64,000 nucleotides of DNA, taken from assembly GCA_024698145.1 (NCBI GenBank), contig JAILRO010000023.1, positions 1-64,000 on the forward strand, given 5' to 3'. The notes beneath the pieces were generated by a model. The model was not told the DNA's origin and ran no database searches. It saw only the letters and a program-made list of their open reading frames with translations. Both the position numbers and the translations under genes were made by a program. Source of the stretch: Lachnospiraceae bacterium (GTDB taxonomy: Bacteria > Bacillota > Clostridia > Lachnospirales > Lachnospiraceae). This document shows, piece after piece, positions 1-64,000 of the stretch (positions are counted from its first letter, which is position 1; every line of letters starts with the position of its first letter).

Positions 1-68
1 CCTATGTGAATATGTTAAATGTCGAAATCATCTGTATGAAGTTTTGAAGGTACATTCCTTTAAAATAA

Positions 69-143
69 TCCCTGATAGCTCAATGGTAGAGCACACGGCT
101 GTTAACCGTGGTGTTGTAGGTTCGAGCCCTACTCGGGGAGCCA
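69..143 (+). tRNA. tRNA-Asn (anticodon GTT)
   Basis: Cloverleaf: TCCCTGA/TCGGGGA acceptor, GTT anticodon in ctGTTaa, GGTTCGAGCC T-arm, encoded CCA. Confidence 0.96.
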
Positions 144-144
144 T

Positions 145-215
145 GGCGCCATAGCCAAGTGGTAAGGCAGAGGTCTGCAACACCTTTATCACCAGTTCAA
201 ATCTGGTTGGCGCCT
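145..215 (+). tRNA. tRNA-Cys (anticodon GCA)
   Basis: GGCGCCA/TGGCGCC acceptor, GCA anticodon, T-arm CCAGTTCAAATCTGG; one nt after tRNA-Asn. Confidence 0.95.
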
Positions 216-227
216 CTTATATATAGA

Positions 228-257
228 ATGGAAAGTCAATTACGACTTTCCATTTTT
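228..257 (+). terminator. Rho-independent terminator after the tRNA pair
   Basis: ATGGAAAGTC-aattac-GACTTTCCAT followed by a T-run. Confidence 0.85.
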
Positions 258-304
258 TATTTTCTATAGTATATTAGTTATACATTTAAAATGGAGGGTT
301 AGCC

Positions 305-943
305 ATGAACGAAAATATTATTAAACGAAATGAATTATTGGCACAGAAGGTAATTAAGGGCCTTGAGTCCAGAAACATGACAGGCTACTATGCTGCAAGT
401 AAAGAAGAGGCTTTAAAGATTGCATTGGAGATTATTCCCGAAAAATCTTCCGTTACTATGGGAGGTGCGATGTCTGCTCGTGAAATCGGCCTTGTAGATG
501 CAGTAAAATCAGGAAACTATAATTTCATTGAAAGAGAAAATGCATCTACTGAGGAAGAAAAACGTAAAGCAACATTAGAAGGGTATGATGCAGATTATTT
601 TCTTTCAAGCGCAAATGCGATGACTGAAGATGGGGTTATCGTAAATATCGACGGAAATTCCAACCGCGTATCAATGATTGCACATGGACCAAAGCATGTG
701 TTGTTTATTGTTGGAATGAATAAGATATGTGATGATATAGATGGTGCAATGAAGAGAGCAAGAAATGTTGCTGCTCCAATAAATGCACAGCGTTTTGGAT
801 TGTCTACACCATGTACTAATACAGGCTCATGCATGAATTGCAAATCGCCTGATACGATATGTTGCCAATTTCTAATAACACGTTACTCTCGTCATAAAGA
901 TAGAATACATGTTATTCTTGTGAACGACAACTTGGGTTTTTAG
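305..943 (+). CDS. LUD-domain (LutC-like) lactate utilization family protein
   Basis: 212 aa; LUD-like pattern VTMGGAMSAREIGL, HVLFIVGMNKI, C-terminal Cys cluster CTNTGSCMNCKSPDTICC. Confidence 0.85.
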   Translation: MNENIIKRNELLAQKVIKGLESRNMTGYYAASKEEALKIALEIIPEKSSVTMGGAMSAREIGLVDAVKSGNYNFIERENASTEEEKRKATLEGYDADYFLSSANAMTEDGVIVNIDGNSNRVSMIAHGPKHVLFIVGMNKICDDIDGAMKRARNVAAPINAQRFGLSTPCTNTGSCMNCKSPDTICCQFLITRYSRHKDRIHVILVNDNLGF

Positions 944-1006
944 TATAAGATATTACGTTTTTAAATTACATATAGAATACTATATTGGATGATATGTAAT
1001 ATATAC

Positions 1007-1035
1007 TTGACATTATGCTATAACGGTGCTATACT
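1007..1035 (+). promoter_or_regulatory. Sigma-A-type promoter upstream of ABC pair
   Basis: TTGACA (1007-1012), 17-nt spacer, TATACT (1030-1035). Confidence 0.75.
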
Positions 1036-1079
1036 CAATTTCAGCAAGCAACACACATTATTACAGGAGGTATAGGTTT

Positions 1080-2051
1080 ATGAAGCTTGAGGTTAAGGAT
1101 ATAAGAAAAAGCTTCGGGGACAAGGAGATACTCAAAGGAATTTCCTTCGAAGTAGAGAGTGGTAAGGCACTCGGTCTTCTCGGAAGAAACGGTGCAGGTA
1201 AGACTACAACTATAAGAATATTAATGGATGTTTTCCATTCAAACTCTGGAGAGATACTTTTAGACGGTGAGGCATTTGATCGTAAAAAAGTATTGATTGG
1301 TTATCTTCCGGAGGAAAGAGGATTATATCCAAAAAGAAAAGTTCTTGAGCAGATGATATATCTTGCCAGACTTAGAGGTGTGGATAAGAAGAAAGCAACA
1401 GAGAATTCAATGAGATGGTTGAAGAGACTTGAGGTTGATGAATATGCGATGAAAGACCTCGAGACGCTTTCTAAAGGTAACCAGCAGAAAGTGCAATTAG
1501 CTTCAACTCTAGTAGCTGACCCGGAGATAGTTATCCTTGATGAACCGTTTTCAGGTCTTGATCCGGTTAACTCACAGATACTCAAAGATGTTGTTAATGA
1601 GCTTATAGAAGAAGGCAAGATTGTTATTTTCTCAAGTCATCAAATGAGTTACGTTGAAGAGTTCTGTAGGGATATTGTAATTATCAACCATGGCGAAGTC
1701 ATTCTTTCAGGTAATCTTCTTGATATCAAGAAAGAATACGGCAAGAATCAGTTAGTGGTAAGTCCTGTTGACGGAGATGTTGTTAAACTCAAGAATTGGA
1801 TAAATGATAAGCTTTCAGATGATGTTGAGGTTACCGGACATAACAAAACAGATGTTATAGTTAAGCTTATGGACGGCGTAAATAGAATGAAGTTCTTTGG
1901 TGATCTTTCAGATAAGGCAACAGCTGACGGAATAGAAATAGAGCATTTTGAGACATACAAGCCTTCTCTTAATGATATCTTTGTTGAAAGAGTCGGAGAA
2001 GAAGATAAAGAGCATGAGGAGACATCAGAGGGAGGCGAGGATAATGAATAA
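1080..2051 (+). CDS. ABC transporter ATP-binding protein
   Basis: Walker A GRNGAGKTT, signature LSKGNQQK, Walker B VILDEPFSGLDP. ATG at 1080 follows an AGGAGG-type SD. Confidence 0.93.
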   Translation: MKLEVKDIRKSFGDKEILKGISFEVESGKALGLLGRNGAGKTTTIRILMDVFHSNSGEILLDGEAFDRKKVLIGYLPEERGLYPKRKVLEQMIYLARLRGVDKKKATENSMRWLKRLEVDEYAMKDLETLSKGNQQKVQLASTLVADPEIVILDEPFSGLDPVNSQILKDVVNELIEEGKIVIFSSHQMSYVEEFCRDIVIINHGEVILSGNLLDIKKEYGKNQLVVSPVDGDVVKLKNWINDKLSDDVEVTGHNKTDVIVKLMDGVNRMKFFGDLSDKATADGIEIEHFETYKPSLNDIFVERVGEEDKEHEETSEGGEDNE

Positions 2052-3315
2052 GTTGTTTACAGTTATAGATTTTGAGCTTAAGAGTTACACAAAAAATAAG
2101 TCATTTGTCATTACAACATTAGTTATGGTCGTACTTCTTTTTGCGGCATCATTTTTACCAAAAGTATTTGATATGTCATCAATTACCGGAGTAGAGACTA
2201 AGAGTATTTTTTCAGGTTCAGACGATAAAGATGAAGATAAAGACAGCGAAAAGGAAGATGGTTTTTATCTGTATTATAGTGAAAATGATGTTTTGGGCAG
2301 TAAAGAAAATGTCAATGAGATCTTTGCAGAAGTTGGTATTTTGAAAAAGGCAAAGAGTAAGGAAGATATAATCAAGAAAGTTAAGAGCCAAAAGGCAAAG
2401 GGCGGATTCTACATCAAGGACGATATGCATTATGAGTACTATGTATTCAATGCAGAGATGTATGATGACACTCAGATGATATTTGAGACAATACTTACCA
2501 ATCTACATAAGCAGAACTATCTTCTTGCTCATGGCATGGATATTTCTGAGTTTGTTACCGAATATGAGGCAATTCCTGAAGGTAATGTGAATATTCTTGG
2601 AAAGGACGCATCAGAAAACTTCTGGTATTGCTATGGACTTGTAATTCTTATCTTTATGTTGATTATCATGTATGGTGTAATGATTGCAACTTCCGTAACC
2701 AATGAAAAGAGCAACCGTTCTATAGAGGTTCTTGTAACAAGTATAGACGCAAAATATCTTCTCTTTGGTAAGGTTATAGCAGGAACTTTTGCAGTTGTTA
2801 TTCAGGCAGGCTCTATTTTAGCTGCAACACTTATTGGCTACGGTATCAACCATGATGCATGGAATGGCAAGTTGGACATGATACTTGATATTCCTTCGGA
2901 TGTTATTATTTCATTTGCAGTATTTGGTGTGGGTGGCTTCCTCTTCTATGCATTCGTTTATGGTGCGGTAGGTGCGCTTGTGTCAAAGACAGAAGATATC
3001 AACAAAGTAGCCGGAACGGTTCAGATGGTAATAATGATTGTATATTTCGTTGTATTATTTAGTTTGTCAAAACCTGACGGAATGATCATGAAGGTATGTT
3101 CAATTCTTCCTGTTAGTTCATATTCTGCCATGTTTGTAAGAATAGCAATGGGTAAGGTCACTGTGCCTGAGATTATCATTTCAGCAGTGTTGCTTTATGC
3201 TTCGATTATATTTATAGGCTGGCTTGCAGCAAAGATTTACAGAATGGGAACGCTTCGTTACGGTAATCCTATTAAGTTTAGAAATGCATTAAAGTATATT
3301 AAAGAAAAAGAATAA
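2044..3315 (+). CDS. ABC-2 type transporter permease (NatB-like)
   Basis: N-terminal TM, large extracytoplasmic domain, multiple C-terminal TMs; overlaps the upstream ATPase stop. Confidence 0.85.
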   Translation: MNKLFTVIDFELKSYTKNKSFVITTLVMVVLLFAASFLPKVFDMSSITGVETKSIFSGSDDKDEDKDSEKEDGFYLYYSENDVLGSKENVNEIFAEVGILKKAKSKEDIIKKVKSQKAKGGFYIKDDMHYEYYVFNAEMYDDTQMIFETILTNLHKQNYLLAHGMDISEFVTEYEAIPEGNVNILGKDASENFWYCYGLVILIFMLIIMYGVMIATSVTNEKSNRSIEVLVTSIDAKYLLFGKVIAGTFAVVIQAGSILAATLIGYGINHDAWNGKLDMILDIPSDVIISFAVFGVGGFLFYAFVYGAVGALVSKTEDINKVAGTVQMVIMIVYFVVLFSLSKPDGMIMKVCSILPVSSYSAMFVRIAMGKVTVPEIIISAVLLYASIIFIGWLAAKIYRMGTLRYGNPIKFRNALKYIKEKE

Positions 3316-3321
3316 TAACAA

Positions 3322-3363
3322 AAACCTCGGTAAGTATTGACTATAAGTCAGCTTGCCGAGGTT
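3322..3363. terminator. Hairpin terminator between convergent genes
   Basis: AACCTCGGTAAG...CTTGCCGAGGTT between the + permease and - secreted protein genes. Confidence 0.75.
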
Positions 3364-3369
3364 ATATTA

Positions 3370-4038
3370 TTATTTTAAATCTGAATAATCAACAGAACGG
3401 TTGTAGTGAGCATCGTATTTGATATGTGAGTTAAGATAATTGCCTGGTAAGCAGTATTCTTCACCGGATTTGGTGGTATCCTGACTGCCATAGTTCTTTG
3501 CTTTTAATTTGTTGCCTTGCATTGTAAGAACAGACACGCTGCAGTATCCCATATGTCCCCATACCTGAACTACTCCTTTGCCCGGATAAGAAACATAACC
3601 GGTATGTCCTGAGTAAGTCTTGGCAACTTTTTTGGCTTTGCCTTTTTTGAAAGTATAGACATAAGTTCTCACATCAGCTTCGCAACTTCCGTATTGTATA
3701 AGAAGTTCAGCTTTCTTATCTTTGTTAAGATCTGCAAGGTAGTAACCCCACAGATAATCACCGTACATGATATTGAGATTCTTCGCGTACTTCTTAACAA
3801 CCTTCATGTAAGCTTTTTTCTGTTTCTTCGACATTTTCTTAAGTGAAGTATCCTTGTCGGTTTTTTTCATTTTGTTAAGGTAAGATTTCGCTTTTTTGTA
3901 ATTCTTGTTTTTGTAAGCCTTTAAGTAATTAGTCATTAATTTTGTGTTCGATGCAGCATTTACAGTAACTGTGGAAACGGAAAATGCTACCGCAAGCATG
4001 CAAAGTGCAAGTGACAGATACATTAGAGTTTTCTTCAT
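3370..4038 (-). CDS. Lys/Tyr-rich secreted hypothetical protein
   Basis: Signal peptide MKKTLMYLSLALCMLAVAFSVSTVTVNAA, then a basic mature region. Confidence 0.7.
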   Translation of the reverse strand: MKKTLMYLSLALCMLAVAFSVSTVTVNAASNTKLMTNYLKAYKNKNYKKAKSYLNKMKKTDKDTSLKKMSKKQKKAYMKVVKKYAKNLNIMYGDYLWGYYLADLNKDKKAELLIQYGSCEADVRTYVYTFKKGKAKKVAKTYSGHTGYVSYPGKGVVQVWGHMGYCSVSVLTMQGNKLKAKNYGSQDTTKSGEEYCLPGNYLNSHIKYDAHYNRSVDYSDLK

Positions 4039-4180
4039 AATCAAATCTCCCTTTCGTAAAAATTATACATATATAATAAATGATGAGCCAACAAATAACA
4101 AGAACAAAAACAGGTTGCAAAAGAGAATGAAAAGACGGATAATAAAATATATTTAAATTACAAATATTGGGGGTATTTGT

Positions 4181-5101
4181 ATGACAGAGGAATTGATCAG
4201 AAGTGCTACCAATAAAATGGCGGCAGCCGGAATTATAGGTAATATTTTCCTTGCAATATTTAAGATGGTAGCCGGAATAATCGGACATTCATCAGCGATG
4301 CTTTCCGATGCGGTTCATACACTGTCAGATGTTTTTGCTACATTTATTGCGTATATAGGCGTTATTATCTCTAAAAAACAAGCGGACGGCAAGCATCCGT
4401 ACGGACATGAGCGAATGGAGTGTGTGGCGTCTATTATACTTGCAATTATACTTTTTGTGACCGGTGCGGGAATTGGGTTGAATTGTCTGCGTGCGATTAT
4501 CAGCGGAAGTTACAAGCAAATGGAACTTCCGGGGATTCTTCCGATTGTTGCGGCAGTTGTTTCAATTGCAGTTAAAGAAGCGATGTTCTGGTACACCATG
4601 TACTACGCGAAGAAACTAAAGTCCGGTGCGTTTAAGGCAGATGCATGGCATCATCGTTCAGACGCGATGTCATCAGTGGGAGCACTTGTCGGAATAATTG
4701 GCGCAAGACACGGATTCCCGATACTTGACCAAATTGCCGGAGTTGTGATTTGTGTTGTTATTATTTTCGTAGCGTTTAGTATTTTCAAGGATGCAATTGA
4801 GAAAATGCTGGATACATCGTGTGATGAGGATTTTGAAAATGAACTTAAAGACTTTGTTGTTAAGTTTGGTGACGAAATCGGTCAGAAGATTGGTCTTGAT
4901 CTTTTAAGAACCAGAAAGTTTGGCGAAAAAATCTATGTTGAGATTGAGATAAATGCTGATGGAGACATGAAACTTTCGCAGGCACATGATATTGCGGAGA
5001 AACTTCATAATAAGATAGAGAAGGACTATCCGGATATTAAGCATGTTATGATTCATATGAATCCGGCAGGATACGAATATGATGTGCCGGGTAAGAAATA
5101 A
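4181..5101 (+). CDS. Cation diffusion facilitator family transporter
   Basis: CDF motifs HSSAMLSDAVHTLSDVFATF, HPYGHERME, DAWHHRSDAMSS. Confidence 0.95.
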   Translation: MTEELIRSATNKMAAAGIIGNIFLAIFKMVAGIIGHSSAMLSDAVHTLSDVFATFIAYIGVIISKKQADGKHPYGHERMECVASIILAIILFVTGAGIGLNCLRAIISGSYKQMELPGILPIVAAVVSIAVKEAMFWYTMYYAKKLKSGAFKADAWHHRSDAMSSVGALVGIIGARHGFPILDQIAGVVICVVIIFVAFSIFKDAIEKMLDTSCDEDFENELKDFVVKFGDEIGQKIGLDLLRTRKFGEKIYVEIEINADGDMKLSQAHDIAEKLHNKIEKDYPDIKHVMIHMNPAGYEYDVPGKK

Positions 5102-5143
5102 TGTAGATAATTAAGCCTGAAGTATTCGTTGGGGGGACAATAG

Positions 5144-6214
5144 TTGGATAAGACAAAAGAAGGTTTTCTTAAGAACTTAATAATGTTGCTACGTAAGATT
5201 TCGCTTTTTGGCACGTGTGTTAATGTCGTATGGTGTGTAATAATCATTGGACTTGCTTATTTTCTGGATTGCAACAGAATGATCCTTTTGCCGCTTTCTG
5301 ATAGTGCCGGAATAGTAGGATGTGTGGTTGTTGTCGTTGTCGGACTTTTTTTGTGGTTTAGGCTTCGTAATAACAAAGAGGACAAGACTACAATAATAAT
5401 TTATCAGGCTTATTTTTTTTGGATTCCGTTTGTCATAAGTATAATCAAAGTATTATTCTTTGATAGTTTGTATGTCTATGAGGGCGGGATGTTTCCCGGT
5501 CTTGACGCACTTGGGGCGTTTATAGGGTTCATTTATACTGCGGTTTTAAGTGCCATAGGTTGTATTTTCTTTAATGTTGTTCGTATCATAAGGAAAAAAA
5601 GAATTGCAGCCGGTAAGGAAGATACATGGCTTGTTAAGTTAAATGATTTTATTAACGTGGCATTTGTTGTCGTTGTTTTGGTTTTGACTATAGGCTTTTC
5701 AGTTTCATATTGCGTGGAGAGTGTAAAAAAACACAACCATAAACAACAGCTTGCCAGAAATGAAGCTTATAGAAGCCGGGTGCTTTCTGGTCTTAAGGAG
5801 AGCGAACTGTTTTCAAAAGCGATGTATGATACCCCGGAAGAACAATTATGTTGGGAGGCTTATACCTATTCATTGTACGTGGAAATGATGGCTCAAGGCG
5901 ATTTGGTTTATTCTGATGACTTAAAAGGTGTCGGAGTAACTACGATAACGAAAGAAGTTTTAAACGAAGGAAAAGAGGACTACATTAGTTTTACGAAACG
6001 CTATGTACCGACAAGGCATGTTGAAATGTCACATCAGGTGATAGCATGTGATGAAAAAACACAAACGGTTTCGGTTTCTTCCGAGTTATATTGTGAGGAC
6101 ATAGAAACCAATTCATCTGTCTCCGCATGTATGGTTGTTGTTTTTGATAAGGACTGGAAGGTTGTTCAAATCCGTTGTCAAGACCATGCACTTAAGCAAT
6201 ATGTGTCGTATTAG
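5144..6214 (+). CDS. Multi-TM hypothetical protein (TTG start)
   Basis: 356-aa ORF with several hydrophobic segments; no family recognised. Confidence 0.6.
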   Translation: MDKTKEGFLKNLIMLLRKISLFGTCVNVVWCVIIIGLAYFLDCNRMILLPLSDSAGIVGCVVVVVVGLFLWFRLRNNKEDKTTIIIYQAYFFWIPFVISIIKVLFFDSLYVYEGGMFPGLDALGAFIGFIYTAVLSAIGCIFFNVVRIIRKKRIAAGKEDTWLVKLNDFINVAFVVVVLVLTIGFSVSYCVESVKKHNHKQQLARNEAYRSRVLSGLKESELFSKAMYDTPEEQLCWEAYTYSLYVEMMAQGDLVYSDDLKGVGVTTITKEVLNEGKEDYISFTKRYVPTRHVEMSHQVIACDEKTQTVSVSSELYCEDIETNSSVSACMVVVFDKDWKVVQIRCQDHALKQYVSY

Positions 6215-6310
6215 GGGTGGAGTTTAATCTTTCAAAAGGATTCGCAAGCAGACATTTTGCTACTGCACCATGATTATTGAAAAAAATATTATAAAATATG
6301 TAAAATATAC

Positions 6311-6339
6311 TTGACATTATGTTGTGAGGGTGGTATTAT
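6311..6339 (+). promoter_or_regulatory. Sigma-A-type promoter upstream of membrane protein/XRE pair
   Basis: TTGACA (6311-6316), 17-nt spacer, TATTAT (6334-6339). Confidence 0.7.
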
Positions 6340-6458
6340 AATCCCAGAAGCTTCCAAGGGAAACATTTCTGCAGGATGTTTTCAGGAATCACAAGAAGCC
6401 GACGGGCTCAACTCAAAGACAAATGTTTAAGTATATTTTTTTTAAAGAAAGGATGATT

Positions 6459-6977
6459 ATTATGAAGGCATATACATTAGGAATTTTTGTTGGAATAGTA
6501 GTAGGACTTATTCTTACAGCAGTATTTTTGAAGGCAATTAACAAAGACGGCAAGATGAAGACAAAGTATGATGAGAGACAGAAAGAGGCACGTGGCAAAG
6601 CGTACATGTATGGATTTTATGGAGTAGTACTTACAAACGCATTATTCCTTGTTTTATCATCATCATATGATCTTGGATTTTTAGGTTTATCACTTTATTT
6701 TATACCGATTTTGGTAGGAGTAATTGTTCAGGTAACTTACAGTATTTTCCACGATGCGTATGTTGGTCTTAACAACAACATGACAAGATTTATTGTAGGC
6801 ATGACATTTATTACTGCTTTTAACCTTTTCATTGGTATAATGGCATATATTCATGGTGAACTTTTTGTTAACAGAAAACTTCAGGGACCATTTATCAACT
6901 TGTTATGTGGCGGAATATTCCTTGTACTTTCTGTTGAGCTTGCTATCAAGAAGCTTATCGATGCCAAGGCTGAGTAA
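6459..6977 (+). CDS. Four-to-five-TM membrane protein paired with XRE regulator
   Basis: MIIMKAYTLGIFVG with hydrophobic segments; gap of a few nt to the HTH gene. Exact start among the nearby ATGs is uncertain. Confidence 0.65.
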   Translation: MMKAYTLGIFVGIVVGLILTAVFLKAINKDGKMKTKYDERQKEARGKAYMYGFYGVVLTNALFLVLSSSYDLGFLGLSLYFIPILVGVIVQVTYSIFHDAYVGLNNNMTRFIVGMTFITAFNLFIGIMAYIHGELFVNRKLQGPFINLLCGGIFLVLSVELAIKKLIDAKAE

Positions 6978-6982
6978 GGAGT

Positions 6983-7186
6983 GTGATTAGTATGAAGAAT
7001 CTGAAATTGAAAGCAGCACGAGCCGGACTTGATATGTCACAGGACGACCTTGCCAAAGCAGTAGGAGTATCAAGACAGACGATAAGTGCTATAGAAAAAG
7101 GTGATTACAACCCGACAATTAATCTTTGCATTAGCGTGTGCAAGACGCTGGGGAAGACTTTAGATGAATTGTTCTGGGAAGAGTAG
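6983..7186 (+). CDS. Small XRE-family HTH regulator
   Basis: 67 aa; canonical HTH MSQDDLAKAVGVSRQTISAIEKGDYNPTINLCISVCKTLGKTLDELFW. Confidence 0.92.
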   Translation: MISMKNLKLKAARAGLDMSQDDLAKAVGVSRQTISAIEKGDYNPTINLCISVCKTLGKTLDELFWEE

Positions 7187-7198
7187 ATGATAAGCAGA

Positions 7199-7531
7199 TT
7201 ACAGCAGGTCTTTGTTGACTCCGCTGTAATCTGTTTTTTTGTTTAACACTTCCTGATATATATCATAAGTTGATTTGTTGTAGTCGATTGGTTTTTCATG
7301 ATGTATAATCTCTTCGCGTACACCCTGGCCGGAACCAGAAATGTTGGTTTTGTGATCCGGTGTGTACGCGTTTTTTTCTTTTTTAGAAATTGAGACTAAG
7401 AAAAGAACAAGTACAATGATGAAAAGAGGAGGGAATATACATAGTGAAATAATAAGTGCAAAAATCCAACCGGTCATTTTGTTTGGTTCTTTATTAGTCG
7501 TATTAGATGATTTGCTCTTTGTATTGCTCAT
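7199..7531 (-). CDS. Small single-TM hypothetical protein
   Basis: MSNTK start preceded by a GGAGG SD on the minus strand; one TM segment WIFALIISLCIFPPLFIIVLVLFLV. Confidence 0.6.
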   Translation of the reverse strand: MSNTKSKSSNTTNKEPNKMTGWIFALIISLCIFPPLFIIVLVLFLVSISKKEKNAYTPDHKTNISGSGQGVREEIIHHEKPIDYNKSTYDIYQEVLNKKTDYSGVNKDLL

Positions 7532-7760
7532 GCGTTTATCCTCCATATATTTCTTTCTTTCAATCATTACATTTACTCCAATAGGTGAAAATGCAGATGT
7601 ATGCATAATCGTCTATTTGAATTATCTCATTTATCGTATGGTTTTTCAATGACAAATAGGTAAAAATGCGGACGTACGCAAAATTACTGATTGAAGTATT
7701 TGAATAAAAGTGATTTTATTGTTTTGAGATAATCGACGTGATATAATGATTACCTGTCAC

Positions 7761-7776
7761 TAGACAACATTGTCTA
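7761..7776. promoter_or_regulatory. Operator-like palindrome downstream of an extended -10
   Basis: TAGACAA-CA-TTGTCTA, 13 nt after TGATATAAT (-10 at 7742-7747). Confidence 0.5.
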
Positions 7777-7907
7777 CCATAGAGAATACGGCAGATTTTA
7801 AAATGGTTTATTATAATCCTTGGGATGCGCAATACCTTGGATATCTGGTGGTTGATTATTCCGGTGATAATCAGTGATTTTTCAAAGTTTTTGATAGGAG
7901 GTAACAC

Positions 7908-8885
7908 ATGAATTTTTCAATACTTGCAGCAGGTAGTATAGCCCACAAAATGGCAGAGGCAGTGACGGGCATTTCCGATGAATATGGCATAGTTTGTCAC
8001 AGTGTTGCCTCAAGAGACATAGAAAGAGCACAACAGTTTGCGGATAAATGGGGCTTTAAGAAGGCGTATGGTTCATATGAGGAAATGTTGTCAGACCCGG
8101 AAGTGGAGCTAGTATATGTTGCTTCACCGCATTCTCTCCATTATGAACATGCGAAAATGTGTTTAGAACATGGAAAGCATGTGCTTGTGGAAAAGCCTTT
8201 TACGGTAAATGCCAAGCAGGCGGAGGAGCTTATTGCTCTTGCCAAAGATAAGAAACTTCTTCTTGTCGAGGCTATGTGGACAAGATTTATGCCAAGCAGA
8301 ACAATAATTTCCGAAGTAATAAGCAGCGGTGTGGTAGGAAAGCCGATTTCATTGACGGCAAACCTTGGTTACTATCTTCAGGATAAGGAAAGACTTGTAA
8401 ATCCATCACTTGCGGGAGGTGCTTTGCTTGATGTCGGAGTATATCCGATTAATTTTGCCATGATGGCGATTGACAGAGATATAACAAGAGTTGAAAGTTC
8501 TGCAGTGATGTCAGACAATGGCGTTGATGAGAGCAACAGTGTCACGCTTGTATTCACAGGCGGAGAGATGGCGGTTCTTCACAGTACCATGATGACACCG
8601 ACTGACCGAAGAGGAATCATTTGTTGTGAGGACGGATATATAGAAGTAGAGAATATTAATAATTGTGAGGGCGTCAAGGTATATGACCGCGACCATAAGC
8701 TGATAGAGGAAAGAGATGTTCCGGAGCAGATTAACGGTTATGAGTACGAGGTGCTTTCGTGTCGACGTGCCCTTCTTGCCGGCGAGACCGAGTGTGAGGA
8801 AATGCCGCTTGCGGAGACTCTTCGTGTCATGAAACTGCTTGATAAGATAAGAGGGCAGTGGGGCATGCGATACCCGATGGAGTAA
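7908..8885 (+). CDS. Gfo/Idh/MocA family oxidoreductase
   Basis: N-terminal dinucleotide fold, VEKPFTVNAKQAEELI, EAMWTRFMP, GGALLDVGVYPI. Confidence 0.93.
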   Translation: MNFSILAAGSIAHKMAEAVTGISDEYGIVCHSVASRDIERAQQFADKWGFKKAYGSYEEMLSDPEVELVYVASPHSLHYEHAKMCLEHGKHVLVEKPFTVNAKQAEELIALAKDKKLLLVEAMWTRFMPSRTIISEVISSGVVGKPISLTANLGYYLQDKERLVNPSLAGGALLDVGVYPINFAMMAIDRDITRVESSAVMSDNGVDESNSVTLVFTGGEMAVLHSTMMTPTDRRGIICCEDGYIEVENINNCEGVKVYDRDHKLIEERDVPEQINGYEYEVLSCRRALLAGETECEEMPLAETLRVMKLLDKIRGQWGMRYPME

Positions 8886-8910
8886 CATATATTTAAAAAA
8901 CGGAGATAAC

Positions 8911-10263
8911 ATGAATACAAAATCAGACATCAAAATGGACATGATACATGGTCCACTACTAATTAAAATACTGAAGTTTGCTTTCCCGATCATAATGGGA
9001 AGTGTGATGCAGCAGCTTTTTTCGGCTGTAGATATTGCGGTTGTCGGAATGACGGGAGACAGCATAGGTCAGGCGGCAATTGGTGCCAATACGACTATAA
9101 TTGCACTGTTTGTTAATTTCTTCATCGGTCTTTCTGTCGGAATAAATGTTGTAATCGGCAACTACATAGGAAGCGACCATAAGGAGAAAATATCGGAGAC
9201 GGTGCATACGGTAATATTGTTTTCGATTTTGTCAGGTGTTGGTATTTTATTTGTGGTAGAGTTAATAGCAAGACCGATTCTTATTATCACATCAACGCCG
9301 GCTGACGTACTTGATATGGCAATAAGTTATTTGCGAATATATGCTTGTGGAATGCCATTTATATTTGTCTATAATTTTGGAACGGCAGTATTAAGAACTG
9401 TAGGTGACAGCAAGCGACCGCTCTTTGCGTTAATGGCAGCGGGAGTTATCAATATAGTGTTGGATATACTGCTTACTTTGGTTCTTAACATGGGAGTTGT
9501 AGGAGTTGCGATTGCGACAGCATTCTCCAATGTGATAAGTGCGTCAATTGTCATAATCCTTCTTCTGAAAGAAAAGGGACATATAAGGTTATACCCGAGA
9601 AAATTGCGGATTGAAATAGATTGTTTGTGCCGTGTGTTTAAAATCGGTTTTCCTGCCGGATTGCAGGCAATCGTTTTTTCCGTTGCCAATATGTGCATTC
9701 AAAAGACTATCAATTCTTATGGTGCCACGGCGGTTGCAGGTAATGCTATAGCACTCATTTTTGAGATACTTGCGTTTTATGTTGTTACGGGATTTAATCA
9801 GGCAGCGGTAACATTTACAAGCCAGAATTATGGCGCCGGCGACCTTGCGCGATGCAAAAAAGTACTGATAATTACTTTGCTTGCCGCGATTGTTACTACG
9901 AATATTGTTAACTTTACATTTATTTTCGGGGAGAACTTCTTTGTAAGAATATTTACTGCGGATCCGGCGGTAATTGATGTTGTATTTACCAGATTTAAAT
10001 GGGTGTTGTCGGTTCAGTTTGTTATATGCAGTTATGAGATATGCGCTTCGGTGCTTCGAGGATTCGGCCGCTCAATGGTTCCTGCATTTATTACAATATT
10101 TGGAACGTGTGTACTTAGGGTAATCTGGGTCAATACAGTGTGTTTGCGTTACAGGGATATAAGATATTGTTTCGTTGTATATCCGGTTTCATGGTTTGTT
10201 ACAGGTACGGCTGTTATGACGGCACTTTTTGTGGTGTGGCGACAGCTTAAAAAGGAAAATTGA
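8911..10263 (+). CDS. MATE family efflux transporter
   Basis: About 12 TMs; typical FPIIMGSVMQQLFSAVDIAVVG and later MATE blocks. Confidence 0.93.
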   Translation: MNTKSDIKMDMIHGPLLIKILKFAFPIIMGSVMQQLFSAVDIAVVGMTGDSIGQAAIGANTTIIALFVNFFIGLSVGINVVIGNYIGSDHKEKISETVHTVILFSILSGVGILFVVELIARPILIITSTPADVLDMAISYLRIYACGMPFIFVYNFGTAVLRTVGDSKRPLFALMAAGVINIVLDILLTLVLNMGVVGVAIATAFSNVISASIVIILLLKEKGHIRLYPRKLRIEIDCLCRVFKIGFPAGLQAIVFSVANMCIQKTINSYGATAVAGNAIALIFEILAFYVVTGFNQAAVTFTSQNYGAGDLARCKKVLIITLLAAIVTTNIVNFTFIFGENFFVRIFTADPAVIDVVFTRFKWVLSVQFVICSYEICASVLRGFGRSMVPAFITIFGTCVLRVIWVNTVCLRYRDIRYCFVVYPVSWFVTGTAVMTALFVVWRQLKKEN

Positions 10264-10413
10264 CCGTGGTTAAAATGGTTCGATATACCATTCTTTGGTA
10301 TTAAGATTATTATTGACAAAAAGATGAAAAAGGATAAAAATATTTCTTATAGTGTTTCTCATAGTTTGTTGTAACGAGAGAAGAAAGTTTTTAGGTGGAT
10401 AAGGGGGTACAAC

Positions 10414-12090
10414 ATGATATCAGATAACAGGATTTGGGTTGCAAATAACGAAGCCGGGGAGAAGATAATGCTCACACCCAAGCTTGCAAACCGTCACGGT
10501 CTTGTGGCAGGTGCGACGGGAACAGGTAAGACAGTTACGCTTAAAGTGATGGCGGAGAGTTTTTCGGATATGGGAGTCCCCGTGTTTATGGCTGATGTTA
10601 AGGGCGATATATCAAGCATAGCTAATCCCGGTACGGACAGTGCGGATATGCAGGAAAGAATTAATCGTTTCGGTCTTGCACAGGCAGGCTTTTCATATGC
10701 CGGTTATCCCGTGGCGCTTTGGGATATTTACGGTGAGAAAGGAATGCCGTTAAGAACGACGATTTCCGAGATGGGACCGCTTCTGCTTGCCCGTATTATG
10801 GAGTTAAATGATACGCAAACCGATATACTCTCAATTGTTTTTAAGATTGCGGACGATGATAATTTGTTATTAACAGATACAAAAGATTTGAAAGCGATGC
10901 TTAATTATGTGTCTGAACATGCCAAGGAATTAGAGGCAAGTTATGGCAAAATGAGCTCGACCTCAATTTCTTCGATTGTAAGAGCAGTGGTTGCGCTAGA
11001 GATTGCCGGAGGCGAGAAGTTCTTTGGAGAAACAGCACTTAATGTTGCCGATTTGTTTGCTATCGGTGATGGTGGCAGGGGTATGATTAACATATTAGAC
11101 AGTAGCTCACTAATCAACAACGGCAAGCTGTATTCAACATTTTTACTTTGGTTGCTTTCTGAATTATTCGAAATGCTTCCGGAAGTGGGAGACCTTGATA
11201 AGCCGAAGATGATATTCTTCTTCGATGAAGCACATCTGTTGTTTAAAGATGCACCGAAGGCACTTGTTGAGAAAGTCGAGCAGGTTGTAAAACTTATTCG
11301 TTCAAAAGGAGTAGGTGTGTATTTCTGCACACAGAATCCAAAGGATATTCCGGACGGTGTGCTTGCACAATTGGGTAATAAGGTACAGCATGCACTTCAC
11401 GCATATACGCCGGCAGACCAGAAAGCGGTTAAGGCGGCGGCACAGTCCTTTAGAGAGAATCCTGCATTTGATACATACGAAACTATTATGTCGCTTGGAA
11501 CAGGTGAAGCGGTTGTATCATTTCTTGAGGATGGCGGTGTGCCGGGAATTGCCCAAAAGGTGTCGATTCTTCCGCCGCGTTCACAATTTGCGGCGCTTGA
11601 TGATGCAAGGCGCGATGGTGTAATTAAAGGAAATATTTTATACAGCAAATACGAGAAGGCTTATGATCCGGAGTCTGCATACGAAGTTCTTGCAAGAAAA
11701 GGAGCAGAGGATGCGGCAAGAGCCGAAGAAGAAGCAAGGCTTGAACAGGAAGCAAAAGAACAGGCAAAGGCGGAAGCTGCTGCCGCAAAGGAGCAGGAAA
11801 AACTTGAGGCTTCGCAGGCAAGAGCACAGCAAAAGGCTGCGGAAATGCAGGCGAGGGCAGAAGCCAGACAAGCAGAGGCCAAAGCAAAAGCGGAAGCGAA
11901 AGAAGCGGCTGCTGAGGAGAGAAGAAAGAAGCAGGCAGTTAAGTCGGTTGGCAACTCCGTTGCCGGGACTGTCGGACGTGAAGTAGGCAAACAGGCGTTA
12001 TCCGGTATGGGAAGCTTTGGAAAAAGGCTTGGTGGTAACGTTGGAGCAAGCATTGGCCGAGGACTGTTTTCGACATTACTTAAAATGTAA
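10414..12090 (+). CDS. DUF853 / HerA-like helicase-family ATPase (YjgR-like)
   Basis: Walker A GATGTGKTVTLK, MADVKGDISSIANPG, Walker B IFFFDEAHLLF, Ala/Glu-rich coiled-coil C-terminus. Confidence 0.9.
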   Translation: MISDNRIWVANNEAGEKIMLTPKLANRHGLVAGATGTGKTVTLKVMAESFSDMGVPVFMADVKGDISSIANPGTDSADMQERINRFGLAQAGFSYAGYPVALWDIYGEKGMPLRTTISEMGPLLLARIMELNDTQTDILSIVFKIADDDNLLLTDTKDLKAMLNYVSEHAKELEASYGKMSSTSISSIVRAVVALEIAGGEKFFGETALNVADLFAIGDGGRGMINILDSSSLINNGKLYSTFLLWLLSELFEMLPEVGDLDKPKMIFFFDEAHLLFKDAPKALVEKVEQVVKLIRSKGVGVYFCTQNPKDIPDGVLAQLGNKVQHALHAYTPADQKAVKAAAQSFRENPAFDTYETIMSLGTGEAVVSFLEDGGVPGIAQKVSILPPRSQFAALDDARRDGVIKGNILYSKYEKAYDPESAYEVLARKGAEDAARAEEEARLEQEAKEQAKAEAAAAKEQEKLEASQARAQQKAAEMQARAEARQAEAKAKAEAKEAAAEERRKKQAVKSVGNSVAGTVGREVGKQALSGMGSFGKRLGGNVGASIGRGLFSTLLKM

Positions 12091-12128
12091 TTACAATGAT
12101 TACATAACATACAATTTGGAGGGAACGT

Positions 12129-14537
12129 ATGGAACCAAACGGAGGAAGGGAAAAACATGTCACTTCGGGTGGCAAAGGAGTACACAAAAGAGGAGAGGGT
12201 TTAGGAACCGGTCCTGTTGGAAAGAGTGACGGATATGCAGGACGAACCGAAGCTTCAAGCGGTAACAGAGCATCCGGTGGTGGTTCTGGAATGAACCCTA
12301 AGACTGCTATAATCCTGTTTATTTTGTTGGCAGTTCTTGGTGGAGGCGGTGGCGGTGCTGCGCTTTTTGGTAGTGACGGCGCCGATGATTATGCTGAACC
12401 AACAGGCAATCAGAGTGAAACAACCCCGCAGGAGCAACAAGCCGGTGCATCTTCGCTTTTGGGAATGCTTACCGGATTTACCGGTAACAATAATGTAACT
12501 ACCGGTTGGGATACTGCCAAAAACACAGGACAGCTTAATCGTTCGGTAGCAGCGGGTTCAAGAGAGAAAAGAACACAGATTTTGGGCGCGGGCAAGGATA
12601 CCGTTACAATTATGATATATATGTGCGGTACAGACCTCGAATCAAGGGGCGGCATGGCGTCAAATGATATTGCGGAAATGTGTGCTGCCAACATCACAGA
12701 TAAAGTCAATATCCTCATTTACACCGGTGGTTGTAAGGCATGGAAAACATCGGGTATAAGTAATGATGTCAACCAGATTTATCGCGTTCATCAGGGAAAA
12801 CTTGAGCGAGTTGTGGAGAATGATGGCACCAAGGTTATGACAATGCCGGAGAATCTTACATCATTTATCAAATGGTGTAATGAGAATTATCCTGCTAATC
12901 GTAATGATTTGATTTTCTGGGATCACGGAGGTGGTTCTATTAGTGGTTACGGATATGACGAGAAGTTTGCAACAGCCGGCTCTATGAACCTTTCAAAAAT
13001 TAACAAGGCATTAAAAGACAGCGGGGTAACATTTGATTTCATTGGTTTTGATGCATGTCTTATGGCAACATTAGAAACAGCATTGGTTACGTCTAATTAC
13101 GCGGATTATCTTATAGCATCCGAGGAGACGGAGCCCGGCATTGGCTGGTATTACACGGATTGGTTGAATAGCCTTTGTACAAATACTTCCCAGGATACTT
13201 TGGATACTGCAAAGAATATAATAGACGGATTTGTAACAAAATGTGACGAGAAATGCCGTGGTCAGAAAACAACCCTTTCGGTTATTGACCTTGCGGAGAT
13301 TTCGTATACGGTTCCGGAGAAGCTGTCAGCATTTTCCGGTTCAACCATGAATCTTATAAAGGGTGACGATTATAAGCTGGTGTCTGACGCAAGAGCGGGC
13401 ACGAGAGAGTTTGCGGTTTCATCAAAGATAGACCAGATAGACCTCGTCAATTTTGCAAACCATATAGGAACCGATGAAGCGAAGGAGCTTTCTAAAGCGT
13501 TGCTTGGTGCGGTTAAATATAATCGTACTTCATCAAACATGAGCAATGCGTATGGAGTTTCCATTTACTTCCCATACAGAAAGGCATCAAAAGTTGATAC
13601 CTTGGTAAGTACCTATAACGAGATAGGCATGGATGACGAATATGCTAAATGTATCAAGTCCTTTGCAGGTATGGAAACCGGCGGACAGATTGGCGCAGGC
13701 GGACAAAGCTCACCGATAAGTTCTTTGCTTGGCATGAGTGGAGGAAGCAATACCGTAACAGGTTCGGATGCCCTTGGTGCACTTCTTTCGGCTTATATGA
13801 ACAGCAAGAAGAGCATAGACGGAATTGACAGAGCAAACACTGCCTACATGGATGATGAGGATTGCTTTGATGCAGAGAGTGCATCGGAATATATTGCGGC
13901 TAATCAGTTTGATTCTTCCGAGCTTATCTGGGAGAAAGATGATGAAGGCAAACATATCATGGCTCTTGCCGATGATAAATGGGCGCTCATACAGTCATTA
14001 CAGCTTAATATGTTCTATGATGACGGTGGCGGATACATAGACCTTGGTCTTGATAATGTGTATAAGTTCACAAGCGACGGAAGACTCATAGGCGAGACGG
14101 ACAATACATGGCTTTCGATTGATGGACAGCCGGTGGCTTACTACTATGAGGGCACAGTAAGAGATGGTGACAAATATACCATAACCGGTAGAGTTCCCGC
14201 ACTTCTTAACGGAGAACGTGTTAATCTTATAATTGTGTTTGATAATGAGAATCCGTATGGTTATATTGCAGGCGCAAGATATGACTATGTGGAAAGTGAG
14301 ACGGATACGGTAGCCAAAGCAACAACAGAGCTTAATGAGGGAGATACAATTGACTTCCTTTGTGATTACTATACGTATGATGGTATATACAAAGACAGCT
14401 ACATGTTGGGCGAACAGTTGATATATGAAGAAGGCTTGGAAATCAGCAATACAGACGTTGGTGGTGACACACAGATTACTTACCTTCTTACCGACATTTA
14501 CGGGCAGGAATATTGGACCCCGGTAGTGCCGAATTAA
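12129..14537 (+). CDS. Membrane-anchored clostripain-related cysteine protease (C11)
   Basis: YMCGTDLES, FWDHGGGS, FDACLMA catalytic blocks; Gly-rich N-terminus then one TM. Confidence 0.88.
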   Translation: MEPNGGREKHVTSGGKGVHKRGEGLGTGPVGKSDGYAGRTEASSGNRASGGGSGMNPKTAIILFILLAVLGGGGGGAALFGSDGADDYAEPTGNQSETTPQEQQAGASSLLGMLTGFTGNNNVTTGWDTAKNTGQLNRSVAAGSREKRTQILGAGKDTVTIMIYMCGTDLESRGGMASNDIAEMCAANITDKVNILIYTGGCKAWKTSGISNDVNQIYRVHQGKLERVVENDGTKVMTMPENLTSFIKWCNENYPANRNDLIFWDHGGGSISGYGYDEKFATAGSMNLSKINKALKDSGVTFDFIGFDACLMATLETALVTSNYADYLIASEETEPGIGWYYTDWLNSLCTNTSQDTLDTAKNIIDGFVTKCDEKCRGQKTTLSVIDLAEISYTVPEKLSAFSGSTMNLIKGDDYKLVSDARAGTREFAVSSKIDQIDLVNFANHIGTDEAKELSKALLGAVKYNRTSSNMSNAYGVSIYFPYRKASKVDTLVSTYNEIGMDDEYAKCIKSFAGMETGGQIGAGGQSSPISSLLGMSGGSNTVTGSDALGALLSAYMNSKKSIDGIDRANTAYMDDEDCFDAESASEYIAANQFDSSELIWEKDDEGKHIMALADDKWALIQSLQLNMFYDDGGGYIDLGLDNVYKFTSDGRLIGETDNTWLSIDGQPVAYYYEGTVRDGDKYTITGRVPALLNGERVNLIIVFDNENPYGYIAGARYDYVESETDTVAKATTELNEGDTIDFLCDYYTYDGIYKDSYMLGEQLIYEEGLEISNTDVGGDTQITYLLTDIYGQEYWTPVVPN

Positions 14538-14660
14538 TTAGATGAATTGTCAGAATTTTTGTTGTTAAAAGGCTTAACGTATGGTAAAATTGAGAGGTAG
14601 AAATGACTATTCACACTATAGTTGAGGGACAATAATTTGCATATGCAAGGAGTGGAGAGA

Positions 14661-16157
14661 ATGAATGAAGCAATAATGAATTCAGGAAGAGATGAAGAGC
14701 TTGCAATTGCCAACAAAAAAGCGGTAATTGCTTTAACAATTATTTGTTCGATTATATCGGTGGCATATCTTTTGGAGGTTGTGAAACAAACAAGATCTGT
14801 AGGATATGTGCTGTTGGTAATAGCACTTGCCATGATACCCGTAATTCTTTCGTGGATTGATATCAAGAGTAATCCCGCATCACTTAATACCAAACATATT
14901 GTTGGAATAGGTTATGCGTTGATGTACGGTTTTGTATTGCTTACGACCAGTAACATATTGGTGTTTACGTATGCCATTCCTATTTTGATAATCATTACAC
15001 TGTACAATGATGTCAAGTTTGTGCTTGCTAATGGAATCGGAGTAATTGTTTTAAACCTTATTGAAATTGGAATCCTTATGTACAAGGGAATGATGCCGGA
15101 CACAGCAACTGCTGAGATTCAGGGCCTTGTTGTGGTTATGATAGTTATTTACCTTATCATGGTTACAACCGCAACCATCGATTTCCAGAAAATGAGAATG
15201 GGACGTCTCGGTGCAGAGCATGAGAAGACAACAATGCTTCTTGGAGAGATAATGGAAGTTTCGTCAAAGGTAACAGAAACAGTTACCGAGCTTACAGAGG
15301 AAATGGACGGACTTAAGAAATCGGTAGACCAGACGGTTGAATCAATGACAGAGGTAACAACAGGAACCGGTGAGTCGGCTGACGCAGCACAGAATCAGTT
15401 GACACAGACAAGCGAGATTACCGAGCACATTAAGGGTGTTGAATCCGCTGCAAGAACAATTAACGAGAATGTTGCTATGGCCGGAGACGCTGTATCAACA
15501 GGACAGAAGAATATATCACAGATGACTGCCTTGACAAAACAGGTAGATACAGCAGGTAAGGATGTTGCAAGTGCACTTGATACTTTCAAGGAGACTGCAG
15601 CTCAGATGAACTCGATTACAGATATTATTACAAGTGTTGCTTCACAGACAAGTCTTCTTGCGTTAAATGCTTCCATTGAGGCTGCAAGAGCAGGAGAGGC
15701 CGGACGAGGATTTGCCGTAGTTGCTTCCGAGATTTCTAATCTTGCCGGACAGACAACAGAAGCTACCGACAATATCACAAAGCTTATTAATGACATTACA
15801 TCGCAGGTTGGAACAATGGTATCAACTATAGAGAATCTTCTTGAAGCCGGTGAAAAAGAGAGCCAGTGTGCATCAGAAACCGCAACAAGCTTTGAGCAGA
15901 TTTCAGAAGGCGTTGAGGTTATCAAACATTATGCTGATGAGCTTGATAGTGTGGTTGATAAGCTTGCGGTTGCCAACGATGAGATTGCAAACAGTGTACA
16001 GACCATATCTGCAATAACCGAAGAGGTTACTGCTCATGCAACGGAAACACTTGATATTAGCGAGAAAAATCAGGATATCGTGGCTCATATCAATACACTT
16101 GTTGAAGATCTTAATGATAATGCAGAGAAGTTGAAATCACACGAGAATGATATGTAA
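14661..16157 (+). CDS. Methyl-accepting chemotaxis protein
   Basis: Signalling hairpin [42 protein letters not shown]-terminal TMs. Confidence 0.95.
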
Positions 16158-16176
16158 TTGCAAACCATTATAAATG

Positions 16177-16205
16177 CAGGCGGGACAAAAGCCCCGCCTG
16201 TTTTA
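16177..16205 (+). terminator. Terminator after MCP gene
   Basis: CAGGCGGG-acaaaagc-CCCGCCTG-TTTT. Confidence 0.9.
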
Positions 16206-16279
16206 TGTTTTGCTTGACTTTCATATTTTAATATGTAATAATTTTGCAAGATTTGTTATATAGAAGAGGACGGTTAGGA

Positions 16280-16966
16280 ATGAACGGTTTTGCGCAGTTT
16301 CAGGACACATTTTACAAATGTTTTATAAAAGATGACAGATATACGCTGATGCTTGATGGAATCGGTGTAACTATAAGGGTTGCGTTACTTGCGGCAGTGC
16401 TTGGAATCTTGATTGGATTTCTCATCGCACTTTGCAACCTGTCAAAGAAGAAAATACTCAATATAATCGGTAAAGTATATACAGATATTATACGAGGAAC
16501 ACCTTCCGTAACACAGCTCATGATTGTGTATTTCGTTGTTTTTGCGTCAGTTCATTTGGATAAATGGATTATTGCAGCGATAGCATTTTCAATCAATTCG
16601 GGTGCGTATGTGTCGGAGATAATCCGTGCGGGAATCCTTTCGGTAGATAAGGGTCAGACGGAAGCGGGACGTTCTTTGGGACTTAATGCAAAGCAGACTA
16701 TGATGAGCATTGTTGTTCCACAGGCTATGAAGAATATTTTCCCGGCACTTGGTAATGAGTTTATTACTCTTGTCAAGGAGACGGCAATTGTCGGATATGT
16801 TGGACTTGTCGATATTCAGAAAGCCGGAGATTTCATAAAGAGTGCTACATATGAAGCATTTATGCCACTTATTGGAACTGCTGTTATTTATTTTGTGCTT
16901 ATCAAACTTTTGACTTTGGGACTTGCAAAGATTGAGGCTGGTCTTAGAAAGTCTGATGTAAGGTAA
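16280..16966 (+). CDS. Polar amino acid ABC transporter permease (HisM/GlnP type)
   Basis: [44 protein letters not shown]. Confidence 0.93.
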
Positions 16967-17024
16967 CAGATATGAATACAAGAGGACATATATTGTGTGT
17001 CAGCTTGTGGGAGGATTTTGTAGA

Positions 17025-17750
17025 ATGATAGATGTTAAGCATTTGAAGAAAAGCTTTGATAATTTGGAAGTCTTAGCGGATATAAATGAAACCATTGAAG
17101 AAGGAGAAGTGGTAGTTGTAATCGGACCTTCAGGTTCCGGTAAAAGTACTTTCCTTCGTTGTCTTAACCTTTTGGAAACCCCTGATGAGGGAGAAGTATG
17201 GGTTGATGGCGAGCAGATAAATGTCGATGGAGTTGACGTTAACCGTGTAAGACAGAAAATGGGAATGGTTTTCCAGCATTTTAACTTGTTCCCACATTTG
17301 ACGGTTATGGAGAACATAACTCTTGCGCCGGTAAAACTTGGCAAAATGACCAAGGAGGAGGCCGAGGAGAAAGGAAGAAAACTTCTCGAAACAGTTGGTC
17401 TTTCGGAGAAAGCAGATGCATATCCAATTCAGCTTTCCGGTGGACAGAAGCAGAGAATTGCGATTGCAAGATCTCTTGCAATGGATCCGGAGATAATGCT
17501 GTTTGACGAGCCGACAAGTGCTCTTGATCCGGAAATGGTTGGCGATGTTCTTGATGTAATGAAAAAGCTTGCAAAGAACGGCATGACAATGGTGGTTGTT
17601 ACTCACGAGATGGGATTTGCAAGAGAAGTAGGAACAAGAATATTGTTTATGGATGAAGGTCTTGTTATGGAAAGCGGAACACCTGACCAGATATTCGGTA
17701 ATCCGCAGAATGAGAGAACGAAACTATTTTTAAGTAAAGTGCTTAAATAG
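17025..17750 (+). CDS. Polar amino acid ABC transporter ATP-binding protein (GlnQ type)
   Basis: [50 protein letters not shown]. Confidence 0.95.
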
Positions 17751-17786
17751 TTCACAATATATTTAAAAGAAAGAGGAGAATGTGAG

Positions 17787-18569
17787 ATGAAAAAGGTAAC
17801 AAAAATTGCTGCACTTTTATGCATGAGTGTTTTTGCATTTGGTGCTCTTACAGCTTGTGGAAACGTTGTTGACAAAAATGAGAAGTCAGAGGGTGAAGAC
17901 ATTGTTTTCGGAACTAATGCAGAGTTTCCACCATTTGAGTTTGTTTCAAGCGGAAGCGGTGTAATTGAAGATTTCGACGGAATCGATATGAAGATTGCCA
18001 AGCAGATTGGTGACGACAACGGTGCTAATGCAAAGATTGAGAACATGGAGTTCGATTCACTTCTTATCGCGCTTGAGAATGGACAGGTTGATGCGGTAAT
18101 CGCAGGAATGTCTATTACAGACGAGCGTAAAGAGGCTGTTGATTTCTCGGTTCCTTATTATACAGCAACACAGGTTATGATTGTAAGAGAAGATTCTGAT
18201 ATTGCCAAGGCAACAGATATGGAAGGCAAGAACATTGCTGTAATCCAGGGATATACTGGTGAAGAGTGTGTTAAGGGCTTAGGATATGAGTACGAGGCTT
18301 TCAAGAAGGGTACAGAGACAATCCTTGAGCTTGTAAATGGTAAGTGTGACGTGGTTGTAATCGATTCTGCTACAGCCAAGAAGTACGTTGCTGACAACGA
18401 AGGTCTTAAGATTGTAGAAGATGAGGGCGCATTCGGTAAAGAGGAGTACGGTATTGCAGTTAAGAAGGGAAACAAAGAGCTTCTTGACAAGATCAATATC
18501 TCGATCCAGAAGATGCTTGATGATGGAACAATTGCAACTTGGGCAACTGAGTATTCAGATGCAGAGTAA
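17787..18569 (+). CDS. Amino acid ABC transporter substrate-binding lipoprotein
   Basis: Lipobox ALTACG; SBP family 3 pattern FGTNAEFPPFEF, GMSITDERKEAVDFSVPYY. Confidence 0.94.
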   Translation: MKKVTKIAALLCMSVFAFGALTACGNVVDKNEKSEGEDIVFGTNAEFPPFEFVSSGSGVIEDFDGIDMKIAKQIGDDNGANAKIENMEFDSLLIALENGQVDAVIAGMSITDERKEAVDFSVPYYTATQVMIVREDSDIAKATDMEGKNIAVIQGYTGEECVKGLGYEYEAFKKGTETILELVNGKCDVVVIDSATAKKYVADNEGLKIVEDEGAFGKEEYGIAVKKGNKELLDKINISIQKMLDDGTIATWATEYSDAE

Positions 18570-18597
18570 ACTTAGCGAGGTTAATCACTATACTAAC

Positions 18598-18629
18598 AGA
18601 AAGAGATGTACTTACGTACATCTCTTTCT
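18598..18629 (+). terminator. Terminator after amino acid ABC operon
   Basis: AGAAAGAGATGTAC-ttac-GTACATCTCTTTCT. Confidence 0.85.
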
Positions 18630-18924
18630 ATATATTAGATATATTTATTCACAGGTTTCCTCCTTAGCACAGTTTCAACGCAGACACGTAGCACAAGGCA
18701 TGCCCTGTCTCTAAGCTCGTGCTAAACACTCGCTAAGAGAGAGGGGATCTCACTCCGTTTTGAGCGCAACGGTACTAAATTCGCATTTCATGCTCATTAA
18801 GTACCGGCGGTCAAAAAGGGTCTGCTTATGAAAACTATGTTAAGGAGAAAACCTGTACTCAACATATTCAAAAAAGAACGATGACGTAAGGACAATTAAC
18901 ACAGCAAATAATTCGAAAGGAATA

Positions 18925-20496
18925 GTGAATGGTATGAAACTACGTAAGCTGATAAGCACAGTATTTGTTTTAGGAATAGTGACACTCGCCGGACGTGCTA
19001 CCTCGCTTGACGCGAGGGCGACTGTGACACAGACCGAAACGACGCAAAGTTCGACGGAGCAGGTGACAACAGAGACCAAAACGGAAGCAACTACGGAAGT
19101 AACAGCCCAAGGTTCGACGGAGGAGAAGGTCGGTCTTGGTGGACTTAAGAAGAAGATTAAAAAGGCTCTTAAGGGCAAATCAGGCACATGGTCTGTGTAT
19201 GTTAAAAATCTTGATACGAATGAATACATGCTTATAAATGACAAGAAACTTCCTTCTGCAAGTCTTATCAAATTGTATGTAATGATGTCGGCGTATGAGC
19301 AGATTGAAAAGGGAGAACTAAATGCAGATAAAAGTTTTACTTCAAGTGTCAAGAAGATGATTACGGTAAGTGATAATGCCTCCGCAAATGCGATAACCAA
19401 AAGTCTTTCGGATAAGAAAACATTTGATAGCGGAAAGAAAATAGTGAATACATATTGCAACAAAAACGGTTATTCAAAGACAGCATTTAAAGTAGAAATG
19501 GGCAAGAGCAGTCCGAAAAATGTGACTTCAACAAGGGATTGCGGCGTGGCTTTAGAGCGCATGTATCGTGGTGAGGCGGTAAGCAAGAGTGCATCGAAGA
19601 AGATGATTAAACTGCTTAAGTCAAAGACTAGAAGAAGCAAGATTCCTGCGGGAGTGCCACAAGGAGTTACTGTTGCCAACAAAACCGGAGAGACGACTTT
19701 TGCAGAAAATGATGCGGCAATAGTTTATTCAAAAGGTGCGAATTATGTGATAGTAGTCATGTCGAAGAACAGCAAGAACGGAGTATCCACAATCAAAAAG
19801 ATATCAGAGATTACTTATCAACATTTTAATCCGGAAGATAAGAAGACAACAGAAAAATCCGGCAATGGGAAGAAAGTATATATTGACCCGGGACATCAGT
19901 CGAAGGCAAATGGCGGTCTTGAGCCGGTAGGCCCCGGTAGCGACACGAAAAAGCCGAAAGTTTCCGGAGGTTGTACAGGTGTTTCCACAAAGATTCCGGA
20001 ATACAAGTTTACACTTACAATCGCAAAGAAACTCAAAGCCGCACTGATTGAGGAAGGCTATGAGGTTGAGATGAGCAGAACGAAAAATGATGTAAATATA
20101 AGCAATGTTGAGCGTGCCAAGAAAGGTAATGAGAGCGGGGCAGACATCTGTATTCGCATTCATTCCGACAGCATAAATGATTCTTCTGTAAGAGGTGTGT
20201 CGGTCCTTTACCCGTCAACCACCAATCCGTATCCAATTAAAAAGCAGGCGAAGAAGAGCAAGAAACTTGCGCAAAATCTTCTTGATGAGTACTGCAAGGC
20301 TACAAAAATCAAGAGCAGAGGAATCGTCGTTCGCAACGACTTATCGGGAACAAATTGGAGTACAATCCCAACAGTATTGATTGAATGTGGATTCTTTAGT
20401 AATCCTGAAGAGGACAGACTCTTAAATGATGACAAAATGCAAGAGAAGATGGTACGTGGAATGGTGTCGGGAATCAACAAGTATTTTGGGTTTTGA
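18925..20496 (+). CDS. Exported class A beta-lactamase-like serine hydrolase fused to N-acetylmuramoyl-L-alanine amidase
   Basis: SLIKLYVM (SxxK-like) and SDNASANAI (SDN-like) with KTGET; C-terminal Amidase_3 pattern YIDPGHQ, IRIHSDS, PTVLIECGFFSN. Start may be GTG 18925 or ATG 18934. Confidence 0.88.
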   Translation: MNGMKLRKLISTVFVLGIVTLAGRATSLDARATVTQTETTQSSTEQVTTETKTEATTEVTAQGSTEEKVGLGGLKKKIKKALKGKSGTWSVYVKNLDTNEYMLINDKKLPSASLIKLYVMMSAYEQIEKGELNADKSFTSSVKKMITVSDNASANAITKSLSDKKTFDSGKKIVNTYCNKNGYSKTAFKVEMGKSSPKNVTSTRDCGVALERMYRGEAVSKSASKKMIKLLKSKTRRSKIPAGVPQGVTVANKTGETTFAENDAAIVYSKGANYVIVVMSKNSKNGVSTIKKISEITYQHFNPEDKKTTEKSGNGKKVYIDPGHQSKANGGLEPVGPGSDTKKPKVSGGCTGVSTKIPEYKFTLTIAKKLKAALIEEGYEVEMSRTKNDVNISNVERAKKGNESGADICIRIHSDSINDSSVRGVSVLYPSTTNPYPIKKQAKKSKKLAQNLLDEYCKATKIKSRGIVVRNDLSGTNWSTIPTVLIECGFFSNPEEDRLLNDDKMQEKMVRGMVSGINKYFGF

Positions 20497-20605
20497 ATTA
20501 GACAGAATACCAATAAATATGTTATAATATTTTACTAATATTTATTTTTATTACAGATAAAAAGAGGCAACTGACTGATATAATATTAGGCGGAGGACTG
20601 TTATA

Positions 20606-22522
20606 ATGGGAAATGATTTTCATTTTGCCTGTTTTTTTGCAGCGTTTGTGATTAGTGTAACCTGCATGGTTTTCACATTTACAAATAAAAGAACAGATAA
20701 GCTTCAAAACAAATTGTATATATGGATGCTTATTATTGTGGTGTGCAACAGCTTTTCGGGCATGATAATTGCAATTGGTGAGCCGATGCTTCCGATTGTA
20801 AGGTCCGCAATGCCGGTTGTGCTTTTTGCGCAATTTACTTATTTTGTTTTGCATGCTGCGCTGTGCCCTTTGTTTTTCCTTTATGTATCGATTGTTTCCG
20901 GACTTGCATATAAGCAAACGCATTTACAGAGAGCAATCTGTTCGTTGCCTTTTTTCGTAACGGAAATAATGACAATAATGAATCCACATTTCCGCTGGAT
21001 ATTTTACTATAATTCCAATTATGAATTTACGAGAGGTAAGGCGGAAATAGGTATTTATCTTGCGGCGGCTTTGTACTTCCTTATGTCGATACTTTTGCTT
21101 TGGTTTTCATGGAAAGCAATCAATTTACGTCGTCGCTTCGCCATAGTTTATTTTTTCGTCATAGTTGTGGCCGGTGTTATTATTCAGTTCCTTGATCAAA
21201 ATGTTAAGGGTGAGCTTTTTGCGGAAGCACTTGCTCTTATGGGACTTATGCTTGCGGTAGAGATGGAAGATGACCTTGTTGATGTCAACACCGGTTTCTA
21301 TAACAGAAAAGCACTTCGAATGGACGTCAACAATTATTTGGTAAACAAAACCAAAGTTGATTTGGTATGTCTTAAGGTATCAAATGCAGATATAATCCAG
21401 AAGGTTACAGGTTCGGCTAATGTTGATTTGCTCGCGGAGATTGTGTCAGGATATTTAAAATCCATCGTTCCTAGATTCCACATTTATCAAACGAATCCGG
21501 AGACGTTTGTTCTTGTTATATTAGATAGAAAACGTCTAAACGGAGACGACGTTGCACAGATGCTGGAAGATAGATTTAAGCAAACGTGGGAGTTTAAGGG
21601 GATGGACATACTCCTCAATGCTGAAATAATGAGCGTTAAACTTTCCGACGAACTTACCAACACGGTGGATTTATTCTATATGGTTGACAGTGTGGTTAAT
21701 GACAAAACAACCACGAAGATCTTATACAGCAAGGATTTGGACCATATATTAAGACGTGGCGAAATGGAGAATGCCATAGCCAGAGGACTTGACGAGAATG
21801 GTTTTGAAGTGTATTATCAACCGACATTCCATTTAAACGGTTTAAAGCTTCACGGCGCAGAGGCGCTTGTAAGATTAAATGATCCTGTTATGGGAAGACT
21901 ATTTCCGGATGAGTTTATTCCGATTGCAGAGCAAATTGGAATGATAGAAATGATTGACGACTACGTATTGCGCCAGGTGTGCGAGTTTTTGCAAAGTGGT
22001 GTTCCTCAAAAGTACGGTATAGAGAACATCAATGTCAATTTGTCTGTTTTACAGTGTCTAAAGCCCGGTTTTGTAGATCATATATGCGGAATAGTTGAAG
22101 AGTATGATGTTGATAAGAAAACTATTAATTTTGAGATAACGGAATCTGTTGCGGCAAGTGACTATGAAATGTTGAGCGTTGTTGTTTCAGACTTGAAAAA
22201 ACATGGCTTCCGTTTTGCAATGGACGATTACGGTACCGGATATTCCAACATGCAATCTATATTTTCGTTGGATTTCGATATTGTTAAGATTGATAAGAGT
22301 CTTCTTTGGGGAGCGGAAGAGACAGAGCTTGGACGAATTATCCTTGGTAACAGTATTAAAATGATAGATCAAATGGGAAGACGCATACTTGTTGAAGGCG
22401 TTGAGACGAAGGAACAACTGGAAATGTTAAAGGAGTTATCGGTTGATTACCTTCAGGGATTTTATTTCTCAAAGCCGATACCCCAAAATGAATTTATAGA
22501 ATATATCAAAAAGGAAAAATAA
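20606..22522 (+). CDS. Membrane protein with degenerate GGDEF and EAL domain
   Basis: N-terminal 7-TM region; EAL core GAEALVRLND, INFEITES, MDDYGTGYSN, VEGVET, LQGFYFSKP; no GGDEF motif visible. Confidence 0.9.
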   Translation: MGNDFHFACFFAAFVISVTCMVFTFTNKRTDKLQNKLYIWMLIIVVCNSFSGMIIAIGEPMLPIVRSAMPVVLFAQFTYFVLHAALCPLFFLYVSIVSGLAYKQTHLQRAICSLPFFVTEIMTIMNPHFRWIFYYNSNYEFTRGKAEIGIYLAAALYFLMSILLLWFSWKAINLRRRFAIVYFFVIVVAGVIIQFLDQNVKGELFAEALALMGLMLAVEMEDDLVDVNTGFYNRKALRMDVNNYLVNKTKVDLVCLKVSNADIIQKVTGSANVDLLAEIVSGYLKSIVPRFHIYQTNPETFVLVILDRKRLNGDDVAQMLEDRFKQTWEFKGMDILLNAEIMSVKLSDELTNTVDLFYMVDSVVNDKTTTKILYSKDLDHILRRGEMENAIARGLDENGFEVYYQPTFHLNGLKLHGAEALVRLNDPVMGRLFPDEFIPIAEQIGMIEMIDDYVLRQVCEFLQSGVPQKYGIENINVNLSVLQCLKPGFVDHICGIVEEYDVDKKTINFEITESVAASDYEMLSVVVSDLKKHGFRFAMDDYGTGYSNMQSIFSLDFDIVKIDKSLLWGAEETELGRIILGNSIKMIDQMGRRILVEGVETKEQLEMLKELSVDYLQGFYFSKPIPQNEFIEYIKKEK

Positions 22523-22539
22523 TTATGGAGGACAAATCT

Positions 22540-23262
22540 ATGGACAACGAGTCACTCATCATTTGCAAAGATTTGGAAATTGGATATAACTCGTCGATTC
22601 TTAAAGACAAGATTAATTTCTCTGTTGAACAGGGAGACTATCTTATAATTGTTGGTGAGAACGGTGCCGGTAAAAGTACGTTGATGAAGACGATATTGCG
22701 TCTTATTTCTCCGATTTCGGGAGAATTGATATTTGGAGAAGGACTCTCTGCCAGTGAGGTTGGTTATCTTCCGCAGCAGACGCTTGTTCAGAAAGATTTT
22801 CCGGCGTCAGTATGGGAGGTTGTTCTTTCGGGATGTCAGAGTCTTGCGGGACTTCGACCGTTCTACACAAAAGAGGAAAAAGCACTCGCAATGAAGAACC
22901 TCAAACGAATGGGAATGGATGATCTTGCAAAGCATTCATATCGTAATTTGTCGGGTGGACAGCAACAAAGAGTACTTCTTGCAAGAGCTCTTTGCGCAAC
23001 CAAGAAGCTGTTGCTTCTCGATGAGCCGGTAGCAGGACTTGATCCGGCGGCGATGAATGAGCTTTATGAAAGAATTAACAAACTCAATAAAGAGGGAGTT
23101 GCAATAATAATGATTTCTCATGATGTAAGAATTGCCACACAATATGCACGTCATATTCTACATATAGGCGATACACTGTTTTGGGGAACTGTAGAAGAAT
23201 ACAAGGCAAGCGAGTCGGGACGCGCTTTTGCTGATATGGAAGGCGGTGAGACCGGTGAGTGA
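22540..23262 (+). CDS. Metal (Zn/Mn-type) ABC transporter ATP-binding protein
   Basis: GENGAGKSTLMKTI, NLSGGQQQRVLLARALC, LLDEPVAGLDP; GGAGG SD before ATG 22540. Confidence 0.92.
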   Translation: MDNESLIICKDLEIGYNSSILKDKINFSVEQGDYLIIVGENGAGKSTLMKTILRLISPISGELIFGEGLSASEVGYLPQQTLVQKDFPASVWEVVLSGCQSLAGLRPFYTKEEKALAMKNLKRMGMDDLAKHSYRNLSGGQQQRVLLARALCATKKLLLLDEPVAGLDPAAMNELYERINKLNKEGVAIIMISHDVRIATQYARHILHIGDTLFWGTVEEYKASESGRAFADMEGGETGE

Positions 23263-24106
23263 TATGTTTAGTGCATTAAAGATTTATTTTGGATATGCTA
23301 ATGTGAGATATGCACTTGTAGTTGGTGTTTTGGTAGCACTTTGTTCGTCGCTTTTGGGAGTGACACTTGTACTTAAGAGGTTTTCATTTATAGGAGACGG
23401 ACTTTCACATGTAGCCTTTGGAGCACTTTCAATTGCTTCGGTTTTAAATGTTTCCAATAGTATGTTTGTTGTAATGCCTATTACAATTGTTTGTGCAATC
23501 CTGCTTTTAAGAAGCGGTCAGAACGCTAAGGTTAATGGAGATGCCGCGATTGCAATGATGTCGGTTTCGGCTTTGGCATTCGGTTATCTTATTATGAATA
23601 TTTTCGCGACCTCAACGAATCTGTCGGGAGATGTATGTTCGACCTTATTTGGCTCGATATCGATACTTACGCTTACCCAGGGTGAGGTTTGGTTGTGTAT
23701 TATAATGTCGGTATTAATCGTTGCTATATTTGTAATACTATACAATAAGATATTTGCGGTAACATTTGATGAGAGCTTTTCAAAGGCTGTTGGAACTAAT
23801 GTTAATGCATACAACCTTTTGATTGCGGTAATTATAGCGATAATAATTGTACTTGGTATGAATCTTGTGGGTTCGTTGCTCATATCGGCATTGATTATTT
23901 TCCCTGCGTTATCGGCAATGAAGCTGTTTAGAAGTTTTAGATCCGTAACACTTTTCTCGGCAATATTTTCTGTAGTGTGTGCGGTTTTGGGTATTTTAAT
24001 ATCTATACTTGCAGGAACACCGGTTGGATCAACAATTGTTGCTGCGGACGGAATTGCATATGTGATTTGTATTTTGTTAGGTGCGATACTCGGAAGAACT
24101 GATTGA
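23255..24106 (+). CDS. Metal ABC transporter permease (ZnuB type)
   Basis: LKRFSFIGDGLSHVAFGALS, GMNLVGSLLISALIIFPALSAMKLFRSF. Confidence 0.93.
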   Translation: MSDMFSALKIYFGYANVRYALVVGVLVALCSSLLGVTLVLKRFSFIGDGLSHVAFGALSIASVLNVSNSMFVVMPITIVCAILLLRSGQNAKVNGDAAIAMMSVSALAFGYLIMNIFATSTNLSGDVCSTLFGSISILTLTQGEVWLCIIMSVLIVAIFVILYNKIFAVTFDESFSKAVGTNVNAYNLLIAVIIAIIIVLGMNLVGSLLISALIIFPALSAMKLFRSFRSVTLFSAIFSVVCAVLGILISILAGTPVGSTIVAADGIAYVICILLGAILGRTD

Positions 24107-24132
24107 TAGTCGACTGATATGGGGGTGTTGGT

Positions 24133-24588
24133 ATGACGGAAAAACAATTGATTAAAATGATTCTCGAGAAAAGACCAATTGCGTGTAGTGAATGTGGCGG
24201 GAAACTTCATTACATCGGTGGCGGTGAGTATGAGTGTATGGAATGTGCCACTCGTTGTTTTGATGATTTTGGGAAGGTAAGAAAATATTTGTATGACCAT
24301 GGTCCGTCACCGGCACAGGCAATTTGTGCCGCAACAGGAGTATCAACTTTCATTGTTGAGGAACTTCTGAAGGAGGGACGGATTGAGGTAGTAGAGAATT
24401 CGAAAATCTTCCCTCGGTGTGAGAGATGCGGTTGTGCGATAAGGTATGGAAGAATATGTCCTGACTGTGCTAGAAAAGATACCGAAAATCTTAGAGATGG
24501 CATGAGAGAATATATAGGAGAAAAGCCCCGAGTTGTAAGTATGAAGAAGCATGAACCTCAAAAAATGCGCTACTTCGATGAAAAATAA
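24133..24588 (+). CDS. Zinc-ribbon/HTH-like small protein (YvyF-like architecture)
   Basis: CSECGG...CMEC, central HTH-like VRKYLYDHGPSPAQAICAATGVSTFIVEELLKEGRIE, CERCGC...CPDC. Confidence 0.65.
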   Translation: MTEKQLIKMILEKRPIACSECGGKLHYIGGGEYECMECATRCFDDFGKVRKYLYDHGPSPAQAICAATGVSTFIVEELLKEGRIEVVENSKIFPRCERCGCAIRYGRICPDCARKDTENLRDGMREYIGEKPRVVSMKKHEPQKMRYFDEK

Positions 24589-24601
24589 TTTTAATTAGGG
24601 G

Positions 24602-24630
24602 TTTACAAGTACAGATTTTCGTGGTATAGT
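24602..24630 (+). promoter_or_regulatory. Promoter upstream of aldolase-family gene
   Basis: TTTACA, 17-nt spacer, TATAGT. Confidence 0.6.
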
Positions 24631-24711
24631 AACAAACAGTTTAACACTTTAATGCTTTTATGCGTTAAAGTGTTAAAGAGAAAAAATCATCGATAAAAGG
24701 AGAGAGTTACA

Positions 24712-25689
24712 ATGAAAGAGATATCAAAGCTTATGGGTTTTCGTCCTGAAGTAAAGGTATTAGACGCAACATTAAGAGATGGTGGTTTGGTAAATGAATT
24801 TTATTTCACTGACCAGTTTGTTAAGGATTTGTATCAGGCAAACATTAAGGCCGGTGTTGATTATATGGAAATCGGATATAAAGCAGATAAAACAATGTTT
24901 GATGTAGATAAGTTTGGAAAGTGGAAGTTCTGTGACGATGACGTGATTCGTGAAGTCATCGGAGAGAATGAGAATACCGGACTTAAACTTGCGGTTATGG
25001 CAGATGTTGGAAGATGTAATTACAAGCAGGACATTGCGCCTAAGTCAGAGAGCCCGATTGATCTTGTGCGTGTTGCTACATACATTAACACTATGCCGGC
25101 AGCAGTTGATATGATTGAAGATGCATACAACAAAGGATATGAGACAACTTGTAATATCATGGCTATATCCAATGCGCAGGAGACAGACCTTAAGGTTGCG
25201 CTTGATATACTTGGACAGTCGCCGGTAGATGTATTCTACATTGTTGACAGCTTTGGTTCCATTTACCCTGAACAGTTAGCTCGTATTGCTGACATCTTTA
25301 TGGAGTTTGCAACTAAATACGGTAAACAGGTTGGTGTTCATGCACATAACAATCAGCAGCTTGCATTTGCTAATACAATAGAAGCGGTTGGTGATGGTGT
25401 TAACTGGCTCGACGGAACATACTCTGGAATGGGACGTGGCGCAGGAAACTGTCAGATGGAACTTTTACTTGGATTCTTGAGAAATCCCAAGTTCAACTTA
25501 TACCCGGTACTTCAGTTCATTGAGGATTACATGAAGCCTCTTAAGAAGGAAGGCGTTAAATGGGGATATGATCTTCAGTACATGATGACAGGTATTCTTA
25601 ACCAGCATCCAAGAACAGCAATAGCATTTACAAATGAAGGAAGAGAAGATTACTGTGAGTTCTACAAAGAATTAGTAATCCAGGATTAA
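24712..25689 (+). CDS. DRE-TIM metallolyase / aldolase catalytic domain protein
   Basis: VLDATLRDGGLVNEF, GVHAHNNQQLAFANTIEAV, DGTYSGMGRGAGNCQME. Confidence 0.88.
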   Translation: MKEISKLMGFRPEVKVLDATLRDGGLVNEFYFTDQFVKDLYQANIKAGVDYMEIGYKADKTMFDVDKFGKWKFCDDDVIREVIGENENTGLKLAVMADVGRCNYKQDIAPKSESPIDLVRVATYINTMPAAVDMIEDAYNKGYETTCNIMAISNAQETDLKVALDILGQSPVDVFYIVDSFGSIYPEQLARIADIFMEFATKYGKQVGVHAHNNQQLAFANTIEAVGDGVNWLDGTYSGMGRGAGNCQMELLLGFLRNPKFNLYPVLQFIEDYMKPLKKEGVKWGYDLQYMMTGILNQHPRTAIAFTNEGREDYCEFYKELVIQD

Positions 25690-25721
25690 TACAATCAGAT
25701 ACATCAGGGGACGACATTATG

Positions 25722-25765
25722 ACTCCGGTGCATACATGCTTTGTTAAGCGTGTGTGTATCGGAGT
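25722..25765 (+). terminator. Terminator after aldolase gene
   Basis: ACTCCGGTGCATACATGCT...AGCGTGTGTGTATCGGAGT stem with G-U pairs, followed by a T-rich tail. Confidence 0.7.
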
Positions 25766-25939
25766 TTGCGTTTTATAGGGGTGTTTCAATTGAGACATAA
25801 AGTATTACAAGATTGAGTAGTAATCTTCACAAGATGTTAACTGTACGTTATCACATATCAAAGAATGAAGATAATATATATAAAATTGCTTGACTAGATA
25901 ATTATTGACGAAGAAAATAGTTGTATGGAGGTGTATTGC

Positions 25940-27370
25940 ATGGCTATAGTTGGGGCGTTTGCGGTTCCTCATCCGCCACTTATAATACCGGAGGTTGGAA
26001 GAGGAAAAGAAAAAGGAATTGCAGATACAATTAATTCTTATGAAAAAGTATCTGAAATGATAGCGGAAATGAAACCGGAAACAATAGTGATTATTACGCC
26101 ACATAGTGTAATGTACTCTGATTATTTTCATATTTCTCCGGGGGATAGCGCTATGGGTTCATTTGCACACTTTGGAGCACCTGAAGTAGGGATAAATGCA
26201 GAGTACGACACAGCATTTGTCAAAAAGCTTTGTGTTCTTTGTGCGGAAAATGAGGTCGATGCAGGAGTTGGTGGTCAGAAGGACCCGACACTTGATCATG
26301 GCACACTGATTCCGCTTTATTTTATAACAAAGAGATACACGGATTTTAACCTCGTAAGAATTGGTATATCCGGATTAGAGCCGGAAGAACATTACCGGTT
26401 GGGAATGATGATTAAACGTGCAGCACAGGAATTAAACCGAAGGGTTGTGTGTATTGCAAGCGGAGATTTGTCCCACAAATTGACACATGACGGACCGTAT
26501 GGCTTTTGTCCGGATGCGGCACCTTATGATAACGAAGTTATGAATGTTCTTGAAAAAGCGGAGTTTGGCGCTCTTATGGAGTTTAATGAACTTAGGCTTG
26601 AAAAGGTAGCTGTGTGTGGGCACAGGGCATTTATCGTTATGGGAGGAGCGCTTGACGGCGTAAATGTCAAGGCGAAACGCTTATCGTATGAGGGACCATT
26701 TGGCGTGGGATATGGAGTTGTAACTTTCAAGCCGGAGGAAGATTCGGATATAGAGGGGCGACATTTTCTTGCGTTACGAATAAAAAAGGAAAATGAAAGA
26801 CGCGCAAAACAAAGAGAGCGTGAGGATATAATTGTACGCCTCGCAAGAAAAACGTTAGAAACGTATATAAGGGAAGGGAGAATTGTTGATTACGAGGAAG
26901 AACTGAAAAGTATTGTTGATGATGATAAACGTGAAGAAGATTTGATAAATCTAATGAAGAACTCGGCGGCGGGGGCATTTGTTTCTTTACACAAAAACGG
27001 CAGATTGAGGGGCTGCATAGGAACGATAATGCCAACCAAGGAAAGGCTTGCGGAGGAAATAGTAGAAAATGCAATTGCTGCAGGAACTAGAGATCCGCGT
27101 TTTGACCCGGTAACAGTTGGGGAGCTGGATGAATTGGATTATAGCGTGGATGTACTTGGAGATATTGAAGAGAACATTTCTGAAGGTGAGCTGGATGTTG
27201 ACCGATATGGTGTCATCGTTACAAAAGGATTTAAGCGAGGACTACTACTGCCGAGGCTTGAAACAATTGATACGGTAAAGGAACAGATATCCGTTGCGAA
27301 GAAGAAAGCGGGAATTGGGGAGAATGAAGAAGTAAACCTTTCGCGATTCGAAGTTGTAAGACATAAATAA
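25940..27370 (+). CDS. LigB-like dioxygenase/MEMO-type domain fused to AMMECR1 (AmmeMemoRadiSam system protein A family)
   Basis: N-terminal AFAVPHPPLIIPEVGRG and GDLSHKL; C-terminal GAFVSLHKNGRLRGCIGTIMPTKERLAEEIVENAIAAGTRDPRF. Confidence 0.88.
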   Translation: MAIVGAFAVPHPPLIIPEVGRGKEKGIADTINSYEKVSEMIAEMKPETIVIITPHSVMYSDYFHISPGDSAMGSFAHFGAPEVGINAEYDTAFVKKLCVLCAENEVDAGVGGQKDPTLDHGTLIPLYFITKRYTDFNLVRIGISGLEPEEHYRLGMMIKRAAQELNRRVVCIASGDLSHKLTHDGPYGFCPDAAPYDNEVMNVLEKAEFGALMEFNELRLEKVAVCGHRAFIVMGGALDGVNVKAKRLSYEGPFGVGYGVVTFKPEEDSDIEGRHFLALRIKKENERRAKQREREDIIVRLARKTLETYIREGRIVDYEEELKSIVDDDKREEDLINLMKNSAAGAFVSLHKNGRLRGCIGTIMPTKERLAEEIVENAIAAGTRDPRFDPVTVGELDELDYSVDVLGDIEENISEGELDVDRYGVIVTKGFKRGLLLPRLETIDTVKEQISVAKKKAGIGENEEVNLSRFEVVRHK

Positions 27371-27457
27371 ACTGATGTGACTAAAATGAAATACGCTGCT
27401 AAAAAGCGAGAGGAATGTACGCGTGCGTAAAACCATACATTCCTCTCATGAAGGTTG

Positions 27458-27543
27458 TCTGTTAAGCTTGCCAACGTATATAAATACGGTCAGTGGTAGG
27501 CAAGCCCCCATAAGGTTGACTGGGCCTTATGAGACATAACAGA
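27458..27543 (+). ncRNA. Candidate structured RNA with three-way junction
   Basis: P1 TCTGTTA/TAACAGA encloses P2 GCTTGCC/GGCAAGC and P3 CATAAGG/CCTTATG; all perfect pairs. Confidence 0.4.
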
Positions 27544-27673
27544 TTATTTTTAATTTAGCATATGCAATCTTTGCAGAAAATTGGATTACGACATTGGAAA
27601 AGATTGGTTTATGTTGTTTTATGTTGGAAAACGTTGGAAGAAGGAAATGTGAGTACAAAGGAGTATCAAAAAT

Positions 27674-28456
27674 ATGGCAATAAAATTACGTGTTTTGGTG
27701 GTCGAGGATGACGCTGTTGCATGCAAATGCTTCGTTAGTTGCGCCCTGGAAATGGGGACGATTGAGATTGTCGGGTGTACAAATGATTCCGACAAAGGGC
27801 TTGAACTTGTGCGCGAGTGCCTGCCTGATGCAGTCATTCTTGATTTGGAACTAAACGAAGGAAAAGGAAGCGGAATTGAGTTCTTGAATGGTCTAAATAA
27901 TCTGGGGCTTGGCTATAAGCCATTCGTATTGGTTACAACCAATAACTTAAGTTCTACGATTTATGATTACGTCAGGAAGTCCGGTGCAGGCTTTATAATG
28001 AGCAAGCAGAAGAAGGACTATTCCGAGAAAGCGGCATTGGAATTCTTAATCACGATTAGCGATTCTATTGTTTGTAACAGTGACAATTCTGATGAAAGGC
28101 AATCATTTGTACAAGAGGTGGAAGAAAACAGTGAGAAAGCCCTTAAAAGCAGGATATACAGAGAATTAGATCTTGTCGGTATCAGCCCGAAGTTCTTGGG
28201 ATACGATTATCTTGCGGATGCAATCTATCTTGTTATGAATGATGAAAAAGAAAAGATGTTGCAGATAATAGGAGAGAAGTATAAAAAGACTGATGCGAGC
28301 GTCGAGAGAGCCATGCAGACCGCTATCAATAAGGCATGGCGCAGCAATGATATTGACGAATTGCTAGAGTATTATACTGCAAGAATAAGCTCGGACAAGG
28401 GCGTTCCAACGTTGATGGAGTTTATATACTATTATGCGAAGAAGTTGAAAATGTAA
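27674..28456 (+). CDS. Response regulator with REC domain and Spo0A-C-like DNA-binding domain
   Basis: REC VLVVEDDAV...AVILDLEL; C-terminus VGISPKFLGYDYLADAIYLV...TDASVERAMQTAINKAW...KGVPTLMEFIYYYAKKL matches the Spo0A C-domain pattern. Confidence 0.85.
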   Translation: MAIKLRVLVVEDDAVACKCFVSCALEMGTIEIVGCTNDSDKGLELVRECLPDAVILDLELNEGKGSGIEFLNGLNNLGLGYKPFVLVTTNNLSSTIYDYVRKSGAGFIMSKQKKDYSEKAALEFLITISDSIVCNSDNSDERQSFVQEVEENSEKALKSRIYRELDLVGISPKFLGYDYLADAIYLVMNDEKEKMLQIIGEKYKKTDASVERAMQTAINKAWRSNDIDELLEYYTARISSDKGVPTLMEFIYYYAKKLKM

Positions 28457-28463
28457 AAAGAGT

Positions 28464-28487
28464 CCCCCGAACCGAATAGTTCGGGGG
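28464..28487 (-). terminator. Terminator oriented for minus-strand transcription
   Basis: CCCCCGAA...TTCGGGGG; the U-tract (AAAAAGAGT on +) lies on the minus-strand side. Confidence 0.75.
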
Positions 28488-28496
28488 TGATTGTGA

Positions 28497-28550
28497 TTAG
28501 TGACGGCCTGTTGATAAGTCACGTAAACGTCTCCAAAATTCTTCCCACAT
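28497..28550 (-). CDS. 17-aa amphipathic micro-ORF MWEEFWRRLRDLSTGRH
   Basis: ATG to TAA in 18 codons; SD AAGGAGGTGA (plus-strand 28556-28565) 5 nt before ATG; terminator directly downstream. Not in the supplied ORF track. Confidence 0.55.
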   Translation of the reverse strand: MWEEFWRRLRDLSTGRH

Positions 28551-28583
28551 ACTTGTCACCTCCTTAAAAAAAAGGATAGTTGG

Positions 28584-28643
28584 ATGAGGGTGGGATTAAT
28601 ATTGGAGCGAGGAGGTGATTATTGTTGGTTTGTCTTACTTTGA
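28584..28643 (+). CDS. 19-aa putative leader peptide MRVGLILERGGDYCWFVLL before the histidine kinase
   Basis: ATG 28584 with AAGGA upstream; stop TGA overlaps the kinase SD (TGAGGAGG). Confidence 0.3.
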   Translation: MRVGLILERGGDYCWFVLL

Positions 28644-28652
28644 GGAGGAAAA

Positions 28653-30089
28653 ATGAATTCATTTACAAAGAATATTGGGATAATTATTTGTGGATTATAT
28701 ATTTTTTTAAAACTACAAAATCAAAAGCCAACCAAAAAATATATGGTTGGCTTGATTATGTTCATTTTGTTTTCGTCAGTAGGGTCAGTGTGTATAGATT
28801 TATACATGCCAATACTGACAGATTTTTCAATAATAGTAGGTTCTATTATTTTTGTGCATTTATCATCTTCTGAAAGTATTGGTAGAGATTATCCAATAAA
28901 AATGTGGATATCTTTTTCCTTAAGTTACGTATTATTTATAATTTCAGTTTTAATTACAACAATAGCATTGTTTTCGGTTCCTAGAAAGTGTTTTGATTTG
29001 TATGCTCAGCCGATTTCGTTGATAATACAAATATTACTGATGATTGCTTTGTTTAAAATAAAGCGAATAAAAACAGGGGTGAAGATATTAGATAAACGTA
29101 TATATTCTGTGCCTGTAGCGATAATTGGAGCGGGAATAATTTTTCTGATGACACTGATTAACTTGAATACTTATAGCAAGTTATACATTATTGTGTATAC
29201 ATCCTTTTATTTCTTGTCTATTCTTATTTTCGTCTACTGGCGCGCATCTATTACCCGTTCTTACCTGGAAAGACTTGGTAACCGCAATATTGCATCACTC
29301 AATGAGGAACTATTACAGAAGGATGAGTATATAAAGAAACTTGAAGCGGACGTGGAGCGCTTGGGCAAGATTGTACATAGGGATAACAAGCTTGTTCCTG
29401 CAATGGAGATGGCGGTTGAAAGATTTATTATGGATGAGTCCGGAGAAATGTCAGTAGGAAGTGAGCTGCTGGAAGAACTTAGGAAGATGTCAAAAGACAG
29501 AAAGGGCTTGGTTACTACGTCTGTAAATGCTGCCGAGCCTAGCGTTAACACAGGTGTTGCTAAGGTAGATAATTTAATAACTTATATGAGTGAGAAGGCA
29601 GCAAATGAGGGGATAACCCTTAAGGTTACGGTAGGTATTGATATCAAAGAGTTGTTTGATAAGTGTATTGATGAGGAATCATTTTGTACCTTGTTGGCGG
29701 ATTTGCTCGACAACGCAATTATTGCGACTAAATATAACAATGCAAGAGATGTATTGCTGGATATGAGTATGATTAAGAAAGCACCGGCAATTCATATATT
29801 TGACTCGGGAATATCATTTGATAAGGAAGTGCTTATCAACTATGGAATTGAGCAGACAACCACGCATGGCGATGACGGCGGAAGTGGTATAGGTTTGATG
29901 CAGACATATGAGATACTTGCAAAATGCAGAGCCAGCATTTTCATAGACGAGTTTTCATCAGGTCTTTACACTAAGAAGATATCCGTTGTGTTTGACAGAA
30001 AGAGACAATTTCTGCTATATACACCAAGAGAGGATAGCGAAGTATCTTTCTTAAAAAGGCGTGCCGACCTTACGGTTGTAAGAAAATGA
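28653..30089 (+). CDS. Polytopic GHKL-domain sensor histidine kinase (AgrC/ComD-like)
   Basis: N-terminal TM domain; IVHRDNKLVPAMEMAVERFI phosphoacceptor-like block; LLDNAIIATKY N-box, DGGSGIGLMQTYEI G-box. Confidence 0.88.
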   Translation: MNSFTKNIGIIICGLYIFLKLQNQKPTKKYMVGLIMFILFSSVGSVCIDLYMPILTDFSIIVGSIIFVHLSSSESIGRDYPIKMWISFSLSYVLFIISVLITTIALFSVPRKCFDLYAQPISLIIQILLMIALFKIKRIKTGVKILDKRIYSVPVAIIGAGIIFLMTLINLNTYSKLYIIVYTSFYFLSILIFVYWRASITRSYLERLGNRNIASLNEELLQKDEYIKKLEADVERLGKIVHRDNKLVPAMEMAVERFIMDESGEMSVGSELLEELRKMSKDRKGLVTTSVNAAEPSVNTGVAKVDNLITYMSEKAANEGITLKVTVGIDIKELFDKCIDEESFCTLLADLLDNAIIATKYNNARDVLLDMSMIKKAPAIHIFDSGISFDKEVLINYGIEQTTTHGDDGGSGIGLMQTYEILAKCRASIFIDEFSSGLYTKKISVVFDRKRQFLLYTPREDSEVSFLKRRADLTVVRK

Positions 30090-30163
30090 TTATATTTTGT
30101 GGCATGAAAAATAAGATAGTGCTATAATGGTATCTATTAATGGCATATTCGGAGGAACAATAC

Positions 30164-31249
30164 ATGAGTAAGCAGACAATAGCTGTCATTTTCGGAGGAC
30201 AGTCTTCAGAGCATGATATATCATGCATTTCAGTACAGACAATAGCAAAAGCAATTAACAAAGATAAATACGATATTGTATATATCGGTATCACGAAGGA
30301 GGGTCACTGGCTTAAGGTTGATTCTTTATTTGATATTGAAAATGGTACATGGACGGATTCAACAACATCAGCGGTTATTTCGCCGGATGCAACAAAGAAG
30401 GAAATTATCATTACTTCCAAGCAGGGAGTTACAACAAAGCACATAGACGTCATTTTCCCGGTGCTTCACGGTATGTATGGTGAGGACGGAACTATTCAGG
30501 GCTTGTTCGAACTTGCCAAGATTCCTTATGTTGGTTGTGGTGTTCTTGCATCAGCAGCAGGCATGGATAAGGTTTATACCAAGATTATCGTTGATGATTT
30601 GGGAATAACACAGGCCGAATACGTGCTTGTAAGAGCAGAAGAAGTTGAAGGAGCCACGAAGGGCGGTAGTCCTACAATGGATGACCTTGTTGCAAGAGTT
30701 GAGGCGAAACTTGAATATCCTATGTTTATTAAGCCTAGCAAAGCCGGTTCTTCAAAGGGTGTTTCAAAAGCACACAATAAAGAGGAGCTTGTAGCAGGAC
30801 TTAAGGTTGCTGCAGAGCATGATACAAAGATTCTTGTAGAAAGAAATGTTGTAGGTAGAGAGATAGAGTGTGCGGTACTTGGAAATGCAGTAAATGTTGA
30901 AGCTTCGGGAGTAGGCGAGATTTTAGCTGCAGCTGAATTTTATGATTTTGATGCAAAATACACTAATGCAGAAAGTAAGACAGTAATTTCTCCGGAACTT
31001 CCTGATGGAAAGACAGAAGAGATAAGAAATGCTGCAAAAGCAATATTCTCCGCTGTTGATGGATATGGACTTGCAAGAGTTGATTTCTTCTTGGAGAAGG
31101 AAACTAACAAGGTTATATTTAATGAGATTAATACTTTGCCGGGATTTACTTCCATAAGTATGTATCCGATGCTCTTTAAGGAGACAGGATTGTCGATAGA
31201 AGAGCAGGTGGAAAAGCAGATACAGCTTGCATTTGAAAGAAGATATTAG
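30164..31249 (+). CDS. ddl: D-alanine--D-alanine ligase
   Basis: VIFGGQSSEHDIS, HGMYGEDGTIQG, FIKPSKAGSSKGVSK, FNEINTLPGFTSISMYP. Confidence 0.95.
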   Translation: MSKQTIAVIFGGQSSEHDISCISVQTIAKAINKDKYDIVYIGITKEGHWLKVDSLFDIENGTWTDSTTSAVISPDATKKEIIITSKQGVTTKHIDVIFPVLHGMYGEDGTIQGLFELAKIPYVGCGVLASAAGMDKVYTKIIVDDLGITQAEYVLVRAEEVEGATKGGSPTMDDLVARVEAKLEYPMFIKPSKAGSSKGVSKAHNKEELVAGLKVAAEHDTKILVERNVVGREIECAVLGNAVNVEASGVGEILAAAEFYDFDAKYTNAESKTVISPELPDGKTEEIRNAAKAIFSAVDGYGLARVDFFLEKETNKVIFNEINTLPGFTSISMYPMLFKETGLSIEEQVEKQIQLAFERRY

Positions 31250-31274
31250 AAGGTTTTTTATCTTGGGAGGAAAT

Positions 31275-32078
31275 ATGGATAATCCAATAGGTGTATTTGA
31301 TTCCGGTGTGGGAGGTCTTACGGTAGCCAGAGAGATAATGCGTCAGCTTCCGGGAGAGAATCTTGTGTATTTCGGTGATACGGCAAGAGTGCCCTACGGT
31401 TCCAAATCAAAAAATACAGTATTAAAATACAGCAAACAGATAGTGAGATTCCTTCAAACCAAGAAGGTTAAGGCGATTGTTGTTGCGTGTAATACGGCAA
31501 GTGCATTAGCGCTTGATGACATTGCCAAAGAGATAGATATTCCGATAATTGGAGTGGTCAAACCCGGTGCGAAAATGGCAGTGGAAACGACCAAGACAGG
31601 AAATGTCGGAGTAATCGGAACGGCAAGTACCGTTAAGTCAGGCATTTATAATGACTATATAAGAGAACTCAATTCGGACGTAACCGTCGTAAGTAAGGCG
31701 TGTCCTTTGTTTGTACCGCTCGTTGAGGAGGGACTTATTGAGGATAGAGTCACCGATGATATAGTAAGTCGTTATCTTCAGGAAATGAAGGAGTACAACG
31801 TTGATGTATTAGTGCTTGGCTGTACGCACTATCCGCTCATTCGTAATGCAATTAAACGATTCATGGGTGATGAAGTGCAGTTGGTTAATCCCGCTTTCGA
31901 GACGGCGAAGGATTTGAAGGAACTGCTTGTAAAAGAGGGAATGCTTAATAAGTCGGGTGCAAAACCGTCGTATGAGTATTATGTTAGTGATGGCGTTGAG
32001 AGTTTTATGTCTTTTGCTGACAGCGTGCTTCCGGTTCATGTGGGAGATACGCAGGTTATAGATATCGAGAGTTTTTGA
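31275..32078 (+). CDS. murI: Glutamate racemase
   Basis: IGVFDSGVGGLTVAREI, YFGDTARVPYGSKS, VVACNTASA, LGCTHYPLI. Confidence 0.95.
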   Translation: MDNPIGVFDSGVGGLTVAREIMRQLPGENLVYFGDTARVPYGSKSKNTVLKYSKQIVRFLQTKKVKAIVVACNTASALALDDIAKEIDIPIIGVVKPGAKMAVETTKTGNVGVIGTASTVKSGIYNDYIRELNSDVTVVSKACPLFVPLVEEGLIEDRVTDDIVSRYLQEMKEYNVDVLVLGCTHYPLIRNAIKRFMGDEVQLVNPAFETAKDLKELLVKEGMLNKSGAKPSYEYYVSDGVESFMSFADSVLPVHVGDTQVIDIESF

Positions 32079-32100
32079 AAGTGACAGGAAGGAAACGGTT

Positions 32101-32517
32101 ATGACCAAGGACGTTTTGGTGACGGTTACCGGACGACAGTTTGATGTGGCGGATGAGCCTATTGAACTTGTGACTACGGGAACGTACTACGAGAAAAACG
32201 GAAAACATTATGTTCTGTATGAAGAGCAACCGGACGAGAACGAACCGATTATCAAAAATCGCGTGAAGTTTTATGACGGTTATTTTCAGATGGTCAAAAA
32301 TGGAGCAGTAACGTCAGAACTTACATTTATACGTGACGAACGTTCGGAGAGTCTGTATGAGACCGGCGCGATGGCAGTGCAAATGCATGTTATCACGAAA
32401 GACCTTGTTATATCCAATACCAAAGATTTGATAAATGCTGTTGTAAGGTATGATCTTCACATCAATGGCGAATATATTTCGGAGTGTGAGGTGGACTTTA
32501 AGGTTCAGCCTAGATGA
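32101..32517 (+). CDS. DUF1934 (YwiB-like) protein
   Basis: TGRQFD...EPIELVTTGTYYEKNGKHYVLYEE; follows murI. Confidence 0.8.
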   Translation: MTKDVLVTVTGRQFDVADEPIELVTTGTYYEKNGKHYVLYEEQPDENEPIIKNRVKFYDGYFQMVKNGAVTSELTFIRDERSESLYETGAMAVQMHVITKDLVISNTKDLINAVVRYDLHINGEYISECEVDFKVQPR

Positions 32518-32530
32518 AGGGAAAACTTTT

Positions 32531-33211
32531 ATGAGAAGGAAAAAGGGACAGAATCCCAGATTTTTTGAAAATGATAAGTACGAGGACTTTCTCGGAATAG
32601 AAAGTACGGAAATCGTATATAACAACAGATATAATGACGATTATTACAGATATGAGCCCACAAGCTATACGGGGCTCATTTGTGCGTTTGATGGCATGGA
32701 GAAAATAATCACGAAACACGACAGACTGGTTGATTTTGGCTGTGGCAAGGGACGTGTACTTTTCTATGTTAATCAACGGTTTTGTTGTGATGTGTGCGGT
32801 ATTGAGGTTGATGAAGATTTGTATGAGCTTGCACTTGATAATCGAGCATATTTTAATACCAGGTTTCGTGGCTCTGCGGAAATGATTGATATAATCAATG
32901 GAAAAGCGGAAGAATATGATGTGTGTCCGGAGGATACGATTTTCTATTTTTTCAATCCTTTTGAGATAAATATTTTCAGGGAAGTAATCGAGCACATCGT
33001 AAAAAGCGTGGAGGAGCATCCGAGACGGATATATATTATGATGTATTATCCAAAGGAAGAATACAGACAGCATCTAAAGTATCAGAAGTTTGAGCTTCAT
33101 GATATAGTGAAACTTCCGGCGTACGAAACAGACTGGGACGAGAAGGTGGTTATATACCGTTATGGTAATCCACCGGTATCGGAAGTATTTGATGTTTACG
33201 CGGAGACGTAA
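32531..33211 (+). CDS. Class I SAM-dependent methyltransferase-like protein
   Basis: LVDFGCGKGRVLFYVNQRFCCDVCGIEVDEDLYELA motif I region. Confidence 0.8.
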   Translation: MRRKKGQNPRFFENDKYEDFLGIESTEIVYNNRYNDDYYRYEPTSYTGLICAFDGMEKIITKHDRLVDFGCGKGRVLFYVNQRFCCDVCGIEVDEDLYELALDNRAYFNTRFRGSAEMIDIINGKAEEYDVCPEDTIFYFFNPFEINIFREVIEHIVKSVEEHPRRIYIMMYYPKEEYRQHLKYQKFELHDIVKLPAYETDWDEKVVIYRYGNPPVSEVFDVYAET

Positions 33212-33243
33212 ATGTAATCCTAAATATTGGGGTTTTTGAGAAA

Positions 33244-33274
33244 AACTACCACTACATGTCACGTTGTGGTAGTT
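33244..33274 (+). terminator. Hairpin terminator
   Basis: AACTACCAC...GTGGTAGTT followed by TCGTAA; T-tract is weak. Confidence 0.5.
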
Positions 33275-33334
33275 TCGTAAAAATGTTATAATTTGGTCAT
33301 CTATGGACATTAGTCCAAGTATAGGAGATTACAC

Positions 33335-35416
33335 ATGGGTAAGAACATAAACAAAAAACATCGCACAATGTTAGAAAAAAGCATGGAAAAGTATTTGAAA
33401 ATACCTTTCGCGTTACTTTTATTACTAATAATTGTCAATGTGTGCATTTATATGGTTGATAGGACAGCAGGTTTGATATTGTCGGCAGCACTTGTTGTGT
33501 ATTTGTTGCTGTCTCTTTTTGTGTACTACAGAGTTCGACCGGAAATGATGACAAAACTGATGACCTATTCATTTTCTAATGGATCAATTCAGAATGAACT
33601 TATCAAGAAACTGGCCATTCCTTATGCTCTTGTTAATGCGAATGGTCGTGTTCTCTGGTGCAATAAGGCATTTTACAGAGCGGTAAAGAGCGATGCACAG
33701 CATATGCGCAAGCATATCCAGAATATATTTACGGATATCACTTTGGAGCTTTTTAATATGGATCCGGAGGATAACGGTAAGCGTGTCGTCCACATTTATC
33801 AGGAGAACAAGAGTTACAAGGTGGATATAAGAAAGGTTTCCGTCAATGAATTCCTCGGGGTAGATTTGGCCGGTGACGTTCCTGATGATGAGGTTTTATA
33901 CACCATATATTTCTATGACGAGACTGCGCTTAACAAAGCATTGGAAGACAAGGAAAGAATCAAGCTTGTAGCGGGACAGATATACATTGATAATTACGAA
34001 GAAGCAATGGAGTCCACAGAAGAAGTAAGACGTGCTTTGCTGGTTGCATTGATTGATAGAAAGATAACCAAGTATATGCAGTCTGCCAACGCTATTATCA
34101 AGAAGCTTGAGAAAGATAAATATATATTCGTTCTTCAGCAGCAGCAGTTGGAACTTTTGCAGGAGAGCAAGTTCAGTTTGTTAGATGAAGTAAGAAGTAT
34201 CAATATCGGAAATGAAACCCCGGTTACGTTAAGTATTGCCGTTGGTGTTGATACGGAAGACGATGATTATACGGTGGCATATGAATATTCTCATATGGCA
34301 ATGGACTTGGCACTTGGACGAGGCGGAGATCAGGCCGTAGTTAAAAAAGGTGAGAAGATCATTTACTATGGAGGCAAGACCCAGTCTGCCGAGAAGAACA
34401 CTCGTGTTAAGGCCAGAGTTAAGGCACACGCGCTCAAAGAACTTCTTGCTAACAAAGACCAGGTTATTATCATGGGGCATAAGAAGCCGGATATCGATTG
34501 TCTTGGTTCGGCTATAGGTATATATCGATTGGCTATCATGATGGAGAAGAAGGCGCATATTGTAATCAACGAGATTACAAGTTCAATCAGGCCTGCCATG
34601 AATAATTTTATGGGAAGCAGTGTCTATCCGGATGATATGTTTTACAGTAGCGAACAGGCACTTGGTGCGGTTGATTCCAACACGGTTGTTATTGTTGTTG
34701 ACGTGAACAGACCAAGTTATACGGAGTGCGAGGAGTTGCTTGCACACACGAAGAATATTGTTGTAATTGATCATCACAGACAGGGTAACGAGATTGTTGA
34801 GCACGCAATATTGTCATACATTGAGCCGTATGCTTCTTCAGCCTGTGAGATGATTGCAGAGATACTTCAGTACAGTATGGATAAGCCGAAACTTCGTCCT
34901 GCCGAGGCAGATGCGATGTATGCAGGTATGCTTGTTGATACTAACAATTTTGTTGTTAAGACAGGTGTGCGTACTTTCGAGGCAGCATCCTTCCTTAGAA
35001 AATGCGGCGCTGATATGATACGTGTTCGCAAGGCGTATAGAGTTGATATGGAAAGCTACAGATATTTATCTCAAGGTGTTGGTCGTGCGGAAATATTTAT
35101 GGATTGTTTCGCCATATCAGATGTACCGGCTGAAGAGGGAATGGATAGTCCTAACGTCCTCGCGGCTAAAGTTGCCAACGAGCTTTTGGATGTTGAAAAT
35201 GTTCGCGCTTCATTTGTACTTACAAAGATTGATGACCTTGTATATATAAGTGCGCGTTCAATAGATGATGTCAATGTTCAGGTTATTATGGAACAGTTCG
35301 GCGGTGGTGGCCATGGTACGGTTGCCGGCGCACAGATAGAGAATGCTACAATAGAAGAAGCGGTTCTTCAGCTAAAGGATGTTCTTAAGAGAATGTGGGA
35401 AGAAGGAGACTTCTGA
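33335..35416 (+). CDS. gdpP: GdpP-type DHH/DHHA1 cyclic-di-AMP phosphodiesterase
   Basis: 2 TMs, PAS-like and degenerate GGDEF regions, DHH core [36 protein letters not shown]. Confidence 0.93.
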
Positions 35417-35448
35417 TTAACGGGCAACTATGGAAAGGAGACAGAACT

Positions 35449-35898
35449 ATGGAAGTTATTTTATTGCAAGATGTGAAAAATGTAGGTAAAAAGGGTGACA
35501 TTGTCACAGTCAATGACGGATATGGCAGAAATGTGTTACTTAAGAAAAAGCAGGCGGTTGAGGCAACTAATAAGAACCGTAATGACTTAAAACTTAAGAA
35601 GGCCAATGATGATAAAATTGCTGCAGAGAATCTTGAGGCTGCACGCCAGTTGGGTGAGAAAATCGAAGCGTCGAAGATTACAATTCCAATTAAAGTGGGA
35701 GCAGGCGGTAAGAGCTTCGGTTCGGTATCTTCAAAGGAGATTGCGGAAGAAGTTAAGAAGCAGCTTGGCTATGATATCGATAAGAAAAAAGTATTGTTAA
35801 AAGATGCTATTAAGGCAGCGGGTGAGTATGATGTCAAAATCAAACTTCACACACAGGTGACAGCTGCGCTTAAGGTTATTGTTGAGGGTAAGGAATAA
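35449..35898 (+). CDS. rplI: 50S ribosomal protein L9
   Basis: [40 protein letters not shown]; follows gdpP and precedes dnaB. Confidence 0.97.
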
Positions 35899-35916
35899 AA
35901 GGATTTGGTGTAACAT

Positions 35917-37281
35917 ATGGATGAATCAGCAGTTATAAATAAAAGAGTTCTGCCCAATAATTTGAAAATGGAGCAGGCGGTTATAGGCTCTATGCTGATG
36001 GACAGGGATGCGGTTGTTGAGGCAATGGATTTACTGACAAAAGATGATTTTTATTACAGTCAGTACGGTTTGTTGTTTTCGGCTATAGTTGAGTTGTACA
36101 ATGAAGGTAGGCCGATAGATCTTCAGATAGTAAGTAACAAGTTGATGGAAATGGGCGCGCCGGAATCTGTCAGTGGCATGAGTTATATAGGCGAAGTATT
36201 GGATTCCGTACAGTTTGCTAGTCATGTTGGCGAATATGCCAAGATTGTTCAGGATAATGCTACACGCAGAAAAATGATTAAGTATGCGGAAAAAACCATG
36301 GCAGACTGCTATTCGGGGGAGAATACGGTTGACGATATTCTTGATGGCTCTGAGAAGGGTTTGTTGGATATTACGCAAAAGAGAAATACCGGTGATTCTT
36401 TCATAAGTATGAAGGAGATTGCGCTTTCCGTTCTTGATAAGATAGAGGCCTCAGCAAAGAGAGGAAGTAAGGTTACGGGAGTTCCTACGGGCTTCAAAGA
36501 TTTAGATGAGAAGCTTACCGGACTTCATGGTTCCGAGCTTATTCTGATTGCGGCAAGACCTGCTATGGGTAAGACGGCATTTGCACTTAATATTGCACAG
36601 TATGCAGCCATGAAGGCGGGAGTTCCGTGTGCCATATTCTCGTTGGAGATGAGCAAGGAGCAGCTTGCAACACGTCTTATCGCTATGGATTCACAGGTAG
36701 ATTCGCAGGCTATCCGTACAGGTCAGTTGCAGGATTCGGATTGGGACGAGATTATGACCTCTACCTACCGCGTTGGTGAGACGCCGATGTATATTGATGA
36801 TACACCGGGTATCAACATATCCGAATTAAGATCAAAATGCAGAAAACTTAAGCAGACAAAAGATATTGGTCTTATCGTTATAGATTACTTACAGCTTATG
36901 AATGGTTCCGGTAAGAGTGAATCGAGACAGCAGGAGATTTCTACAATCAGCCGTTCGCTTAAGAAATTGGCAAGAGAGTTAGACGTTCCGGTTATCGCGC
37001 TTTCGCAGCTTAACCGTGCGGTGGACAGCCGTGAGGATCACAAGCCGGTTATGTCAGATCTCCGTGAGTCGGGTGCAATTGAGCAGGATGCGGACGTTAT
37101 CATGTTCATATACAGAGACGATTATTATCACAAGGATGATTCGCCAAAGCCCGGTATTGCAGATATAATCGTTGCCAAGCAAAGAAATGGTTCTACCGGA
37201 CCGGTTGAACTTGTATGGCTTGGTAAATATACAAAGTTTGTTAATAAGCTTTCCAAAAAACAGGAACGCGAGGGATTTTAA
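35917..37281 (+). CDS. dnaB: Replicative DNA helicase
   Basis: PNNLKMEQAVIGSMLMD, AARPAMGKTAFALNIA, FSLEMSKEQLATRL, VIDYLQLM, SDLRESGAIEQDADVIMFIYRDDYY. Confidence 0.97.
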   Translation: MDESAVINKRVLPNNLKMEQAVIGSMLMDRDAVVEAMDLLTKDDFYYSQYGLLFSAIVELYNEGRPIDLQIVSNKLMEMGAPESVSGMSYIGEVLDSVQFASHVGEYAKIVQDNATRRKMIKYAEKTMADCYSGENTVDDILDGSEKGLLDITQKRNTGDSFISMKEIALSVLDKIEASAKRGSKVTGVPTGFKDLDEKLTGLHGSELILIAARPAMGKTAFALNIAQYAAMKAGVPCAIFSLEMSKEQLATRLIAMDSQVDSQAIRTGQLQDSDWDEIMTSTYRVGETPMYIDDTPGINISELRSKCRKLKQTKDIGLIVIDYLQLMNGSGKSESRQQEISTISRSLKKLARELDVPVIALSQLNRAVDSREDHKPVMSDLRESGAIEQDADVIMFIYRDDYYHKDDSPKPGIADIIVAKQRNGSTGPVELVWLGKYTKFVNKLSKKQEREGF

Positions 37282-37282
37282 A

Positions 37283-37314
37283 AAAGGTTCGGCTAATGCC
37301 GAACCTTTTATTTT
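37283..37314. terminator. Terminator between convergent dnaB and MerR gene
   Basis: AAAGGTTCGGCtaatGCCGAACCTTTTATTTT. Confidence 0.85.
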
Positions 37315-38531
37315 GTGCAGGAGAAAATGCCTGCGTATTTTGTTATATGAAATCCTTTTTTGGTCTTCTTCTCAACGAAGCTTCTAAAGTCTTTGTATCG
37401 GTCAAGCAAATACTGATTCTGATTGCCGTGACAGGATATTATATATTCGATAAGCGGTTCTGCTTCATCTACAATCAATTCGTCATCGTATATCATGCGC
37501 TTGATTTTTGAAAAGTAAGGAGCAAGAAGTGTCATGCCGTTATCAAGACCGAAACGCTCGTATAATTTATCTGCGGATAAAATTATGGAACTGTTAAACT
37601 TATTAACAAGTTCGGTTATTTCCTTCATGTGAGCGGCGCCATAAGTACTGCATATAAATGTTCCGCCACTTTTAAGAACTCTTCGAACTTCCGACAAAAC
37701 TTTTTCTATATCGTCACAGTAGAATAATAAGTGATTGGCAATCACGATATCGAAGCTCTCATCGTCATAAGGAATATCTACACAATTAAAAGCATGAAAA
37801 CTAAAGCTTGTATTGTTCTTTGTGCAAAGCACTTCGTCATCAGTATCTGTGCCGATATATTTTGTCAATTCTCTTCTCGTATCTCGAAGCATTCCTTCGG
37901 AAATATCATTTAAAATAATATCAACATCAGAAGGAATCTTTTCGATGTTTTCTTTCCATAAAGCACCGCTACCGCAACCGATTTCAAGAACTTTGGTGTT
38001 TTGTTCTATCGGACACTGTGTATAAACCCACGGAAACCAGCCGAGTTTGTTAGTCGAATAAAGAGCATGAAGATTGATTCTTGCCGAGATATTGCTGGAG
38101 TTTTCATACTGGGTTTTTAACGTGTTTTCCATGTTGGTAAGGTGAATAAGATTAAGCATTTGCGTCCAGTCGATTTCCTTCTCGTTATCAATTGCTTCCG
38201 TTGTTTCCTCGATTGCTGAAGCTACATGCTGCATTTGCTCAATACGGTCGCGCACGAGTTTGAGCTGGAGATTTAACGAGTTCTTAAGTCGCTGATGATC
38301 GGAATCACCAATCGTTATGCTTCTAATATCTTCCAACGAAAATCCCAGGTACTTAAGCAACAATATCTGTTGCAATTTTGCAAAATCCTCATCGGTATAG
38401 TACCGTATGCCTGATTCGCTGACATAGGAAGGCTTTAATATATTCACTTTGTCATAATAGCGGACCGTTCTAATGGTAATGTGGGCCATTTTTGCGAACT
38501 GTCCGGAGGTATAATAACCGTTAGGTTTCAT
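37308..38531 (-). CDS. MerR-family regulator fused to SAM-dependent methyltransferase
   Basis: YYTSGQFAKMAHITIRTVRYYDKVNILKPS HTH; C-terminal VLEIGCGSGALWKENIEKIP methyltransferase motif I, DIVIANHLLFYCDDIEKVLSEVRRVLKSGG. Confidence 0.9.
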   Translation of the reverse strand: MKPNGYYTSGQFAKMAHITIRTVRYYDKVNILKPSYVSESGIRYYTDEDFAKLQQILLLKYLGFSLEDIRSITIGDSDHQRLKNSLNLQLKLVRDRIEQMQHVASAIEETTEAIDNEKEIDWTQMLNLIHLTNMENTLKTQYENSSNISARINLHALYSTNKLGWFPWVYTQCPIEQNTKVLEIGCGSGALWKENIEKIPSDVDIILNDISEGMLRDTRRELTKYIGTDTDDEVLCTKNNTSFSFHAFNCVDIPYDDESFDIVIANHLLFYCDDIEKVLSEVRRVLKSGGTFICSTYGAAHMKEITELVNKFNSSIILSADKLYERFGLDNGMTLLAPYFSKIKRMIYDDELIVDEAEPLIEYIISCHGNQNQYLLDRYKDFRSFVEKKTKKGFHITKYAGIFSCTK

Positions 38532-38625
38532 GGGCCGTCCCGTCCTTAAATGATAAACTGACAGTATTATATCATAGGAAAATATTATTGTGAATAATCG
38601 TTGCTTAATCAAGGATTTATAGTAT

Positions 38626-38773
38626 ATAATGTATCTTATCGGAAGGAAAACAAGCGGTCGCGAAGCGGACATTTGTTTTCACCCGATAAGATAGCGAGAA
38701 AACGAAGTTTTTGAGCGTTATGAGATGTATGAAGTACAACTCATAATGTATCTTATCAGAAGGAAAGCAAGCG
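38626..38773. repeat. Structured intergenic repeat: 31-bp direct repeat (period 117 bp) plus two hairpins
   Basis: ATAATGTATCTTATCgGAAGGAAAaCAAGCG at 38626 and 38743; IR CTTATCGG/CCGATAAG with GAAAACAA/TTGTTTTC; IR TTATGAG/CTCATAA. Confidence 0.7.
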
Positions 38774-38806
38774 ACACCGAAGGCAGTGAATGGAGGAGGA
38801 AACAGT

Positions 38807-40156
38807 ATGTCATTTTCAAAGGATTTTTTGTGGGGGGCTGCAACCGCAGCATATCAGATTGAGGGAGCTTACAACGAAGACGGAAGAGGATTAAGTATCT
38901 GGGATGTGTATTCCGGATTTAAGGGCAATACAAGGTATAATGAGACGGGTAATGTCGCAATAGATCATTATCACAGAGTTGATGATGATATCGCCATTAT
39001 GAAGGAACTTGGTCTTAAGGCATACCGTTTTTCAGTTAGTTGGCCAAGAGTAATTCCTGAGGGAACAGGCAAGGTTAACGAGAAGGGTCTTAAGTTTTAT
39101 TCTGACCTTGTTGACAAGTTAATTGCAGCGGGAATTGAGCCTATTGTTACGTTATATCATTGGGATTTCCCATATGCACTTCACAGAAAAGGTGCATGGA
39201 AAAATGATGACAGTTCGGAATGGTTCCTTGAATATACCAAAGTTATTGTAGATGCACTTTCTGACAGAGTAACCTATTGGGCAACAATAAATGAGCCTCA
39301 ATGCGTACTTGGTTGCGGATATCTCGGTGGTTTTCATGCACCGTTTGAGAAAGCACAGACAGACGATATTCTTATAATGGGTAAGAACATATTGCTTTCG
39401 CATGGTAAGGCCGCTAACTATATCAGAAACAATGCAAAGAAAAAACCTATGATTGGCTTTACACCGATTGGTCCTTCATTTATACCGAAGGATGATTCAA
39501 AGGAAGCTATAGAGGAGGCAAGAACAAGAACTTTCGGTACAGCCGGAGAAAGATTCTGCTTCTCTTTAAGTTATTGGTCAGATCCTATTTTCCTTGGAAA
39601 GTATCCGGACGAGTTATACAAGGATTTTGGAGACAGGGTTCCGGAGTTTACGAAAGAAGAGTGGGCGTTGGTTACAGAGCCGCTTGATTATTACGGCATG
39701 AACATTTACTACTCACAGGGCTTACATCCGGAGGATGGAGGTTATCCGGAGAATCGTTATCAGGGAAGTCCGGAGAATCATCTTGGTTGGCCGGTGGCAC
39801 CGGAGGTTGTATATTGGTCGTCTAAGTTCTTATATGAAAGATACGGCAAACCGATAATGATTACCGAGAACGGAATGGCAGAGCATGATTGGGTATGCCT
39901 TGATGGTAAGGTTCATGACTCTTACCGTATTGATTATACACACCGTTATTTGTTACAGTTTAAGCGTGCTGCGGAGGATGGAATACCGCTTGCCGGATAC
40001 CTTCACTGGTCGTTGTTCGATAACTATGAGTGGGCAGAAGGATATACACAACGTTTTGGTATGGTGTATGTGGATTACACGACACTCGAAAGAACAATCA
40101 AAGATTCAGGATATTGGTATCGTGATGTGATTGAGAGTAACGGAGAGAATTTATAA
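38807..40156 (+). CDS. Glycoside hydrolase family 1 beta-glucosidase
   Basis: FLWGAATAAYQIEGAYNEDGRGLSIWD, TINEPQC acid/base, ITENGMAE nucleophile. Confidence 0.96.
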   Translation: MSFSKDFLWGAATAAYQIEGAYNEDGRGLSIWDVYSGFKGNTRYNETGNVAIDHYHRVDDDIAIMKELGLKAYRFSVSWPRVIPEGTGKVNEKGLKFYSDLVDKLIAAGIEPIVTLYHWDFPYALHRKGAWKNDDSSEWFLEYTKVIVDALSDRVTYWATINEPQCVLGCGYLGGFHAPFEKAQTDDILIMGKNILLSHGKAANYIRNNAKKKPMIGFTPIGPSFIPKDDSKEAIEEARTRTFGTAGERFCFSLSYWSDPIFLGKYPDELYKDFGDRVPEFTKEEWALVTEPLDYYGMNIYYSQGLHPEDGGYPENRYQGSPENHLGWPVAPEVVYWSSKFLYERYGKPIMITENGMAEHDWVCLDGKVHDSYRIDYTHRYLLQFKRAAEDGIPLAGYLHWSLFDNYEWAEGYTQRFGMVYVDYTTLERTIKDSGYWYRDVIESNGENL

Positions 40157-40173
40157 TTGAAAATGTAAGAAGA

Positions 40174-40211
40174 CATACCGGCCTTTTGTTACAGAGGTCG
40201 GTATTTTTTTG
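40174..40211 (+). terminator. Terminator after GH1
   Basis: ATACCGGCCTTTT...GAGGTCGGTAT-TTTTTT. Confidence 0.85.
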
Positions 40212-40436
40212 AGCCAAAGAGAGTCACATTAAAGTCACTTTGGAATGTTATCATACGACACAGAAAATGTATGAGAAATGAAATTCCTTACGATTTTATT
40301 AAGAAAGAGCCAGGAGTATTGATTTTTACATTTTTAAGGCATATACTTCGATTGAAAAGTATGAAAAATATGTGAAAAAGGGTAAGGCATACTAACAACA
40401 ACAGCTATTAGTGTGATTATTTTAAGGAGGAAGAAA

Positions 40437-42896
40437 ATGAGAAAAACAACATTCAAGAAATCGCTGGCGATTGGACTTTCTGTCGTAATGGCAATGTCCA
40501 TGACAGCCTGCGGAGGAAAAGGTGGTAATGGAGGAAGCGGAAAAAGCGCTGATTCCAAAGAGAATGTTAAGGATATGGTATATTCCGGTGAAACGTTTGA
40601 TATTTCCGGCGTAAAAGGAGATATGGCATGTTACGTTGTTGAGGGAGACAGATTGTATTTTACTACAAGTGAATGGCCGGAGGAAGAGAACGAAGATACT
40701 CCGATGACTGAAGAGGGAGCTTCGGAAGAAACAGAGGATAATGCGGAGACTTCCACTGAAGAAGCAAGTGAAGAGGATAGCAAGGGTAGCGAAGAAGAAA
40801 CTTCGGAAGAGAAAACAGAAGATGCATCAACAGAAGAAGAGGCAACCGAAGAGGGAGCTACTGAAGAAGCTGAAGAAAAGCCCGAGGAAATGGAGTACGC
40901 TAATGTACAGTCAACAACAAGATTATATTCAATGAAGACAGATGGTACTGATCTCAAAGAATATGGTGAGGTTAAACTTGAGCAAAATGAGTACATCAGC
41001 TACATCATGGTTAGCAAAGATGGACAGATTAGATTATTTAACAGTGCATGGGGATCTGAAGACGAAGGACAGACTTGCTATTTAGCAACGGTTGATGAGA
41101 ATGCCAACATTACAGATCATAAGGATATTACCAAGGATCTTGGTATTAGCAATGATACATACGTAAGCAGGGTATTATCTGATGATAAGGACAACATTTA
41201 TGTTATAACAAATGATAGTGTGATTATACTTGACAAAGACATGAAAAAGCTTGCAGAAATCAAGGGTGACAACACTTACATTGAGACTGCTGCAAAGACA
41301 AAAGATGGCGATATTGCATGTGCAACAAGCGGAGAAGATGGGGCTATTGTGCAGATTGTAGATGTAAATGCCAAGAAGTTCGGAGAGAAGATTAAGCTTG
41401 AAGGTATGTCTTATTTCCAGAGTTCAGAATCGCTTATGAACGGAACGGGAGATTACGATTTCTTCTACAAGGATTCTGCTGCAATTTACGGTTATTCAAT
41501 AAAAGACAAAAAAGCTACAAAGATACTTGATTTTCTTGCGTCAGAGATAGATGCCCAGAACACATACGCAATAATTCCGATTGACAAGGATGTATTCGTT
41601 GGTCAGTCATGGGATGAAAAGGGATCGGTTCTTACAAAGTACACAAAGGTTGATCCTTCACAGGTTAAGGATAAAGAAACAATTACTTTCGTTTCTTTGT
41701 GGGCTGTGGATGATAGCATACGTAATGCAGCTATTAAGTTTAATAAGGAAAATGACAAGTACAGAATAGCATTTAAGGATTATGAGGGCGATGAAGACGC
41801 TCTTACAAAGATGAATGCCGATATAATTGCAGGAAATGTTGGCGATATTATCGATGTAAGTAATATGCCTGTTGGACAGTATGTTGCAAAGGGAATACTT
41901 GAGGACCTTACACCTTTCTATGAGAAGGATAGTGATATTAGCAAGGATGATATAATTCCTTCGGTAGAGAAGGCTATGGAGATAGAAGGAAAGTTATATT
42001 ACGTTGCGCCAAGTTTTACAATACAGACTATTGTTGCATCAAAGAAAGATGTCGGAGATGAGAGTGGTTGGACATTTGAGGATTTGAAAAAACTTCTTGA
42101 AGAGAAAGGTGATGGCGTAAGACCTTTCTATAGTGAAAACAAGTTAGATACATTGTATTCATTCCTTTATGCGGGGATTGATGATTATATTGACTGGACA
42201 ACAGGAAAATGTAGATTTGACAGTGAAGACTTTAAGTCAGTGCTTGAGATTGCCAATCGCGGAACCGACGAAGAGATGGATTACAGTGAAGATGCGCCGA
42301 GTCAGCCACAGCTTATAAAGTCAGGCAAGGTACTTCTTTGTGACGGTTGGTTTGATACTGATTCGCTTCAGACATATGGAAAGATGTATAACACAGATAT
42401 CAATATAATAGGATATCCTTGTGAGAACAAACAGGGTTCTTATTTCGCATTTGATTCGAGATATGCTATATATTCAAAGTCAAGTGCAAAAGACGGCGCA
42501 TGGGAATTTATCAGAACTCTTATGACTAAGGATTATCAGGCAGATGGCGGTCATATATGGAACAACCCAACTAACAAGGATGCATTTGAAGCATACATGA
42601 AGACAAAAACAACTACAGAAAAGTACACGGATGATTATGGTAATGAGATTGAACCGTACCAGTCTTCGTGGGGTTGGGACGATATGGAGATTGAGATAGG
42701 ACCTCTTTCAAAGGAGCAGGAGCAGGTTTATAGAGACCTTATCAACAACACAACCAAAGTTGCTGAGTCTGATGAAGAAGTAATGAATATCATTAATGAA
42801 GAAGCAAAGAATTACTTCAATGGACAGAAGAGTGTTGATGAAACAGCTGATATTATTCAGAATCGTGTAACAACATATGTAAATGAGAATAGATAA
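40437..42896 (+). CDS. Large extracellular solute-binding lipoprotein (SBP family 1-like) with N-terminal propeller-like region
   Basis: Lipobox SMTACGG; Glu/Thr-rich linker; C-terminal half TFVSLWAVDDSIRNAAIKFNKENDKYRIAFKDYEG...; adjacent MalF/MalG-like permeases. Confidence 0.8.
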   Translation: MRKTTFKKSLAIGLSVVMAMSMTACGGKGGNGGSGKSADSKENVKDMVYSGETFDISGVKGDMACYVVEGDRLYFTTSEWPEEENEDTPMTEEGASEETEDNAETSTEEASEEDSKGSEEETSEEKTEDASTEEEATEEGATEEAEEKPEEMEYANVQSTTRLYSMKTDGTDLKEYGEVKLEQNEYISYIMVSKDGQIRLFNSAWGSEDEGQTCYLATVDENANITDHKDITKDLGISNDTYVSRVLSDDKDNIYVITNDSVIILDKDMKKLAEIKGDNTYIETAAKTKDGDIACATSGEDGAIVQIVDVNAKKFGEKIKLEGMSYFQSSESLMNGTGDYDFFYKDSAAIYGYSIKDKKATKILDFLASEIDAQNTYAIIPIDKDVFVGQSWDEKGSVLTKYTKVDPSQVKDKETITFVSLWAVDDSIRNAAIKFNKENDKYRIAFKDYEGDEDALTKMNADIIAGNVGDIIDVSNMPVGQYVAKGILEDLTPFYEKDSDISKDDIIPSVEKAMEIEGKLYYVAPSFTIQTIVASKKDVGDESGWTFEDLKKLLEEKGDGVRPFYSENKLDTLYSFLYAGIDDYIDWTTGKCRFDSEDFKSVLEIANRGTDEEMDYSEDAPSQPQLIKSGKVLLCDGWFDTDSLQTYGKMYNTDINIIGYPCENKQGSYFAFDSRYAIYSKSSAKDGAWEFIRTLMTKDYQADGGHIWNNPTNKDAFEAYMKTKTTTEKYTDDYGNEIEPYQSSWGWDDMEIEIGPLSKEQEQVYRDLINNTTKVAESDEEVMNIINEEAKNYFNGQKSVDETADIIQNRVTTYVNENR

Positions 42897-42912
42897 GTTA
42901 GGGATAGGTGAA

Positions 42913-43824
42913 ATGAAAAAAGAGCTTGTAACGGAAGACGGAATTGCATATAAGAAACCTGAAATGAGCAAGAAAGACAAGAAGCAATCGGTATTGTATA
43001 TGTTGCCGAGTTTGCTTGGAGTACTTCTCTTTTTCCTGTTGCCGTTTGCCGTTGTTATATACTACGCTCTTGTTGACAATCCTATCAATCACAAGTTTGT
43101 TGGATTTGAAAACTTTGTACGTATAATACAGAACTCCTCATTCCAGCAAGCGGCAAAAAACACTGCAACCTTTTCATTGGTTGCAGTGCCGCTTGCGGTT
43201 ATATTATCTTTGGTTATGGCGTTGATTCTTGAGGAAAACATTCCTATGAAGAGTCAGTTCCGTACATTTTTCTTAAGCCCCATGATGGTGCCGGTGGCCT
43301 CCATCGTTCTTATATGGCAGGTGCTTTTCGATTATAACGGGGCAATCAATGAGTTTATAAAAGGTCTTGGAGGAAACTCTATAGACTGGTTCAAATCAAG
43401 TTACAGTCAGATAGTGATTGTAATTCTGTTTTTGTGGAAAAATCTTGGATATAACATGATACTTTTTATGTCGGCACTAAACGCAATACCACGCGATGTG
43501 TTGGAAGTTGCAACTCTAGAGAGTGCGAGCGAGTTTCAGAAGTTTTGGTATATCAAGTTGAGATATCTTTCATCGACGATATTGTTTGTGGCAATCCTTT
43601 CACTTATTAATTCTTTCAAGGTATTTAGAGAGGTTTATCTTCTCACCGGGGATTACCCGTATGATTCGTTATACATGTTACAGCATTTTATGAATAATAC
43701 ATTTAAGTCCCTAGACTATCAGAAGCTTTCAGCTGCTGCGATAATCATGGGAATTGTCATGTGTGTTGTAATCGGATGCCTGTTCTTTGCAGAGGATCGC
43801 TATGGAAAGGATGTGGAAGGATGA
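42913..43824 (+). CDS. Sugar-type ABC transporter permease (MalF-like)
   Basis: LYMLPSLLGVLLFFLLPFAVVIYYAL; EVATLESASEFQKFWYIKLRYLS EAA-like loop. Confidence 0.9.
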   Translation: MKKELVTEDGIAYKKPEMSKKDKKQSVLYMLPSLLGVLLFFLLPFAVVIYYALVDNPINHKFVGFENFVRIIQNSSFQQAAKNTATFSLVAVPLAVILSLVMALILEENIPMKSQFRTFFLSPMMVPVASIVLIWQVLFDYNGAINEFIKGLGGNSIDWFKSSYSQIVIVILFLWKNLGYNMILFMSALNAIPRDVLEVATLESASEFQKFWYIKLRYLSSTILFVAILSLINSFKVFREVYLLTGDYPYDSLYMLQHFMNNTFKSLDYQKLSAAAIIMGIVMCVVIGCLFFAEDRYGKDVEG

Positions 43825-44876
43825 CAGATGTGAACAATAACGATATAGAAGAATTAAAGAATGAAAACAAAGAAGCGGAAGCTTTTGAAAATACAGATAA
43901 TCCGGAAATTGAGAGTGTAGAAAAAGAGGAGGTTTCGGAAAAAGTTGACAGATTCAAAGAATGGCGTGTAAGGAATGCCAAAAAGAGACATTTGATAAAG
44001 AGAATACTGCTTACATTTATAGCGGCAGCATTTGCAATATCATTTCTTTTGCCTACAATTTTGACCATGGCTAATTCTTTCATGTCATCAGCGGAAATTA
44101 CGACTAACTACGGAGTAATCTTTAACAAGTACAAGGAAAAAGAATTCGGAGAACGTGATACCGATTATGTTGCAGAGAAGGTCAATCTTAAGTTTATTCC
44201 TGATATGGTGGATTTTAATCAGTACTCAACGGTGCTTTTGAAAAGTCCGGAATATCTGCTTAAGTTTTGGAATTCGGTGATACTTGTTATTCCGATAATG
44301 ATATTTCAGATAGTTGTGGCGCTAGGTGCATCCTACAGTTTTATGAGGTTTCGGACCAAGAAAAAGGAATGGCTGTTTTTTGCGTATGTTGCGGTAATGC
44401 TTATGCCGTTTCAGGTAACACTTGTTCCAAACTATATTGTGGCGGATTGGATGCATATATTAGATACACGATGGTCGATAATTCTACCGGGTATTTTTGC
44501 ACCATTTAGTGTATACCTGTTAACAAAGTTTATGAGAAGAATACCAACATCGCTTATCGAAGCAGCACAGCTTGACGGAGCTAATGAATGGCAGATATTT
44601 ACAAAGGTTTGTATCCCTCTTTGTAAAGGACCGATTGCATCGGTAGCAATACTCGTATTTATAGATTATTGGAACATGGTTGAGCAACCGCTTATCATGT
44701 TGTCCGATGCGGACAAACATCCGCTCTCGGTATTTTTGTCAAAAATAAATACAGGAGAAGTTGGATTGGCGTTTGCGGTGGCGACCATTTATATGGTACC
44801 TACTATATTGATATTCCTTTATGGTGAGGAGTATCTTGTTGAAGGAATATCTTATTCCGGAAGTGTAAAAGGTTAA
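43821..44876 (+). CDS. Sugar-type ABC transporter permease (MalG-like)
   Basis: EAAQLDGANEWQIFTKVCIPLCKGPIASVAILVFIDYWN loop; 4-nt overlap with upstream permease. Confidence 0.92.
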   Translation: MTDVNNNDIEELKNENKEAEAFENTDNPEIESVEKEEVSEKVDRFKEWRVRNAKKRHLIKRILLTFIAAAFAISFLLPTILTMANSFMSSAEITTNYGVIFNKYKEKEFGERDTDYVAEKVNLKFIPDMVDFNQYSTVLLKSPEYLLKFWNSVILVIPIMIFQIVVALGASYSFMRFRTKKKEWLFFAYVAVMLMPFQVTLVPNYIVADWMHILDTRWSIILPGIFAPFSVYLLTKFMRRIPTSLIEAAQLDGANEWQIFTKVCIPLCKGPIASVAILVFIDYWNMVEQPLIMLSDADKHPLSVFLSKINTGEVGLAFAVATIYMVPTILIFLYGEEYLVEGISYSGSVKG

Positions 44877-44919
44877 TGGCAGACTAGAATAATAAAGGGT
44901 TTTAATCAGGAGGATCAAG

Positions 44920-46557
44920 ATGGAAGATTCAAAAAGAAAAAAAATAATTAAAAAGGTGGCAACGGTTTTTGTTGTAGTGTTGTTGCTGTTGACATTTTTC
45001 TCCAACACGATTATGAATTATTCTCTGCCGGAGGTTGCAACAGAACCGGTAACAGTGGGTACGGTTTCAAACAAGGTTCGTGGACAGGGACCGGTTGAGA
45101 CAAACACGGATATAGAGATAACTGTAAGTGGAAAGAGAATAGTAAAAGAGGTTAAGGTTGAGTCCGGTGACGAAGTGAAAAAAGGAGATGTATTGTTCAC
45201 TTTTGAGGAAGGCGAGAATACAGAGCTTGACGATGCAGAGAAGGATCTTGAGGCAAAAGAGCTTGCGTACGCGAAGTCCCTTCTTAAGATGGCGCCGGAT
45301 TATACTGAAGATAATATTGGAATCAAAGATGCAAAAGATGATTTGAAGCAGGCAATTGATGATCAGGAAGCTGCTGCCAAGACTGATAAGGCACTTAAGA
45401 AGGCACAGAAGGAACAGACACAGATAGCCAAAGACATGGCAGCTTTACAGGCTCGAATTGACGATCTTCAGACAAAGTCTGATGCTTACAAAGAAATAGG
45501 CGATTATGATGCTTTGGTAACACAGCTTGCAGAAGACGAGAAAGCCATGAAGAGACTTAAAGAGGATTTGGCTATTGCGCAGGATTCCGGAGAAAGCACG
45601 TTAGAGATTACAAGAAGTATTGAAGACAAACAGGCAGAAATAGATAAAGAAAAGAAGCAGATAGACGCACTTAAATCAAGCAAGACAGTTAAGACAGATC
45701 TTGCGACTGCTACAGCTTCTATGGATACGCTTACAAAGAAAAAAGAAGCCAATGATGCAGAGATAACAAAGCTTTCGGAAAAGCCGACACTTGCTGCAGC
45801 AAAAGCTGCTGTTAAGGATAAGAAGAAAACTTTGGAGTCTTTGGTAAGAGCACTTGATAAGAGAAAAGAAGAGGATTCACTTACTGCTAAGTCAGAGGCT
45901 ATGGATAATGAGGCTTCACAGAAAGAGATAGAAGAGCAGAAAGAAAAGATAAATGAATTAAAGAGCAAAAATGATATTAAGGAAATCAAGGCAGAGGAAG
46001 ATGGAATAATATCTGAGATTTCCGTAAAGCCGGGCGATGAGATTGCGGCAGATACACCGATTGCCAAGCTTCAGTTGGCTGACAGCGGATACATTGTTAA
46101 GGTTTCTATAACAAAGCCACAGAGTAAACTCATTAAAGTAGGCGATGAAGCTACTATTGAGAATATCTGGGATGACAGCGTTTCTGCATCGGTAAAGAGC
46201 ATCAAAGTTGACACAGAGAATCCTAATCAGAAAATGATAGTAACATTTGAAGTGAAGGGAGATGTCAAGGTTGGAGAGACACTTGCTTTCTCTGTTGGAG
46301 AAAGAAAGAACAGATATGATGCGGTAGTTCCTAATAATGCTATCAAAGAGGACAGTAAGGGTAAGTTTGTTCTTGTTTTGAAAGTGAAAGGAACACCTCT
46401 GGGTAACCGTTATACAGTTAAGCGTGCGGATGTTGAGGTGCAGGCTTCTGATGACAATTCTTCCGGCGTAACCGGAGGAGTATATGAGTATGATAATGTT
46501 ATTACCAACTCATCAAAGAGACTTGAGAACGGAATGCAGGTAAGACTTGTGGAATAA
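44920..46557 (+). CDS. HlyD/RND-type adaptor protein with long coiled coil
   Basis: One TM, VSGKRIVKEVKVESGDEVKKGDVLFTFE lipoyl-like half, long K/E-rich coiled coil, EDGIISEISVKPGDEI second half. Confidence 0.85.
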   Translation: MEDSKRKKIIKKVATVFVVVLLLLTFFSNTIMNYSLPEVATEPVTVGTVSNKVRGQGPVETNTDIEITVSGKRIVKEVKVESGDEVKKGDVLFTFEEGENTELDDAEKDLEAKELAYAKSLLKMAPDYTEDNIGIKDAKDDLKQAIDDQEAAAKTDKALKKAQKEQTQIAKDMAALQARIDDLQTKSDAYKEIGDYDALVTQLAEDEKAMKRLKEDLAIAQDSGESTLEITRSIEDKQAEIDKEKKQIDALKSSKTVKTDLATATASMDTLTKKKEANDAEITKLSEKPTLAAAKAAVKDKKKTLESLVRALDKRKEEDSLTAKSEAMDNEASQKEIEEQKEKINELKSKNDIKEIKAEEDGIISEISVKPGDEIAADTPIAKLQLADSGYIVKVSITKPQSKLIKVGDEATIENIWDDSVSASVKSIKVDTENPNQKMIVTFEVKGDVKVGETLAFSVGERKNRYDAVVPNNAIKEDSKGKFVLVLKVKGTPLGNRYTVKRADVEVQASDDNSSGVTGGVYEYDNVITNSSKRLENGMQVRLVE

Positions 46558-46563
46558 CAACAT

Positions 46564-47826
46564 ATGGTGGAAAAGAATATGACACGAATTAAGGATTATA
46601 TAAAACTTCATAGAATTATCATCATAGTAAATGTGTTGTGTCTTGTTGCGTTCTGCATTCTTTCGGGCATTGCAAAAGACAAAGCGGAAGAACTTTACTC
46701 TCAACAGGAGGCAGCGCGTTGGGAAAATGATGATGCAAATGATATGAGGTATGCACAGGTCAGTGCATTCATTTCCTCGGGAAGAAAAGAAGGCGAGGAA
46801 GAGGTTAACACCGTGCGTGCATCACTTGCGGAAACAATTACGAAGGATTCATATGCGGAGTCCAAATCGGGTGGTCGCGTGTGGATGGATGCCTATTGTG
46901 GTGAGACCAAGATAGATATAAGAAAAGACAATAATACATTGTCGACAAAAGCAGTCGGAATCGGTGGAGACTTCTTTCAGTTTCATCCGATGAAGCTGCT
47001 TGCCGGAAGTTATATTGCAGAGAGTGATCTTAATCATGACAGAATAGTCGTTGACGAGAATTTTGCATGGGCAATGTTTGGTTCGACTGACATAGTCGGA
47101 ATGCAGGTATGGATTGGTAACAACGTGTATTTTGTTGCAGGTGTCGTTGCAGTAGATGAAGATAAAACATTTCAAATGGCGTACGGTGACGAGAACCGCG
47201 TGTACATGTGTTTTGATGAACTTAAGAAAAATGACGAGGAATTGTGCGTAACATGTTACGAAGCAGTGTATCCAAACCCTATTTCAAACTACGCATATAA
47301 TGCATTGAGAAAGGCTTACGGCTTCTTTGATGAGGACGAAGAGACGCTTGGAAAAGAAAAAAATCCACTTTCATTTGACAACGTTGATATAATAGAAAAT
47401 ACGAAGCGCTATCAAACGATGGAACTCATAACCGGAATGAAGATGTGGAAGTACAGAGGCATGAGAACTTCCGGTGTCGGTTATCCTTATTGGGAGAATA
47501 TTGCAAGAGTTCAGGATGATGAACAGAGAGTTATATTAATTTTTAGAGGACTCATGTTAGTTTGCCCGATAATCAGTCTTATACTTCTTTGCTATAACTT
47601 ATGGCATATGAAGACATGGACAATAAAAGGTCTTATTAAGCAAGAGATTGAGGAAGAGATTAACAGGCGTGCGTGGAGAGCATATGAGGCTCAAAATGCT
47701 GACCAAGAGGAAGAAGAAACCGATGATACTTCTGACGATTTGGAAGTAGATGAGGACGAGGTAATGGTGGCGGTTACCGAAATAGATGATATAGAGACGG
47801 AGTACACAGAAAATGAAGAAGGATAA
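46564..47826 (+). CDS. MacB periplasmic-core-domain-like membrane protein (two TMs, acidic C-tail)
   Basis: GGDFFQFHPMKLLAGSYI...DRIVVDENFAWAMFGSTDIVGMQVWIGNNVYFVAGVV resembles MacB_PCD; no FtsX triple-TM core. Confidence 0.7.
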   Translation: MVEKNMTRIKDYIKLHRIIIIVNVLCLVAFCILSGIAKDKAEELYSQQEAARWENDDANDMRYAQVSAFISSGRKEGEEEVNTVRASLAETITKDSYAESKSGGRVWMDAYCGETKIDIRKDNNTLSTKAVGIGGDFFQFHPMKLLAGSYIAESDLNHDRIVVDENFAWAMFGSTDIVGMQVWIGNNVYFVAGVVAVDEDKTFQMAYGDENRVYMCFDELKKNDEELCVTCYEAVYPNPISNYAYNALRKAYGFFDEDEETLGKEKNPLSFDNVDIIENTKRYQTMELITGMKMWKYRGMRTSGVGYPYWENIARVQDDEQRVILIFRGLMLVCPIISLILLCYNLWHMKTWTIKGLIKQEIEEEINRRAWRAYEAQNADQEEEETDDTSDDLEVDEDEVMVAVTEIDDIETEYTENEEG

Positions 47827-49459
47827 GTTAAAACCAATGCTTTTCAGCGTAATGAAAACTTACGATGGAAAGAAGTTTGTAACTGATGTTGTTTCGGGAG
47901 TGATAGTTGCTATTATAGCACTACCACTCTCTATTGCGTTAGCCCTTGCATCGGGAGTTGGTCCGGAGCAGGGTATTTACACAGCGATAATTGCCGGATT
48001 TTTGATATCATTTCTCGGCGGAAGCCGTGTCCAGATTGCAGGTCCTACGGCAGCATTTGCCACGATTGTTGCAGGAATAGTTGCAAAAAACGGAATGGCC
48101 GGACTTGCACTTGCAACCGTGCTTGCAGGAATCTTGCTTATAATCATGGGTTTGTTAAGACTCGGTTCGCTGATTAAGTTTATTCCATACACTATAACAA
48201 CCGGTTTTACGGCAGGTATAGCGGTAACGATTCTTGTCGGTCAGATTAAGGATTTCCTTGGACTAACATATCCTAAGGGAACAGTAACTATTGAGACTAT
48301 GGACAAGGTCAAAGCGATAATTGCCAATATAACAACATTTAATGTTCAGGCGCTTATCGTCGGAGTTGTGTGTCTTGTGATTTTAATAGTGTGGCCTTAT
48401 ATTTCAGAAAAGATTCCGGGTTCGCTTATAGCTGTAATCGTTGGAATAGTTATGGTTAAGGCACTTAATATGAACGTTAACACGATAGGTGATTTATATA
48501 CGATAAGCAACAAGTTGCCGAGTTTTACAATGCCGGACATGTCATTTTCAATGATTAGAAATGTTGCCTCTGATGCAGTTACCATTGCAATTCTTGCGGC
48601 GATAGAGTCGTTACTTTCTTGCGTGGTTGCAGATGGAATGATTAATTCACATCACCGTTCCAACATGGAACTTATTGCACAGGGTGTTGGTAATGTGGGT
48701 TCTGCACTTTTCGGAGGTATTCCTGCTACAGGTGCTATAGCAAGAACTGCGGCGAATATTAAGAATGGTGGTAGAACACCGGTTGCAGGAATGGTTCATG
48801 CGCTTGTTCTTGTTCTGGTGCTTGTCATTTTGATGCCGTATGCAGCGCTTATTCCGATGCCGACAATAGCAGCTATTCTTTTTATGGTTGCGTATAACAT
48901 GTGCCAGTGGAGAACTTTTGTACATTTGTGTAAGACATCACCAAAGAGTGATATAGTAGTACTTGTTATAACATTTATTCTGACAGTTGTATTTGACCTT
49001 GTTGTTGCTATTGAGGTTGGTATGATAATGGCTTGCGTACTCTTTATGAAGAGAATGAGTGATGAGTCGGTTATATCAGGCTGGAAGTATTACGATCCCG
49101 AAGAGGATCCGGATGGAATAGACCTTAAGGAGATTCCTAAGCATGTGCGTATCTATGAGATTGCCGGTCCGATGTTCTTTGGAGATGCGGACAGACTTGC
49201 AGGGGTTCATTTTAAAGACTTTACCAAGGTTATAATCTTCCGTATGCGTGGAGTTCCTGCTCTTGATGCATCGGCAATGCATGAGTTTGAAAAGCTTTAC
49301 GACAGATGTAAGGAAGCCGGAGTTTCGATGGTGTTCTCGCATGTTAACGAGCAGCCGATGAAGACCATGGAGAAGAGCGGATTTGTTGAAAAGGTCGGAC
49401 GAGACAATTTCAGAAAACATATCGATGATGCGATAGAGTGGGCATCTAATATAGAGTAA
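47813..49459 (+). CDS. SulP-family inorganic anion transporter with STAS domain
   Basis: ALPLSIALALASGVGPEQGIYTAIIAGFLISFLGGSRVQIAGPTAAF; C-terminal STAS RMRGVPALDASAMHEFE. Confidence 0.94.
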   Translation: MKKDKLKPMLFSVMKTYDGKKFVTDVVSGVIVAIIALPLSIALALASGVGPEQGIYTAIIAGFLISFLGGSRVQIAGPTAAFATIVAGIVAKNGMAGLALATVLAGILLIIMGLLRLGSLIKFIPYTITTGFTAGIAVTILVGQIKDFLGLTYPKGTVTIETMDKVKAIIANITTFNVQALIVGVVCLVILIVWPYISEKIPGSLIAVIVGIVMVKALNMNVNTIGDLYTISNKLPSFTMPDMSFSMIRNVASDAVTIAILAAIESLLSCVVADGMINSHHRSNMELIAQGVGNVGSALFGGIPATGAIARTAANIKNGGRTPVAGMVHALVLVLVLVILMPYAALIPMPTIAAILFMVAYNMCQWRTFVHLCKTSPKSDIVVLVITFILTVVFDLVVAIEVGMIMACVLFMKRMSDESVISGWKYYDPEEDPDGIDLKEIPKHVRIYEIAGPMFFGDADRLAGVHFKDFTKVIIFRMRGVPALDASAMHEFEKLYDRCKEAGVSMVFSHVNEQPMKTMEKSGFVEKVGRDNFRKHIDDAIEWASNIE

Positions 49460-49468
49460 AGAAAGATA

Positions 49469-49494
49469 AGCCGGAATCATCCGGCTTATTTTTA
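49469..49494 (+). terminator. Terminator after SulP gene
   Basis: ATAAGCCGG-aatcat-CCGGCTTAT-TTTTA. Confidence 0.85.
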
Positions 49495-49528
49495 TATAAC
49501 AAGAAACCATGTTTCTTGTTATATAAAA
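49490..49528. promoter_or_regulatory. 18-bp-arm perfect inverted repeat upstream of ABC-2/HK/RR module
   Basis: TTTTATATAACAAGAAAC-CAT-GTTTCTTGTTATATAAAA, followed by AACATGAC-AAAA-GTCATGTT at 49527-49546. Confidence 0.65.
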
Positions 49529-49642
49529 CATGACAAAAGTCATGTTGACATTGTATCTTTTTTCACTACACAAGAAATGTGCGTTTTGGTATTTTAATAT
49601 CAGAAACAGGAAAACAAACAATAAAAGAATGGAGATGTAAGA

Positions 49643-50395
49643 ATGGATACAATATTAAAAACAGTAGATCTGACAAAAAAATACGATGGCAAAACAGTGG
49701 TTGATAACCTAAATATTGAGATTAAGAAAGGGGAGATATTCGGTTTACTCGGACCTAACGGAGCAGGAAAAAGTACTACGATGAATATGATATGTAATAT
49801 CATCAAGCCTGATTTTGGGACGGTTGAGTTTTTGGGGAAGGATTTTCGTAAAAACAAGAAAGAGTTAAGTACAAAGTTAGGTTACATTCCGCAAAATCTT
49901 GCTATTCATGGAAGTCTGAAAGCTTGGGAGAACGTTGAACTTTTTACTTCGTTATATGGAATCAAAGGCAGCGAATTAAAAGAGAGAATAGATGAGTCTC
50001 TTGAATATGTTGGACTTTCTGAAAGAAGAAATGACTATGCCAAGAATTTTTCGGGTGGAATGAAGAGAAGACTTAACATCGCCTGTGCGATAGGGCATCA
50101 CCCGGAGCTTCTGATATTTGATGAGCCGACAGTCGGTATCGATCCACAGTCAAGAAACTTCATTCTTGAAAAGATAAAGGAGTCTAACAAAAACGGGGCA
50201 ACGGTAATATACACGAGTCACTACATGGAAGAGGTTGAAGCAATCTGCACACGTATAGCAATAATGGATAACGGAAAAATTATAGCAAGCGGAACATCAG
50301 AGGAACTTAAGAAACTGGTGGTTAATGATACGGAATCAATTACGTTAGAGGAAGTGTTCCTTACACTTACCGGAAAGAAATTGAGGGATTATTGA
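49643..50395 (+). CDS. ABC transporter ATP-binding protein
   Basis: GPNGAGKSTTMNMI, FSGGMKRRLNIACAIGHHPELLIFDEPTVGIDPQSRNFI. Confidence 0.95.
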   Translation: MDTILKTVDLTKKYDGKTVVDNLNIEIKKGEIFGLLGPNGAGKSTTMNMICNIIKPDFGTVEFLGKDFRKNKKELSTKLGYIPQNLAIHGSLKAWENVELFTSLYGIKGSELKERIDESLEYVGLSERRNDYAKNFSGGMKRRLNIACAIGHHPELLIFDEPTVGIDPQSRNFILEKIKESNKNGATVIYTSHYMEEVEAICTRIAIMDNGKIIASGTSEELKKLVVNDTESITLEEVFLTLTGKKLRDY

Positions 50396-50396
50396 T

Positions 50397-51458
50397 ATGA
50401 TTAGATATTTGATTAAAAACAATTTCAAAATAATGTTTCGAAACGGTGTGAACATTCTTCTGTTTGTGTTTTGTCCGATTGTTGTTTCCGCGGTACTTAT
50501 GAGTGCATTTTCTTCACTTATGGAAAGCTATGAAGCGGTGCCGGAGTTTGAGGTCGGATACAGATTTGAGGACGATGGCAAGTACGAAGACTATATTAAA
50601 TATCTTGAAAAGGCAGGAGAAGAAAACGGAATAACATTTGTTCAGTATGATAACGGTTCACCAAAGAAGCTTATCGACGAACACGAGCTTGGCGGATTTG
50701 TAGAGTTTAAGGACGACACCTATAAGATATATGAAAGTGATGATGCCAAAGTTGAGGGAACAACACTTGAATACATGATGTCAGCATTTTTTAACGCAGC
50801 AATAAGCGGTGATGTAAATGATATCTCAATAAATGTCAAAAAACCTTCCTTTGCACCTGCCATAAGTTCAACCGATTACTACGGAATGATTTATATAGCA
50901 TACTTTGGATGGTGTGCGATTGTGTGTGCAGCGGGTCTGTTTTCCAATGAGAAGAAGAACAAAATCAATGACAGACTTAAGGTTTCGAATCTTTCAGTTG
51001 CGCAGCTTTACATTGCAAGACTTGTTCCGATAGTAAGCGTCGTTTCAATCGGAATAGGTGTGGCATCAGCTGTTATCGCGCTTGCCTTTGGAGTGCATTG
51101 GGGTAATATAGCACTATCAGCTGCGATAGTATTTGTCTCAATAGTTGCGGCCACATCCTTTGAAATGTTCTTATACGAACTTACGGGAAGCATGGTAGCG
51201 ACAATAATCATATCATTTTCGGTTGTTTGGTTCGCGGGATTTTTTGGAGGAAGCTTTGAGACATATATGTACGCAACTCATCCCGAGACGTTAAAGCTTG
51301 CAATGCCACTCTACCATGAAAACAGAGCACTCGTGGAGCTTTCAAGCACAGGCAGCAGCCCGTTTGTAAAAAGCTCTCTGCTTTATTCAGGAGCGATAGC
51401 AGTAGTTGCTTCAGCATTAACGATATTAGTTGGAAGTGTAAGGAGGTTAGGAAAGTAA
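50397..51458 (+). CDS. ABC-2 type permease
   Basis: N-terminal TM, extracytoplasmic domain, C-terminal 5-6 TMs; 1 nt after the ATPase. Confidence 0.87.
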   Translation: MIRYLIKNNFKIMFRNGVNILLFVFCPIVVSAVLMSAFSSLMESYEAVPEFEVGYRFEDDGKYEDYIKYLEKAGEENGITFVQYDNGSPKKLIDEHELGGFVEFKDDTYKIYESDDAKVEGTTLEYMMSAFFNAAISGDVNDISINVKKPSFAPAISSTDYYGMIYIAYFGWCAIVCAAGLFSNEKKNKINDRLKVSNLSVAQLYIARLVPIVSVVSIGIGVASAVIALAFGVHWGNIALSAAIVFVSIVAATSFEMFLYELTGSMVATIIISFSVVWFAGFFGGSFETYMYATHPETLKLAMPLYHENRALVELSSTGSSPFVKSSLLYSGAIAVVASALTILVGSVRRLGK

Positions 51459-52705
51459 TGTTTGAGATAATTAAAATAACATTAAAATTGCTTGTTAGAA
51501 ATAAAGGCTTTTGGTTTTTCCTTGTTGCCACACCGATTCTTTCAACAATAATACTTGGTATTGAGCAGACCAATCTTGGCGCCTATGAAATGGTGGGCGA
51601 GACGGAGATTGTCGAGCTTGACGATATGGACAGCAAGGTTGCTTATTACGGTGGAAAAGGAAAATGCGTAGTCAAGGTATATGATGCGTCGGACAGTGAA
51701 CTTTCGGATTACGTTTTGAATAAGCTGCTTAGCAGTGGTGCATTTATCGTGTGCAGGGTAAAGGTGCCGGGCATGACAAGAGAAGAAGTTGAGGAGCGCA
51801 ATCATTATGACGGCTACGAAGACCGAATGGGTGCATCTATCTATCTTGGAGAAGACTTTGACAAGGAAGCCCTTGCGGGGGATGTAAATGATAGCCTTAC
51901 GGTATACGTGTTATCCGACGATGAAAGATACAAGCTTTTGGAAAATGATCTTAAATTGTCTTTGGGTCAGATTAAAAACGCAGTACAAATGGCAGGAGAG
52001 GATAACGTAATAAAAACATTAGAAGCAATGAATGAGAACGTTCCTCAAAAGCAGGTTAAGCATCTTGGAGGAAAGGACCAAAGAGAGCTTACAAACCATC
52101 AGCTTGACCAGAAGGCAATCATGGGATATGCACTTGCAATTCTTACAATGGGATATGTCTTTGGAGGACTTTTTATAGCACATACCGTTATCAAAGAGCA
52201 GAAGGATATGGTGCTTACAAGACTTAAACTTACCAATCTCTCAAACACAGGATATTACGCGGCAAAGTTTGTAAGCAGTGCAGTTGTAGCGGGAATGCTT
52301 TCGATAATAATAAGCATCACGACACTGTCAATCTCCGAAGAAAAAATCGGCATAAGCCGTCCAAGCTTCATAGCACTTATATTCCTTATGGGACTTATCT
52401 TTTGTTCAATAAGCCTGTTGTTTGGAATATTGCTTGATAATGTAATGAGTGCCAATGTGGCAGCATTTACACTTTGGAGCATGTCATCTTTGTTGTCAGG
52501 ACTTTACTTCCCGTTAGACTCGACGACCAAGGCGGTCAAAATCATGTCCTGCATGATGCCGCAAAAATGGTTCCTCGACGGCGTGGAAATGCTAATGGTG
52601 GATGACAACAAAGTCTATCTTGTGTTATTATGTGTTACAGTAGCATATTTGATAATTACGTTAAGTCTCGGAAGTGTGGGAATCAAGTACAAAAACTATG
52701 AATGA
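51458..52705 (+). CDS. ABC-2 type permease (second)
   Basis: Same topology; start overlaps the upstream stop by 1 nt. Confidence 0.87.
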   Translation: MFEIIKITLKLLVRNKGFWFFLVATPILSTIILGIEQTNLGAYEMVGETEIVELDDMDSKVAYYGGKGKCVVKVYDASDSELSDYVLNKLLSSGAFIVCRVKVPGMTREEVEERNHYDGYEDRMGASIYLGEDFDKEALAGDVNDSLTVYVLSDDERYKLLENDLKLSLGQIKNAVQMAGEDNVIKTLEAMNENVPQKQVKHLGGKDQRELTNHQLDQKAIMGYALAILTMGYVFGGLFIAHTVIKEQKDMVLTRLKLTNLSNTGYYAAKFVSSAVVAGMLSIIISITTLSISEEKIGISRPSFIALIFLMGLIFCSISLLFGILLDNVMSANVAAFTLWSMSSLLSGLYFPLDSTTKAVKIMSCMMPQKWFLDGVEMLMVDDNKVYLVLLCVTVAYLIITLSLGSVGIKYKNYE

Positions 52706-53831
52706 TAGAATCAGAAATAATTATTTTATCTTTATAAAACTTGCGCTGACAGTAGTGTTTTCCGTCTATGGATTAATAAATGAAGCAGAGGAGTCAGGGG
52801 TATCTGTATGGATACTCCTGCTTGTTTCGTTTTATATCGGACTGATGTCTGTCAAGGAACTGTTTGATGGGAAGAAGAGGCTTGCAATGTGCGTGCTTGC
52901 GGCGCTGATTTTTGCTGCGTTGGCGTATGTCGGCGGAATGTCTTTTTATCTTTTGGGTTTTTCAAGTGTTTATGAGTTGTTATCTTTGTTTCCAAATCTT
53001 GATTATAAATGGTACTTACTGCCACTGTTTGGAACGCTCGTTCAAACACCGATTGGTTTTTTGATGCAGTTTGTTGTGGTGTTGCTTATTGCAATACTTT
53101 ATATGCAGCAGAATTATGTTGTGGCGGGTTATCAAAAGAGGATGCAGGAGGATGTCCGTGTTGAGCAGAATCTTAAACGTGATATGAGAAATCGTGAGTT
53201 TGAAACGAAGGCGGAAATGAAGCGTAACATGCTGCTTGCCGAGAACCAGATTTTGGAGGAGAGAGCAAGTCTTTCCCAGACGCTTCATGATAAGTTAGGA
53301 CACAATATTAACGGCTCCATTTATCAGTTAGAGGGCGTTAAGGTGTTGATGGATAAGGATCCGGAGAAATCGCGTGCGATGGTTCAGGCAGTCATCGACC
53401 AGCTTAGAACAGGTATGGATGAGATTAGAGGGATACTTCGAAAGGAGCGTCCGGAGAAAAAACAGTTGGCACTCTTGCAGTTATATAAGCTATGCGAGGA
53501 TTGTACCGGTAAGGGTGTTGAGACAGAGCTTGAAACAGAGGGCGATATGTCGCTTATCACGGATGAGCTCTGGGAGGTTATATTGGACAATGCCTTTGAA
53601 GCGGTTTCCAACTCAATGAAGTACGCAAAATGTAAGCACATCCATATCGATATTGTCGTGATGAACAAGGTTTTGCGATGCAGTATTAAGGATGACGGCG
53701 TGGGCTGTGTGGAAGTAAATGACGGCATGGGTATATCTGGTATGAGACAGCGAGTAAGAGCGGTGGGCGGAACTTTAAGTTTTGAGACAGAACCCGGTTT
53801 TTGTGTTAATATGATATTGCAATTAAAGTGA
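52698..53831 (+). CDS. Sensor histidine kinase (HisKA_3, NarX/LiaS type)
   Basis: LSQTLHDKLGHNINGSIYQLEG H-box; LWEVILDNAFEAVSNSMKYAKC N-box; DDGVGC...GMGISGMRQRVRAVGG. Confidence 0.92.
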   Translation: MNDRIRNNYFIFIKLALTVVFSVYGLINEAEESGVSVWILLLVSFYIGLMSVKELFDGKKRLAMCVLAALIFAALAYVGGMSFYLLGFSSVYELLSLFPNLDYKWYLLPLFGTLVQTPIGFLMQFVVVLLIAILYMQQNYVVAGYQKRMQEDVRVEQNLKRDMRNREFETKAEMKRNMLLAENQILEERASLSQTLHDKLGHNINGSIYQLEGVKVLMDKDPEKSRAMVQAVIDQLRTGMDEIRGILRKERPEKKQLALLQLYKLCEDCTGKGVETELETEGDMSLITDELWEVILDNAFEAVSNSMKYAKCKHIHIDIVVMNKVLRCSIKDDGVGCVEVNDGMGISGMRQRVRAVGGTLSFETEPGFCVNMILQLK

Positions 53832-53893
53832 GAATTATTTATAACTAATAATATATAAGAAGTTTATTTGAAAGGTCAGTTAAGGAGCTCTTA

Positions 53894-54535
53894 ATGGATA
53901 AGATTAAGGTAATAATTGCAGACGACAGTGATTTCGTCAGAGACGGAATGAAAATAATACTTGATGTTGATGATGAGTTTGAAGTGCTTGGCGTGGCAGC
54001 AACAGGAAAGGAAGCTATCGATCTTGCAACTAAGCAGGCACCGGATATTTTTCTTATGGACATTCAGATGCCTGAGATGGACGGAATCGAGGCGACAAAA
54101 ATCATTGTTGAAAAAGGTCTTGGGAAGGTGCTCATTTTGACAACCTTTGATGATGATGATTTGGTAAGACAGGCACTCAAAAACGGTGCAAAGGGATATC
54201 TGATTAAGAACCACACACCGGAGCATCTAAAGCAGATGATTAAATCGGTGTATTACGGTTCAGGAGTTATGGATGAGAATGTGTTAGGCTCGCTTACGGT
54301 CGATAACAAGGCCGGAGGCGCGGAGGGCTTTGACGCATCTGATTATACGGATAGGGAGCTTGAAATAATCAAGGCGGTTGCCGAGGGACTTTCCAACAAG
54401 GAAATCGCGGGCAAGCTTTTCATATCCGAGGGGACGGTAAAAAACTATATAACGGGAATACTTTCAAAGGAAGGGTTATCACACAGAACGGCACTTGCGG
54501 TGTATTATTTGACCGGCAAGAAAGGAAATGCATAA
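53894..54535 (+). CDS. NarL/LuxR-family response regulator
   Basis: IIADDSDFVRDGM, IFLMDIQMPEMDGIEA; HTH LTDRELEIIK-type DYTDRELEIIKAVAEGLSNKEIAGKLFISEGTVKNYI. Confidence 0.95.
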   Translation: MDKIKVIIADDSDFVRDGMKIILDVDDEFEVLGVAATGKEAIDLATKQAPDIFLMDIQMPEMDGIEATKIIVEKGLGKVLILTTFDDDDLVRQALKNGAKGYLIKNHTPEHLKQMIKSVYYGSGVMDENVLGSLTVDNKAGGAEGFDASDYTDRELEIIKAVAEGLSNKEIAGKLFISEGTVKNYITGILSKEGLSHRTALAVYYLTGKKGNA

Positions 54536-54566
54536 TAATTTTGTTTAAGAAAAACGGAGGATTCTA

Positions 54567-57500
54567 ATGAGAAAAATCGCAGGATTTAAGAAAAGAATTA
54601 CGGCTTGTTTTATGGCATTTGTTATGGTGGCAGGCGGTGTTTGTGTGCCACAGAAAAGTGTAAGTGCTGAGCCCGTCCGGAGCAGTACAAGTGAAGAGGT
54701 AACTGCGCAGGTTGAAAAATTAAAAGGTAACTCAGATTGGTCGGAATACAATTATTCTGTAACAAACGGTACGGACAGTGCTATAAGTGGAATAAAGATC
54801 AAAGTACCATTTACAGGAACAGTTGATAATCTGAAATCCTGGGGATGTTCCGCATCTAAAAGCGGTTCGGATATTATAATAAGTTATACTGCTGTACTTA
54901 ATGCAGGACAAACTTACTCTTGTATACGCAGTGATGATATAAAATTTGGTTTTGGAGGAGGAGCTACACTTGGTTCTCCGACAGTAGAGTTTGTGTACGG
55001 TACCGAAGGTGGGGGAGAAACGTCAAGCGGAGAACTTAAATATGAGCTTACCGGAAAGACAAAAACAGTTGCAGCTACAGATACCCCTGTTGGAAAACAC
55101 GGCAAACTCAGACTCGCAGATGTAACAGGATATGACGCACCTATTATTGTTGATAAGAATGGTACACCATTTCAGTTAAGAGGCGCAAGCAGTCATGGTA
55201 TTCAGTGGGATGTAGGATATAACTATGTAAATAAAGGCGCGTACCAGAGCCTTCGTGATGAGTGGGGAGTTAATATGGTTCGCCTTGCTGCATATGTTAC
55301 GCAAAATGGTTATACAGCAGGTGCTAAGGATAGCATGGATACGGTTATCCAGAGAGGTGTTCAGGCAGCTACAGACCTTGGAATGTATGTAATTGTTGAT
55401 TGGCATATTCATGCAGAAAATCCTCACACAACCAAGGCAGATGCAAAAGCGTTTTTTACAAAATATGCAACAATGTATAAGGATTACAACAATGTAATCT
55501 TTGAGATTTGTAATGAGCCGACAGGAGTTGAATGGTATAACGGAAATGGTAGTGATCTATACACCTATTGTAAGGAAATTGCAAAGGTTATAAGAGATTG
55601 TGGAAGCGATGCATTAATAGTATGTGGAACGAATACATGGTCACAGGATGTAGACGACGTTGTCAAAAAGCCTTTAAAGAGTGACGGATTTGAAAATATT
55701 CTTTATACATTCCATTTTTATTCCGGAAGTCATTATGAAGACAAAATGAAAAAGGTAGAAACAGCAATTAAAGCTCAAACACCAATATTTGTTACAGAGT
55801 TTGGTGTGTGTGATGCAAGCGGAAACGGAAGTTTTGACACTGCTAATGCGGATAAATGGATTAATCTTTTTGACGAAAACGGTGTAAGTTATTGTTGTTG
55901 GAGTTTGTGTAATAAGGATGAATCTGCTTCGTATCTAAAATCATCATGCTCTAAGAAAGAAGGCGGATGGGTAGAGGCAGACTTGGCAACAACGGCTATA
56001 TGGTTGGTCAATACATATCGAGCACATCAGGATGCTGAAAATGGAACCAGTACAACAGTAGGAGATTTTACACTTAGTGTTTCTCCGGAAAACGGAGTAA
56101 TTCCGAATGTAGAGGAAATGTATGAGGATCCGGGTAAGCTGACAATAACTATTGAAAACACAGGCAACAAGACATTAGAGGGATTGGTTGTTTCGTTTGG
56201 AAAAGGATCTAATACCGACTTTGAAGTAGTTAAAACTCTAAGTAGTACAACACTTGCGTCGGGAAAAAGTGATACAGTTGAAATATCATTAAAGGCCGGA
56301 AAAAGTGCGAAAAAATACACAGATTCCGTTATTGTAAAAAGTGGTTCACTTATAAAAAGCTGTAATATTTCTCAGACTGTTGCAGCGAAAACAGTGCAAT
56401 TAGAGATTTGTGAGATTGATGTAAGCAAGCTTCCGGGCGGATCTAATTACACTGATAACACATATCTTAATTCGTTGGATTTGACCTTGAATAATGGTGA
56501 GCTTACTCTCAAAACAGGGCATGATTACAAAATAGTTGGAGTTAACAGTGAAATTGAAATAAGTCTTAAGAAGGACGCCAATTCAAACAGCGAAAAAATA
56601 ACAATGGAAGCTGCAACAATAAAAGGATTAGACGCTGAGGTTGCGGTAGAGATTAAGGGAAGTACTACTGTCACAGGTAATATTAATGCTTCGTATCTGT
56701 TATTGGATGCAAATACCGGAGAGGTGAAGGTTGGAGGTTATCTTGATGCCGGAAATGTGGACATTACATCAGGAAATGTGACTGTAGATACCGGAATAAA
56801 ATCATCCGGCACAGTAAGAGTATCCGGCGGTACAGTAACTACAAAAGGTGGCTCGAATAATAATGCTGCAATTGAAGCAAAAAATGTTGAGCTTAGAGGA
56901 GGAGAAGTAACAGCTTATGGCGGCACAGGTGCATCGGTGGTCAGTGCAACAGAGGCGGTTACAATTAAATCAAATGCCAAGATTTCTGTTTGTTCTACAA
57001 CAGGAGAGGCAGGAGAGGTTAAAGATGCTATCAGCAGCAAGTCGATAACGGTTGAAACAGGGGCAACAATCACTCCGGATGAAACATCCAAAACAGCGTT
57101 GTTTTCCATAACGCCTAAAAATGAGAGTGGTTTGGATGTTGATGTATTAAAGTATACCGGAGAAACTTCAAGTACTACGGAGCCCGGACAGGAACAACCC
57201 GGACAGGAACAGCATGGCGGTGGTGGAACACAAGGTAATGAAACACCTGCAAGTGGAGGCAACACACAGCCGGGTGGAAACAATCAGCAGATAGCACCTT
57301 CAGACACGGCTACACAGGACGATAGTGCACAGGATGGCAGTGCAGAAAACAAGACTGCAGCAAAAATAAAAATTAAAGCATCAAAAAAGACAGTCAAAGT
57401 TGGCAAGACTATCAAGCTTAAGGCAACACTTTCAACGAACAAGAAGTTTAAGAAATTTAGTTGGAAGTCATCAAACAAAAAGATTGCCAAGGTAAGTAAA

Positions 57501-57602
57501 AAGGGTGTCGTAAAAGGTATTAAAAAGGGTAAGACTAAAATAACAGTTACCGCACTTGATGGAAGCGGTACAAAAGCTACAATTAAGATTAAAGTAAAAT
57601 AA
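54567..57602 (+). CDS. Multidomain secreted GH5 endoglucanase (CBM2-like, GH5, beta-solenoid-like, BIG2-like)
   Basis: Signal peptide; VIVDWHIH, FEICNEPTGVEW acid/base, PIFVTEFGVCD nucleophile; C-terminal KTVKVGKTIKLKATLS...KIAKVSKKGVVKGIKKGKTKITVTA. Confidence 0.9.
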   Translation: MRKIAGFKKRITACFMAFVMVAGGVCVPQKSVSAEPVRSSTSEEVTAQVEKLKGNSDWSEYNYSVTNGTDSAISGIKIKVPFTGTVDNLKSWGCSASKSGSDIIISYTAVLNAGQTYSCIRSDDIKFGFGGGATLGSPTVEFVYGTEGGGETSSGELKYELTGKTKTVAATDTPVGKHGKLRLADVTGYDAPIIVDKNGTPFQLRGASSHGIQWDVGYNYVNKGAYQSLRDEWGVNMVRLAAYVTQNGYTAGAKDSMDTVIQRGVQAATDLGMYVIVDWHIHAENPHTTKADAKAFFTKYATMYKDYNNVIFEICNEPTGVEWYNGNGSDLYTYCKEIAKVIRDCGSDALIVCGTNTWSQDVDDVVKKPLKSDGFENILYTFHFYSGSHYEDKMKKVETAIKAQTPIFVTEFGVCDASGNGSFDTANADKWINLFDENGVSYCCWSLCNKDESASYLKSSCSKKEGGWVEADLATTAIWLVNTYRAHQDAENGTSTTVGDFTLSVSPENGVIPNVEEMYEDPGKLTITIENTGNKTLEGLVVSFGKGSNTDFEVVKTLSSTTLASGKSDTVEISLKAGKSAKKYTDSVIVKSGSLIKSCNISQTVAAKTVQLEICEIDVSKLPGGSNYTDNTYLNSLDLTLNNGELTLKTGHDYKIVGVNSEIEISLKKDANSNSEKITMEAATIKGLDAEVAVEIKGSTTVTGNINASYLLLDANTGEVKVGGYLDAGNVDITSGNVTVDTGIKSSGTVRVSGGTVTTKGGSNNNAAIEAKNVELRGGEVTAYGGTGASVVSATEAVTIKSNAKISVCSTTGEAGEVKDAISSKSITVETGATITPDETSKTALFSITPKNESGLDVDVLKYTGETSSTTEPGQEQPGQEQHGGGGTQGNETPASGGNTQPGGNNQQIAPSDTATQDDSAQDGSAENKTAAKIKIKASKKTVKVGKTIKLKATLSTNKKFKKFSWKSSNKKIAKVSKKGVVKGIKKGKTKITVTALDGSGTKATIKIKVK

Positions 57603-57695
57603 AACTTTTTCAAAAATGCCAACCTATTGTAAGATGTTTGACAGACAAGCGAAGAATTATATTGTATAATAGAGAAAAGAGTTGGAGAGAACAAA

Positions 57696-58385
57696 ATGAA
57701 AATTGTATTGGTACATGGACAGAATCACAAGGGAAGTACATACAATATCGGACGTATGATAGCTGATAAAATAGGTGGAGAGATAACAGAGTTTTTTCTT
57801 CCAAAGGATCTGAATCATTTTTGTCATGGCTGCTATACATGTATAGATGATGACACAAAATGTCCGTATTATGAGGAAAAGAATAAGATTATGAAGGAAG
57901 TTGAGGCTGCGGATGTTTTGATCTTCACGACACCGACTTATTGCATGAGAGCTTCAGCACCAATGAAGAGTTTTATTGACTTAACATTTAACTATTGGAT
58001 GGCACACAGACCAAGAAAATGCATGTTTAGTAAACGTGCGATTGTTGTATCGACTGCAGCGGGAGCGGGCACAAAGACAGCGGTTAAGGATGTTGTCACG
58101 GCCTTGAATAACTGGGGAGTGTCTTGTGTAATTCCTTACGGCTTAAGTGTTCAGGCAATGAATTGGGAAGGCGTGTCAGACAAGAAAAAAGCAAAGATAG
58201 ATTCGGACACGACCAAGATTGCCAACAAGATTTCAAACATGAAAAAGGTTAAGACAGCATTTAAAACAAAGTTCATGTTTGGTCTTATGCGTATGATGCA
58301 GTTAAAGGACTTGGGTTCAAGCAAAGTTGAAAAGGAATACTGGGAGAATAACGGCTGGCTTGGCAAAGCAAGACCTTGGAAATAA
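57696..58385 (+). CDS. Flavodoxin-like / NADPH-dependent FMN reductase family protein
   Basis: VLVHGQNHKGSTYNIGRMIA, CHGCYTCIDDDTKCPYYEEKNKIMKEVEAADVLIFTTPTY. Confidence 0.88.
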   Translation: MKIVLVHGQNHKGSTYNIGRMIADKIGGEITEFFLPKDLNHFCHGCYTCIDDDTKCPYYEEKNKIMKEVEAADVLIFTTPTYCMRASAPMKSFIDLTFNYWMAHRPRKCMFSKRAIVVSTAAGAGTKTAVKDVVTALNNWGVSCVIPYGLSVQAMNWEGVSDKKKAKIDSDTTKIANKISNMKKVKTAFKTKFMFGLMRMMQLKDLGSSKVEKEYWENNGWLGKARPWK

Positions 58386-58403
58386 TAAAGAGGGGGTTAT
58401 AAG

Positions 58404-59279
58404 ATGCAGGTAATATTGGAAAATGATACCTTGAAAGCAACGATTAATCATTTTGGGGCGGAGCTTTCAAGTCTTGTAAAAAAGGATAACGGTGCTGAGT
58501 ATTTGTGGAACGCAGATGAGAAGTTTTGGAAGCGTTCATCGCCCGTGCTTTTCCCGTTTGTTGGAAGCCTTAAAAATAAGGAGTTCATTTACGAGGGAAA
58601 AACATACTCTATGGGACAGCATGGTTTTGCGAGAGACATGGATTTCTCGTTGGTATCTAATGACGGAACGGAGGCATGGTTCTCGTTGTCATCTGACGAT
58701 TCGACCTATGAGAAATATCCTTTTGCATTTTCTTTAGAGATTGGATACAAGTTAATTGACAATAATTTGAAGGTTACGTGGCGCGTAGTAAATGAGGATG
58801 AAAAGGAGATGTATTTTTCAATTGGCGGACATCCTGCATTTATGTGCCCGATAGAAAACTGTGGAAAGCAGACGGATTACTTTATTGAATTTGATACTGA
58901 TAAAGACCTTATATATTCAAAGCTTTCGGATAACGGTCTTGTGTATAAGAAAGACGCTTTGCTTGCAACAAACGGTGGGAAGTTGCAGATAGATGAGCAT
59001 TTGTTTGACGAGGATGCGCTTGTTGTGGAGGGTAATCAGGCGCACGTCGTATCGCTTTGTAAACCGGACGGAGAGCGTTATCTTACCGTTAAGTTTGATG
59101 CACCGTTGTTTGGCTTGTGGTCACCTGCCGGCAAAGGGGCACCATTTATATGTATAGAACCATGGTATGGAAGATGTGACAGCGAGGAGTTTAATGGGGG
59201 ACTTGCTGACAGAGAATATGGAAATGAACTTAAACCGGGTGAGGAGTTTCTGGTTAGTTATGAAATAGTGGTTGAATAA
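58404..59279 (+). CDS. Aldose 1-epimerase family protein (LacX-like)
   Basis: GAELSSLVKKDNGAEYLWNAD, PFVGSLKNKEF, SIGGHPAFMCP, CIEPWYGRCD. Confidence 0.9.
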   Translation: MQVILENDTLKATINHFGAELSSLVKKDNGAEYLWNADEKFWKRSSPVLFPFVGSLKNKEFIYEGKTYSMGQHGFARDMDFSLVSNDGTEAWFSLSSDDSTYEKYPFAFSLEIGYKLIDNNLKVTWRVVNEDEKEMYFSIGGHPAFMCPIENCGKQTDYFIEFDTDKDLIYSKLSDNGLVYKKDALLATNGGKLQIDEHLFDEDALVVEGNQAHVVSLCKPDGERYLTVKFDAPLFGLWSPAGKGAPFICIEPWYGRCDSEEFNGGLADREYGNELKPGEEFLVSYEIVVE

Positions 59280-59313
59280 ACCGGGAGAAGGTTTCATAAG
59301 AAAGGAGTTACTT

Positions 59314-61527
59314 ATGGATTTTTGGGGGTTCGTTGATTCGTTTTATTCACCTACATGCGTTGTTTCAGTAGACAAAACAGAAGATGGCGGATACAGCGAT
59401 ATTAGAATTATTGCGGGAAACAAAAAGTATCTTGAAATGATTGATATGAGAATGAGTGAGGAGGCTCCTGAGCAGAAGTGCTCGTTTGTTTCAGGTGCTT
59501 TGTATACGGAATATTTTCCGCAAAATCGTAGTTTTGAAGATGTGTGTTATCAGGCATCTGTAGAAAAAAAGGAGATCCACACATATGCACATTTAAGCAA
59601 TATAGATTTGTGGCTTGATCTTTATGTTATTCCGATTGACTACAACGAAGGTAATACTTTTTATTGTTATTACATAGCTACTGCATCAGGCAATGAGGAC
59701 GCTATTCTTAATAGGGTTGGCACTTCAGACACAGCTAATGATGTTCTCAAAACCTGTATTAAATTGCACAAGTCAGACAATCTCGAAGAAACGATGAAGG
59801 ATGTTATTGCAGAGATACGACAGATTTGTGATGCCGAAGGTTGTACCATTCTTTTGACGAATGATGAGGAGGCGGAGTGTTCGATTCTTGCCGCTGATTT
59901 CAGACCGGGTAGTGTAATCAAACAGGTTACAGAATTTGAACAATTTTATGATATTGCATCGTCGTGGAAAGCGATGCTGGGGGAAGAACTGGATTGTATT
60001 ATTATAAGCAATCAGTCTGACATGGATTATTACAGTAAGATAAACCGTCCGTGGTATGACACGCTTGTTGAAGCGGGAGTTGAAAGTGTTGTACTTTTCC
60101 CACTTCGTCAGGGTGGAGAGATTATCGGTTTTATATGGGCCACTAATTTCGATACGGACAAAACAATGCGTATCAAAGAGACGCTGGAGCTTACTACATA
60201 TTTTGTGTCATCGCATGTTGCAAGATACAAGGTCATTAGTCGTTTGAAGGAAATGAGTTATACGGATGCGCTTACTCGTTTACCAAACCGTTTTGCCTGT
60301 ACGGAATACATTTCTGAACTTATCATGAAAGACGAGAAGTTCACAGCGGTTGCCATAGATATCAATAATTTCAAGAGCATAAATGATACCTTGGGATTCG
60401 AGGGTGGTAATCAGGTACTTATTGAGGCAGCAAGACGTTGGAGCGAGATGTCCGATAACTATATTACACGTATAAGTGGAGACGAGTTTTTGCTTGTACT
60501 TCGTGACTATCAAACGGACGCACAAATCAAAAAAGAAATCAAGCGATACGTTGATGCACTCGATGAAATTATGACTGTTGAGGAGTGCGATATTTACGTG
60601 TCGGCAAGTTTTGGATATGCGGAATATCCTGTGGACGCAGATTCAACTGATGCGCTCATTTTGCATGCTACTGCTGCAATGAATGCTATCAAGAAAGCCA
60701 ATAGTGGCGATCATGTATTAAGATTCACCCCTGATTTGTTAAGGGATGAGCACATACTTGAGGTTGAGAATAAGATTAGAACAGCGCTTGAAAATGACAC
60801 CATATACTTCAACTTGCAACCACAGTATGATATGGATCACAACTTGCGTGGTTTTGAGGCTTTGGCGCGTATGAAGGATAGCGAAGGAAATATTATTAGC
60901 CCGGGCGAGTTCATTCCTGTTGCCGAGAAAGTTGGTTTGATTGACAGGGTTGATGGAACCGTGTTTAAGAAGGCGGGAATGTTCTTTGGCGAGTTGCTTC
61001 GAAAAACCGACGCTGATTTAACACTTAGTATTAATGCTTCAGTAAGGCATATGATGAAAAATGACTTTATCGATGAGATTAGAGCGTTGTTGGAAATGAG
61101 CGGGATTCCTGCAGAAAAGCTGGAGATAGAGATTACCGAATCAATAATAATCGATTCCGTTGATAAGGCGCTTCAGTGTATTGATGAGATAAAAAGTATG
61201 GGAATACAGATTGCGATAGACGATTTCGGAACCGGTTATTCTTCGTTAAGTTACCTTAACAGATTCCCTGCAAATCTTTTAAAGATTGATAAATCATTTA
61301 TTGATAAAATGAACACAAGTGACTCTTCGAGACAGTATGTTGCCGCTATCATCTCAATGGGACATATTATGGGCTTCGATGTAATATCGGAAGGTGTTGA
61401 AGACGATAGCCAGATTGAAACTCTTAGAAGTATCGGTTGTGATTATATCCAGGGATTTGTTTGGGGACGTCCGTTGTCCGTAGAGGATACAGAGAAACTG
61501 GTTAATGATATCATAAGTAAAGCATAA
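59314..61527 (+). CDS. Sensor-GAF-GGDEF-EAL protein
   Basis: RISGDEFLLVL (SGDEF variant); EAL blocks GFEALARMKD, IEITESIIID, AIDDFGTGYSSLSYL, SEGVED. Confidence 0.92.
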   Translation: MDFWGFVDSFYSPTCVVSVDKTEDGGYSDIRIIAGNKKYLEMIDMRMSEEAPEQKCSFVSGALYTEYFPQNRSFEDVCYQASVEKKEIHTYAHLSNIDLWLDLYVIPIDYNEGNTFYCYYIATASGNEDAILNRVGTSDTANDVLKTCIKLHKSDNLEETMKDVIAEIRQICDAEGCTILLTNDEEAECSILAADFRPGSVIKQVTEFEQFYDIASSWKAMLGEELDCIIISNQSDMDYYSKINRPWYDTLVEAGVESVVLFPLRQGGEIIGFIWATNFDTDKTMRIKETLELTTYFVSSHVARYKVISRLKEMSYTDALTRLPNRFACTEYISELIMKDEKFTAVAIDINNFKSINDTLGFEGGNQVLIEAARRWSEMSDNYITRISGDEFLLVLRDYQTDAQIKKEIKRYVDALDEIMTVEECDIYVSASFGYAEYPVDADSTDALILHATAAMNAIKKANSGDHVLRFTPDLLRDEHILEVENKIRTALENDTIYFNLQPQYDMDHNLRGFEALARMKDSEGNIISPGEFIPVAEKVGLIDRVDGTVFKKAGMFFGELLRKTDADLTLSINASVRHMMKNDFIDEIRALLEMSGIPAEKLEIEITESIIIDSVDKALQCIDEIKSMGIQIAIDDFGTGYSSLSYLNRFPANLLKIDKSFIDKMNTSDSSRQYVAAIISMGHIMGFDVISEGVEDDSQIETLRSIGCDYIQGFVWGRPLSVEDTEKLVNDIISKA

Positions 61528-61553
61528 GTGTGTTGGAGATAAGTGTATTGGAG
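61524..61553 (+). repeat. 15-bp tandem duplication carrying the SD
   Basis: ATAAGTGTGTTGGAG ATAAGTGTATTGGAG before ATG 61562. Confidence 0.8.
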
Positions 61554-61561
61554 GTAACAAA

Positions 61562-62971
61562 ATGGACTTACAGAAGTTAGTCGATTGCTACGAACCCATG
61601 TCGTGCGTAATGTCTGTCCGGGTTTTTCCTGATGGACACTATGGTGATATACGTATTGTTTGTGGCAATAAGGCCTACGTAGAATCGATAGAAAATTCAG
61701 ATAACATATCATTTGCGGAAATGCTTGATAACAAGTTTGTTCCGAACTCACCTTACGAAAGATATATTCCTAAGGATCTTAATTTTGAGGATTCATGCTA
61801 TCGTTGCGCGGTTTTAAAGAAACCGTTTCATTCGTATATACACCCTGAAAGATACAGCTTTTGGGTAGATATATATATGATGCCGATAGCGGCGGATGAG
61901 GATGATACATATTACTTTGTGTACTCTCAGGAATTGACACCGGGCGTAAGTACAAAAAAATTGTCAAATGTTGACCCTGTTATTTCAGCAACGGTGCTTG
62001 AGACTTGTATAAAGCTTCGCGGAACAAATGATTTCAAACAAACAATGGATGAGATTATAAGCGACATACAAAAACAGTGTGAAGCTGATAAAATATGTTT
62101 GATTTTGACAGATATGCAAAGACGTACGTTTTCAATACTTAGTGAAGCAGCGGGTTCGGAGAAGGCCGATTATTCGGTGGAAGATTTTCTTCGCAAGAAA
62201 TATGCTAATTTCTTCGAAATTATTGAGACATGGGATGACACCATTGCGGGAAGTACCTGTCTGGTTATACAGAATGAAAGGGATATGGAAGTATTGCACG
62301 AGCGTAACCCTGTTTGGTGCGACTCTCTTAAAGAAGTAGATGTCGAAAGTATTGTGTTATACCCATTAAGATATAACAACGAGACATTGGGCTATATATG
62401 GGCGCTTAATTTCAATGTGGAAAATACCATGAGAATAAGAGCAACTCTTGAGAGCACATCGTATTTTATAGCATCGGAAATTGCTAATCACAAGCTGTTA
62501 AATGAGCTTAAGATTATGGGGTCTTATGATACGCTTACCGGTGTGAAGAACCGTAACGCGATGAATCAGAGGGTTGATCGTCTTATCAGTGGTCAGGACG
62601 AAGCATCGGATAATACCGCGGTGCTGTTTGTAGACCTTAATGGATTGAAGCAGACTAATGACAACAGTGGTCATGCCAACGGCGACAAGCTTTTGCAGAA
62701 AGCGGCGGAAATACTCAAAGAGGTATTTGATGGAAATGATATTTACCGTGCAGGCGGTGATGAGTTCATGGTGCTTGCAGGTGGCATTTCAGAAAACAGT
62801 CTCGAAAAGAAACTCAAAAAACTTGATTCTTACAGAAATGATTCTGATGTCAGCTTTGCTCTCGGATATTGTTATTCAGACAAGAATACAGATATTCGTC
62901 AGGCTATGAGTACAGCTGACAAGAGAATGTATGAGGATAAGAAAAACTATTACCGTAATCATACGTTTTGA
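61562..62971 (+). CDS. Sensor-GAF-GGDEF diguanylate cyclase-like protein
   Basis: YRAGGDEFMVLAG canonical GGDEF; N-terminus resembles that of 59314-61527. Confidence 0.92.
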   Translation: MDLQKLVDCYEPMSCVMSVRVFPDGHYGDIRIVCGNKAYVESIENSDNISFAEMLDNKFVPNSPYERYIPKDLNFEDSCYRCAVLKKPFHSYIHPERYSFWVDIYMMPIAADEDDTYYFVYSQELTPGVSTKKLSNVDPVISATVLETCIKLRGTNDFKQTMDEIISDIQKQCEADKICLILTDMQRRTFSILSEAAGSEKADYSVEDFLRKKYANFFEIIETWDDTIAGSTCLVIQNERDMEVLHERNPVWCDSLKEVDVESIVLYPLRYNNETLGYIWALNFNVENTMRIRATLESTSYFIASEIANHKLLNELKIMGSYDTLTGVKNRNAMNQRVDRLISGQDEASDNTAVLFVDLNGLKQTNDNSGHANGDKLLQKAAEILKEVFDGNDIYRAGGDEFMVLAGGISENSLEKKLKKLDSYRNDSDVSFALGYCYSDKNTDIRQAMSTADKRMYEDKKNYYRNHTF

Positions 62972-63008
62972 TTGTTAAGATGAAAAAAGGAAGGATTTGG
63001 TGAAAACT

Positions 63009-63452
63009 ATGAAAAATTATTTTAAGAAAAATTGGAAATTCCTTTTATTTGTCATGCTCGGAGGTTTGATTGGCGGATACTGTCTCGGAATCTACAGCTA
63101 TGATTCATTGTCGGAAGAAATGCTTGCATTACTTCAGGAACAAAATGCCACGAGAGAACTAATTGCGCTATCAACCATGATTCAATACGGTATCATTTTT
63201 GGAGTTGTGTTGGCAGCTATCGGTATTCTTTTATCTGAGAAAGTCCATTTGTGGAAATCTTTTAACCCCGACAAGAAGGCTATATTGATGACTTCGATTA
63301 CCCCTGTAATTCTTATACGTTGCTTTTTGTTCAACGGAGGACTGGGACTTGCTTTCGGACATTTGTACAGAAAATACGGAATTGGGTATGCTATGATTGC
63401 TCATGGAATGGCTCATTTGATATCCGATATTCTGATGATTATCTTTGTGTGA
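63009..63452 (+). CDS. Small polytopic membrane protein, CPBP-like C-terminus
   Basis: GLAFGHLYRKYGIGYAMIAHGMAHLISDILMI resembles the distal CPBP motifs; no EExxxR motif seen. Confidence 0.55.
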   Translation: MKNYFKKNWKFLLFVMLGGLIGGYCLGIYSYDSLSEEMLALLQEQNATRELIALSTMIQYGIIFGVVLAAIGILLSEKVHLWKSFNPDKKAILMTSITPVILIRCFLFNGGLGLAFGHLYRKYGIGYAMIAHGMAHLISDILMIIFV

Positions 63453-63503
63453 GCGCAAGTATGCTGTTCAAGGAATGCGACAAAAAAATGTCGGTTCAAA
63501 GAA

Positions 63504-63818
63504 GTGGAAATGTTTTTAAGGAATCTTTTGCTGAATGAGAAACACGAGCTTCACAATAGAGAAATGCATGTTAGTGGTAAATTTTTCTTGGGTCACGATG
63601 ACCCGATAAATGACCCAATAAATGACCCAATAAAATTAGATGAACGTCAGCTTCGAATAATTGAGCTTTTGCGAGAAGAGCCTGATTTGACACGTAAGGA
63701 GTTGGCTGTTCAATTAGAATGTTCAGATTCTACAATTAAGCGATGCCTGCAGTCTATGGTTGAAAAGGGTGTGCTCAAACGAATCGGATCAAATAAGAAG
63801 GCGAATGGATTATATTAG
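63504..63818 (+). pseudogene. C-terminal remnant of an AlbA/Schlafen-type ATP-binding regulator (winged HTH tail)
   Basis: DPINDPINDPIKLDERQLRIIELLREEPDLTRKELAVQLECSDSTIKRCLQSMVEKGVLKRIGS resembles AlbA_2 family C-termini; N-terminal ATP-binding part missing. Confidence 0.5.
63600..63635 (+). repeat. 12-bp tandem repeat x3
   Basis: GACCCGATAAAT GACCCAATAAAT GACCCAATAAAA, encoding (D)PINDPINDPI. Confidence 0.85.
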
Positions 63819-63834
63819 AAAAGAAGTAGTATAA

Positions 63835-64000
63835 ACAAATGTATTTAACCGGATTACGGAGGATAATGATAAGGTCAGTCGAATATATGCCGTATCTTCT
63901 GCTGGAAAAATCATTACTATGATATCATCCGTCTTTGGCATTGCTATAGTAGCTTTACCTGCGGGAATCATTACAGCTGGATATATGGATGAACTTAATA
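63835..64000 (+). pseudogene. Ion (K+) channel C-terminal fragment, runs off window
   Basis: Frame from 63835 reads TNVFNRITEDNDKVSRIYAVSSAGKIITMISSVFGIAIVALPAGIITAGYMDELN; S6-like segment. No start codon or pore-filter sequence upstream. Confidence 0.55.

Follow-up and report, generated by a model that had tools for sequence, protein, structure and literature searches.

The window, i.e., the whole 64,000-nucleotide stretch analyzed here, harbors a leaderless 17-codon ORF placed between the genes of a Spo0A-related response regulator and a polytopic membrane histidine kinase, in the opposite orientation to both. The regulator, the antisense peptide and the kinase probably form a signaling cassette in which the peptide signals to, or modulates, the kinase. 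Since the same arrangement, each time with a different Trp-rich peptide, was found in dozens of gut Clostridia, it probably represents an undescribed peptide-signaling module; a search of the open literature for such a peptide-kinase system retrieved no description, which is not proof of absence. The features of the locus are as follows.

27603 to 27636, plus strand: four tandem (A/G)TTG boxes at an exact spacing of 10 bp, upstream of the regulator gene
27674 to 28456, plus strand: response regulator of 260 amino acids, REC + Spo0A_C (Pfam; Spo0A_C E-value 5.7e-23)
28464 to 28487, minus strand: intrinsic terminator-like hairpin CCCCCGAACTATTCGGTTCGGGGG, then ACTCTTTTT, 3′ of the peptide ORF
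28497 to 28550, minus strand: peptide ORF MWEEFWRRLRDLSTGRH plus stop codon, leaderless, 17 amino acids by translation
28556 to 28565, minus strand: Shine-Dalgarno (SD) sequence AAGGAGGTGA, with the 5-nt spacer CAAGT to the ATG
28561 to 28576, minus strand: weak local hairpin TCCTT-loop-AAGGA, the 3′ arm of which is part of the SD
28579 to 28627, plus strand: weaker boxes in the peptide-kinase gap (GTTG at 28579, GGTG at 28589, ATTG at 28601, and GTTG at 28624)
28653 to 30089, plus strand: membrane histidine kinase of 478 amino acids, about seven N-terminal helices followed by the kinase core
28653 to about 29222, plus strand: kinase sensor, residues 1–190, with helices from the AlphaFold model

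The 17-residue minus-strand ORF with a full SD that the initial annotation had proposed was borne out by the translation, by the SD site, whose duplex with the anti-SD has an energy of −13.4 kcal/mol, and by its recurrence far above chance. Its orientation opposite to both plus-strand neighbors was likewise confirmed. The hairpin and tail of the terminator are real, but the stem begins 9 nt after the stop codon and not 8 as first described; it is the only terminator-like site within 28300–28900. By position, residues W2, F5, W6, L9, and L12 do share one face of the helix, but the helical hydrophobic moment was not unusual for this peptide when judged against its own composition (p = 0.29). The pattern AGGAGG-N4-9-ATGTGGN6TTYTGG occurs once in the 2.89 Mb genome, where the cassette is present as a single copy. 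The absence of the gene from the annotation is attributable to its small size.

The recurrence of the ORF was evaluated in 80 named loci containing a related response regulator and in loci from 396 genomes of the family, which yielded 73 examinable pairs of a Spo0A_C response regulator and a seven-helix kinase from Lachnospiraceae, Ruminococcus, Oscillospiraceae, and Family XIII. Under a strict rule (SD, ATG or GTG start, 11–23 codons, and at least one Trp), a minus-strand ORF was present in 53 of the 73 gaps and a plus-strand ORF in one, against 0.4 in dinucleotide-preserving shuffles. With weaker SDs, TTG starts, and Trp-poor cases added, some of them judged by eye, the count of SD-preceded leaderless ORFs of 11–21 codons rose to 64 of 73. 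The link between a short peptide gene and the flanking two-component system, as originally noted, is thus real and conserved. The ORF is nearly always antisense to the regulator-kinase pair, and lies on the sense strand in two termite-gut Oscillospiraceae loci (L051, MWAAFWADVWATFSFLMSG; L087, MWAAVLATVRWFFSF). The low-scoring regulator loci L119–L128, which resemble genuine Spo0A or more distant relatives and served as a negative control, contained no ORF on the minus strand; a weak plus-strand match in L125 was put down to chance. As a coding unit, the peptide gene is conserved at this position across several families of Clostridia.

A search within the same genus gave kinase matches in 13 of 26 genomes, including that of the window. 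The initial annotation had named a broken ORF beside intact neighbors in close relatives as the finding that would speak against the gene; all 13 same-genus kinase loci retain an intact SD-preceded minus-strand ORF, which answers that question in favor of the gene. The same-genus gap peptides are listed below.

L003, minus strand: MSYWEKVWKLLRDLSTGRH
L004, minus strand: MLKKWWDNFWIIMAGR
L005, minus strand: MLEKWWKLVSDMLKGH
L006, minus strand: MFEQWLKAVWCLMTCH
L007, minus strand: MWNDFWETVRRILNGR
L008, minus strand: MWKEIWRLMCDIIAGR
L009, minus strand: MLEKWWEVVWHLFTGR
L010, minus strand: MFQRWLEVVLTLYTGRY
L015, minus strand: MWDKFWRSIYSIMTGRH
L016, minus strand: MSHLERFWKIICHLYSGR
L017, minus strand: MSDFERWWRYLNKLLSGR
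L018, minus strand: MWDRFWDMVQYLMTGRRK

No peptide ORF was found in nine of the 73 pairs, four of which have almost no gap (L056, L057, L079, and L085) and five a different intergenic region (L062, L084, L088, L090, and L095); hence, a peptide at this place is not indispensable to the kinase. A search for the peptide elsewhere at these nine loci revealed nothing convincing. The five loci with a different intergenic region, mostly Ruminococcus MAGs, share another gap motif, AAGGTGATAT...ATATCACC...CAAAG, possibly a different element at the same place. Phage and plasmid records gave only distant Spo0A-like matches with <60% identity. Some records, such as L029 and L092, are labeled Alistipes or Muribaculaceae and carry a Clostridia-type module, which suggests mislabeled or mixed MAGs.

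The 61 gap peptides analyzed all differ in sequence and are rich in Trp (14.6%), Phe (13.5%), and Leu (12.1%). All are 11–21 residues long, most of them 13–17, with net charges from −2 to +3. Cysteine is present in 10 of the 61 and at no conserved position. None contains a double-glycine leader, the sequence starting directly at the helix. The helical moment exceeded that of composition-matched shuffles (p < 0.05) in 25 of the 61 peptides, where three were expected, and the excess peaked at 100 degrees. The synonymous bias that the initial annotation had suggested looking for in relatives was found. The LRD codons of the window (TTA CGT GAC) and of its sister species (CTT AGA GAT) differ by five nucleotide changes and no amino acid change, an outcome shared by 6 of 30,618 possible ones, and over 16 peptide pairs, not all of them independent, 22 changed codons were synonymous against 13.9 expected (sd 3.3).

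The kinase diverges in a manner that depends on the domain. Pfam HATPase_c and GHKL are sub-threshold in the window kinase and were detected in 51 and 38, respectively, of 52 family members. Foldseek with the kinase model returned matches to kinase cores and none for the sensor domain. The window and its closest relative, a sister species (L003/L130), are syntenic over ∼33 kb. Most neighboring proteins are 86–99% identical and the regulator is ∼70% identical, and within the kinase the identity falls from 97% in the core to 30% in the sensor; the nucleotide sequences cease to align at 28547, where the peptide starts, and align again from 29222, where the sensor ends. The sister-species sensor, as judged from the alignment, looks like a domain replacement or the result of hyper-diversification. 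Similar values were obtained for L058/L069 (core 81%, sensor 30%, regulator 90%) and L094/L097 (core 64%, sensor 29%, regulator 91%), and both the sensor and the peptide of L097 resemble those of L054/L055 and not those of L094, its closest relative by regulator. Patterns of this kind are typical of signal-receptor polymorphism. A partial Mantel test of peptide against sensor showed no correlation, matched-identity bins and a neighbor-incongruence test gave equivocal results (16 vs. 13 and 12 vs. 7), and global peptide-sensor coevolution across the family was not significant, perhaps owing to saturation of the sensors. The last nine residues are the same in the window peptide and the sister peptide despite sensors of only 30% identity, which limits any claim of strict specificity.

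The window regulator is related to Spo0A by domain composition, and does not qualify as a predicted Spo0A equivalog, scoring 90.3 bits against TIGR02875 (cut-off 200). Upstream of the regulator genes of the family, 97 pairs of TTTTTGTTGG-like boxes were found at a spacing of 10, where 1.5 were expected and the maximum in 200 shuffles was 6. The peptide-kinase gaps contained 17 such pairs on the same strand against 0.9 expected. Because the gap sequences had been read before the box pattern was chosen, the shuffles control for composition and not for that choice; the much stronger signal at the regulator promoter came to light afterward. Spo0A itself provides a precedent for binding at sites one helical turn apart, as tandem 0A boxes. 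The presence of tandem boxes at both the regulator promoter and the peptide-kinase gap makes autoregulation of the regulator likely. No other site in the genome of the window has three exact boxes in a row. Regulon searches gave 14 matches vs. 14 in the control with three boxes, and 31 vs. 15 with two boxes in two genomes, most of them, the regulator promoter apart, inside ORFs; no shared target beyond the regulator promoter emerged from these searches.

The transcript of the peptide gene appears to be structured as well. In the window, the local SD hairpin is not significant (z 0.3), and a longer fold of the whole transcript (28445–28620) is stronger (z −4.8). Across the family, a hairpin upstream of the ORF usually ends in the SD, with a mean z of −2.55 and 66% of values below −2 when scored against shuffles of the upstream part. 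Pairing of the SD itself is close to that in shuffles (0.77 vs. 0.72); it is therefore the stability of the hairpin that stands out. The arms differ in sequence among loci and stay complementary (e.g., L058, L037, and L043). The SD-closing hairpin also accompanies both sense-strand copies of the ORF, and so belongs to the peptide transcript and not to the kinase leader. Of 61 family ORFs, 22 have a terminator-like hairpin 3′ of the stop codon, where mononucleotide shuffles give 0.4. Ahead of the kinase gene, the plus strand contains a second AGGAGGTGA (28612–28620) that is complementary to the peptide SD region; TTG starts in a different frame come after it (28612–28627).

Among the functions first put forward, a peptide signal or a membrane-acting effector is the best reading, and an antisense regulator of the regulator mRNA was rejected, as the terminator precedes the end of the regulator gene and sense-strand cassettes, hairpin included, exist in the two Oscillospiraceae loci. 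In the proposed mechanism, the regulator would bind the tandem repeats and thereby control both its own gene and the promoters located in the peptide-kinase gap. The peptide, a short Trp-rich amphipathic helix with no leader, would reach the membrane through an unlinked exporter or from inside, and there bind the seven-helix sensor domain and change phosphotransfer to the regulator. Owing to the 5′UTR hairpin that ends in the SD, the signal is probably translated weakly or only under certain conditions. A self-reinforcing, strain-specific response would result, with a function like that of CSP-ComDE or AIP-AgrCA. It is about as likely as not that this extends to a widespread, undescribed class in gut Clostridia, in which leaderless Trp-rich helices of 11–21 residues, encoded in the regulator-kinase gap with a hairpin-masked SD, are species-specific ligands of fast-diverging seven-helix kinases with a Spo0A-like autoregulator as output.

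The neighborhood of the module bears on how the peptide might act. No conserved genes were found beside it across loci apart from scattered ABC transporter ATPases, and neither a linked exporter or protease nor a recurring AgrB-type processing gene was detected there. As no exporter is linked, there is room for an intracellular role, in which the peptide would stay in the producing cell and, bound to the membrane, serve the kinase as an accessory or feedback modulator, in the way that PhoQ is modulated by the small proteins MgrB and SafA. The lack of a leader, the strict linkage to the kinase gene, and a hydrophobic, aromatic composition suited to membrane insertion from inside all agree with such a role. 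It is nevertheless considered unlikely, since peptide and sensor diversify fast, which is more in line with specificity between strains than with a housekeeping subunit, and 11–21 residues are too few for a membrane span with flanking charges. The peptide could also be an output of the system, a surfactant-like or antimicrobial helix comparable to delta-hemolysin and the phenol-soluble modulins under two-component control. This appears quite improbable; although the Trp-rich helices are amphipathic, the regulator boxes adjoin the peptide gene, and the arrangement of genes is reminiscent of agr with hld and its divergent P2/P3 promoters, there is one very short copy per locus of mixed net charge (−2 to +3), and the fast divergence of the kinase sensor would be left unexplained.

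Two further explanations concern the nature of the ORF itself. A short hydrophobic ORF with an SD-masking hairpin is also what the membrane toxin of a type I toxin-antitoxin pair would look like; however, an Rfam scan of the window detected two tRNAs only and no antitoxin RNA family, and the constant position and linkage to one regulator-kinase family are atypical of type I loci, making this origin very improbable. Even less probability, close to negligible, is assigned to the absence of any translated peptide, in which case the SD would only be complementing an anti-SD of the kinase leader and the palindrome would have produced the ORF as a by-product. The second AGGAGGTGA copy in the kinase leader of the window would be in keeping with this, but most relatives show the ORF and not this plus-strand copy; 53 ORFs were found against 0.4 in shuffles, the substitutions in the ORF follow a synonymous pattern, and the sense-strand copies have the same type of ORF.

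As a putative signal acting on the kinase, the peptide can be compared with several known systems. CSP is a short linear peptide that forms an amphipathic helix. Like the CSP-ComD-ComE/Blp systems of streptococci, the module has a short linear peptide of similar length and amphipathic helical character, encoded beside a polytopic GHKL-type kinase (∼7 helices; Pfam GHKL sub-threshold in the window protein), and a response regulator with autoregulation, here predicted from the boxes. Unlike them, it has neither a double-glycine leader nor a linked ComAB-type exporter, its regulator output is Spo0A_C and not LytTR, and the peptide gene is antisense to the pair. With staphylococcal agr (AgrBDCA, RNAIII/hld), it shares a polytopic GHKL-type kinase whose sensor diverges fast, divergent promoters that enclose regulator sites (predicted here), and a specificity-block pattern of variation, and it differs from agr in lacking an AgrB-type processing gene and a Cys/Ser thiolactone precursor (AgrD) and again in having Spo0A_C in place of LytTR. 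AgrC and ComD, both known peptide receptors, have a polytopic sensor with a GHKL-type core (PMC8895600). The SIP/LCP-RopB systems likewise have leaderless, hydrophobic, aromatic peptides that carry their own SD beside a putative receptor gene and are sequence-diverse between species (PMC10518010, PMC6565748). LCPs, however, are mostly 8–10 residues long and bind cytosolic Rgg/RopB receptors in families of Bacilli (PMC10518010), whereas the peptides of the module are helices of 11–21 residues in Clostridia that adjoin a response regulator and a membrane kinase, with no cytosolic Rgg/RopB (RRNPP) receptor. Like Spo0A, the regulator consists of REC and Spo0A_C with the SVERA recognition-helix motif, and the boxes spaced by 10 bp recall tandem 0A boxes; unlike Spo0A, it is adjoined by a dedicated kinase, and the box is TTTTTGTTGG and not TTGTCGAA. 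The module follows the logic of CSP-ComDE and agr and is leaderless like LCP/SIP, but is without a defining feature of each. It is best described as a putative variant of the peptide-sensing two-component systems.

Few peptide signals are known from Lachnospiraceae, Ruminococcus, and their relatives, which are dominant in gut and rumen. A family hidden from annotation by its size would supply ∼60 candidate signal-receptor pairs with predicted operators. If the leaderless peptides do act on the membrane kinase, two-component systems would join cytosolic receptors as targets of leaderless signaling, and a defined peptide could be named as the input of a Spo0A-type regulator. Close to the module of one Family XIII genome (L081:761–3808) are a C39-peptidase ABC exporter and a protein carrying a double-glycine-like motif (...TEGGATV...), which could be a bacteriocin set controlled by the module. 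In the window, the module is adjoined by a gene at 25925–27370 (plus strand) coding for a LigB/Memo-like domain fused with an AMMECR1 domain.
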